Part shown: piece by piece, positions 1 to 39,048 of the stretch | How positions within the stretch are numbered: the first letter of the stretch is position 1 | Layout of the letters: each line of letters opens with the position of its first letter | NCBI GenBank assembly: GCA_017548125.1 | Contig: JAFYNK010000092.1 | Span: 1 to 39,048, forward strand | Source: Bacteroidales bacterium | Lineage (GTDB): Bacteria > Bacteroidota > Bacteroidia > Bacteroidales > F082 | DNA: 39,048 nt | Reading direction: 5' to 3' | Translations under genes and position numbers: made by a program | Notes under the pieces: model-generated | Seen by the model: the letters and a program-made list of their open reading frames with translations, nothing else | Database searches by the model: none | What the model was told of the DNA's origin: nothing

Positions 1-257
1 TTACATGCTTTATGTTTTTTCTTGGAATCTTTTCGTCTTTCTTTCAATCACATAGCTCGCTATGTTCTTTCAAGAAAAACAAAAATCTTCTCAAAGAAAA
101 ATTCATAAATCATTTGCAAAGCAATTTATAGAAATCCCCTCAAATGTGAACTTATAGAAATCACCATAATGTTTTTCTTAATCCTATAAATCAATTTTTA
201 CAACTAAATTTATTTTTATCATAGCATTTTTTCTATTTTTGTTGTTATATATTTGCT
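1..257. other. Upstream non-coding region of the cyd locus
   Basis: No convincing gene is seen here. It is AT-rich and contains a small perfect palindrome at 50-65 (ACATAGC, two-base spacer, GCTATGT). Two sequences fitting the Bacteroidota -7 box TAnnTTTG lie at 234-241 and 248-255, directly before the DUF4492 start codon. I see no good -33 TTTG partner for either, so the promoter call is weak. The left edge may be the 3' flank of a gene outside the window. Confidence 0.4.
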
Positions 258-464
258 ATGAAAAAGATAATTCTCTCTATATGGAATTTTTATGCCGACG
301 GCTTTAAGAATATGACATGGGGCAAAACTCTGTGGCTCCTCATAATTCTTAAAGCCGTTGTTCTTTTCCTGGTGCTGAGAATGTTTTTCTTCCGTCCTGC
401 TATGGCAGGAAAAACTGATGAAGAAAAAAGCGAATATGTTGGAACGCAGTTAATTAGGAATTAA
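258..464 (+). CDS. DUF4492 small membrane protein of the cytochrome bd locus
   Basis: A 68-residue protein with one hydrophobic segment at about residues 24-45, preceded by the GKTLW stretch and followed by the acidic-basic tail KTDEEKSEYVG. Proteins of this family (DUF4492) are known directly upstream of cydA in Bacteroidota and in Campylobacterota such as Helicobacter. The function is unproven; a role in assembly or stability of the bd oxidase, like CydX, is inference from position. The start follows two -7-like boxes by only a few bases, so the leader must be very short. The last codons and the stop lie within a loose aattaggaattaagga repeat, so the extreme C-terminus may be repeat-derived. 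Confidence 0.8.
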   Translation: MKKIILSIWNFYADGFKNMTWGKTLWLLIILKAVVLFLVLRMFFFRPAMAGKTDEEKSEYVGTQLIRN

Positions 465-545
465 GGAATTGAGGATCTGTGGAATTGAGGAATTTTTTTC
501 GTGACATTTCGTGTTGATTAGTGGATGTGGTTGTTGATTAGTGGA
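446..545. repeat. Loose short direct repeats between the DUF4492 gene and cydA
   Basis: Two different repeated words occupy this spacer. The first half repeats variants of aattaggaatt / aaggaattgagga. The second half has two copies of ttgattagtggat about 22 bases apart. The first family resembles the 14-nt unit at 22651-22692 read on the other strand. Neither has an obvious regulatory meaning. Confidence 0.6.
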
Positions 546-571
546 TTTAGATAACAATAAAAAATGATATT

Positions 572-2056
572 ATGGTTGAAAGCGCATTAGTCGGTTGGTC
601 GAGGGCGCAGTTTGCTCTCACCGCAGCTTATCACTGGATTTTCGTTCCTTTAACTTTGGGACTTGCCATCATCATGGCAGTAATGGAGACTATTTATGTC
701 GTGAAAAAAGACGAGTTCTGGAAACATACTGCCAAGTTCTGGATGAAACTCTTCGCCATCAACTTCGCTGTCGGCATCGCGACTGGTATCATCCTAGAAT
801 TTGAGTTCGGCACCAACTGGAGCAACTACTCCTGGTTTGTGGGCGATATCTTCGGCGCTCCTCTCGCCATCGAGGGTATCTTCGCTTTTTTCATGGAAGC
901 GACATTCTTCGCGGTGATGTTCTTCGGATGGGATAAGGTAAGCAAGAAGTTTCACCTTCTCTCCACATGGCTCGTCGGCATAGGCGCTTCTATCTCCGCC
1001 CTCTGGATTCTCGTCGCCAACGCATGGATGCAGCATCCTGTCGGTATGGACTTTAACCCCGACACCGTCCGTCATGAGATGGTCGATTTCTGGGCATTGG
1101 TACTTAATCCTGTGGCCGTGTCTAAGTTCTTCCATGCTGTCTTCAGCGGTTGGATGACTGGCGCCATCTTTGCCATCGGTATCAGTTGTTGGTATCTCCT
1201 TAAAAAACGCGAGACACGTTTTGCTCTCTCAAGTATCAGAGTGGCAGCTGTCGTCGGTATCATCGGCACTTTCGCAGTAATGCTCAGCGGCGACAGCTCT
1301 GGCATTCATGTCGGTAAATATCAGCCTATGAAACTTGCTGCTGCTGAAGGCCTCGATGACGGCGGCACCCGCGCTCCTTTCTCTATAGTGCCCGGCATTG
1401 AGATTCCAGGAATGCTTTCCATTTTGGCAACGCACGACATCAACGGTTACGTGCCTGGCATCAATGATATCATTGAAGGCTACACAACTCCAGATGGTGA
1501 TGTATATTTATCGGCAGAAGATAAGATGGAAAAAGGCAGAACTGCATTGAGTGCTTTCGCTGATTATACAAGACTGAAAAACACTGACCCAGAGGCTGCT
1601 GCCGAGGCTCGTCATATTCTCGATGAAAACGTGGAATATTTCGGTTATGGTTATATAGATAGTCCAGAGGAACTTGTCCCTAACGTGCCATTGATTTATT
1701 GGTTGTTCCGCGTGATGGTGTTCTTCGGCACTTTCTTGCTCATCCTCATGCTTTTCGTCTTATGGATGGAGTGGAAGGGAAGACTCTCTAATATGAAGTG
1801 GTTGCAATGGATTTCATTGCTCTCAATACCATTAGTTTATCTCTGCGGTCAGGCAGGCTGGATCGTTGCTGAAGCCGGCCGTCAGCCTTGGACTATCGAA
1901 GGTCTGCTTCCTGTCAATGCCGCTGTGTCAAGCGTCAGCGTGGGTGCTGTGCAGACCACCTTCTTCATCTTCGTGGCGATATTCACTCTCTTCCTCGCCA
2001 TTGAGTTACGTATCTTAATAAAAGCTATCAAACAAGGACCTAAAATAGAAGAATAA
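572..2056 (+). CDS. cydA: Cytochrome bd ubiquinol/menaquinol oxidase subunit I
   Basis: Catalytic, heme-bearing subunit of the bd terminal oxidase of the inner membrane. It oxidises quinol and reduces O2 with high affinity, which fits a microaerotolerant anaerobe. At 494 residues it is slightly shorter than E. coli CydA (522). Predicted heme ligands are visible: H21, H188 and M382 (counterparts of E. coli H19, H186, M393), plus E101 and E109 (E99, E107). The quinol-oxidation signature GWIVAEAGRQPW is at 429-440. Nine or so membrane segments are apparent. cydB follows 14 bases downstream, so the two are surely cotranscribed. No Shine-Dalgarno sequence precedes this start. Confidence 0.97.
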   Translation: MVESALVGWSRAQFALTAAYHWIFVPLTLGLAIIMAVMETIYVVKKDEFWKHTAKFWMKLFAINFAVGIATGIILEFEFGTNWSNYSWFVGDIFGAPLAIEGIFAFFMEATFFAVMFFGWDKVSKKFHLLSTWLVGIGASISALWILVANAWMQHPVGMDFNPDTVRHEMVDFWALVLNPVAVSKFFHAVFSGWMTGAIFAIGISCWYLLKKRETRFALSSIRVAAVVGIIGTFAVMLSGDSSGIHVGKYQPMKLAAAEGLDDGGTRAPFSIVPGIEIPGMLSILATHDINGYVPGINDIIEGYTTPDGDVYLSAEDKMEKGRTALSAFADYTRLKNTDPEAAAEARHILDENVEYFGYGYIDSPEELVPNVPLIYWLFRVMVFFGTFLLILMLFVLWMEWKGRLSNMKWLQWISLLSIPLVYLCGQAGWIVAEAGRQPWTIEGLLPVNAAVSSVSVGAVQTTFFIFVAIFTLFLAIELRILIKAIKQGPKIEE

Positions 2057-2057
2057 T

Positions 2058-2064
2058 AAGGAGG
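2058..2064 (+). promoter_or_regulatory. Strong Shine-Dalgarno sequence for cydB
   Basis: AAGGAGG lies six bases before the cydB ATG. It is a full consensus ribosome binding site, unusual here: almost every other start in the window lacks one, as is typical of Bacteroidota. It may secure equal translation of the two oxidase subunits. Confidence 0.75.
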
Positions 2065-2070
2065 AAAACT

Positions 2071-3213
2071 ATGATTACATATACATTCTTACAGCAATAT
2101 TGGTGGTTTCTTATCGCTCTCTTAGGCGGATTGCTCGTGTTCTTGCTTTTCGTTCAGGGCGGCAACGCGCTTATCTTCTTAGCAGGGAAAAATGAGGTTC
2201 AGCGTCAGCTCATCGTCAACTCAACAGGTCGTAAATGGGAACTCACCTTCACCACTCTGGTGACATTCGGCGGTGCTTTTTTCGCCTCGTTTCCGCTTTT
2301 CTACAGCACCAGTTTCGGCGGCGCCTACTGGGTCTGGATTTTAATACTTATAACATTCGTGTTTCAAGCTGTGTCTTACGAGTTTCAAAGTAAGGCAGGT
2401 AATATATTAGGTAAAAGGACTTTCAGGATATTCCTCACTTTGAACGGCTGTCTCGCGCCTTTGTTGATAGGCACTGCTGTTGGAACGTTCTTCACCGGTT
2501 CAGCCTTCTTGGTTAATAAGAGCGCTGTCGGTGACATCGCTGCTCCTGTCATCAGCCGCTGGGCTAACGGATGGCACGGTCTTGAGGCGGTCGCCAATCC
2601 TTTCAACGTGGAGTTCGGTCTCATGGTGATGTTCTTGGCTGTATGTCTTGGCGCATTGTATATGATAAATAATATTGAGGATAAGGAACTCAGCGTTTCA
2701 TTACGTCGCAGCCTTTTGATATGTTTCGGTGGTTTCCTTTTGATGCTCGTCATGGTTCTCATTCAATTCATCACTATGGAAGGCTACGCTGTAGATGCTG
2801 GCGGCGTCGTAGTAATGGAGAAAGGTAAATATCTTCATAATTTAATCCAAATGCCAGTAGTGTTGATAATGTTCTTATTGGGTGCGGTGATGTTGGTTGC
2901 AGGTGTCGTTATGACATTAGTCAAGAAAGAATTTAACAGAGGGATATGGTTGTCAGGACCTGGAACTGTTTTAGCCGTCATGGCGATATTTATGATAGCT
3001 GGTTATAATGGAACGGCATATTATCCTTCAACAGCCGACATTCAGTCATCTTTGACATTATCGAATAGCTGTTCGAGTGAGTTTACGCTCAAGACAATGG
3101 CGGTGGTGTCATTGATAATACCATTTGTAGTGGCATATATCGCATATTTCTGGCGTCAGATGGATAAGAAATCTTTGACCAAGGATGAGCTTGAAAACTC
3201 TGATAAATATTAG
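2071..3213 (+). CDS. cydB: Cytochrome bd oxidase subunit II
   Basis: Second integral membrane subunit of the bd oxidase; 380 residues against 379 in E. coli. It starts with a hydrophobic segment (WWFLIALLGGLLVFLLFVQGG) and has several further membrane helices. It lacks heme ligands of its own and stabilises CydA. It follows cydA directly with a strong ribosome binding site and ends just before a bidirectional hairpin. No cydX or cydCD genes are in the window. Confidence 0.96.
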   Translation: MITYTFLQQYWWFLIALLGGLLVFLLFVQGGNALIFLAGKNEVQRQLIVNSTGRKWELTFTTLVTFGGAFFASFPLFYSTSFGGAYWVWILILITFVFQAVSYEFQSKAGNILGKRTFRIFLTLNGCLAPLLIGTAVGTFFTGSAFLVNKSAVGDIAAPVISRWANGWHGLEAVANPFNVEFGLMVMFLAVCLGALYMINNIEDKELSVSLRRSLLICFGGFLLMLVMVLIQFITMEGYAVDAGGVVVMEKGKYLHNLIQMPVVLIMFLLGAVMLVAGVVMTLVKKEFNRGIWLSGPGTVLAVMAIFMIAGYNGTAYYPSTADIQSSLTLSNSCSSEFTLKTMAVVSLIIPFVVAYIAYFWRQMDKKSLTKDELENSDKY

Positions 3214-3236
3214 ATGTTATGAATATCAAAAAAATC

Positions 3237-3280
3237 AAAAAACTCAAAATCTCGAAAAAATCTGAGGTTTTGAGTTTTTT
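3237..3280. terminator. Bidirectional intrinsic terminator between cydB and the antiterminator gene
   Basis: A 17-base arm at 3237-3253 (AAAAAACTCAAAATCTC) pairs with 3264-3280 (GAGGTTTTGAGTTTTTT) with a single G-U wobble. The A-rich outer left arm and T-rich outer right arm give a U-tract in both directions, so it can end cydB transcription and the convergent polysaccharide operon. Confidence 0.85.
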
Positions 3281-3293
3281 AATTTCTGAGTTT

Positions 3294-3812
3294 TTACTTA
3301 ATGGCTTCTACATTAGATCTTGCTATATTGACGGGGAGTGACTGTCCTACAGCTTCTATGTCTATTATGACTCTATGTTTGCCTTTTATTTTAATGAATC
3401 TTCCGATGAGGTCTTTCATCTGTCCTGTTTTAATTCTTACCAATTCACCTTCTTTCAAATCCATACTGTCACATTCAATGTCGTGTAAATCGGTGTCGCA
3501 GATGTATTTTCTTATTGCGGTGATTTGGTTCTCAGGAACTACAACAGGCTTTTTTTCAAATGTGATGAATCTTACAACGTTTGCAATATTCAATACATTG
3601 TAGTAATCTGATGATGTGATATTAACGAATATATAAGAACGAAACAATGGCTCTTCCACCTTTTTTTTGCGGTCGCTCCATTGTTTTATTCTGGTTATTA
3701 AAGGAAGAAATGATTCGATGCCCATGTCATCAAGTTGTTGGGAGACTTTTTTCTCGCACCTTGATTTTACATAGACAGCGAACCATTTTTTATTTCCTTT
3801 TACATCTGTCAT
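3294..3812 (-). CDS. UpxY/NusG-family transcription antiterminator
   Basis: 172 residues with a NusG N-terminal domain (KKWFAVYVKSRCEKKVSQQL, residues 8-27) and a C-terminal KOW-type region around KEGELVRIKTGQMKDLIGRF. UpxY proteins of Bacteroides bind RNA polymerase in capsule-operon leaders and let it read through early termination. It lies 11 bases after the wzc-like gene and is the last gene before a terminator. Classic upxY genes are instead the first gene of their operon, so either it acts in trans on another locus or the operon has been rearranged. It is too short and too divergent to be the housekeeping NusG. Confidence 0.82.
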   Translation of the reverse strand: MTDVKGNKKWFAVYVKSRCEKKVSQQLDDMGIESFLPLITRIKQWSDRKKKVEEPLFRSYIFVNITSSDYYNVLNIANVVRFITFEKKPVVVPENQITAIRKYICDTDLHDIECDSMDLKEGELVRIKTGQMKDLIGRFIKIKGKHRVIIDIEAVGQSLPVNIARSNVEAIK

Positions 3813-3823
3813 TAATGATGTTT

Positions 3824-6307
3824 TTATTTACGTTTACGGTTGTCGTGATCTTCGTCGTAATAACCGTTATTATAGCCGTATCTGTTTCTGTAGCCATAGC
3901 CAAATCCGTAGCCATAACCATAGCCATAACCGCCGTAATCATAGCTGTAACGGTAGCCGTAAGCACCTTGATAATTGATACCGTTGACTATCAAGCTGAC
4001 GTTGTATTTTCTTTCTTCCAAGTCTTTGATAACGGCTTCGAATATTCTCTTGTTTGAAACATCTTGGCGTACTACATAGATAGCTGTATCAACATGTTTC
4101 ATCAATAACAATGCATCTGTTACCCACATTAATGGAGGTGTGTCGATGATGATATAGTCATATCTTTCTTTTAACTCTTTGAAGAATTCGTTGCAACGTT
4201 CTGAAGCAATTAATTCTGCTGGGTTAGGTGGAATGCTACCAGCTGTAATAATATCAAGATTAGGTAATTTGCCAGATGGTTGGATAACTTCATCTAATGA
4301 TGCTTTTCCTGATAAATATGAACTGACACCTAATTTGTTGCTGATACCGAATTCTTGATAAATACGAGGTTTACGTAAGTCCATACCAATCAATACAGTC
4401 TTCTTGCCGTACATAGCGTAGATTGATGCCATGTTGATTGAGATATATGTCTTACCAATACCTTGAGAGTCTGAAATTACAGAGAATGTGCATTTTTCTT
4501 TACCTTGAACTATATATTCAATGTTAGTTCTGATAGATCTAAATGCCTCTGATACAGGAGACTTAGGTGAATCGATAACGAATGTCGAACTTGAATCTCC
4601 TTTCTTAGAACTTGTTAATGGGATTTGTCCGATGATAGGTAATTTTGTGATTTTTTCAATATCTTTCTTTTCAAGAATCTTTGTGTTTAAGAGTTCTTTA
4701 AGGAAGATGAATGCTGCTGGAATTGCGCATCCTAATACAAAACATACCAAATATATCATACTTGAACGTGGAGCAATCATTCTTGCAGAAGATATGCGAG
4801 CTTGGTCGATGATGCTGTTGTCAGGGCTGTTACTTGCCATAACGATTTGTGCTTCAGCTCTCTTTTGCATTAAGAATTTATATAAGTCATCGTTCAATGA
4901 GAACTTACGTTCGTAGCCTAAGTATTTGCGTTGTGTTGTAGGAAGTTGTTTTATTTGTTCGTCATAAACGCTGATTTGCTTGTCTAATTCACCGATTGTA
5001 ACGTATGTATTACTAATCATGTTGTCAATGTTTTCAAGCAATTGTTTCTTGGTCTGTATGATTTGTTCGTTTATTGTTTGAACGTTAGGGTTTTTCTCTT
5101 TAGAAACAGATAATATTTTAGATTTCTCTGATGACAACTTAACTAATTCTGCTGCAAGTAAGTTAAGTGTTTGGTCTTGAATACCCATTGCACTTGGTAC
5201 AATAAGCTTGTCGATGTCATCAATGTTTTTCTTAATATAATCTTGGAGATTCTTATAATATTTGATGCTTAATTCTAATTCAGCTTTACGTTTTTCTATT
5301 TGTTTCAAATAGTTGAACATCTCTCTTGATTGAGCATTTAAATCCATGAAGTCATTGCCTTCTTGGAATGTTTGGAGGTCGTGTTCAGCTTTGCTTAATG
5401 AATCTTGGATGCCAATTAATTGTTCGTCAATAAAAATAACTGTGTTTTCTGAAACCAAGTTCTTTTGTTCGAGGTTTCTTTCCAAATATTCTTCTAATAA
5501 TTGGTTGAGATAGTCTGTTATCTTTTGTGAGTTTCCGCCTTGAATTGTAAGTTTCAAGATAGATGAGTTTTTAGTTGTTTGTGCAATAGAAACATTACTC
5601 ATCTCACTTGCAAGGGTAAGGATATTCTTTATGATAAAGCAATACTTGTTGTTGTTGCCGTTTTTATCTGGATTGAAATTGCTATTTAAAACAACGCGGA
5701 ATCTGTTGTATCCATTATAAACCCATTCGCCTAAATTGTAAATGTTGTCAGTTTCTGGGACATTGATTAAGCCTAAGCTTTCATCTTTGGTATAGTCATA
5801 TACTGTACATCTTTTTTCGCTTGTTCTTAAACGATATTTTCCATTATCTAAAAACTCGATGTCGTATCTGACGCCTGTTGTTTGTAATGTATCGTAATCG
5901 ACTTCAACATAGAATGGAGTTTTGGTATATAATTCTGTTGTTGTAAAACGGCCGATGTTATAATATGATACGTTGAAGAAGTTTAATTCCTTTAATGTTC
6001 TTTCTTTAAGTGAGAAAGACTGTAAGATACCGATTTCGTTATCGATATTATTATTGCTCTTGAATGTGAGGCCTGTCATCATAGATGTTGGGTCGATGGT
6101 CATCTTATCTTCTTTGATAAAAACAGATGCTGACACCTGATACACTTTAGGTGTATATCTGTTATAGAAGAAACCGGCGACCAACGCAACTACGATACCG
6201 ATTGCAAATAAATACCAATAGCTGATAACCTTGATGATTATGTTTTTTAAATCGATGCTTTCTTCCTCCATAAATTGAGGAGTGTTTTGTAAATCTGTAT
6301 TGTTCAT
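3824..6307 (-). CDS. Wzc-type polysaccharide co-polymerase / BY-kinase
   Basis: 827-residue inner-membrane protein for control of polysaccharide polymerisation and export. A first membrane helix is at about 30-49, then a long periplasmic part with coiled-coil segments, a second helix at about 516-540, and a cytoplasmic bacterial tyrosine kinase domain. Walker A is near 612-620 (SDSQGIGKTYIS), Walker A' is VLIGMDLRKPR, and Walker B is YIIIDTPP near 720. The tail at about 780-820 is almost pure Gly-Tyr with some Arg/Asn, and is the expected autophosphorylation cluster. The first Gly-Glu-Gly of many Walker A loops is QGIG here. The Wza-type gene lies 19 bases upstream. Confidence 0.92.
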   Translation of the reverse strand: MNNTDLQNTPQFMEEESIDLKNIIIKVISYWYLFAIGIVVALVAGFFYNRYTPKVYQVSASVFIKEDKMTIDPTSMMTGLTFKSNNNIDNEIGILQSFSLKERTLKELNFFNVSYYNIGRFTTTELYTKTPFYVEVDYDTLQTTGVRYDIEFLDNGKYRLRTSEKRCTVYDYTKDESLGLINVPETDNIYNLGEWVYNGYNRFRVVLNSNFNPDKNGNNNKYCFIIKNILTLASEMSNVSIAQTTKNSSILKLTIQGGNSQKITDYLNQLLEEYLERNLEQKNLVSENTVIFIDEQLIGIQDSLSKAEHDLQTFQEGNDFMDLNAQSREMFNYLKQIEKRKAELELSIKYYKNLQDYIKKNIDDIDKLIVPSAMGIQDQTLNLLAAELVKLSSEKSKILSVSKEKNPNVQTINEQIIQTKKQLLENIDNMISNTYVTIGELDKQISVYDEQIKQLPTTQRKYLGYERKFSLNDDLYKFLMQKRAEAQIVMASNSPDNSIIDQARISSARMIAPRSSMIYLVCFVLGCAIPAAFIFLKELLNTKILEKKDIEKITKLPIIGQIPLTSSKKGDSSSTFVIDSPKSPVSEAFRSIRTNIEYIVQGKEKCTFSVISDSQGIGKTYISINMASIYAMYGKKTVLIGMDLRKPRIYQEFGISNKLGVSSYLSGKASLDEVIQPSGKLPNLDIITAGSIPPNPAELIASERCNEFFKELKERYDYIIIDTPPLMWVTDALLLMKHVDTAIYVVRQDVSNKRIFEAVIKDLEERKYNVSLIVNGINYQGAYGYRYSYDYGGYGYGYGYGFGYGYRNRYGYNNGYYDEDHDNRKRK

Positions 6308-6326
6308 TTTGAATTAATTTTCAATG

Positions 6327-7142
6327 TTATTTTAAATAAACTGCAACAAATGTGAAGCATGTTACTAATAATGATATAGCAGAGATGATTGTGCCGTAAG
6401 GTACGCTAGTGAAACCGTATTGTTTCATCTTCAATGGCTCAATGTAAATAATGTCATTAGGTTTGAGGTAATATTCTGGTGAAGATAAAATATCTGCTTC
6501 ATTCAAATTAACCTTTGTTATTTTTGAGCCGTTAGGTGTTTGATGTATGATTTTTACGTTTGATTTGTTAGCGTAATCAGTTGCGTTACCTGCTAATGCA
6601 ATAGCTTGGAAAATGTTTATATCTGATTGATATACTTGATATAATCCTGGTTTATAAACTTCACCTAAAATTGTCAGATTGAAAAGACCTAACTTAACAT
6701 AGACGATTGTTTCGTTGAGGTATTCGTCAACAACTTCTTGGATTTTGTCTTGTATTTCTTCTACTGTCAAGTTTTTAACCTGAAGCTCGCCTACGATAGG
6801 AACGTCGATATAGCCTTCTTCGTTAACGATGTAGCCGCTGATGTAGATAGCAGCGTTACCGCTTGAATATTGTGATGTGGATGTCATTCCTGTTACCGAA
6901 CTCATGTTGTTGAAGAATGCTGCCGATTTGGTGTCGAGGCTGGCAATTCTAATTTGCAAGTTGTCGCCTGGTTGAACCTTGTAGTCAAAATGGCGTTTGT
7001 TGAGGTATTCGTCTGAAACCATTACACTGTCGTTCGACAATTGTTCGCTTTGAAGATAAATAATCTTCTTTTGTGGTACACATGATGTGACCATCGAAAT
7101 CACCATGATAAACATGGCACACATTATACTTAGTTTTCTCAT
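6327..7142 (-). CDS. Wza-type polysaccharide export lipoprotein
   Basis: 271 residues with a lipoprotein signal peptide and lipobox ending in Cys21 (MVTSC). A polysaccharide biosynthesis/export domain starts around FDYKVQPGDNLQIRI and is followed by an SLBB beta-grasp segment (GEVYKPGLYQVY). A final hydrophobic stretch (TIISAISLLVTCFTF) could cross or anchor to the membrane. Proteins of this family form the outer-membrane channel for capsule or exopolysaccharide and work with Wzc-type kinases, whose gene is next downstream. It is shorter than E. coli Wza (379), as is usual for Bacteroidota. No glycosyltransferase, flippase or polymerase gene is nearby. Confidence 0.92.
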   Translation of the reverse strand: MRKLSIMCAMFIMVISMVTSCVPQKKIIYLQSEQLSNDSVMVSDEYLNKRHFDYKVQPGDNLQIRIASLDTKSAAFFNNMSSVTGMTSTSQYSSGNAAIYISGYIVNEEGYIDVPIVGELQVKNLTVEEIQDKIQEVVDEYLNETIVYVKLGLFNLTILGEVYKPGLYQVYQSDINIFQAIALAGNATDYANKSNVKIIHQTPNGSKITKVNLNEADILSSPEYYLKPNDIIYIEPLKMKQYGFTSVPYGTIISAISLLVTCFTFVAVYLK

Positions 7143-7155
7143 AATATAAAATTTT

Positions 7156-7647
7156 CTATTTTGAGTTGTTGTATTTTAATGTTATGCTTTTAATTCCTTC
7201 TAATGGATCTCGTGAATATTTATTCTCTATTTTAATGTCGTAGATTCCTTCTTCACCGAATGTCATCTCAGAAATAATAGGAAGCTTAAATACGTAATAT
7301 TCACCTTGCTTGTCAGATTTCCAGTTGCCTTCCTTGTCTTTCAGGTTATATCTGTAATTTTTTGAGCGAGTTCCGCTGTTATTAGGATTCTTGATTGTCA
7401 TATTGAATTCTAACGTGCAATTGTCTCTGTGATTTTCGTATGAACTTGGGTATATTTCTGAAACCAATACTTCCATGACGATGTCGTATTTCGCAGGTGC
7501 ATCCTTAACTTCAATCTGTCCTTCAAGATATTCAAAGCGTGACCATTCGTTGTTATTAAATTCTCTGAAAATCACATTGTTATCTTTTTTGCTGACACAT
7601 GATGTGATGAATAATAGAGATGAAATAATAATGAAAAAATTACGCAT
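7156..7647 (-). CDS. Small outer-membrane lipoprotein, possibly GldH-like
   Basis: I chose the ATG at 7647, giving 163 residues that begin MRNFFIIISSLLFITSC, a clear lipoprotein signal peptide; an in-frame upstream start at 7704 would put 19 hydrophilic residues before it. The rest looks all-beta. An early FREFNNNEW stretch, a central LKDKEGNWK, and a late GIYDIKIENKYSRDPLEGI recall the layout of GldH (early Tyr/Phe-Trp, middle D-G-W/L, late G-x-Y and P-L-x-G-I), a lipoprotein of gliding and T9SS bacteria. The match is from memory of family pattern only. The gene lies 13 bases upstream of the Wza-type gene, so it probably heads that operon. Confidence 0.5.
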   Translation of the reverse strand: MRNFFIIISSLLFITSCVSKKDNNVIFREFNNNEWSRFEYLEGQIEVKDAPAKYDIVMEVLVSEIYPSSYENHRDNCTLEFNMTIKNPNNSGTRSKNYRYNLKDKEGNWKSDKQGEYYVFKLPIISEMTFGEEGIYDIKIENKYSRDPLEGIKSITLKYNNSK

Positions 7648-7734
7648 AAAGTCAATATATAAATAACCTAAATTACAGTCTGCGAATTTAATACTTTTTT
7701 CCATTCAAATGAAATTTATTTGCGGTTTTTTTTG

Positions 7735-7742
7735 TAATTTTG
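7735..7742 (+). promoter_or_regulatory. Candidate -7 box for mrdA
   Basis: TAATTTTG fits the Bacteroidota -7 consensus TAnnTTTG and lies 34 bases before the mrdA start. A TTTG at 7719-7722 is only 12 bases upstream, too close to be a normal -33 element. This spacer (7648-7776) is divergent and must also hold the promoter of the minus-strand lipoprotein and polysaccharide operon, which I could not place. Confidence 0.35.
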
Positions 7743-7776
7743 TTACGCTAATTTTATTGTTATAACTTGCTGGAAA

Positions 7777-9579
7777 ATGATAAAGAATAGGACTAATTTT
7801 ACGTCACGCAAATATGTTGTTATTGCGATATTTTCTGTCGTGGTTTTGGTTCTGTTAGTTAAGTTGTTTATGATACAGGTCGTGGATCAGTCTTATAAAC
7901 GTTCGTCAGATAACAATACGTTGCGTTACATTACTCAATATCCTGCTCGTGGAAAAGTTTATGATAGGGATGGCAGGCTTTTGGTTTATAATGAAGCTAT
8001 TTATGACCTGATGGTTATTCCTCGTCAGGTGAAGAATCTTGACACTCTTGATTTCTGTTCTTCATTGAATATAACTAAAGATTTTTTTAAAGAAAGGATG
8101 GCGAAAGCGAGACGTTATTCAACTTTCAGTCCTTCGGTTTTCCTGGCTCAAATAACGAAAGAGGAGCATGGTAAGATTGTCGAAAATCTTCACAAATATT
8201 CGGGTTTTTATTTTCAGACGCGTTCGGTGCGAAATTATCCGTATCCTATTGCAGCTCATACATTAGGAAATATTGGCGAGGTCAACAAGAAGGATCTTGA
8301 GAAGGATTCTTATTATAAGACAGGCGATTATATAGGAAAGTCGGGCGTTGAATATTTTTATGAAAAAGAACTTAGAGGCGACAAGGGCCTGAAAATAATT
8401 GTTGTTGACGTTCATAACCGTGAGAAAGAAAGTTTTATGGACGGTCAGTTCGACACTCTTCCTGTTGCTGGCAAAGACATTTATCTTGGCTTGGATGCGG
8501 AGCTTCAGTTGTATGGCGAGCAGCTTCTGAGAGGAAAGACAGGCTCTATTGTAGCTATAGAACCATCTACAGGACAGATACTTGCGATGGTGTCTAGCCC
8601 TGCGTATGATCCTAATGAGCTTGTTGGAAGAGTGCGTGGAGAGAATTATAAAAAACTGCTTAATGACTCTTTGAAGCCGCTTATAAATCGAGCTACAAGT
8701 GGTATTTATCCTCCTGGTTCTACCTTTAAAATGATAAATGGTCTGATAGTATTGCAAAGCGGCGTCGTGACTTCTAAGTCCGCTTATCCTTGTTATGGTA
8801 AAGAGAGCCAGCCTATTCGTTGTACACACTCTCATAATAGTCCGGTGGCTCTTTATGAAGCGATAGAAAATTCTTGTAACCCTTATTTCTGGGAGACATT
8901 TAAAGAGATGTTTGCCTCGTCACGTTTTTCGTCAGCGAAGAATGCTTATTCATATTGGTATGATATGGTTGTGAGCTTTGGTCTTGGCAGTACTTTTAAA
9001 ACAGATATTCCATCTGAAGTGGCAGGCAATATTCCAAAGAGTTCTTATTATGAAAAGTTATATAGAGGTTCATGGAATGCGCTGACAATCCGTTCTTTGA
9101 GTATAGGTCAGGGTGAGATTCTCGTCACTCCGCTTCAGCTGGCAAACATGGCGGCTGCTATAGGAAATGAAGGGTTCTATTATCCTCCTCATCTTATAAA
9201 ATCATTCAGTGACGACACTCCGATTGATTCGGCCTTGACTGCAAAAAAAGTCATAGATATAAATCCTAAGCATTTCAAAGATGTCAAGATAGGAATGTGT
9301 CGTGTTTTTGAAGGTGATAACGGTACCGCGCGTCTATCTAAAATAGACAGTATTCAGGTGGCAGGAAAGACTGGCACTGCCGAAAATCCTCATGGCGACG
9401 ACCATTCTTTGTTTATGGGTTTTGCTCCAGCCGAGAATCCTCAGATAGCAATAGCTGTGGTTGTGGAAAACGCTGGCTTTGGTTCTCAATGGGCTGCTCC
9501 AATGGCAAGTCTTATGATAGAGAAATATTTGAGAGGTTATGTTAAGAATACAAAGAAAGAAAAAAGGTTTTTAGAATAA
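7777..9579 (+). CDS. mrdA: Penicillin-binding protein 2, cell-elongation transpeptidase
   Basis: 600-residue class B penicillin-binding protein that cross-links peptidoglycan during lateral wall growth, partnered with RodA encoded next. A single N-terminal membrane helix (about 13-33) is followed by the dimerisation/pedestal domain beginning around YPARGKVYDRDGRLLVYN. The transpeptidase motifs are all present: STFK at 315-318 with catalytic S315, SCN at 366-368, and KTG at 531-533. Length and order match PBP2 (MrdA) rather than the division-specific FtsI. The spacer to rodA is 83 bases and is filled with short repeats. Confidence 0.96.
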   Translation: MIKNRTNFTSRKYVVIAIFSVVVLVLLVKLFMIQVVDQSYKRSSDNNTLRYITQYPARGKVYDRDGRLLVYNEAIYDLMVIPRQVKNLDTLDFCSSLNITKDFFKERMAKARRYSTFSPSVFLAQITKEEHGKIVENLHKYSGFYFQTRSVRNYPYPIAAHTLGNIGEVNKKDLEKDSYYKTGDYIGKSGVEYFYEKELRGDKGLKIIVVDVHNREKESFMDGQFDTLPVAGKDIYLGLDAELQLYGEQLLRGKTGSIVAIEPSTGQILAMVSSPAYDPNELVGRVRGENYKKLLNDSLKPLINRATSGIYPPGSTFKMINGLIVLQSGVVTSKSAYPCYGKESQPIRCTHSHNSPVALYEAIENSCNPYFWETFKEMFASSRFSSAKNAYSYWYDMVVSFGLGSTFKTDIPSEVAGNIPKSSYYEKLYRGSWNALTIRSLSIGQGEILVTPLQLANMAAAIGNEGFYYPPHLIKSFSDDTPIDSALTAKKVIDINPKHFKDVKIGMCRVFEGDNGTARLSKIDSIQVAGKTGTAENPHGDDHSLFMGFAPAENPQIAIAVVVENAGFGSQWAAPMASLMIEKYLRGYVKNTKKEKRFLE

Positions 9580-9587
9580 TAAAAATA

Positions 9588-9652
9588 GGCTAATGACAAA
9601 TGGCTAATGGCAAAAGACTGTTGTCTGTTGACTGTTGACCGTTGTCTGCCGA
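9588..9652. repeat. Intergenic short repeats: ggctaatg family and 7-nt ctgttgt/ctgttga family
   Basis: Bases 9588-9611 carry two copies of a word like ggctaatgacaaa / ggctaatggcaaa. Bases 9618-9652 carry 7-nt units: ctgttgt, ctgttga, ctgttga, ccgttgt and a degenerate fifth. The 7-nt family recurs in frame in the two GHMP kinase genes (30473-30501, 32428-32455, 32786-32813). The ggctaatg family recurs in the radical SAM gene at 23433-23462. Confidence 0.85.
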
Positions 9653-9662
9653 AGGCTAAATT

Positions 9663-10922
9663 ATGACAGCAAGAAATAATGTAATAGGTAAGATAGACTG
9701 GTGGCTGCTTGCGATGTATTGTGCTCTCGTAATTATTGGAGTGTCGGCAATATATGCTGCTGCTTTCAACGAGGCGCATCCAAGTTTGTTTGATTTGTCG
9801 CAGCACTATGGCAAGCAGTTTCTCTTTGCGGGGATAAGCGTTTTTTTAGGTCTGATAATATTGCTCATCGACGCTAAGTTTTTCAATGCGTTTGCATACG
9901 TAATATACGGATTTTCAATACTTCTCTTGATGTATGTCTTGGTAGGAGGAAGTACGATAGCTGGTTCTAAGTCGTGGATTCAGTTCGGCGGTTTCTCTTT
10001 CCAGCCCTCTGAATTTGCCAAATTTGCCACTGCGTTGGCGTTGGCTCATTATCTTGGCGGCATCAACACTGATTTCTCTAAGCTTAAGACGCAGGTGATA
10101 GCGTATGGATTGGTGCTTCTTCCTATAATGCTGATTCTGTTGCAAGGCGATGCAGGTTCGTCTCTTGTGTTTCTTGTTTTTATTCTTGTTTTTTATCGTG
10201 AAGGCATGTCTGGAAAAATATTGATAATAGGTTTTGTCGCAGTGGTGTTGTTTCTATTGACTTTATATTTTTCAAAATGGTATGTTATTATAGGCATCGT
10301 TGTTGTTTTTGCAGCGTTTGTTTTCGTCATTGAAAGAACGAAGAAGAATATATGGAAGCTTATAGCGGCTTTGGCGGTGTCGGCTATGTTTATTTTCTCT
10401 GTTGATTTCTTCTTTTATGACATTTTGAAACAGCATCAGAGAACGCGTATTAATATTATATTAGGTATAGAAAAAGATATTTATGGTGTTGGATATAATC
10501 TTCATCAGTCGAAGATTGCTATTGGATCTGGCGGATTTGCTGGCAAAGGTTATCTTCAAGGAACTATGACGAAATATAATTTTGTTCCAGAGCAGCATAC
10601 TGACTTCATTTTCTGTACGATAGGGGAGGAGTTTGGTTTTGTTGGTTCTTTGGTTTTATTATCGTTGTATTTGGCGTTTTTGATAAGGATAATATTTTTG
10701 GCAGAAAGGCAGCGATCTTCTTTCAGCAGAATATATGGTTATGCAATAGCTTCAATAATATTTTTCCATCTGATGGTGAACATAGGAATGACAATAGGAT
10801 TGCTTCCTGTTATAGGAATTCCGTTGCCGTTCTTAAGTTATGGAGGCTCAAGCCTTCTTATGTTTAGTCTTATGTTTTTCGTCTTTTTGAAGCAAGACGC
10901 TAATAGGATGAATATTTTGTAA
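9663..10922 (+). CDS. rodA: Rod-shape SEDS peptidoglycan glycosyltransferase
   Basis: 419-residue polytopic protein of the FtsW/RodA/SpoVE (SEDS) family that polymerises glycan strands from lipid II with PBP2. About ten membrane helices are apparent. Family stretches include GGSTIAGSKSWIQFGGFSFQPSEFAKF, QGDAGSSLVF with the expected acidic residue after the Gln, VPEQHTDFIFCTIGEEFGF, and the terminal PLPFLSYGGSSLL. Its position after mrdA argues for RodA rather than FtsW. The start ATG at 9663 places the first membrane helix properly. Confidence 0.95.
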   Translation: MTARNNVIGKIDWWLLAMYCALVIIGVSAIYAAAFNEAHPSLFDLSQHYGKQFLFAGISVFLGLIILLIDAKFFNAFAYVIYGFSILLLMYVLVGGSTIAGSKSWIQFGGFSFQPSEFAKFATALALAHYLGGINTDFSKLKTQVIAYGLVLLPIMLILLQGDAGSSLVFLVFILVFYREGMSGKILIIGFVAVVLFLLTLYFSKWYVIIGIVVVFAAFVFVIERTKKNIWKLIAALAVSAMFIFSVDFFFYDILKQHQRTRINIILGIEKDIYGVGYNLHQSKIAIGSGGFAGKGYLQGTMTKYNFVPEQHTDFIFCTIGEEFGFVGSLVLLSLYLAFLIRIIFLAERQRSSFSRIYGYAIASIIFFHLMVNIGMTIGLLPVIGIPLPFLSYGGSSLLMFSLMFFVFLKQDANRMNIL

Positions 10923-10945
10923 AAATGTCGATATGTTTTAATTAT

Positions 10946-12598
10946 TTACTGTATTCCATAATGTTCAATTAATTCAAAAAGACTTAGTTGCTTTGAGTGG
11001 TTGATTGTAGGATAGGATTTTACTTTTTTCAGTTCTATTTTAATTTTTGATAGTATATTTGTATAGTATTTTATATTATGTAAATTCATTGTGTATTTGT
11101 CTCTGAAAAAAATATCTAAAAGTTGAACATATAATTCATTATAGTGGCATTTTAGCTTATCGTATATTTGTTGAATAAATGTTTTTTCTTGGTGTGTTAA
11201 AAGTCTTAAATCTACTACATATCCTTTATTTAAGTCGTTAGGTTCAAATTTTATTAGCCCATTTGCATATTGTCTGGAATTATCCATAAATATTTCTTTT
11301 GCAACATCTGTTATAAGATAAGAAAACAGAATATTTGTATCTAGATTGCTGATGTTATATACGCAATGAAATGTGGTAAGATTATACACTCCTGCTTCAT
11401 TCATTATAAATTTTAGTTTTTTTCTATTAAATACAGATACCCAAATTGGTGATGGTTTTCTGTTTTCAATTGCATACCATGGTTTTCTACTAGCTGTTAA
11501 ATATTTTTTATTAATTCCAGAATCTTCTCCTAATTTTAAATAATTTTTGACGTGGTCGTCATAGTTGTCTAAACATCCATTAAAGAGAAAAACTGATTTG
11601 TCGTTATTTGCTAGTTCTGTAAATTCATCATTTGAAAATATTTGATTAGACACATCTGCAGAATGGCAAATACATGGTAGAAAACAATGGTCTTTAATGT
11701 TATATCTTTCAATTTTAGATTTGTTGAATGTGAAATAATTATTTGCGCCTGTGGCGATTCCTCTTGATACTTTTGCAAATGTTGAAAATGGAACTAAATT
11801 GTTATATTTGATAATATTAGTTTCTGAATAATATTTTTTCCATTTTTCTTCAGGGTTTAATTGGTCGATATTTATATTGATACCATTGTTTATAGAATTT
11901 TCTAAATTTGAAATTTCATTAACGACAGAGAAACTTATTTTTTTAGATTGATCATCCTTTGAGCATAATAGTATGCATGCGGTAGTTAACGCTTCGTTAA
12001 AAGCACATTGGGAAAAATCTATTATGATAATATGACGTAAAGTTCCGCTTTCCAATAGAGCTTTTTTAACTTCAACTCCATAGTCGGAATTTAGAAATTC
12101 TGATGGTACAATATAAGCTAATCTTCCTCCATTGTTTAATTGTGATATTGATTTTAATAGAAAAAGAGTGTATATATTAGTAAATCCGTTTAGTTTGGTG
12201 TTTAAATGATTGTTAACTGATAAAATGTATTTTGAATTATTATAATCATGAAATTTTAGATACGGAGGATTACATATTATTGCGTCATATTTTTGCTCCC
12301 AATCGGAATCAAGGTAATCAGCATAATTGATATTTACTTGTTTAGGAATATAATTTGTTGCATGTGATAAAATAATATCATCAGTTTCGTATGCATCAAT
12401 TTTTACGTCGCATGATGTTCTTATAGTTCTTGAAAAAATGCCTAATCCGTATGCAGGTTCAAGAATGGAGCTTATCTCGTTTTGTTCTAATATCCATTTG
12501 CACATAAAATGTGCAATATCGGGTGGAGTAAAGAATTGAGCATGTTTTTTTCTGTGATCCAAAGGAACACTAGATATGTATTTTTCCTCAGGTGTCAT
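10946..12598 (-). CDS. N6-adenine DNA methyltransferase of an AccI-like system
   Basis: 550-residue class gamma adenine methyltransferase (TaqI/Eco57I type). Motif X is at 19-32 (HAQFFTPPDIAHFM), S-adenosylmethionine motif I is EPAYGLGIF at 47-55, and catalytic motif IV is NPPY at 110-113. The large C-terminal half (from about 270) would be the target-recognition region. It starts two bases after the stop of the presumed endonuclease, so the pair is translationally close. Together they are predicted to protect and cut the same site. The DNA is clearly more AT-rich than the neighbouring rodA and pfkA, which suggests horizontal gain. Confidence 0.88.
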   Translation of the reverse strand: MTPEEKYISSVPLDHRKKHAQFFTPPDIAHFMCKWILEQNEISSILEPAYGLGIFSRTIRTSCDVKIDAYETDDIILSHATNYIPKQVNINYADYLDSDWEQKYDAIICNPPYLKFHDYNNSKYILSVNNHLNTKLNGFTNIYTLFLLKSISQLNNGGRLAYIVPSEFLNSDYGVEVKKALLESGTLRHIIIIDFSQCAFNEALTTACILLCSKDDQSKKISFSVVNEISNLENSINNGININIDQLNPEEKWKKYYSETNIIKYNNLVPFSTFAKVSRGIATGANNYFTFNKSKIERYNIKDHCFLPCICHSADVSNQIFSNDEFTELANNDKSVFLFNGCLDNYDDHVKNYLKLGEDSGINKKYLTASRKPWYAIENRKPSPIWVSVFNRKKLKFIMNEAGVYNLTTFHCVYNISNLDTNILFSYLITDVAKEIFMDNSRQYANGLIKFEPNDLNKGYVVDLRLLTHQEKTFIQQIYDKLKCHYNELYVQLLDIFFRDKYTMNLHNIKYYTNILSKIKIELKKVKSYPTINHSKQLSLFELIEHYGIQ

Positions 12599-12600
12599 GA

Positions 12601-13698
12601 TTATAATTTATTGTCAAATAATGATTCGAACATTTCTGTGTCTAAGTAAGCGTTGCCGCCATTGAAATGAACGTAAAACATCAATCGACCTCTGTTCATT
12701 TCTTTGCGAACGCTATTGTGTGTGGGTTCCTCAACACGAGATGCGATACATATTCCAGCCTTAGTGTTAATCTTAATTGTTGTTTTATTCTGGTTTTTTT
12801 CATCGGCTTCAACAGAAAAATATCTGTCTTCATTATCTGTGTCAGAAATTATGCGTAATATTTTTTCAAAAGAAATGCCAAATATCTTATCGAAAAAAAC
12901 TTGTACATAATAATGTGGTACACCAGTTGTTTCAATCCATTTGTTTACGACTTTTAAATCTTCTACTTTTGGAGTAATTGATAAATAATCTCTTTTTTGT
13001 ATTTCTTTTAACGCTTCTTTAATTTTCTTGAAAAGTGTGCTTAATTCGGTTAATCTATCTGATGATCTCCATGTGGGTGATTTAAAATTTATAATATGGA
13101 TATTGTTTTCAGTTATTGACTCTAAAATATTTATATATTGTTGGCGTTTAGGTGTTTCTTCTAATAAATCTCTATAATTGTTAAGTATTATTTCGCGTGT
13201 TTCAATTATATTATTAATGTTTCTATGTGTATTTGAACACATTATTTCATCATATTTATCTATGAGAAAAGCACTTGATCTAACTTCAATTCCAGCAATG
13301 GCTTTTTTAACGTATTTCAATATATCTGTGTGGGGAATTTGGCTAATGTCATTTCCCAAAGATTCATCATAATCTTCTTTTTTGAATAAAAGAAGATCTG
13401 GGCGTTTCCCAATTTCGTCAAGTTCTTGTTGGTAAGATTCATAAAATTCATTAAACCCATCTTCTCCAGCAATAATATCATCTGATTTACCATATCTTAC
13501 AGCTACAATATTATTAGATAATTCATTAATAGCTCTGAAAAGTACATCTTCAGCCCAGTCTCCTTGTTCTTTGTTTGTTATAAAATTTGAAGATGCTTGA
13601 GTGGGTATCCTGCCCTTATCGCGAGGAACGCTAAAGTCAACTAATGAAGGGGATATTTTAGATGTAAGCTCTTGAATTATATTGTAGTATTCACTCAT
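12601..13698 (-). CDS. Type II restriction endonuclease, AccI family (probable)
   Basis: 365 residues with a PD-(D/E)xK-like active site: E50 (QGDWAED), D101 in GKRPDLLLF at 97-105, and E138-x-R140 in [14 protein letters not shown], where an Arg or another residue replaces the usual Lys. From memory these stretches match the AccI restriction endonuclease family (RE_AccI), whose founder cuts GT^MKAC and is of similar length. The cutting specificity here is inference. It precedes its methyltransferase in one operon with no controller (C) protein gene. A weak -7 box (TAATTTTG, minus strand, 13741-13734) lies upstream. Confidence 0.75.
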
Positions 13699-13794
13699 AT
13701 TTTTATGCTATTTATTCCGGAAATTTATATATACAAAATTATAATTATTTTCTTAGAGTTATTATATTTTTTTTAAAAATATGGTGATTAATAA

Positions 13795-13840
13795 AAAAAG
13801 TCAGCTTGAAATTAATGCACTAAATTCAAACTGACTTTTT
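13795..13840 (-). terminator. Intrinsic terminator of pfkA
   Basis: Arms 13795-13810 and 13825-13840 pair over 16 bases with one wobble. Read on the minus strand the hairpin is followed by a run of T, directly downstream of pfkA. The A-rich far side could also let it work in the other direction. It separates the housekeeping cluster from the restriction-modification pair. Confidence 0.82.
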
Positions 13841-13859
13841 ATTTGTTTTGAGTTCTATA

Positions 13860-14954
13860 TCAAATTCCCAACGAGATTCCGAGTCCCATTGCGGTCTTGA
13901 CAAGGTCGTTGTCTATTGTGACGAAGTTCATCTTTGCCACTGCGTCTTCTAATGGTACGGAGATGATGTTTGGATGGCGATATGCTACCATCTTGCCGTA
14001 TTCTTGATTGAGAACCATCTCAAATGCTTTGACGCCGAATTGTGATGCGAGCACTCTGTCGTAAGCCACTGGCACGCCGCCTCTTTGAAGGTGACCTAAT
14101 GTTGTCTCACGCATGTCGTGTTTGAAACCAGCTGCCTTCATCTGTTCGATAAATTTCTGTCCGATGCCGCCGAGTTTCACGTTTTCGTAACCTACTTCTT
14201 TGCTTACTTCAAAGACCTGTTGTCCGTCTTTAGGTTTTGCGCCTTCTGATATTACCACAACAGCGAATCCTCTGTCGTTGACGAATCTGCTTTCTAGCTT
14301 TTCTTTTACTTTCTCTATGTCGTAAGGGAATTCAGGGAGGAGACATACTTCCGCTCCGCCCGCCACTGCTGCGTTCAAAGCGATCCATCCTGCGTCGCGA
14401 CCCATCACTTCTAATACAAAGACTCTGTTATGACTTGCCGCTGTCGTGACAAGTTTATCTACCGACTCAGTGGCGATCTCGACAGCGGTCTGGAAACCGA
14501 AGGTGCTGTCGGTCATGGAAAGATCGTTGTCTATCGTCTTTGGAACACCGATGATGTTCAATCCCTTATCAAATAATTTCTTTGATATTCTCTGTGAACC
14601 ATCGCCGCCGATGTTGATGACACAGTCGATGCCCATATATTGGAGCTTTCTTATCATCTCGTCAGAACGATCCACAGTGGTCCATGTGCCGTCGTTGTTC
14701 TTGACTGGCCATGAGAACGGGCCGCCCTTGTTTGTTGTCTCTAAAATGGTTCCGCCTCTGAAATGTATTCCTCTTACGCTTTCAGGTGTGAGTCTGACGA
14801 TCTCACTTGGTTCCCATAATACTCCGTTAAATGCTTGTATGCTGCCGAGCACTTCCCAGTCTTTCTCCTGAGAAGCTCTCTTCACGATGGCTCTTATCAC
14901 GGCATTCAAGCCTGGACAGTCGCCGCCGCCTGTTAATACTAATACGCGTTTCAT
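13860..14954 (-). CDS. pfkA: 6-phosphofructokinase, probably ATP-dependent (group III-like)
   Basis: 364 residues; phosphorylates fructose 6-phosphate to the 1,6-bisphosphate in glycolysis. N-terminal GGGDCPGLNAVIR, the phosphoryl-donor loop GGDGS at 116-120, and the catalytic loop PKTIDND at 138-144 are all intact. Gly in GGDGS is the residue associated with ATP use, where PPi enzymes carry Asp. Lys in PKTIDND is the residue typical of PPi-dependent enzymes. This Gly/Lys mixture is known in some group III ATP enzymes, so ATP is the better guess, but donor choice is not settled by sequence. It lies 60 bases downstream of aspS on the same strand. Confidence 0.93.
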   Translation of the reverse strand: MKRVLVLTGGGDCPGLNAVIRAIVKRASQEKDWEVLGSIQAFNGVLWEPSEIVRLTPESVRGIHFRGGTILETTNKGGPFSWPVKNNDGTWTTVDRSDEMIRKLQYMGIDCVINIGGDGSQRISKKLFDKGLNIIGVPKTIDNDLSMTDSTFGFQTAVEIATESVDKLVTTAASHNRVFVLEVMGRDAGWIALNAAVAGGAEVCLLPEFPYDIEKVKEKLESRFVNDRGFAVVVISEGAKPKDGQQVFEVSKEVGYENVKLGGIGQKFIEQMKAAGFKHDMRETTLGHLQRGGVPVAYDRVLASQFGVKAFEMVLNQEYGKMVAYRHPNIISVPLEDAVAKMNFVTIDNDLVKTAMGLGISLGI

Positions 14955-14973
14955 GTTGGTTGTTATTATAAAT

Positions 14974-15000
14974 GTAGAGACGCAGGGCGTGCGTCTCTAC
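14974..15000. repeat. Palindromic GTAGAGACGCA element
   Basis: A perfect 11-base inverted repeat, 14974-14984 with 14990-15000, and a 5-base loop, between aspS and pfkA. The same gagacgc/gcgtctc core recurs in degenerate form at 37505-37530. Palindromes with this core are, from general knowledge, widespread intergenic elements in Bacteroidota and some other bacteria; their role is unknown. Confidence 0.75.
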
Positions 15001-15014
15001 GTGAATATTTGTTT

Positions 15015-16775
15015 TTATTTCAAATCTAATTTAATCTGTAATTCTTCGAGTTGAGCATCAGCAATAGTCGATGGTGACTCTGTCATGACGTCGCGACCCA
15101 TATTGTTCTTAGGGAATGCGATGAAGTCGCGGATGCTTTCTTGTCCGCCGAACAATGAGCATAATCTGTCGAAGCCGAATGCCAAACCTGCGTGAGGTGG
15201 TGCTCCGTATTCGAAGGCGTTCATCAAGAAGCCGAACTGTGCTTGTGCGCTTTCGTCGGTGAAGCCTAATGTGCGGAACATCTTGTTTTGTAAGTCACGG
15301 TTGAAGATACGTACTGAACCGCCGCCGATTTCAACGCCGTTGAGGACGATGTCGTAAGCGTTAGCTCTGATCTCTGCCCATCTGCTTGGATCTTCGTCCA
15401 AAAGATATTCGTCTTCTGGTTTTGGTGCTGTGAATGGGTGGTGTTTTGCGTAGTATCTTTGTGTTTCTTCGTCCCATTCCAAGAGTGGGAAGTCGATGAC
15501 CCATAATGGTTTGTAGTCGTCTGGGTTACGGAGACCGAGTTGGTTGCCCATTTCAAGACGTAAGCAGTTCATCTGTTCTCTTGCTTCCATTGTCTTGCCG
15601 CATAAGATGAGTAACATGTCGCCTGCTTCTGCGCCGCAGCGGTCTAACCATGTCTTCAAATCTTCTGGTGTGTAGAATTTATCGACAGATGACTTGATGC
15701 TGCCGTCTTCGTTATATTTTACATAAACCAAACCTTTAGCGCCTACTTGTGGTCTCTTGACGAAGTCTGTCAATGCGTCGATTTGTTTACGTGTGTATGA
15801 TGCACAACCTTTAGCGTTGATTGCAACTACGATTTCTGAGTCGTCGAATACAGGGAAACCTTTGCCTTGTGCCAAGTCGGTCAACTCAACGAATCGCATG
15901 TCGAAACGGATGTCTGGCTTGTCGCTGCCGTAGTATTTCATAGCGTCGTGCCATGTCATACGTGGGAACTTGTCAAATTCCAAACCTTTGACTTTCTTGA
16001 AGAGATGTTTTGCCAAGCCTTCGAATGTGTTGAGAACGTCTTCTTGTTCAACGAATGACATCTCGCAGTCGATCTGTGTGAACTCAGGCTGACGGTCGGC
16101 ACGGAGGTCTTCGTCACGGAAACAACGTACTATTTGGAAATATTTGTCGAAGCCAGCAACCATCAAAAGTTGTTTGAACTGTTGTGGTGATTGTGGAAGA
16201 GCGTAGAACTCGCCTGGATTCATACGTGATGGAACGACGAAGTCGCGTGCTCCTTCAGGTGTTGACTTGATGAGGCATGGTGTCTCAACTTCGATAAATC
16301 CTTGTTCTGACAAATAGCTTCTTGTCTCGATAGCTACGTTATGACGTAAGATAAGGTTATTTTTCAAAGGGTTACGACGTAAGTCCAAGTAACGGTATTT
16401 CATACGAAGGTCGTCGCCGCCATCTGATTTGTCTTCAATTGTGAAAGGAGGAGTTTTACTTGCATTCAAGATGTTCAACTCGTTGAGCTGGATCTCAATT
16501 TCTCCTGTTGGGATATTTGGATTCTTTGATTCTCTTTCGATTACAGTACCTTTAGCTTGGATGACGAACTCACGTCCTAAAGTACGAGCTTTTTCTATCA
16601 CTTCTGCTGAACTGACGCCTTCTTGGAGGAAGAGCTGTGTCAATCCGTATCTGTCGCGGATGTCAATCCATAAGAGAGTGCCTTTGTCACGGACGCGTTG
16701 CACCCAACCGCTTAAAACGACTTCTTTTCCTGCATCAGCAAGACGAAGTTCTCCGCATGTATGTGTTCTGTACAT
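15015..16775 (-). CDS. aspS: Aspartyl-tRNA synthetase, bacterial type
   Basis: 586 residues (E. coli 590); charges tRNA-Asp. An OB-fold anticodon-binding domain occupies about 1-105 ([19 protein letters not shown]). Class II motif 2 is near 215-235 ([18 protein letters not shown]), a bacterial GAD insertion domain lies in the middle, and motif 3 is near 531 ([15 protein letters not shown]). The length and the GAD insertion mark the bacterial, discriminating type rather than the shorter archaeal one. It is 53 bases downstream of the U32 gene. A -7-like TATTTTTG (minus strand, 16821-16814) may give it its own promoter. Confidence 0.97.
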
Positions 16776-16828
16776 AGTTATATCTGTTATGTTTTTTAAT
16801 CAAATTTGACCTACAAAAATAATGATTT

Positions 16829-18760
16829 TTATTTTTCTTTTATCACTTTCATACAACAATTTCTGCAATCGAAATCCAGTCTGAATCGCCCTTTTTCGTT
16901 GAAGAGATATAAAGATTCTGCAGGCTTGCCTATCTCCTTGCAACATATATTGTTAGCATAACGAACGCAGTGTTTTGTCGTCATCACGACGGTCTCTTCA
17001 TTAGAATGCAGTTTCTCCAATCCGTCTTCTATTATCTCAACGCCGTGACGTTCATAAAACTCTCTCGATTTCTTGTTGATGACATTGCCGAGATAACTTA
17101 AATTATCTTTCGGAAAAATTGCATTTGTCTCTGGTCTTACAAACGTCTCTCTATCATTACGATGCTTCTCAATAAGATAAGATTTTAATTTTTCAACCAA
17201 ATCCTTCTTCATCTCACCTAAAACCGATGCTCTGATGAAATATGCTGTTGTCTCTGACTTGTTGTCTTGTTGTCTTGTTGTCTTGTAGTCTTCAAAATCA
17301 ACGTCAATCTCCTCAACGGAAAATTCCGTATCGCCCCATTGCGACAACTTGCTTTTGATGTTGTCAAGAGCCTTTTCTGTGTTGATAGCGATTTCTTTTT
17401 CTATAGATATATTTGTTGTAATGTATTCTGAATCTTCATTATATAATTTTGCTGACAAAGCAAATCCGTCTTCTGTGTCAGTGAATCTAAGGCTTATTTT
17501 AATCTTTCTGTTGCCATTAGATTTCTCCAGTTCTTTTTCCCAGACATTGTCGTGGTTTCTGAAGATCTTGCTTCCTTCAATCTTGAATCTCGTCGCCATC
17601 GAGATGTCGGAATTACTGCTAATAGTCTGTAACCTAACTCCTTGTTGTCTTGTCGTCTTGTTGTCTTGTTGACTTGTATCAACGGCGTTAACATTGAAAC
17701 CTAGGAGATTGTTTTCTCTGTCCAAGAAACAAAGTCCGTCGCCGTTATGGAGTTCTTTTCCAGTTCTGATGGTGATGGATTTATTCTTGACTTTCTCTAT
17801 CGTGCCGAGATATTCGCCCATTGATTTTGGGGAATAAGGAGCGTCGATATATTTCTGGCGACCGTGGATGAAATAGTCGGTGAAGCCTCTTGAGAATGAT
17901 TTCTCAGGAGCAGGGTAGAACGTAGGGTTGCTTTCGCCGCGTGAGCTTCTGCAGAGGTCGCTGCGTTTTGCAATGACTTCGTCAATTTTATTTCTGTAGT
18001 AAGCAGTGACGTTTTTGACGTAATCGATGTCTTTCAGTCTGCCTTCAATCTTGAAAGAAGAGATGCCGGCATCGATGAGTTCTTCTATGTTTTTGCTGTT
18101 GTTTAAGTCTCTTAATGAGAGAAGATGTCTGTTGCTTATCAGGCGTTTGCCGTCTTTGTTCTCGAGGTTCCATGCGAGGCGGCAAGGCTGAGCGCATGCG
18201 CCTCTGTTGGCAGAGCGTCCGCCGATGACGTGGCTGAGGTAGCACTGACCGCTATATGAGACGCAGAGAGCGCCGTGAACGAAATATTCTAAAGGCACGC
18301 TGGTTTTCGAGCGTATGTCTTTTATCTCGTCGATGCTCAGTTCTCGGGCGAGTACCACTTGAGAGAATCCGACGTCTTCGAGGAACTTCACTTTATCTGC
18401 CTCTATGTTATGACATTGCGTTGAGGCGTGCAGAGCGATAGGAGGCATGTCGTCCATGTTCAACAGCGCCATATCCTGAACGATGAGTGCATCGACGCCA
18501 GCGTTCCAGCAGTCGTAGGCGAGCTTGCGAGCCTGATCCAACTCGTTGTCGAACAACAATGTGTTCATTGTGACATAAACTTTTGCATCGAAGAGAGCAG
18601 CGTGTTTGCACAATGCCTCTATGTCTTCGATGCTGTTGCCCACCTTCTCACGCGCACCAAAACTAGGTCCACCTATATATACTGCGTCAGCGCCATGGTT
18701 GATGGCAGCGATGCCAACTTCTAAATTCTTCGCCGGCGATAAAAGTTCTATCTTTTTCAT
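16829..18760 (-). CDS. U32-family protein, RlhA/TrhP-like RNA hydroxylation factor
   Basis: 643 residues. The U32 signature EYFVHGALCVSYSGQCYLS lies at 158-176, with Cys 166, 173, 189 and 193 as likely iron-sulfur ligands, and a further Cys-rich tail. Annotated historically as collagenase-like peptidases, E. coli members TrhP and RlhA take part in hydroxylation of tRNA uridine-34 and 23S rRNA cytidine. The length and an added C-terminal half are closer to RlhA (653). Two segments, about residues 360-374 and 490-504, are built of an 8-nt tandem repeat and read as Gln/Asp/Asn/Lys/Thr/Arg runs. They look like in-frame insertions into the C-terminal region. Confidence 0.85.
   Translation of the reverse strand: MKKIELLSPAKNLEVGIAAINHGADAVYIGGPSFGAREKVGNSIEDIEALCKHAALFDAKVYVTMNTLLFDNELDQARKLAYDCWNAGVDALIVQDMALLNMDDMPPIALHASTQCHNIEADKVKFLEDVGFSQVVLARELSIDEIKDIRSKTSVPLEYFVHGALCVSYSGQCYLSHVIGGRSANRGACAQPCRLAWNLENKDGKRLISNRHLLSLRDLNNSKNIEELIDAGISSFKIEGRLKDIDYVKNVTAYYRNKIDEVIAKRSDLCRSSRGESNPTFYPAPEKSFSRGFTDYFIHGRQKYIDAPYSPKSMGEYLGTIEKVKNKSITIRTGKELHNGDGLCFLDRENNLLGFNVNAVDTSQQDNKTTRQQGVRLQTISSNSDISMATRFKIEGSKIFRNHDNVWEKELEKSNGNRKIKISLRFTDTEDGFALSAKLYNEDSEYITTNISIEKEIAINTEKALDNIKSKLSQWGDTEFSVEEIDVDFEDYKTTRQQDNKSETTAYFIRASVLGEMKKDLVEKLKSYLIEKHRNDRETFVRPETNAIFPKDNLSYLGNVINKKSREFYERHGVEIIEDGLEKLHSNEETVVMTTKHCVRYANNICCKEIGKPAESLYLFNEKGRFRLDFDCRNCCMKVIKEK
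17256..17292. repeat. 8-nt tandem repeat inside the U32 gene, copy 2
   Basis: About four and a half units of cttgttgt (one degenerate). On the coding strand it reads as an eight-residue period containing DNKTTRQQ. The repeat contains no stop codon in any of six frames. Confidence 0.85.
17641..17678. repeat. 8-nt tandem repeat inside the U32 gene, copy 1
   Basis: The same 8-nt family as at 17256-17292 (cttgttgt, cttgtcgt, cttgttgt, cttgttga, cttg), 350 bases away in the same gene, encoding a SQQDNKTTRQQ stretch at about residues 361-374. Confidence 0.85.
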
Positions 18761-18769
18761 AGTAATATC

Positions 18770-20377
18770 TTACGAATTTATCAATTCTTTTGCTTTTTCG
18801 GTTAATCTGTATGCTTGTTTTGAACTATTAGGTTTGTCCTTGATTGTTGGTTCTATCAAATTAGCTTCAATAAGTGGATTTAAAATGTTTTGTTTGAATC
18901 TGCTTCTATTTTTTTCATTTACATTTTCCATTAAAGAGAATAAAGTCATTCTATCTGTTGTGTATAATAATCCTAATACGATTTCTGCACTTTCTTCATG
19001 GACTTTTTCTATCTTAGGACAGACTTGGGACAAACTTAGGACAGACTTGGGACAGACTTGGGACAGACTTAGGACAGACTTAGGACAGACTGAGGACAGA
19101 CTGAGGACAGACTGGTCTGAATCTGTCTCTTTAATATAAAATGTCATCGTCACTCTGTCGGGTTGTACTTTTTCTTCGATTATAGGATGATTCCATTTGT
19201 TGTCGTCACATCCTTTTATAATGAAATCTGCACCGCTTCCTGCTTTTTCTCCAATGCCGAGCTGCATGAAGAATTTTTGCAAAATAGGATTTCTGCATAA
19301 ACTATGATTTCCTGTGTAAAAATCATCTACGGAAATAAGCATACATCCTGGGTTGCGGAAAGTAATTTTATCTTGTTCTTTTATAACTACAATGTTGCCT
19401 TGCACAGAATAGTTGCAATGAACCAAAGTGTTTGCTAATGCTTCTCTAATTGCTATATGGGCTGATGTTTCTTCATATCTAATCGCTCCATCGAGTTGAA
19501 ATGGAACTGGTAGTGTTTGTGTAAGTTTGTTGTAAACTTTGAAGAAAAATTGATATAGGTTTGCTTCCCATGTGCCATCGGGATATATTCTGTCACTCCA
19601 TCGTTGTTGCGGATTATTGCTCATTTTTTCTTGATAATCTACAAAATACCATGGGGCGCAAACTTGATCTGTAATACTTTCTGTTTTGCCGAACATCAAT
19701 ATGCCTGCTCTTGTAAAACCTTCATTCCCATTTTCTCTGTCAATACGGTATGCTCCTAGTTTACAAAGAAAATCGAAGTCGTCTAATTCGTTCCATGGAT
19801 GATTTTCTTTTTTTAATGAGAAACGCTGACGATATGCCTTCAATGATGGAATGTCTATGTCTTTTATTGAATAGTTAATCAGAATCTGATTGTCGTATGG
19901 TAAAGTCGTGTGGTGGGCATCAGCGAACATTTGCCTGATTTCGGTCTCTGTACAATGATAATCGCCTTCATGATTTCTTTTGTATGTATTCCCAAATGGA
20001 TTTCTACTCAAAAAAACAGGGCGAATATCATAACTTGCTCTTGGAATGCGAAATATTAAAATCCTATTGTTGTCAATAATAGGATCGATAACGTCTCTTT
20101 CGGTTAACATTGTTGCACTTACTTTTTCTTTGTTATGTGCGCAGTCCCAAAAACGTTTTTTATAGATGTTTATTTGCTCTTCTGTAAGATTGTCGGGAAT
20201 ATATTTTTTGTCTTTGTGTTTTATTCCTAATACAATAATACCACCATTAGTGTTTGCTAATGCAGAAAAAGTCTCCCAGAAACTTTCAGGAAAACCTCCT
20301 TTTGCAGATTTAAACTCTAATTCACAATTTTCTGATTCTTTGATTAGATTTCTGATCTCTTTTTCTATTGTTTTCAT
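18770..20377 (-). CDS. AlbA_2 / HATPase domain ATP-binding transcriptional regulator-like protein
   Basis: I use the ATG at 20377 (535 residues, MKTIEKEIRNLIKESENCELEF); an upstream in-frame start would add 20 residues with no domain. The N-terminal AlbA_2 (Schlafen-type) domain is shown by ELEFKSAKGGFPESFWETFSALANTNGG. A GHKL-like ATPase segment (HIAIREALANTLVHCNY) is near residue 310, and a winged-helix-like tail ends the protein. Such proteins are common, poorly understood regulators or defence-linked ATPases in Bacteroidota. Residues about 422-454 are three copies of an 11-residue peptide (SVLSLSQVCPK) encoded by nine 11-nt DNA units. It stops nine bases before the U32 gene, so the two may be cotranscribed. 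Confidence 0.85.
   Translation of the reverse strand: MKTIEKEIRNLIKESENCELEFKSAKGGFPESFWETFSALANTNGGIIVLGIKHKDKKYIPDNLTEEQINIYKKRFWDCAHNKEKVSATMLTERDVIDPIIDNNRILIFRIPRASYDIRPVFLSRNPFGNTYKRNHEGDYHCTETEIRQMFADAHHTTLPYDNQILINYSIKDIDIPSLKAYRQRFSLKKENHPWNELDDFDFLCKLGAYRIDRENGNEGFTRAGILMFGKTESITDQVCAPWYFVDYQEKMSNNPQQRWSDRIYPDGTWEANLYQFFFKVYNKLTQTLPVPFQLDGAIRYEETSAHIAIREALANTLVHCNYSVQGNIVVIKEQDKITFRNPGCMLISVDDFYTGNHSLCRNPILQKFFMQLGIGEKAGSGADFIIKGCDDNKWNHPIIEEKVQPDRVTMTFYIKETDSDQSVLSLSSVCPKSVLSLSQVCPKSVLSLSQVCPKIEKVHEESAEIVLGLLYTTDRMTLFSLMENVNEKNRSRFKQNILNPLIEANLIEPTIKDKPNSSKQAYRLTEKAKELINS
19016..19114. repeat. 11-nt tandem repeat, nine units, inside the AlbA_2 gene
   Basis: Nine consecutive 11-base units of aggacagactt or gggacagactt. 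Because 11 is not a multiple of three, three units make one 11-residue peptide period. Units 1-6 (19016-19081) end in tt and units 7-9 (19082-19114) end in tg. Unit 2 carries one internal change (gggacaaactt). Confidence 0.95.
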
Positions 20378-20603
20378 AATTTTAATTTTTGGTTTGTATT
20401 GGTTGAAAATATTTAGTTTGAAAGATTTGGAATACATTATATCTCATATACTTAACGAAACAAATGTATATCGAGTAATTACTTCTGCAAAGATAATTAT
20501 TTATTTCTGTAAAATTGTTCCTTTGATACAAAAAATCTGTTTTTTAATATCTTTTTTCTCTTAGTTTTTTTACATTTGCAATGTGAAACATTCTCTTTAT
20601 GTG

Positions 20604-21215
20604 ATGAAAAAGACACTATTATATTTCGTGGCATTTGTTTTTACGTTGTCAATGGCGTCATGCTGCGCTGTTTGGGATATGGCGGTGCTGCCTTTTGTGA
20701 AATATGATATGGAAGAGTCTGATATTAAATGGTCTAAATATCTCCCAGATTGCAACTATATTTTTTGTGAAATTGATACTTCGTTTTACGATAGTTTTTT
20801 GTATGACGAACAATATTGTACAAACAGATGGAGATTGAAGTATAAGTCTTCGGCATCAATTATACAGACAATCATGTTTGGTAAAAACGCTCAATGTGTA
20901 GGTGGATATGAGTTGTGTTATGGAAATGCGAAATCCCTTGACGTTTATGATGATGTCCCTATTTTTCAGAGAAACATTTATAACGATACAATTTCTGAAG
21001 TTGTGAATTTTTACAATTATGTTGATTTGTTTGATGTAGATGAAAGCAATAAAGATGAAATCATAACAACAATCGATGAGTATGATTATAATATTGTTGT
21101 TGTGTGGACTTGCTACGCCGCATATTATGTGAAACGCCATCTGCGTCAGGTGAAAAAATACATAGAAGCAAATAATGAAGAATACAAATTCAGAGTAATA
21201 TACCTAGAGGTGTAA
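20604..21215 (+). CDS. Orphan lipoprotein of unknown function
   Basis: I prefer the ATG at 20604 (203 residues, MKKTLLYFVAFVFTLSMASC), which gives a canonical lipobox LSMASC; an ATG at 20583 would add seven residues. A -7-like TACATTTG is at 20571-20578, which would make the upstream ATG leaderless and favours the second. The mature protein is rich in Tyr and Asp, with a Tyr/Asp/Trp-rich centre and a final stretch VVVWTCYAAYYVKRHLRQVKKYI. I do not recognise a family. It has no partner gene on its strand except the ATPase 163 bases downstream. Confidence 0.7.
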   Translation: MKKTLLYFVAFVFTLSMASCCAVWDMAVLPFVKYDMEESDIKWSKYLPDCNYIFCEIDTSFYDSFLYDEQYCTNRWRLKYKSSASIIQTIMFGKNAQCVGGYELCYGNAKSLDVYDDVPIFQRNIYNDTISEVVNFYNYVDLFDVDESNKDEIITTIDEYDYNIVVVWTCYAAYYVKRHLRQVKKYIEANNEEYKFRVIYLEV

Positions 21216-21280
21216 GAAATCTTAATCTAAAAAATATATTTATAAGATATTGGTTATTATTTCTTTACAAAGATATTTTT

Positions 21281-21341
21281 AAAATTGTAAGATGCAAGTC
21301 GCAATTTTTTCAAAAATTGTAAGATGGAGATTGCAATTTTT
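21281..21341. repeat. Two tandem imperfect inverted-repeat boxes upstream of the AAA ATPase
   Basis: Two about 30-base copies start 32 bases apart at 21281 and 21313, both of the form aaaattgtaagatg-N(5)-gcaattttt (variable centre). Within each copy the ends AAAATTG and CAATTTT are inverted repeats. They lie directly before a -7-like TATTTTTG (21344-21351) and the ATPase start. Spacing of about three helical turns suggests a paired protein-binding site or a small mobile-repeat remnant. Confidence 0.8.
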
Positions 21342-21378
21342 GTTATTTTTGCGTTTATAAATTAAAAATCATTGTGTT

Positions 21379-22554
21379 ATGAATGCTTTGAAAAATGTAT
21401 TTTTGAAAGAAATAGAATTGGTTTCAACAAAATATGTGAGATATTTACATGATGAAATTGAATGGAAGTCGAGGTTGATTGCAATTCTTGGCGCTCGTGG
21501 TGTTGGAAAATCTACACTTGTTTTACAGCATATCAAATTATATGAAGATATAAATACAACATTGTATGTTTCTGCTGATAATATTTATTTTTCAGCTCAT
21601 TCTTTGTTGGAGTTAGCTAATGAATTTTATAATTTAGGTGGAAAGGCATTATATATAGATGAAATTCATAAGTATAAGAATTGGTCTCAAGAAATAAAAA
21701 ATATTTATGACTCGTTTCCTGACTTAAGAATCGTATATACAGGTTCGTCTATCTTGGAACTTGAAAAAGGCGGTGCTGATTTGTCGCGTCGAAAATTGGA
21801 ATATAGATTGCCTGGTCTGTCGTTCAGAGAATATCTGATGATTTCGCGTGATATCAATGTGAAAACACATTCTTTGCAAGAGATATTGTCACATAATGTA
21901 GAATTTCCATACGCTGACTATAAACCTTTGGCGTTGTTCAAAGATTATATGAAAGAAGGTTATTATCCATTCTTTAAGGATTATGGATATTATATGAGAT
22001 TATCTTCAATTGTAAATCAGATACTTGAAAATGATATAAAAGATTTTGCGGAGATGACAGTATCAACGGCTCATGCCTTGAAGAAATTGATGTATATAAT
22101 AGCGCAGTCTGTTCCGTTTAAACCTAATTACAGCAAGATTTCCAATGATATAGATGTAAATAGAAAACTGGTTTCCGACCTGATGATATACCTTGAAAAA
22201 GCTCAGCTTATCAATATTTTGCGCGATAATTCTTTTGGAATAAGTTCTTTGGGTAAAGTTGAGAAAATATATCTTAACAACACGAATTTGTCTTATGCTT
22301 TGGTGGGAGATATGACTGATATAGGAAATGCCAGAGAAACGGTATTTTTGTCATTATTAAAGCCAATATACGATATTACATCATCTCCATATTCTGATTT
22401 TATTGTAGATAAGAAATATACATTTGAATTGGGAGGTAAAAACAAGAAAAAGAAACAGATAAAGGATATTAAAGATTCGTATCTTGTTAAAGATGATATA
22501 GAATATGGTTCTTCAAATATAGTTCCTTTGTGGACTTTCGGATTGCTGTATTAA
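21379..22554 (+). CDS. AAA ATPase with C-terminal DUF4143-like region
   Basis: 391 residues. Walker A GARGVGKST is at 38-46 and Walker B ALYIDEIHKY is at 90-99, followed by a sensor-like YTGSSILELEKG. The C-terminal part (LKKLMYIIAQSVPFKPNYSKISNDIDVNRKLVSDLMIYLEKAQLI) has the winged-helix and DUF4143 layout of the widespread AAA_14 family. These ATPases occur as many scattered paralogues in Bacteroidota; their role is unknown, with mobile or toxin-like proposals only. It is preceded by the paired repeat boxes at 21281-21341. Confidence 0.85.
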   Translation: MNALKNVFLKEIELVSTKYVRYLHDEIEWKSRLIAILGARGVGKSTLVLQHIKLYEDINTTLYVSADNIYFSAHSLLELANEFYNLGGKALYIDEIHKYKNWSQEIKNIYDSFPDLRIVYTGSSILELEKGGADLSRRKLEYRLPGLSFREYLMISRDINVKTHSLQEILSHNVEFPYADYKPLALFKDYMKEGYYPFFKDYGYYMRLSSIVNQILENDIKDFAEMTVSTAHALKKLMYIIAQSVPFKPNYSKISNDIDVNRKLVSDLMIYLEKAQLINILRDNSFGISSLGKVEKIYLNNTNLSYALVGDMTDIGNARETVFLSLLKPIYDITSSPYSDFIVDKKYTFELGGKNKKKKQIKDIKDSYLVKDDIEYGSSNIVPLWTFGLLY

Positions 22555-22686
22555 GATGGTTGCAATACCTTGAATTTTAGTCGTTGCTGCGTCTCAAAAC
22601 ACGAAATTTTATGAGACACATCAATGTGTGTTTATTTATAGGTAGCGACTCCTCATTCCTAATTCCTCATTCCTAATTCCTCATTC
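22555..22686. other. Convergent spacer with gcgtctca word and 14-nt repeats
   Basis: The space between the AAA ATPase and the convergent radical SAM gene. It contains ctgcgtctca at about 22588-22597, a GTCTCA/TGAGAC inverted pair around an AT-rich loop (about 22592-22617), and the start of the 14-nt tandem repeat. The first hairpin may serve as a weak terminator, but it has no U-tract. Confidence 0.45.
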
Positions 22687-22692
22687 CTAATT
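22651..22692. repeat. 14-nt tandem repeat at the 3' end of the radical SAM gene
   Basis: Three perfect consecutive units of cctcattcctaatt. The third unit overlaps the last sense codon and supplies the TAG stop (22689-22687, minus strand) of the radical SAM gene. The unit contains a stop in every frame on both strands because 14 is not a multiple of three. Confidence 0.95.
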
Positions 22693-24411
22693 AAAAAAAA
22701 CGCTTCCCACATCAACTAACTCTCCGTCGTATAATTCAATGAGGTTGAATCCGTTGTCTTTTAAGAATTTGTCTAGTTCTTCTTTCTCTTTTAAATATTT
22801 CGTGCTGCCACAGACTATCAGATTGTTCTTCCACACGCCGCAACATCCAGGGAAAAATCCATGGTCATGACCTTCTAATTTTATCTGCTTAGGATCGATG
22901 TATAAAATGGATGCTTGTACAAACGTACTGCCGTACGTCTCTATGTGGCTGATGGCTTCATCCGACGTAATAAAAACATTTTCCTTCAACGCCACGAGAT
23001 TACATCTCGTATATCCTTGATTTACATGAATATGGTTTTCATATAATGACAGAATAGTTTCATCGGTGTGTTTTAGATTATGTATCAAAGTGTCGCCGAT
23101 ACCGACTGCATTATAAGGTACTGTTTCTGGATATTTTCTTCCGACTTCTTTCTTTCCTTCCGTCAGTTTTATCTTCTTTTTCTTCAGTTCTTTGACGATT
23201 CTCTTCGGCGCGTTAGGCGCGTGGATAAGTCCGTCTTTTGTTTGGAAGAAGAAAATGTCGGGATGCGCCGATATTGATTTATAAGTTATATCAGTAGGAT
23301 TTAAGAACAAGACGTCGCCGAGTTTCTTGAGATTCCTCTTCGCTTCCTCCGGCATCCTCGAATCCGCTATTATCGTCGGCAGCTCTTCTTTGGTAGTTAT
23401 CGTAAAGTTAAAGTCGGTCACTGAGCTATCTTCTTTAGCCTTTAGCCTTTCATCATTAGCCTTAAATTCAACACTCTCAAACCTTTCTAACAATAATTTC
23501 TTATTCTCGCCCTTCCATCCTATGGCGTGGTTTATCTGCGATTCTGGAACGTTGATGATGATGTCTTTACTTTCTGTCTTAATATTTGTTAACTTTTCTT
23601 TCCAGATATGGCTGAATACCATCTCGGCGAAGTTCTTGTGATAAGGTCCAGCGACGTATGCGGTGCTGTCGAGTTCGTCGGAAGTGTGAAGTCCTATCCT
23701 TAAGACTTTAACATCATTTTCAGTGAAATAAGTATATAAATTGGCGGAACGTCTTACTGCGTCTTCGATGGAGAGCGCCTGATATTCTCCGGAGTTGTGC
23801 ATTATTTCTAACTCGGTGTCTTTCACTACGATACATGGATATATGCGTGTCTCTTTTGCTCCGAGTCTTACAATATCTTGCGCTGTCTGCATGTCGATTG
23901 CTTCTGTGCTCGAAGGCAGACCTATCATCATTTGAAGGCCTAATGTGATTCCTTCCGATAATATTATCTGTGATGCTTCAACGATGTCTTCGAAGGTATG
24001 TCCGCGTTTGCAATGTCTTAGAATTTCGTTGTCGGTGCTTTGGGCGCCGAGTTCTATGTTGAGCATCCCGAGTCGCTTAATTTCCTTGACGCGTTGTTGC
24101 GTTATATAATCGGGGCGAGTGCTACAACGAATGCCGTTTATCAAACCTTTGTCGAGATAAGGCTGCACCGCTTCAAGATAATCGTTCTGCATCTGAAGGG
24201 GAAGTCCGGTGAAATTGCCTCCGAAAAAGGCGACTTCAACAAAACGATTCTCTTCTTTGAAAGAATCTAAGTGGCTGTCAATTATATGTTTAACATCATC
24301 AGCCTTCACAATGTCGTTCAGTCCTGTAATGCTGAATTGGTTGCAGTAAACGCAGCGATAAGGACAAGCGAGTTCGGGTAAAAATATCGGTATGTTGTAG
24401 TGTTTTATCAT
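22687..24411 (-). CDS. Radical SAM (Elp3/YhcC-like) protein fused to a DUF6873-like domain
   Basis: 574 residues. The N-terminal radical SAM domain (about 1-285) binds a [4Fe-4S] cluster through C16-x3-C20-x2-C23 (ACPYRCVYCNQ), with GGNFTG and the Elp3-type stretches IRCSTRPDYI and IELGAQSTDNEI. The C-terminal part (about 340-574) carries SAHPDIFFFQ, NAVGIGDTLIHNLKHTD, VNQGYTRCNLVAL, ITSDEAI and LEGHDHGFFPGCCG. From memory these match DUF6873, a guanidine-modifying-enzyme (GME) fold. The linker at 316-328 (ANDERLKAKEDSS) comes from a short repeat. Substrate and product are unknown; an Elp3-like radical SAM part suggests RNA or small-molecule modification. The stop codon comes from the 14-nt repeat. 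Confidence 0.8.
   Translation of the reverse strand: MIKHYNIPIFLPELACPYRCVYCNQFSITGLNDIVKADDVKHIIDSHLDSFKEENRFVEVAFFGGNFTGLPLQMQNDYLEAVQPYLDKGLINGIRCSTRPDYITQQRVKEIKRLGMLNIELGAQSTDNEILRHCKRGHTFEDIVEASQIILSEGITLGLQMMIGLPSSTEAIDMQTAQDIVRLGAKETRIYPCIVVKDTELEIMHNSGEYQALSIEDAVRRSANLYTYFTENDVKVLRIGLHTSDELDSTAYVAGPYHKNFAEMVFSHIWKEKLTNIKTESKDIIINVPESQINHAIGWKGENKKLLLERFESVEFKANDERLKAKEDSSVTDFNFTITTKEELPTIIADSRMPEEAKRNLKKLGDVLFLNPTDITYKSISAHPDIFFFQTKDGLIHAPNAPKRIVKELKKKKIKLTEGKKEVGRKYPETVPYNAVGIGDTLIHNLKHTDETILSLYENHIHVNQGYTRCNLVALKENVFITSDEAISHIETYGSTFVQASILYIDPKQIKLEGHDHGFFPGCCGVWKNNLIVCGSTKYLKEKEELDKFLKDNGFNLIELYDGELVDVGSVFFN
23433..23462. repeat. ggctaaag/ggctaatg repeat inside the radical SAM gene linker
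   Basis: On the coding strand the words ggctaatgatgaaa, ggctaaa and ggctaaag follow one another. They resemble the intergenic ggctaatgacaaat/ggctaatggcaaaag copies at 9588-9611. They encode ANDERLKAKE and fall between the two domains of the protein. Confidence 0.65.
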
Positions 24412-24523
24412 TTTGCAAAAATATTTTTTTTATTCATACGAATCGAAAATTATGACCGTTTTTCATGATACGAATGTTAATTATTTTTACATTAATAAGT
24501 TACGATTTTAATGCCAAAATTAT

Positions 24524-24531
24524 TATCTTTG
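24524..24531 (+). promoter_or_regulatory. Candidate -7 box for the exported-protein operon
   Basis: TATCTTTG matches the TAnnTTTG consensus exactly and lies 28 bases before the lipoprotein start codon. No clear TTTG is seen at the -33 position, so the match is partial. Confidence 0.5.
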
Positions 24532-24558
24532 CGAAACTAAATTTTAATTTATAGAACT

Positions 24559-25191
24559 ATGAAATTACACATTAAGAACTTTGTTATCATTGCAATGGTT
24601 GCGCTCGTAACGCTCGGAGGTACAACAAGTTGTGGTAGTAAGAAAAAACTAGCTCAAAAAGAATATGAAGCAAAAGTTGAGCAAGCTAAAAAAGATTTGA
24701 ATGCCATTATCAATGATGAGACTTTATGGACATTGGACGAACAAAAAGCACGCATTGATGAAATAGAGAAGGCTGATTTCCAAAATCCTGAAATTGACGA
24801 GTTGATTGTTGCTGCAAGAGAAAAGGTTAACCGTAAGGTGGCTGAAGAGGCACGCCTCGCTGAAGAGGAACGATTGCGCCAGTTGGAAGAACAAAATAAA
24901 GTTAAACAAGTTACATCTTTACAAGATTATTTCGCTATCATAGCTGCTGCTCCAGACACTGAAGTGGCAAATGAAAAAATCGCTGAAGCATTGAGTCTGT
25001 TCGCATCTCCTGATGTCCCAGTTTTGATTATTGTCTATCACGTCGGCGATATAATTGATTATGACGCGCCTACAACAGCTGAAAAATATTTGAATTATAT
25101 CAAAGACCAAAAGAAAGTCAATGTCGGAGTATATAATGTGAAGTATAATAATAACGGCAAAATTACTGAGTTAGAATTAATTAAAAAGTGA
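24559..25191 (+). CDS. Exported lipoprotein with coiled coil, function unknown
   Basis: 210 residues. The signal peptide ends in a lipobox-like TTSC (Cys25 or so), followed by SKKK. A charged helical region of about 100 residues (KEYEAKVEQAKKDL to RLAEEERLRQLEEQNK) is predicted to form a coiled coil, then a small globular end. I do not recognise a family. The C-terminal part (SLQDYFAIIAAAPDTEVANEKI) shares with the next gene a layout suited to a periplasmic adaptor, but that is a guess. The next start overlaps or follows within six bases, so the two are surely cotranscribed. Confidence 0.75.
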   Translation: MKLHIKNFVIIAMVALVTLGGTTSCGSKKKLAQKEYEAKVEQAKKDLNAIINDETLWTLDEQKARIDEIEKADFQNPEIDELIVAAREKVNRKVAEEARLAEEERLRQLEEQNKVKQVTSLQDYFAIIAAAPDTEVANEKIAEALSLFASPDVPVLIIVYHVGDIIDYDAPTTAEKYLNYIKDQKKVNVGVYNVKYNNNGKITELELIKK

Positions 25192-25196
25192 ATAAC

Positions 25197-25772
25197 ATGA
25201 AAAAGATATTTTTGACATTATTATTCGGTATATTTTTTATCGGTAATACACAAATATGCGCACAGGAATTGAGTCCAGAACGTAAACAAGCTGTTGATAG
25301 TCTTGCTCTTGAGAAAGTACGTGACCTTAGTAAATATATTAAGATTGTAGGCTCAAAGGAAACTCCTTGGAGTGAAGCTAACAGAGTTATCGACCGTGCA
25401 GAAGAGCTTTTCGCTCCTGATGCTGAAATCGGTGTTTCATCATTGACAACAAACGAGGTTCTTTATTATAAGGTGCGTCAATATCTTGAAAGATTGATGC
25501 GTCTTAACTACGACCGCGTTGAAATAGATTGGTATAAAATAGAGTACGTTAGTGACTTACAACGTCAGCCTGATGGAACTTACGTTGGTGTTATCACTGT
25601 GTTCCAGACATTTAAAGGCTTCGATAAAGAAGGCAGACTTATCTATCAAGATACAACTAAAAAAGATATCACCGTTTATGTGAAACGTAAAGAGACTCAA
25701 ATAGGAGGTCGCCTCATAGGCTTCTGGGATGTCTTGTTGGGTGATATGAGAGTTAAAGAAACAACCCGCTGA
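25197..25772 (+). CDS. Exported protein of unknown function
   Basis: 191 residues from the ATG at 25197; a GTG at 25188 overlapping the upstream stop is possible but adds only MNN. A cleavable signal peptide is seen (MKKIFLTLLFGIFFIGNTQICAQ), then a mostly alpha/beta domain containing APDAEIGVSSL and YKVRQYLERLMRLNYDRVEIDWYKIEYV. The shape recalls a nuclear-transport-factor-2-like cone fold, where a small pocket binds a ligand, but that is inference from pattern only. A clear terminator follows, so the first two genes of the cluster can be a unit separate from the next two. Confidence 0.72.
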   Translation: MKKIFLTLLFGIFFIGNTQICAQELSPERKQAVDSLALEKVRDLSKYIKIVGSKETPWSEANRVIDRAEELFAPDAEIGVSSLTTNEVLYYKVRQYLERLMRLNYDRVEIDWYKIEYVSDLQRQPDGTYVGVITVFQTFKGFDKEGRLIYQDTTKKDITVYVKRKETQIGGRLIGFWDVLLGDMRVKETTR

Positions 25773-25788
25773 TTGTTAAATAATTAAG

Positions 25789-25811
25789 TAGCTCTGAAAC
25801 ATTCAGAGCTA
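25789..25811 (+). terminator. Intrinsic terminator inside the exported-protein cluster
   Basis: TAGCTCTGAA at 25789-25798 pairs perfectly with TTCAGAGCTA at 25802-25811 around a 3-base loop and is followed by six T. It lies 17 bases after the stop of the second gene and about 30 bases before the third, so it should end or attenuate the upstream transcript. Confidence 0.85.
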
Positions 25812-25842
25812 TTTTTTACATTTTTTCTTAAATATTTTGCTG

Positions 25843-26697
25843 ATGAAGAATATATTGCGTCTTTTGACATTGTTAGTTATATTCTCAATAATTGAAATTG
25901 CTGACGCTCAAGTATATACTAATCTCGGTGATGTGCAGACCGATGAGAGAGCTTTATATACAATGACTAAACAAATGAGCCAGTTTATTAGTCGTTTTAA
26001 TTATGAAGAAGATCAATATGGAAAAAAACTAAGCCCAGATTCTCCTGATTATCGTAACAGAATGAAACGCAAAACGACTTTGCCTCTCTTGTTCGATATG
26101 GAAAATCAAAGGACTAACGGCTCTTTGCGCGATTTTTTCATTGCCGACCTTACAGAAAAAGATACTAATTACTTCGAATTCTTGGGCGGAAAATGGTATT
26201 CCGAGGTTTCTGCAACTTTCAAATGGAAAGGCGAAAGCGTCGATATCAGTATGATATTCGCAATAGAAAAAGAAAATCTCGGCTCTAAATGGGTCCTGAC
26301 AAACGTGTTTTTCCCTGAATTTAACAGGCTCTTCCCTAAAGGCGACTTGGCTGAACAACAAAAACACTTTCTTCACCCAATGAGTCATGAACTTGACTTT
26401 ATGAATATTTATAAGGTGTTTAAAACCCCTGAATGTATAGAATATTACGCATCGGATTTATATTCAACAGATTATCTCACTTTGTTCTTCTATGAAATAA
26501 AAAATGGTAATCTCGTTTTTGAAAAAGTGAACGGCGAAAAATTCCATGTGTTCCAAATTGGTAACTGGTATTTCGAAGTGTCGTGGTTTAATAGAAGCGG
26601 CTATAACACCGGATGGTTAATATCTAACCTTATCTTCTTGAAAGATAATGAGAAAGAAGAACTTCTGAAATTCTATCAACCAAATATCAATAAATGA
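25843..26697 (+). CDS. Exported protein of unknown function
   Basis: 284 residues from the ATG at 25843 (two near-cognate codons just upstream are less likely). Signal peptide MKNILRLLTLLVIFSIIEIADAQ, then a soluble domain rich in aromatic residues, with repeated pattern GGKWYSEVSATFKWKG and IGNWYFEVSWFNRSGYNTGW, suggesting a duplicated beta element. No family is recognised. Its stop overlaps the next start by four bases (ATGA), so translation of the leucine-rich-repeat gene is coupled to this one. Confidence 0.72.
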   Translation: MKNILRLLTLLVIFSIIEIADAQVYTNLGDVQTDERALYTMTKQMSQFISRFNYEEDQYGKKLSPDSPDYRNRMKRKTTLPLLFDMENQRTNGSLRDFFIADLTEKDTNYFEFLGGKWYSEVSATFKWKGESVDISMIFAIEKENLGSKWVLTNVFFPEFNRLFPKGDLAEQQKHFLHPMSHELDFMNIYKVFKTPECIEYYASDLYSTDYLTLFFYEIKNGNLVFEKVNGEKFHVFQIGNWYFEVSWFNRSGYNTGWLISNLIFLKDNEKEELLKFYQPNINK

Positions 26698-29345
26698 AAA
26701 TGAAAAAAATATCTGTTTTTTTAATATTATTTTTAACATCATTGTGCGCTGAGGCACAGACTGCTATATCATTTTCCGAAAACGATAGGAAAGAGTATGA
26801 AGTCCAAATAAGACAGATGATTAACTATCTTCAGGAAACGCTTAATTTTATCGGCGACTCTAAAGTCTCAGCTCAAGAAAAAGATATCATCTTTAAAGAA
26901 AGCTACATTAAGATATTTAGAGATGAAAATGTTCAAATTGAAGACGACCTCGATGAAAATAGAAGAACATCAATAAATAAAGATGTACAGGCTTACCTTA
27001 AAGATATTGATTTCTTCTTTGAAGATGTGAAGTTTAACTTTGAAATTCAAGATATTACACCTCAAATAAATGAAAAGTCAGAGACTTTCTTCAAGGTGGA
27101 AATGATTCGCTCGTTGGCTGGACGTAATGTGATTGGCGATACAATCAATAATTCACTAAAACGCTTCCTCGAAATCAATATCGACCCTTATAAAAAGGAA
27201 CTGAAAATAGTGAGTTTCTATACAACAAAGCCTAACGCTAAAGACGAATTGTTTACTTGGTGGAACTCAATGTCAAAAGAATGGAAAGATTATCTCGGTA
27301 AAGACTTCTTCTTGAACGACTCTATTGAAATGCGACAAATCAATATGATTCTCGGCGATGCTTATACAATGCCAGTAATACGAGAGTTCGTTCTCCAAGA
27401 TACTTTCATGATTGTTGATAAAGATACAATGTCAATGGACCGTATCGGTGAACTGTTTGGACATCAACCAGATACAATAGTTTATATCGACGACGTGGTG
27501 TCTCGCTGGGTGGAAGATACAATAGTGACTTCGTTAAATCCTGTCTATGAAGTACTTAGACAAATATCAAAAATCACTGAAGTCAATGTCTCTGGAAATA
27601 AGAATATTGATAACCTTGATCCATTGGCAGAATTGTCGGAACTTAGATACCTCAACTGCTCTGAAACTAATGTGTCTGATGTTAATCCAATACGTAACTT
27701 AAACAAAATTAAGGAACTGGATATTAGCAATACGTTGATTACTGATATTTCAAATTTGAAATATGCTAATGTCGTTCAAAATTTTAAAGCCGATAATATT
27801 CGTATAAATGATATTTCAATAGTGAGCTTCTTTAAGGATTTGAATAGCTTGTCTGTTTCTCAAACTGATGTGTCTGATATTAGTTTTTTGGCAAGATGTT
27901 CAAATTTAAGCACTTTGAATTTGTCGGGAACAAAAGTTGAGGATTTGTCACCTCTTAGAGATCTTCTTAAATTGTATGACTTGGATGTCGCTAATACTCC
28001 AATTACTGATGTGTCTGCTTTACAAGGACTTGTGAATCTTCATTTCTTGAATATAGAAGGTACTCAGGTGTCAGATATTTCTTCGTTGGCTAACTTGGAT
28101 AGACTTAATGAGATAAATTTCTCTAATACAAGAGTGGTAAATATAAATGCGTTGAATAACTTGCCTCATTTAAGCAAGATATATTGCGACAATTCCTTGG
28201 TGACAAAAGAAGAGGCTGACGCTTATAAAATCGCAAATCCTAACGTGCTTGTAATCAATGAAAGCGACGCTCTTGCAGCTTGGTGGAACGAGCTCCCTTC
28301 TTTCTGGAAGACTCTCTTGAAAGACCAGGCAATGACAAGTATCTATCCGACAAAAGAGGAATTGCACTCTATCATCAATATTAGAACTCTTAAAGTTGAC
28401 CATTATATGCAAGATGCAGAGCCAATACGTCGTTTGACAAACCTCGAATATATTGACCTCTCTAATTCAAAAATCGATGATTTGTCACCACTTAACGGCT
28501 TGCATAATCTTAAATATTTGAATATAAGCAATACAATGGTGTCAGACTTGACAGCTTTGGCAAGTAACAAAAATTTAAGAGAACTGAATGTTGAAAATAC
28601 TAAAGTGACATCTTTAATTCCTTTGCATGAAATCAAGACTTTGACAAAAATATATGCAGATGGAACTGATATTTCAACTAAAGAGGTCATAGAACTGAGA
28701 AAGATTCAACGTCAGGTGATTGTTATATATCAGACTGATAATCTTAAACTTTGGTGGGGAAATCTTGATGATACATGGCGCGAAGTGTTTAACAATCACT
28801 TCATGTGTAATTCAAATCCAACAGCAGAGCAGCTTCAGTCGATAATCAATTTGGAAGAAATTGTTGTGGATGCTAACAATGTCGTATATACTCTCGAACC
28901 ATTGACACAGATGGCGTTTATTAAGAAATTGATTGTTAATAATAACCAGATTCAGGATTTGTCGCCATTGTTCGATAAACATTATTTGGAAGTGTTGTCG
29001 GTAAGTGGCAATCCTGTTGACAATATTATGCCGCTTTCTAATCTCACAATGTTAAAAAATCTTAATATAGAAAATACAGCAGTCAGTGACTTGAATCCAA
29101 TAGCTGAGTTAAAAAATATTAAGGTTCTTAATATTGGAGGTACATTTGTCCGTAATTTGAAGCCTATTGCAGGATTTGAATCTCTGGAAGATTTGTCAAT
29201 AGTTAATACGGATATTAAAAGTGTGATAACGTTGGAAACGCTTCCATCATTAAAACACTTGAAAGCTTACAAAACAAAGGTGAAGAACAAACATATTGAA
29301 CTTCTCAAGTATAAGAATCCAGATTTAAATGTGATATATTATTGA
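26694..29345 (+). CDS. Large exported leucine-rich-repeat protein with repeated Trp modules
   Basis: 883 residues with a signal peptide (MKMKKISVFLILFLTSLCAEAQ). The body is built of 22-residue leucine-rich repeats of the SDS22/internalin type (L-x-x-L-x-x-L-x-I/V-x-x-T-x-V-x-D-I/L-x-P-L), in blocks at roughly 285-520, 565-660 and 725-870. Each block is preceded by a Trp-rich module, WW-x(4)-(E/F/D)xW-(K/R)-x(2)-(L/F), at about 188, 530 and 687. The last two continue with P-T-x-E-(E/Q)-L-x-S-I-I-N. There is no T9SS sorting domain or lipobox, so it is likely periplasmic or released. Protein binding is the usual role of this fold; the partner is unknown, with the three upstream exported proteins as candidates. 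Confidence 0.85.
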   Translation: MKMKKISVFLILFLTSLCAEAQTAISFSENDRKEYEVQIRQMINYLQETLNFIGDSKVSAQEKDIIFKESYIKIFRDENVQIEDDLDENRRTSINKDVQAYLKDIDFFFEDVKFNFEIQDITPQINEKSETFFKVEMIRSLAGRNVIGDTINNSLKRFLEINIDPYKKELKIVSFYTTKPNAKDELFTWWNSMSKEWKDYLGKDFFLNDSIEMRQINMILGDAYTMPVIREFVLQDTFMIVDKDTMSMDRIGELFGHQPDTIVYIDDVVSRWVEDTIVTSLNPVYEVLRQISKITEVNVSGNKNIDNLDPLAELSELRYLNCSETNVSDVNPIRNLNKIKELDISNTLITDISNLKYANVVQNFKADNIRINDISIVSFFKDLNSLSVSQTDVSDISFLARCSNLSTLNLSGTKVEDLSPLRDLLKLYDLDVANTPITDVSALQGLVNLHFLNIEGTQVSDISSLANLDRLNEINFSNTRVVNINALNNLPHLSKIYCDNSLVTKEEADAYKIANPNVLVINESDALAAWWNELPSFWKTLLKDQAMTSIYPTKEELHSIINIRTLKVDHYMQDAEPIRRLTNLEYIDLSNSKIDDLSPLNGLHNLKYLNISNTMVSDLTALASNKNLRELNVENTKVTSLIPLHEIKTLTKIYADGTDISTKEVIELRKIQRQVIVIYQTDNLKLWWGNLDDTWREVFNNHFMCNSNPTAEQLQSIINLEEIVVDANNVVYTLEPLTQMAFIKKLIVNNNQIQDLSPLFDKHYLEVLSVSGNPVDNIMPLSNLTMLKNLNIENTAVSDLNPIAELKNIKVLNIGGTFVRNLKPIAGFESLEDLSIVNTDIKSVITLETLPSLKHLKAYKTKVKNKHIELLKYKNPDLNVIYY

Positions 29346-29348
29346 TTT

Positions 29349-29386
29349 ACAATTATTCTCCAATGAAACCATTGGAGAATAATTGT
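29349..29386. terminator. Perfect 17-bp hairpin after the leucine-rich-repeat gene
   Basis: ACAATTATTCTCCAATG (29349-29365) pairs perfectly with CATTGGAGAATAATTGT (29370-29386) around a 4-base loop, beginning four bases after the stop codon. There is no strong U-tract, so termination is likely but not certain; RNA processing is an alternative. It separates convergent genes. Confidence 0.65.
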
Positions 29387-29431
29387 ATTGAAGCGCTGTA
29401 TTGTTCTAACCATATTTCAGGTTTTAAAATA

Positions 29432-29869
29432 TCAATCATCGTAAGAAATAACTTTTCCTTTTGAGTTGAATTCTATTTCTAAATTATTGCTGAGTTCTAC
29501 TGTTATACGGTTAAATTCTCTTTCTACGTCGGTGATGCATAAGTCTTTATGAACGGTGTTGACGTATTCTGTTATTTCTGTTAAGATGAAGTCTGTTGGG
29601 ATGCATTTTTGTTTTCCGCTTACGTCGGTCCATTCACCTTTGGCATTGAATTCTATTTCTGTGCCATCTTCAAAACGTACTTTATAATCTACATCTGCAA
29701 ATTCTCTGTCTGCCAATATGTAAGATACTTTATAGTCTTTGAAATAGGTTTTGATGAACTCCTGTGATTTGGCTGGAAGTTGTTCGAATTTTGTCATTCC
29801 GTTTTGGGCAAATGCTGCTGCTCCTGATAGTAATATAGCTGCTGCTAATGTTAAGATTTGTTTTTTCAT
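29432..29869 (-). CDS. PepSY-like exported protein
   Basis: 145 residues with a signal peptide (MKKQILTLAAAILLSGAAAFAQ) and two similar halves, each carrying a variant of DYKVRFEDGTEIEFNAKGEW / RITVELSNNLEIEFNSKGKV. This duplication is typical of the PepSY-like (PF11396-type, BLIP-fold-like) periplasmic proteins common in Bacteroidota. The molecular role is unknown; inhibition or binding of other envelope proteins is a family-level idea. It has its own promoter at 29958-29927. Confidence 0.85.
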   Translation of the reverse strand: MKKQILTLAAAILLSGAAAFAQNGMTKFEQLPAKSQEFIKTYFKDYKVSYILADREFADVDYKVRFEDGTEIEFNAKGEWTDVSGKQKCIPTDFILTEITEYVNTVHKDLCITDVEREFNRITVELSNNLEIEFNSKGKVISYDD

Positions 29870-29926
29870 TGTTAATAGTTTTTTAGTTAATTTTGTTTAG
29901 CTTGTAAAAATTAGTTTATTTTTTTG

Positions 29927-29958
29927 CAAAAATATGGTATTTCTAGATTGAGGGCAAA
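29927..29958 (-). promoter_or_regulatory. Bacteroidota-type promoter of the PepSY-like gene
   Basis: On the minus strand, TTTG (29958-29955), a 20-base spacer, and TATTTTTG (29934-29927) fit the -33/-7 consensus TTTG / TAnnTTTG. Transcription should start near 29920, giving a leader of about 50 bases. Confidence 0.7.
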
Positions 29959-30047
29959 TTGATAATATCAATGATAATATCTATGTTGTCTATTAGTAAA
30001 ATATTCTTTATCTTGATTTGTTCAAATTGATAATGTTTTTTATAAAG

Positions 30048-30959
30048 TTATTTTACCCAATGAATTTGATATTCAGTATTTTGCCAATATTCTTTTGTTT
30101 TGTCTATATCTTTTGTAAAACCTAAAAGGAAACCTCCTCCGCCAGCGCCGCACAGTTTCACCTGGAATCCATCTTTGTCGATATCAAAGAAGAAAAATTC
30201 TTTAACATTTTCTGGAATGGTATGTCCAAGCATTTCGGTTTGCATCTTCGATAATTCTGATAAATTGTTGAAAAATTCATCATCGTTATTTTTGATTAAA
30301 GATGAAATACATTCGTTTACAAGCGGAATATATTTGTTGTTGAATTTCTCTAGATATGAATTGTCGTTTCTTAACTCTTTGAATTTCTCTACCAAAGGAG
30401 CTGTCGGGCTTTTTATTTTTGTGTCAATCAAGAAGATATGAATGTTGTCCGACATAAAATCGTTGGACAGTAGCTGTTGTCCGTTGTCTGTTGTCCGTTG
30501 TCCATTCAGAATGAAAGGTTTACCGTAATAACATTGCAGAGGGTCTATTCCTGAGCTGCTGCCATGAAAATAATTCTCCATTGTTGCCAGAAGCTCGATA
30601 AGTTCGTTAGTATCTTCAATATCAATCAGTTTATATCTATCGTAGATGGCAGCGACTAAGGCGCCCGAACTTCCTACGCCGTAGCCGTTTGGGATGTTAG
30701 AGTCGAAGAACAAGCCAGCGTTTATTTCCGTTTCCATCCTTCTTAAATCTAAAATCCTGAATCTGTCGTTTGTACGAAGATAATCGAAGTATTTTGAAAG
30801 GTTGCTATTCGATTCCATAGCACTTTCGCAAGCTTCGTTCGAGATGAAGCTCCATTCTCCGCTCACTGAATAATAAGGAATTAGCAGTGCGTTGGAGCCG
30901 AATATCATAGAATATTCGCCAAAAAGAATGACTTTTCCGTTATACTTTCTGTTATCCAT
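30048..30959 (-). CDS. mvk: Mevalonate kinase (GHMP family)
   Basis: 303 residues; phosphorylates mevalonate with ATP. The glycine-rich GHMP motif is at 90-100 (PNGYGVGSSGA) and the mevalonate-kinase-like FHGSSSGIDP is at 131-140. Near the C-terminus, KLCGAGGGGFLLGF is GHMP motif 3. The start overlaps the mvaD stop by eight bases. At residues 153-163 the peptide GQRTTDNGQQL comes from four 7-nt repeat units and looks like an in-frame insertion between the substrate loop and the next strand. Assignment as the first kinase, rather than phosphomevalonate kinase, rests on the HGxxSGIDP stretch. Confidence 0.87.
   Translation of the reverse strand: MDNRKYNGKVILFGEYSMIFGSNALLIPYYSVSGEWSFISNEACESAMESNSNLSKYFDYLRTNDRFRILDLRRMETEINAGLFFDSNIPNGYGVGSSGALVAAIYDRYKLIDIEDTNELIELLATMENYFHGSSSGIDPLQCYYGKPFILNGQRTTDNGQQLLSNDFMSDNIHIFLIDTKIKSPTAPLVEKFKELRNDNSYLEKFNNKYIPLVNECISSLIKNNDDEFFNNLSELSKMQTEMLGHTIPENVKEFFFFDIDKDGFQVKLCGAGGGGFLLGFTKDIDKTKEYWQNTEYQIHWVK
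30473..30505. repeat. 7-nt tandem repeat inside the mevalonate kinase gene
   Basis: Four and a half units of (c/t)gttgtc. On the coding strand it encodes RTTDNGQQ. It is the same family as the intergenic array at 9618-9652. Confidence 0.9.
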
Positions 30960-31953
30960 TGTTATCGTCTATCCATTTGTTATTGTAGCAATAATCTTTC
31001 AATACGTTTTCAATGAAATCATGTACTTTTTCGGAACAAGAATCAGGATAGAGAAGATGGACGTTAGGTCCTGCGTCTAATGTGTAACATATTGGAAGAC
31101 AAGTCTCTTTTCTGAAATCCAAAACCTTGTCTATGATATTTACGGTGTTTGCTTCTTTAAGTGTGTATGATGGAGTGGAAGTTGCCATTAAGTCGTGAAG
31201 TTGATTTGCTTCGCTTTCGGCAATCTTTATAAAACCTTCCAAATCACCTTGTTTTAATATTGTTAATAAATCTTCAGTATTTTTTCTTGCTGTAGCGTAG
31301 CGATTTTCTGCCATAGGATGGTTGTTCATCAAGGAATGGCCGGCTCTGCTTGAGACGCTTTTTTCTTTAGAACTGACAATCAAAATGCTATCGTGATATG
31401 ATTTGAAGACAGGATGAATGATGTCGGCGATTGGTATTGCGTATTCGTCAGAACTTTCTGGTAATGAAGGAGTTTTACCCCATAAGGTCATTGTAGGATA
31501 AACGGAACGCGCTGCACTTCCAGAAGCCAATCTTGAAAGGAAAGACGCTTCTTGAAGGTTTATCTCTTTGTCTTTTATTTCTAACAGACAGAGTATCAAT
31601 GCGCTCATTGACGATGCGCTCGATGCTATTCCTGAAGAATGAGGAAACGAATTGTGACTCTCTATATTCAGATGAAGTCCGTTCAGGAATGTGAAATATT
31701 CTTTATTTTCTTGAAGATATTTTTCTATTTTGGATTTAAAGGCTTGGTTTTCTTTTCCTTCGAAATAGAAATCCATTTCAATAGAATTGAGGTTTTCGGT
31801 CTTGGAATAAGTCACTTTAGTCTCTGTGTAACAGTTGTTTAAAGTTAGACTTATAGAAGGATTGTTAGGAAGTTGATTTCCGTGTTTTCCCCAATATTTG
31901 ACGATTGCAATATTAGAAGGGCTGCGTTTTATTATTTGGTTATTATTCATCAA
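30952..31953 (-). CDS. mvaD: Diphosphomevalonate decarboxylase
   Basis: 333 residues; converts mevalonate 5-diphosphate to isopentenyl diphosphate, CO2 and phosphate using ATP. Diagnostic stretches are SPSNIAIVKYWGKHG (11-25), NNPSISLTLN (30-39) and the phosphate-binding PHSSGIASSASS (104-115). The catalytic Asp region is LDAGPNVHLLY. Either of two adjacent Met codons may start it. It sits between the two GHMP kinase genes in the mevalonate cluster. Confidence 0.95.
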   Translation of the reverse strand: MMNNNQIIKRSPSNIAIVKYWGKHGNQLPNNPSISLTLNNCYTETKVTYSKTENLNSIEMDFYFEGKENQAFKSKIEKYLQENKEYFTFLNGLHLNIESHNSFPHSSGIASSASSMSALILCLLEIKDKEINLQEASFLSRLASGSAARSVYPTMTLWGKTPSLPESSDEYAIPIADIIHPVFKSYHDSILIVSSKEKSVSSRAGHSLMNNHPMAENRYATARKNTEDLLTILKQGDLEGFIKIAESEANQLHDLMATSTPSYTLKEANTVNIIDKVLDFRKETCLPICYTLDAGPNVHLLYPDSCSEKVHDFIENVLKDYCYNNKWIDDNNG

Positions 31954-32015
31954 AGTTTAAGGTTTGAGATTTAAAGTTTGAGGTTGATTTTCTTAAACTT
32001 TAAATCGAATAATTA
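31954..32015. repeat. Loose aaagtttaagg/tttgagg repeats between mvaD and the GYDIA kinase gene
   Basis: The spacer repeats aaagtttaaggtttgag and aaagtttgaggttg, then an inverted-like ttaaactttaaat. It is another member of the collection of short repeated words that fill spacers here. No promoter is evident. Confidence 0.55.
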
Positions 32016-32972
32016 TTACAATACAATATCTTTATATCTAAAGACCACGTTAAGTCCTTTAACTTCAAAATATTTTTTAACTTTTTCTAACTCCCATTCG
32101 GTGGCTGCCATGAAAAAATCGCCGCCCCATGCTCCAAGAGATTTTACCTCTCCTTCAAAATCGCTGAAATATTTCTTGAGTCTCTTGAGACCTAGGCATG
32201 ATGATATTATTTCTTCGTGCGTTTTGATGAAATAACAGAAATCTCTTAATGACTGTAAGTCAGGCAAGATTTTGCTTATCTCCGAAATGGATTTCACTTC
32301 TTCGCTGAAGTCTTTTTTCTTGTCGAGAAAAGCTTTCACCTCGTTGGAGGAATTTTGTTTATGACCTTGGTAGATAAAGAAAAGATTGTCTTTAAACTCA
32401 GGGTCGAAAGATACGGGAGTGATTGTTCTGTTGTCTGTTGTCTGTTGACTGTTGATTTCATAAAATATCGGGCCTTCGGCTTTAGCGCAGGCGATGTCGT
32501 AGCCTGAGCCTTTAAACGTGAAATCCAATAGCTGATAAGGATTGATGTTGGCCCATTCCGAGATGTTATTAATTAATGTCGAGCTGCTGCCAAGTCCCCA
32601 CTGCGGGTTGAAATCCAGATGACAGCTGATTCTATAGTCGCTGGCTTCTGTGAAGATATTGTCGTTCAACGATTTCAGCTGTCTTAAAATGTTAGAAAGA
32701 CGTTCTGCTTTTTCAATGTCGTCGCTGTTGATGACGCTGAAATTAGTCTTGTCTAAAACAGCCGAAAACCAATTCAAATACAAATCTGTTGTCTGTTGCC
32801 AGTTGTCCGTTGACTTTACATAAGCATCCCAATAAATAAGGTTCTCGTTTTTATCTAATGTCTCAACATTCATGCTCTGTCCGAATTTCAAAGGAAGAGC
32901 CAGAGCTGTCGCCCCTTTCAAAACGAGATATTCACCCGTCAACAAGAATTTTCCATTAGATTTATAGTTCAT
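32016..32972 (-). CDS. GYDIA-family GHMP kinase, probable phosphomevalonate kinase
   Basis: 318 residues. The N-terminal GKFLLTGEYLVLKGATALALP (7-27) and glycine-rich QWGLGSSST (124-132) mark a GHMP kinase, and GSGYDIACA (155-163) places it in the GYDIA family seen in Bacteroidota mevalonate clusters. Since the cluster also has a mevalonate kinase and a decarboxylase, the missing step, phosphomevalonate to diphosphomevalonate, is its likely reaction (inference). Two segments, residues 54-63 (STDNWQQTTD) and 173-182 (INSQQTTDNR), are made of the 7-nt repeat family and probably lie in surface loops. Confidence 0.85.
   Translation of the reverse strand: MNYKSNGKFLLTGEYLVLKGATALALPLKFGQSMNVETLDKNENLIYWDAYVKSTDNWQQTTDLYLNWFSAVLDKTNFSVINSDDIEKAERLSNILRQLKSLNDNIFTEASDYRISCHLDFNPQWGLGSSSTLINNISEWANINPYQLLDFTFKGSGYDIACAKAEGPIFYEINSQQTTDNRTITPVSFDPEFKDNLFFIYQGHKQNSSNEVKAFLDKKKDFSEEVKSISEISKILPDLQSLRDFCYFIKTHEEIISSCLGLKRLKKYFSDFEGEVKSLGAWGGDFFMAATEWELEKVKKYFEVKGLNVVFRYKDIVL
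32428..32455. repeat. 7-nt tandem repeat inside the GYDIA kinase gene, copy 1
   Basis: Four units: ctgttgt, ctgttgt, ctgttga, ctgttga. It encodes SQQTTDNR on the minus strand. Confidence 0.9.
32786..32813. repeat. 7-nt tandem repeat inside the GYDIA kinase gene, copy 2
   Basis: Four more degenerate units: ctgttgt, ctgttgc, cagttgt, ccgttga. It encodes STDNWQQTTD on the minus strand. Greater divergence than the other copy suggests it is older. Confidence 0.85.
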
Positions 32973-33044
32973 AGTGTATAGTTTATAGTAGTTTTGAAGT
33001 TTATAGTGGAAAGTTCAACGGTCCCTGAACCCCTGAACCCCTAA
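32973..33044. repeat. Two short-repeat words between mvaA and the GYDIA kinase gene
   Basis: Bases 32973-33010 repeat agtttatagt-like words (agtgtatagtttatagtag, gtttatagtgg). Bases 33022-33041 hold ccctgaac-type tandem units (ccctgaac, ccctgaac, ccctaatc). The last unit runs into the mvaA stop codon (TGA, 33047-33045, minus strand). Confidence 0.65.
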
Positions 33045-34388
33045 TCAACTTCTAACTCTCTTCAAAAACGTTTCTACTTCAGAATATGAGACAGTTTTGT
33101 CGTTGAAATATTCTGTTGCCTGAGTCTTTTCTTTTTCAGTAGCGCCAAGTTGATTGAGTATATTGGCAAGGTGCATTTTCATGTGACCTTGTTGTATTCC
33201 TTTTGTTGTCAATGACTTAACGGCAGCGTAATTGTTGGCAAGTCCCATTGTGGCAGCAATCATCATGAGTTCTTTCGCTGAAGGATTGCCGAGCAGTTCC
33301 AATGATTTTTTTGCCAGAGGATGCAATGATGTCAAGCCGCCCACTGTTCCGAGAGCGAGAGGAATGTCGAGAGTGAAACGGAAGGTATCGTCTTGAATCT
33401 CAACGTATGAAAGACTTTTATATTGTCCGTCTTTTGCTGCGTAGGAGTGACCTGCTGCCTCTGTGGCTCTGAAGTCGTTGCCTGTCGCGATGACGACAGC
33501 ATCGATGCCGTTATATATTCCTTTGTTGTGAGTTGTCGCGCGATAAGGATCGATGAGTGCGATATCTACGGCCTTCTTGAATTTGTTGGCGAAAGCCTTT
33601 CCGTCGAGGTTCTCGTCAACGCCATTGAGCTGATTTGTAGGACATTCAACCCAGACTTTCACGCGGCATTCTGGTGTGTAGTTTGACAAGATACACATGA
33701 CTATTTCAACGTATCTGTCTTTCTCTTCAAGATTTTCTTGTCTTAGGAAGAAGTCTTGAAGCGTGCGTCCGAAAGTCTCCAATATAGAGTTGATGAAATT
33801 GGCGCCCATCGAGTCGCAGGTGTTGAAAGTGACGAGGAACTGATAGTAATCAGGGATTTTGTCGGTGTGGTCAACAAGTTGAATGTCAATGATTCCGCCT
33901 CCGCGTTTCGTCATCTTTTCTGTGATAGAAGATGTGCTTCTCAAAAATTCTGCTTTTATTTCAGGGAGGAGGCTGTTCAAGGTTTCTTTGTCGCCTTTCC
34001 AGCAGAAATGAACCTGACCTACTTTTTTGACATCGACTATCTCTGCGTGGAATCCGCCGCGTTCGCTCCAGAACTTCGCCGCCGCTGAGGCTGCTGCAAC
34101 AACAGAGCTCTCTTCTATAACCATAGGAACGACGTATGGCTTGCCGTTGATGACAACATTAGGTGAAACACCGTATGGAACGTGGAAATTAGAAATAGTG
34201 TTCTCGCTGAATTCGTCAAATTGTTTCTGCTTTTCTTTGTCTTGATACCAAAAACTTTTTAACAAATTAATAAATTCACTAGGATTTTCAATATATTCTG
34301 CAACAGCTTTCAGCTTGTCTTCCTTAAGAAGCTTGGAAAATCCTTTCAATATAATATCTCTTTTTCTTAAAGATGCACTCTCTTCCAT
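33045..34388 (-). CDS. mvaA: Hydroxymethylglutaryl-CoA reductase, class II type
   Basis: I use the ATG at 34388 (447 residues, MEESASLRKRDIILKGF); an upstream start would add 24 residues with no homology-like features. It reduces HMG-CoA to mevalonate, or runs in reverse in degradative relatives. Visible stretches are PYVVPMVIEESSVVAAAS, DPYRATTHNKGIYNG, DIPLALGTVGG and the catalytic-His loop GIQQGHMKMH near the C-terminus, as in class II (Pseudomonas mevalonii type) enzymes. It heads the mevalonate cluster. A minus-strand TATTTTTG (34414-34407) may be its -7 box. The HMG-CoA synthase gene is not in the window. Confidence 0.95.
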   Translation of the reverse strand: MEESASLRKRDIILKGFSKLLKEDKLKAVAEYIENPSEFINLLKSFWYQDKEKQKQFDEFSENTISNFHVPYGVSPNVVINGKPYVVPMVIEESSVVAAASAAAKFWSERGGFHAEIVDVKKVGQVHFCWKGDKETLNSLLPEIKAEFLRSTSSITEKMTKRGGGIIDIQLVDHTDKIPDYYQFLVTFNTCDSMGANFINSILETFGRTLQDFFLRQENLEEKDRYVEIVMCILSNYTPECRVKVWVECPTNQLNGVDENLDGKAFANKFKKAVDIALIDPYRATTHNKGIYNGIDAVVIATGNDFRATEAAGHSYAAKDGQYKSLSYVEIQDDTFRFTLDIPLALGTVGGLTSLHPLAKKSLELLGNPSAKELMMIAATMGLANNYAAVKSLTTKGIQQGHMKMHLANILNQLGATEKEKTQATEYFNDKTVSYSEVETFLKRVRS

Positions 34389-34427
34389 AATCAAATATAA
34401 ATTATGCAAAAATAATAAATTATTATC

Positions 34428-34456
34428 TTGAAAAAGCATAAAAAAATATATCTTTG
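34428..34456 (+). promoter_or_regulatory. Promoter of the first T9SS thioredoxin-like gene
   Basis: TTG at 34428-34430, an 18-base spacer, and TATCTTTG at 34449-34456 fit the Bacteroidota -33/-7 pattern. The third paralogue has the same arrangement at 37625-37653, and both are preceded by the bases TATC. The likely start is near 34462, leaving a leader of about 25 bases without Shine-Dalgarno sequence. The region also contains the divergent mvaA promoter. Confidence 0.7.
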
Positions 34457-34487
34457 CCAACTAATTATTTACAAAATCTTATCTCAA

Positions 34488-35885
34488 ATGAAAAAATTAT
34501 TTACCCTTATCATCGCGATTTTTTTATGTATAAACGTAAAGGCTCAAACATCTCTGACAGAAGCTGTTAACTTCACTGTTACAGAGTGTTACGGTGAAGA
34601 AGAAATCACTCTTTTCGATATATTAGACAGAGGGCAATATGTGCTTATTGATTTCTTTTTTATGAATTGCACGCCTTGTCAGACTGTGGCTCCTAAGGTT
34701 GCTGAAGCGTACCGTGCTTTGGGTTGCAATCAACATGATGTTTTCTTCATGGAAATTTCTCCTGTCGATAATGATGACGTGTGTCAATGGTGGGCTGAAC
34801 GCTATGGCGTGGAATATCCTACAGTAGGAAAAGATGGCGGCGGATTGGAAGTTGATGAAATTTATGACATTCATTCTTATCCTACCTTCGTCCTCATCGC
34901 TCCTGACAGATCAATAGCATTCCAAGATATTGACATTTACCCAATTCCAGATGCTCAGACAATCATCGATTATCTAGCTCCATTTGGTATAGAAGAACAT
35001 AGCTGCGATGAAGCTCCAGAAATTAACCCATCTGTAGAAATAACTTTGGACGAAGTGACAACAACATCTCTCAAGGCTACTTTCACTCCAAATGCAGACT
35101 GCGCAAAATATCATATCTTGGCTGACACTCAATCTAATATGGAAATGTGGATGTCTATGATGGGGGCTTCTTTGGAAGATTTAATCGTTATGTGGGGAGC
35201 TGAAAAGACTTCAACAGCAACATACACTTGGGATGAAATGGCGCCAAATACAGAATACACTATTTATGCTCTTCCTAAAGATGCAGACGGCAATGCCGGT
35301 GAATTAGTTACAACTACCGTCACAACAGAACAAGCTGGTGGAACAGGTACTTCAGTCATCGAACTCGTCGTTGAAGTTATGACAAAGACTTCAGTGAAAA
35401 CAACAGCAACTCCAAACGAAGAAACAGCAGTATATCATTATGGCTTGATAGAAAAATCTTATTTCGATGAAATAGGCGAGGAAGCAGCGGTACAGATATT
35501 CCGCGAAGATCCATATCCATTCTATGAAGTTGACGTATGGGAATGGATTGACCTTACTCCAGAAACAGATTATTACGCAATAGCAACAGGCCAGAACTCA
35601 GAAGGCGAATGGGGCGAGACAACGATAGTTCCTTTCAGAACAGAAGTAGAAGGCTGCGACGAGTTTGTAAAGACTAATTTCAGCGTTTATCCAAATCCAG
35701 CTTCTTCAACTGTCAATATAATTTCTGATGCAATGGGAACAGCTAGAATCTTTGACATGACATCACGCTGCGTAATGGAAGTTGAAATCAACGATTTGAA
35801 CACAACAATAAATGTTGAAACTTTAAATAAAGGTGTTTATTTCATCAATGTTAACGAAAGCGTTAAGAAGTTGGTGGTGAAATAA
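34488..35885 (+). CDS. Secreted thioredoxin-like protein with T9SS sorting domain, paralogue 1
   Basis: 465 residues from the ATG at 34488, the start that gives a clean signal peptide (MKKLFTLIIAIFLCINVKAQ). A thioredoxin-like domain follows (about 21-175) with active-site CTPC at 61-64 and the cis-Pro region IHSYPTFVLIAPD. Two beta-sandwich-like modules of about 100 residues come next; each has the pattern KATFTPNADCAKYHILA / KTTATPNEETAVYHYGL. The end is a type A T9SS sorting domain (FSVYPNPASSTVNI, then IFDMTSRCV and LNKGVYFINV). The protein is expected to cross the outer membrane by T9SS and be surface-attached or released. Its substrate is unknown; disulfide exchange is inferred from CTPC. 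Confidence 0.9.
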   Translation: MKKLFTLIIAIFLCINVKAQTSLTEAVNFTVTECYGEEEITLFDILDRGQYVLIDFFFMNCTPCQTVAPKVAEAYRALGCNQHDVFFMEISPVDNDDVCQWWAERYGVEYPTVGKDGGGLEVDEIYDIHSYPTFVLIAPDRSIAFQDIDIYPIPDAQTIIDYLAPFGIEEHSCDEAPEINPSVEITLDEVTTTSLKATFTPNADCAKYHILADTQSNMEMWMSMMGASLEDLIVMWGAEKTSTATYTWDEMAPNTEYTIYALPKDADGNAGELVTTTVTTEQAGGTGTSVIELVVEVMTKTSVKTTATPNEETAVYHYGLIEKSYFDEIGEEAAVQIFREDPYPFYEVDVWEWIDLTPETDYYAIATGQNSEGEWGETTIVPFRTEVEGCDEFVKTNFSVYPNPASSTVNIISDAMGTARIFDMTSRCVMEVEINDLNTTINVETLNKGVYFINVNESVKKLVVK

Positions 35886-35894
35886 ATAAATGCC

Positions 35895-35939
35895 TTCGAC
35901 AAGCTCAGACACCAACAGACGGTGGTTGAGCTTGTCGAA
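35895..35939. repeat. Palindromic cttcgacaagctca element
   Basis: TTCGACAAGCTCA (35895-35907) pairs perfectly with TGAGCTTGTCGAA (35927-35939). The element lies ten bases after a stop codon. Elements with this core are, from general knowledge, common intergenic repeats in diverse bacteria. Without a U-tract it is a poor intrinsic terminator. Confidence 0.75.
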
Positions 35940-35975
35940 ACCACAAATACCCCCAAAATTTAGTTTAACATAAAA

Positions 35976-36020
35976 TTTTTCCGTTTTATATATTTTTTTA
36001 TATTTATTTAAACGGAAAAA
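35976..36020. promoter_or_regulatory. Inverted repeat in the promoter region of paralogue 2
   Basis: TTTTTCCGTTT (35976-35986) and AAACGGAAAAA (36010-36020) form a perfect 11-base inverted repeat around a 23-base pure A/T centre. It ends five bases before the -7 box TAACTTTG (36025-36032), at the place where the -33 element should be and where only TTA is found. It could be an activator site, or a hairpin ending the upstream transcript. Confidence 0.5.
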
Positions 36021-36074
36021 TAAGTAACTTTGCAGAAATTTTCAAATCACATTAAATTAACATTATTTTAAAAG

Positions 36075-37496
36075 ATGAAAAAACTTTTTACTTTATTCAT
36101 TGCTCTCGTATTGAGCATTGGTGTCAGCGCACAATGTCCTTTGACAGAAGCTGTTGACTTTAAAACAGTTGACCACCATGGTCAAGAAATTCATTTGTTT
36201 GACATCCTCGACGGAGGTCAATACGTTTTGATTGACTTCTTTTTCACTTCATGTGGTCCTTGCCAAAATGCTGCTCCTAAAGTTGTTGACGCTTACTACG
36301 CATTAGGTTGCAACCAACATGACGTTTTCTTCATGGAAATCTCTCCATCAGACCACAATGATGCACCTTACTACTTCATCGACAACTGGATTGCAAACTA
36401 CGGTGTTGAATATCCAACAATCTATTTGACAAGTGGCGGTGAAAATTCAGGTGAAGACATTTGCAACATGTACCAAATCCCAGCTTATCCAACAATGGTT
36501 CTCATCTCTCCAGATCGTAAAATCGTTGTTCAAGACATTTGGCCAGTTAACTCAGTTGAAACAATCCTTGACACTCTCGCACCATTCGGCATTGAAGAAC
36601 ACGAATGTGACGGCAACACACAAGCTCCAGCTATCGTTTTAGATATTGAAAGAGAAGCATCATACGCTATCGATGCTAAATTCACTCCAAACGCAGCAAG
36701 CGCATCTTACTACGTTTTAGCAAGTACACAAGCTGGTCTTAACGCTGAAGCTATTAAAGCACAAGGTACAGAACTCACAGAAGGTGGCGTTCACACATTC
36801 ACAGGTTTATCAGCTTCAACAGATTATAATATCTACGCTCTTCCAGTAAGCGCTGAAGGTGAATTTGGTGAAGTTAAAGTTGAAACAGCTAAGACAAAAT
36901 GTGAAGCAACAGCTGGTGAAGCAGCTATCGAACTTAACGTTGCTGTAGTTCCTGGTTTCGTTATCGCTGACGCTTTCCCAAATAGCGCAACATCAGAATA
37001 CCACTACGCTTTCGTTAAAGTTTCTAAATTTGAAGAATGGGGCGAAGAATACGCTATCTTCCAATTATTACGCGACAACAACCCAGTTTGCGGTAACGAC
37101 TTCTGGCAATTAGACGTTGCTTACTTCGAAGAAGGCGTTGAATACTATTGCTATGGTATCGGTTACAATGCTGAAGCAGAATTAGGCGAACCAACATACG
37201 TTAGATTTACAGTTGGCGAAGGCGGCGGCGACGATGATGATCCAGAAGATCCAGAAGATCCAGATTACATCGCTGAAAATTCAAGCATCGAATTCACAGT
37301 TAACCCTAACCCAGCTAAGTCATCAGTTAACGTTAACTTAAACGGCGACGCTCAAGTTAAATTCTTCGACATGACAGGCCGCTGCGTAAAAGAAGTTAAC
37401 GCAATCAACAATACAACAATCAATATCGAAGACTTAAACAAAGGTATTTACTTTGTAAACGTCAACGGTAATGTTCAAAAACTCGTTGTTGAATAA
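36075..37496 (+). CDS. Secreted thioredoxin-like protein with T9SS sorting domain, paralogue 2
   Basis: 473 residues. Signal peptide MKKLFTLFIALVLSIGVSAQ, thioredoxin-like domain with CGPC at 60-63, a cis-Pro region QIPAYPTMVLISPD, two beta-sandwich-like modules, an acidic linker (GGGDDDDPEDPEDPDYI), and a T9SS sorting domain (FTVNPNPAKSSVNV to VQKLVVE). Codon choice is strikingly narrow (cca for Pro, aca for Thr, gct/gtt for Ala/Val, aac for Asn), unlike its neighbours, which suggests very high expression. The closest relative in the window is paralogue 1 over the thioredoxin domain. It ends before a strong terminator. Confidence 0.9.
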   Translation: MKKLFTLFIALVLSIGVSAQCPLTEAVDFKTVDHHGQEIHLFDILDGGQYVLIDFFFTSCGPCQNAAPKVVDAYYALGCNQHDVFFMEISPSDHNDAPYYFIDNWIANYGVEYPTIYLTSGGENSGEDICNMYQIPAYPTMVLISPDRKIVVQDIWPVNSVETILDTLAPFGIEEHECDGNTQAPAIVLDIEREASYAIDAKFTPNAASASYYVLASTQAGLNAEAIKAQGTELTEGGVHTFTGLSASTDYNIYALPVSAEGEFGEVKVETAKTKCEATAGEAAIELNVAVVPGFVIADAFPNSATSEYHYAFVKVSKFEEWGEEYAIFQLLRDNNPVCGNDFWQLDVAYFEEGVEYYCYGIGYNAEAELGEPTYVRFTVGEGGGDDDDPEDPEDPDYIAENSSIEFTVNPNPAKSSVNVNLNGDAQVKFFDMTGRCVKEVNAINNTTINIEDLNKGIYFVNVNGNVQKLVVE

Positions 37497-37504
37497 TAAC
37501 AAGT

Positions 37505-37550
37505 AAAGACGCGCGGACGTGCGTCTCGCAAATAAAGGCGTACTCTGCGT
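37505..37550. repeat. Degenerate gagacgc/gcgtctc palindrome
   Basis: AGACGCGC and GTGCGTCT pair with one wobble around ggac, followed by a second ctgcgtctca word. It is the same element family as at 14974-15000, more worn. Confidence 0.6.
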
Positions 37551-37563
37551 CTCAATAAAACTC

Positions 37564-37605
37564 AAAACCCCAGAATCTCGGAATTATTTGAGATTCTGGG
37601 GTTTT
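37564..37605 (+). terminator. Strong intrinsic terminator after paralogue 2
   Basis: AAAACCCCAGAATCTC (37564-37579) pairs perfectly over 16 bases with GAGATTCTGGGGTTTT (37590-37605), followed by ctttt. Being flanked by A on one side and T on the other, it can act in both directions. Confidence 0.9.
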
Positions 37606-37624
37606 CTTTTTCTGAATTTGTATC

Positions 37625-37653
37625 TTGTTCTGTGGACTTTTTTTATATATTTG
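37625..37653 (+). promoter_or_regulatory. Promoter of paralogue 3
   Basis: TTG at 37625-37627, an 18-base spacer, and TATATTTG at 37646-37653 fit the Bacteroidota -33/-7 pattern, with the same spacing and preceding TATC as the promoter of paralogue 1. The start codon is 30 bases downstream. Confidence 0.7.
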
Positions 37654-37683
37654 CTATCTGATAAATCAATTTAAAATTAAGTT

Positions 37684-39048
37684 ATGAAGAGAATTTTACC
37701 ATTACTTTTTGCATTAATTTTCAGTCTTAACGTAAAGGCGCAGACTCCTTTGACAGAGGCAGTTAACTTTACATCAGTAGCTCTCAATGGCGAACATATA
37801 GATTTGTTTGAAATATTGGACGGCGGACAATATGTGCTTATTGAATTTTTCTACAGTACTTCTTCTGGAGCTTTGACATACGTTAATAAAATGATACAGT
37901 CATATCAATATTTCGGATGCAACGAGCATGATGTATATTATATGGAGATATCTCGTTTCGATAATGCAGCTAACGCAAGAGCATGGTGCAACGAATACGG
38001 AATAATGTTCCCAACAATACATACCGAATCGGAAGGCGATTCCGGCGATGAGATATGCCAGATGTATCAGATTCCAATTTATCCAACAGTGATATTGATA
38101 GCTCCAAACCGTGAGATCGTGCTTCAGCAGATTTACCCTGTGATGTATGTAGAGAACATCATCGATGCACTCACTCCATTCGGAATCGAGGAACATGAAT
38201 GCAGCGCTGTGCTTCCTGAGGTGTCGATGGAAGTGTTGAAAAAATCTTCAACAACTATGATGGTGGAGTTTGAGCCTAACTTCGTCTGTGAGTCGTATCA
38301 TTTTTTGATGGGCGAAGGCGACATCTTGGAAGAGCAGGACATTCCTCTTGAACAGCTTCTGGAGGAACAAGGCATTGAGAAATCAGATGATTGCATTTAT
38401 ATTTGGAATGATTTGAAACCGGAGACTACATATAATATTTATGTGCTTCCTGAAAACTTTGAAGGTACTCATGGCGAAATTGAAAAGATGAGCGTGGCTA
38501 CTTTGGCGGTGGCAGGACCATCTGTGATAGAACTGGAAGTTGAAGTCATGAGTGAGACACAGGTATATACAAAGGCGACACCTAACGAATTTACAGGCGA
38601 ATATCATTATGGATTGTTCTTTAAAGATGAATATGAAGAACTTGAAGAGTCGGAGATAATAGATATTCTCTTTGGTGACGAATTTCCTTTATATGCCGAA
38701 GACGAATGGCTTTGGGACGAGCTTCCTCCTTTGACGGATTATTATGCTGTCGCTGTGGGAATGAATACTGACGACGTTATGGGAGAATTGACAGTGGTGC
38801 CGTTCAGAACAGAAATGGAATCATGTATGGAAATTGAAAACATTAAGTTTGAAATGACGCCAAATCCTGCTAAATCGACAGTCAGCGTTAAATTCCAAGG
38901 CAGCGCTGAAATAAGAATCTTCGATATGACAGGCCGCTGCGTGAAAGAAGTTAGCGCTGTGGATAACGCGACAATCAATGTTGAAGACTTGAACAAAGGT
39001 ATCTACTTTGTTAACGTAAACGGTAAAGTTGAGAAACTCGTTATCGAA
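37684..39048 (+). CDS. Secreted thioredoxin-fold protein lacking CxxC, with T9SS sorting domain, paralogue 3 (3' partial)
   Basis: The open frame of 455 codons reaches the last base of the window with no stop, but the sorting domain appears complete (FEMTPNPAKSTVSV, IFDMTGRCVKEV, LNKGIYFVNV, VEKLVIE), so probably only the stop codon is missing. Signal peptide MKRILPLLFALIFSLNVKAQ. The thioredoxin-like domain keeps the frame of its paralogues (LFEILDGGQYVLIEFF; QIPIYPTVILIAPN), but the CxxC positions 60 and 63 are Ser and Ala (STSSGAL). It can have no thioredoxin redox activity, so binding is more likely than catalysis. Two beta-sandwich-like modules lie between. Confidence 0.88.
   Translation, partial: MKRILPLLFALIFSLNVKAQTPLTEAVNFTSVALNGEHIDLFEILDGGQYVLIEFFYSTSSGALTYVNKMIQSYQYFGCNEHDVYYMEISRFDNAANARAWCNEYGIMFPTIHTESEGDSGDEICQMYQIPIYPTVILIAPNREIVLQQIYPVMYVENIIDALTPFGIEEHECSAVLPEVSMEVLKKSSTTMMVEFEPNFVCESYHFLMGEGDILEEQDIPLEQLLEEQGIEKSDDCIYIWNDLKPETTYNIYVLPENFEGTHGEIEKMSVATLAVAGPSVIELEVEVMSETQVYTKATPNEFTGEYHYGLFFKDEYEELEESEIIDILFGDEFPLYAEDEWLWDELPPLTDYYAVAVGMNTDDVMGELTVVPFRTEMESCMEIENIKFEMTPNPAKSTVSVKFQGSAEIRIFDMTGRCVKEVSAVDNATINVEDLNKGIYFVNVNGKVEKLVIE

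Follow-up and report, generated by a model that had tools for sequence, protein, structure and literature searches.

In the genome of a Bacteroidales bacterium and in a handful of its close relatives, a seven-base unit, GTTG-W-C-Y, has accumulated in a burst of short tandem arrays that are most often exactly four units long. Copies lie both between genes and in frame within conserved enzymes, in loops that are empty in some orthologues and occupied by other types of repeat in others. We consider it probable (roughly two chances in three) that each of these segments is a copy of a tiny DNA element that spreads, and that copies survive within genes where the frame stays open and the protein tolerates them. 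The four-unit repeat in enzyme loops would appear to be selfish DNA of a new sort, lodged within genes.

Results

Four-unit copies between and within genes

The window, the whole 39,048-nucleotide stretch that was analysed, carries four GTTG copies. One is intergenic, between mrdA and rodA as named in the preliminary description (9616..9648, plus strand, cores at 9620-9644), and is preceded by GGCTAAT-type heptads at 9583-9614. The other three are on the minus strand within two GHMP kinase genes. In mvk (30048..30959, minus strand; PF00288, matching mevalonate kinase 2x7i with an E-value of 1.5e-13), the copy at 30473..30505 (cores 30476-30500) encodes GQRTTDNGQQ. The second host (32016..32972, minus strand) is a GYDIA-type kinase, a family name taken from the preliminary description as there is no Pfam match at E 1e-5, and has copies at site 2 (32428..32455, cores 32430-32454, peptide SQQTTDNR) and at site 1 (32786..32813, cores 32788-32812, peptide STDNWQQTTD), the latter with a single degenerate spacer, CCA. 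These are the sites reported in the preliminary description, and each interval given there does hold four GTTG cores at a spacing of 7, three of the copies being in frame and the fourth intergenic as claimed. The peptide had been read as TTDN-x-QQ; the three segments are TTDN/QQ peptides whose registers are shifted, and there is no single fixed TTDNxQQ.

A related octad, with the iteron GTNG-W-C-Y-N at a spacing of 8, occurs in frame in four units (GTTGTCTT type) at 17258..17292 (minus strand) of a U32 peptidase gene (16829..18760, minus strand), the family being assigned from an apparent orthologue (L130, PF01136) and not from the window protein; a second four-unit octad copy in this gene is at 17641..17677 (minus strand).

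Such arrays are not expected by chance: shuffling the window 200 times under an order-1 Markov model produced no four-unit array and a mean of 0.005 arrays of at least three units, and order-2 shuffles of sampled genome stretches gave none of at least three. The window's own 2.73 Mb genome has 37 overlapping matches to three successive GTTGNCY units, corresponding to 23 arrays; the reversed pattern gave 19 matches, and 5 with a stricter pattern, a control that is not independent because the heptad read backwards overlaps itself.

The element measures ~30-45 nt and consists of direct iterons. In two relatives, G102 and G089, a leader close to TGGACAAAGTCT stands ahead of many copies; no clear leader is seen in the window's kinase copies, a lack that we count against the reading as a spreading element. 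Terminal inverted repeats of the kind that define MITEs are absent; all that some copies have at their ends is AAAGTC/GACTTT, and no family reached its gathering score in an Rfam scan of the window. Linkage between units is weak (smallest permuted p 0.003 over 45 pairs), and therefore no master copy is visible; the all-A combination is nevertheless found in 8 of 57.

A burst in a few genomes

Within the genus, nine of 75 genomes have between 25 and 334 matches to the GTTG pattern and the other 66 have 0-2. In other genera, 8 of 74 genomes have 1-6 matches, and a sample of the phylum gave matches in 11 of 295 other genomes. Our tree, which does not include G130, has weak basal support (0.30 and 0.37); it puts G041, a genome that has no GTTG matches, beside the repeat-rich G106.

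The same loops in relatives

Alignments of the kinases with orthologues from members of the same genus bear out the earlier proposal that the copies are tolerated insertions: there are orthologues without the segments in which the flanking motifs are intact, and the segments are thus dispensable. Identical residues lacking the DNA periodicity in other genera, the result that would have refuted the proposal, did not turn up in these within-genus alignments. The mvk and GYDIA site 2 loops are short in RGIG7428, a close relative with no arrays in the 12.9 kb examined, and the site 1 segment is absent from G147 and from 16 more distant genus members among those listed. The closest orthologous DNA, at 81-83% identity, is too distant to define insertion junctions, and it yielded neither an empty site at nucleotide level nor a duplicated target. 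Elsewhere among relatives the kinase loop is short or is filled by an unrelated peptide, for example ALRQAQGPKVVEPVEGP, and the site 2 loop contains a palindromic repeat (CTTCGACAAGCTCAGG type) in 7 of 22 other genus members. Both heptads and palindromes are found in relatives at the U32 peptidase loop that in the window carries the octads of 17258..17292.

We tabulated ten loops, picked where G102 or the window genome has a GTTG or octad copy, across eight genomes (the window's own and seven relatives). A recognisable repeat is present in 42 of 72 cells, a further 8 of the 80 having no data, and in none of 10 outgroup cells. More than one repeat type is seen across genomes in 7 of the 10 loops, mvk, PrmC and HldD among them; the PrmC loop of G090 is long (90 nt) yet not repetitive. 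Repeat words are common to unrelated genes of one genome to a degree that none of 1000 permutations reached (p=0.001, cells shorter than 21 nt excluded). Because the loops had been chosen from copies in G102 and the window genome, the test was redone without G102, without G102 and G000, and without G102, G000 and G089, giving p=0.001 each time.

These patterns could also arise by concerted rewriting, in which permissive loops gain an array once and the genome's current repeat then overwrites it through ectopic template switching or gene conversion between dispersed copies, a process compatible with a spreading element. Loops do stay occupied while the repeat type changes by genome, and loops compared within one genome are as similar as loops compared between orthologues. 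The HldD leader is common to G102, G089 and G096: some copies predate the split of several relatives, and to that extent the pattern reflects turnover at existing sites; in G096 this leader is kept although the spacing has changed between 7 and 8. However, palindromes of unrelated sequence also occur in the loops and leader-bearing intergenic copies are numerous, both of which need new insertion, and we regard rewriting as a possible, if somewhat unlikely, account.

A preferred count of four

Among 624 arrays of at least three units in the nine repeat-rich genomes, 445 have four units, 161 have three and only 18 have five or more, and the octads have exactly four in 19 of 24 cases. The copy number is nearly fixed at four, a correction to the preliminary description: instead of drifting freely, the GTTG repeat has the behaviour of a discrete element. 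The rule is uneven: fours and threes are about equally common in G100 (29 and 30) and G130 (15 and 16).

Ordinary microsatellite slippage with a seven-base preference, set by a polymerase footprint, could have built each array in place. The units are short and head-to-tail, period 7 dominates the tandem arrays of three samples (38, 57 and 27 arrays, with period 8 second and 0-2 arrays at periods 6 and 9), other repeat families form long and variable arrays of up to 214 nt, and both heptad over-representation and the footprint idea appear in the literature (PMC4679880, PMC4692102). The counts of G100 and G130 also fit slippage. Yet unit number does not fall off with length: four is preferred overall, and two-unit arrays are rarer than four-unit arrays in samples of G102 (19 vs 29) and G089 (9 vs 24), but not in the G000 sample (5 vs 4), where the preference is again uneven. 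A shared leader, and one unit at unrelated loci in few relatives, likewise speak against arrays made separately. On unit counts slippage is disfavoured for the GTTG family, and we judge it improbable.

Four units might instead be retained for a defined DNA structure that four iterons adopt, as proposed for the Xanthomonas GGGAATC G-quadruplex. The preference for four itself fits, and single-stranded folding is good for some copies (z to -5.3), but GTTGWCY contains no GG and hence no G tract, and the window copies at 30470-30505 and 17258-17292 fold at 0 kcal/mol. Hairpin pairing of the W and Y positions is not supported either, real combinations being no better folded than column-permuted ones, which did at least as well in 26, 64 and 75 of 200 permutations for three sets. 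Retention for structure is thus very improbable.

Host enzymes and their tolerance of inserts

The hosts of in-gene copies are mutually unrelated conserved metabolic enzymes. Five of the ten scanned, insert included, score above an NCBIfam equivalog cut-off, among them RibD (368.6 bits against 156.35) and dihydroorotase (679.5 bits against 535). The in-gene share, which the preliminary description had proposed to count, was obtained from samples of two relatives: of 37 arrays in one, 15 are within ORFs and 18 are intergenic; of 26 in the other, 12 and 8. Arrays open on one strand are genic in 34 and intergenic in 48 cases, against 6 and 90 for stop-bearing arrays (Fisher p 1.6e-8), a comparison on which we do not rely: an array closed in the reading frame of an ORF could not lie there at all, so the test is in part circular.

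The peptide is not free of selection, because 25 of the 27 in-gene copies are oriented to read Q/T/D/N/S/G; the earlier contention that the repeat spreads and is not selected as peptide holds in that the same DNA is both intergenic and genic, but not to the exclusion of some peptide selection. That a hydrophilic TTDN/QQ loop was itself favoured as useful to these enzymes, as the one-sided orientation might suggest, is scarcely credible given the intergenic copies of the same DNA, the short or unrelated loops of relatives and the unrelated hosts.

Search for a mover

Neither of the two enzyme families tried, Y1 transposases and reverse transcriptases, tracks the burst. A Y1 transposase was not found in four of the nine repeat-rich genomes (G100, G096, G106 and G107, all draft assemblies) and a reverse transcriptase was not found in three of the nine, some of them incomplete assemblies. 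One leader-bearing copy, searched together with its flanks, matched no plasmid. In viral contigs, a 29-base pattern occurs in nine stretches: four share one context and have four units, another also has four, and the remaining four consist of 5 to 8 units in a row. None of the nine has the leader.

Discussion

If the segments are copies of a spreading element, the GTTG element would have multiplied in the window genome and its close relatives, in intergenic and genic sites alike, and genic copies would survive where they are open in frame and the protein tolerates a short hydrophilic stretch. The same loops would then be reused and the orientation one-sided because survival needs an open frame and a tolerant protein. 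Copying would presumably need the iterons, which a putative replication or repair machinery would copy, and older arrays are probably also converted in place. Besides the missing leaders, several observations count against this reading: neither enzyme family tried follows the burst, the four-unit rule is uneven, the stretch of RGIG7428 examined is free of arrays, linkage between units is weak, and some copies are older than the split of several relatives.

A lineage in which conserved enzymes have been repeatedly tagged at the same loops is in effect a map, drawn by nature, of sites that tolerate insertion, and a good system in which to study the spread of heptad repeats; with differing repeat types in the same loops among relatives, the movement of dispersed heptads becomes testable at strain level. 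The preference for four without G tracts, kept as the spacing goes from 7 to 8, argues against explaining four units in general by G-quadruplexes and directs attention to a step of copying or recognition.

Comparison with known systems

We found no published description of the GTTG repeat in a literature search that omits most subscription papers. The nearest precedents are the Rickettsia palindromic elements and the four-unit heptads of Xanthomonas and Nostoc. Rickettsia palindromic elements resemble the GTTG copies in being intergenic at some sites and in frame, at others, within unrelated and conserved genes of metabolism. They are, however, palindromes of 105-146 or about 150 bp (PMC2229807, PMC10969869), whereas the GTTG copies are far from a 100-150 nt palindrome with terminal inverted repeats, being short direct iterons, and repeat types alternate in one loop.

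The Xanthomonas GGGAATC and Nostoc GGGGA(C/T)T heptads are likewise dispersed with four units preferred, and in Xanthomonas the unit is conserved at positions 1-4 and 6 and varies at 5 and 7, the same layout as GTTG-W-C-Y (PMC4692102). Those heptads are G-rich, reach 26 units, are linked by their authors to G-quadruplexes and in Xanthomonas are 89-93% intergenic (PMC4692102); GTTG arrays have no G tract, exceed four units in 18 of 624 and lie in ORFs in 27 of 63 sampled, and the G-quadruplex explanation cannot apply to them. It is tempting to see four-iteron heptads and octads as a general class of bacterial micro-mobile DNA, spanning distant phyla and unrelated units, with a common machinery that would read four units at a spacing of 7 or 8 and in-gene copies as its footprint in proteins, but we think this unlikely. 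The idea builds on the layout shared with Xanthomonas GGGANTN and, for Nostoc GGGGAYT, on the four-preference.

TAACTGA heptads, known from Beggiatoaceae, Cyanobacteria and five Bacteroidetes, are also dispersed, taxonomically sporadic, partly within ORFs and without a known mechanism (PMC4679880). Unlike GTTG copies, in the Beggiatoaceae genome they lie mostly just upstream of start codons and, when in ORFs, mainly near protein ends, and they number two to six units there and up to 43 elsewhere (PMC4679880).

REP elements, associated with RAYT transposases, are tiny dispersed repeats of which some lie within genes (PMC3733652). The palindromes that adjoin or replace our heptads may be of the REP kind, which they resemble. 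The heptad copies themselves are not palindromes, their profile has no palindrome with a GTAG or CGTC tag, and the Y1 transposase, not found in four of nine repeat-rich genomes, does not track them. Borg repeats, finally, are in-frame tandem repeats that create new stretches in ORFs, mostly disordered, with homologues differing in repeat (PMC9879509); these are reported to arise independently, whereas the GTTG unit family is common to many unrelated loci.

Four-unit arrays in the window and in kinase loops of relatives

The preliminary description had placed GTTG heptads between mrdA and rodA, in mvk and twice in the GYDIA kinase gene, the three kinase copies being in frame, and both points hold. 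Four GTTG cores at spacing 7 are present at each place: at 9620-9644 on the plus strand, in the mrdA/rodA intergenic region, and in frame on the coding strand within mvk (30476-30500) and the GYDIA kinase (site 1, 32788-32812; site 2, 32430-32454). No four-unit GTTG array occurred in 200 shuffles of the window. Two four-unit arrays of an octad form (GTNGWCYN at spacing 8) lie in frame in a U32 peptidase gene (17258-17292 and 17641-17677). We also note that the ORF at 18770-20437 contains an in-frame array of an 11-base repeat (19013-19113; SVLSLSQVCPK peptides), and that an array of this kind occupies the equivalent place in G100, a repeat-rich genome of the genus.

The GYDIA kinase is present in 145 of 149 family genomes. 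Site 1 is filled in the window's own genome (G000), G089 and G102, while G147 and the 16 more distantly related genomes of the genus compared there have a short loop; in RGIG7428, a close MAG, it is a non-repetitive loop of ten residues, and the mvk and site 2 loops are both short. Site 2 is a heptad array in G000, G089, G102 and G100, and seven of 22 more distantly related genomes in the alignment have a palindrome there (CTTCGACAAGCTCAGG with its complement) that translates as ALRQAQGP...VVEPVEGP. The short orthologous loops bear out the earlier proposal that the kinase segments are tolerated insertions and, because loops are short or differently filled in relatives, sequence comparison indicates that these segments are dispensable in evolution.

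Distribution among genomes

Among the genomes compared, which are mostly draft assemblies, a strict three-unit pattern was found in 24 of 149 from the family. Nine of the 75 genus genomes have 25 to 334 matches each (G102 334, G089 318, G106 153, G100 88, G130 60, G147 53, G096 49, G000 37 and G107 25), and the remaining 66 have 0 to 2. Other genera of the family have 1 to 6 matches in 8/74 genomes, and in a phylum sample 11/295 other genomes have matches. Kinase identity is highest (61-82%) in the seven rich relatives that gave a kinase match; G130 gave none. RGIG7428 is equally close and showed no array in the 12.9 kb examined, and in G014 and G028, two genomes of the genus with no match, 225 kb contained not even a two-unit array.

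Unit number and leader

The 99 arrays of at least three GTTG cores in the fetched stretches consist of 73 with four, 24 with three and two with five. Whole-genome counts with three-, four- and five-unit patterns gave 624 arrays of at least three units in the nine rich genomes, 463 of at least four and, tallied from listed places, 18 of at least five; by successive subtraction, exactly four units are present in 445 and three in 161, where a copy with one degenerate spacer is scored as shorter. The four-unit share is strong in G102 (149/181), G089 (127/169), G106 (66/85) and G096 (20/27) and weak in G100 (29/59) and G130 (15/35). Two-unit arrays are rarer than four-unit arrays in samples of G102 (19 vs 29) and G089 (9 vs 24), and not in the smaller G000 set (5 vs 4). 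The octad form has exactly four units in 19/24 arrays. The lengths of GTTG arrays do not follow the distribution that slippage would give; G360, a genome from another class, differs in having three runs, each 9 to 14 units long.

Period 7 dominates the tandem repeats of the repeat-bearing genomes, followed by period 8. Many further heptad families exist, mostly stop-codon-bearing and intergenic, and since their lengths are more variable, the four-unit rule is limited to the GTTG family and the octad form. In G102 and G089, the first unit of many copies follows a leader near TGGACAAAGTCT, and most copies finish with GTTGAC; a leader is not clear in the window's kinase copies.

Different repeats in the same loops

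We compared ten loops between the window's own genome and seven relatives, eight genomes in all. Of 72 loop-genome cells with data, 42 showed a recognisable heptad, octad or palindrome, against 0/10 outgroup cells, and two or more repeat types were found in seven of the ten loops. In the HldD loop, G102 has GTTG heptads, G089 degenerate ones, G147 CAACAGC heptads, and G000, G107 and G096 octads, and both G100 and G096 have a GTAGAGACG palindrome; the G096 octad array retains the leader found in G102 and G089. Sharing of 7-base words averaged 0.140 for unrelated loops within one genome, 0.125 for the same loop between genomes and 0.088 for pairs differing in both (permuted mean 0.094), and the observed value was reached in none of 1000 permutations, likewise on leaving out G102, then also G000, then also G089.

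Elsewhere, in five sampled stretches (L001, L017, L103, L109 and L131), GTTG copies directly adjoin palindromes of either the CTTCGACAAGCTCAGG or the GTAGAGACGC type, as though one element had inserted next to another.

Copies inside genes and in other contexts

In the 370 kb of G102 and the 305 kb of G089 that were sampled, with ORFs called by a simple longest-frame script, 15/37 and 12/26 arrays lie inside ORFs, fewer than expected from coding fractions of 0.90 and 0.88. The orientation reading Q, T, D, N, S and G, rather than V, C and L, is used by 25 of the 27 in-ORF copies (binomial p 5.6e-6). When ten G102 host proteins were scanned against NCBIfam, five passed an equivalog cut-off (WecB, PrmC, dihydroorotase, RibD and ADP-heptose epimerase), an amidohydrolase passed a subfamily cut-off, a radical SAM protein had only below-cut-off matches, and three had no match. 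Pfam identified further hosts: a CN-hydrolase, a NUDIX protein, a U32 peptidase, a radical SAM protein, an N6 methylase, an MG2-domain protein and two proteins with Por sorting tails. In G000 (L008, L020 and L022), three proteins whose C-terminal sequences are similar each contain a copy at the corresponding position close to their end.

Ten of 82 GTTG copies, from G102, G089 and G000 (L103, L110, L111, L115, L119, L121, L126, L132, L002 and L006), have an A-tract leader, four units and then 8-9 bases to TAnnTTTG, which we take to be the -7 box of Bacteroidetes promoters; these copies may serve as an upstream promoter part. G089 stretch L125 has copies in divergent pairs, leader to leader (5940-6051 and 481-575), one with the leader variant ACCCAAGG. 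Four viral contigs from IMG/VR (L221, L224, L225 and L226) share a common context around exactly four GTTGTCC units.

Mechanism and relation to known repeats

The best reading of these sequence patterns is that the GTTG repeat is a tiny spreading element: it would spread through a genome, and selection in genes would then filter the copies. Rewriting of older arrays in place probably adds to the pattern, because several loops were already occupied before the relatives split. The presence of neither Y1 transposase nor reverse transcriptase follows the burst across the nine repeat-rich genomes searched. Linkage between units is weak, and pairing between free unit positions is not favoured.

Our literature search found no published description of the GTTG repeat or of repeat types replacing one another in shared loops. 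Selfish repeats lying in frame within conserved genes have their precedent in Rickettsia palindromic elements (PMC2229807, PMC10969869). TAACTGA heptads are a further sporadic family, described as having no known mechanism (PMC4679880). Xanthomonas and Nostoc heptads prefer four units, those of Xanthomonas conserve positions 1-4 and 6, and the authors link both to G-quadruplexes (PMC4692102). Unlike those heptads, GTTG units have no G tract, and a G-quadruplex reason for four units is therefore ruled out here.
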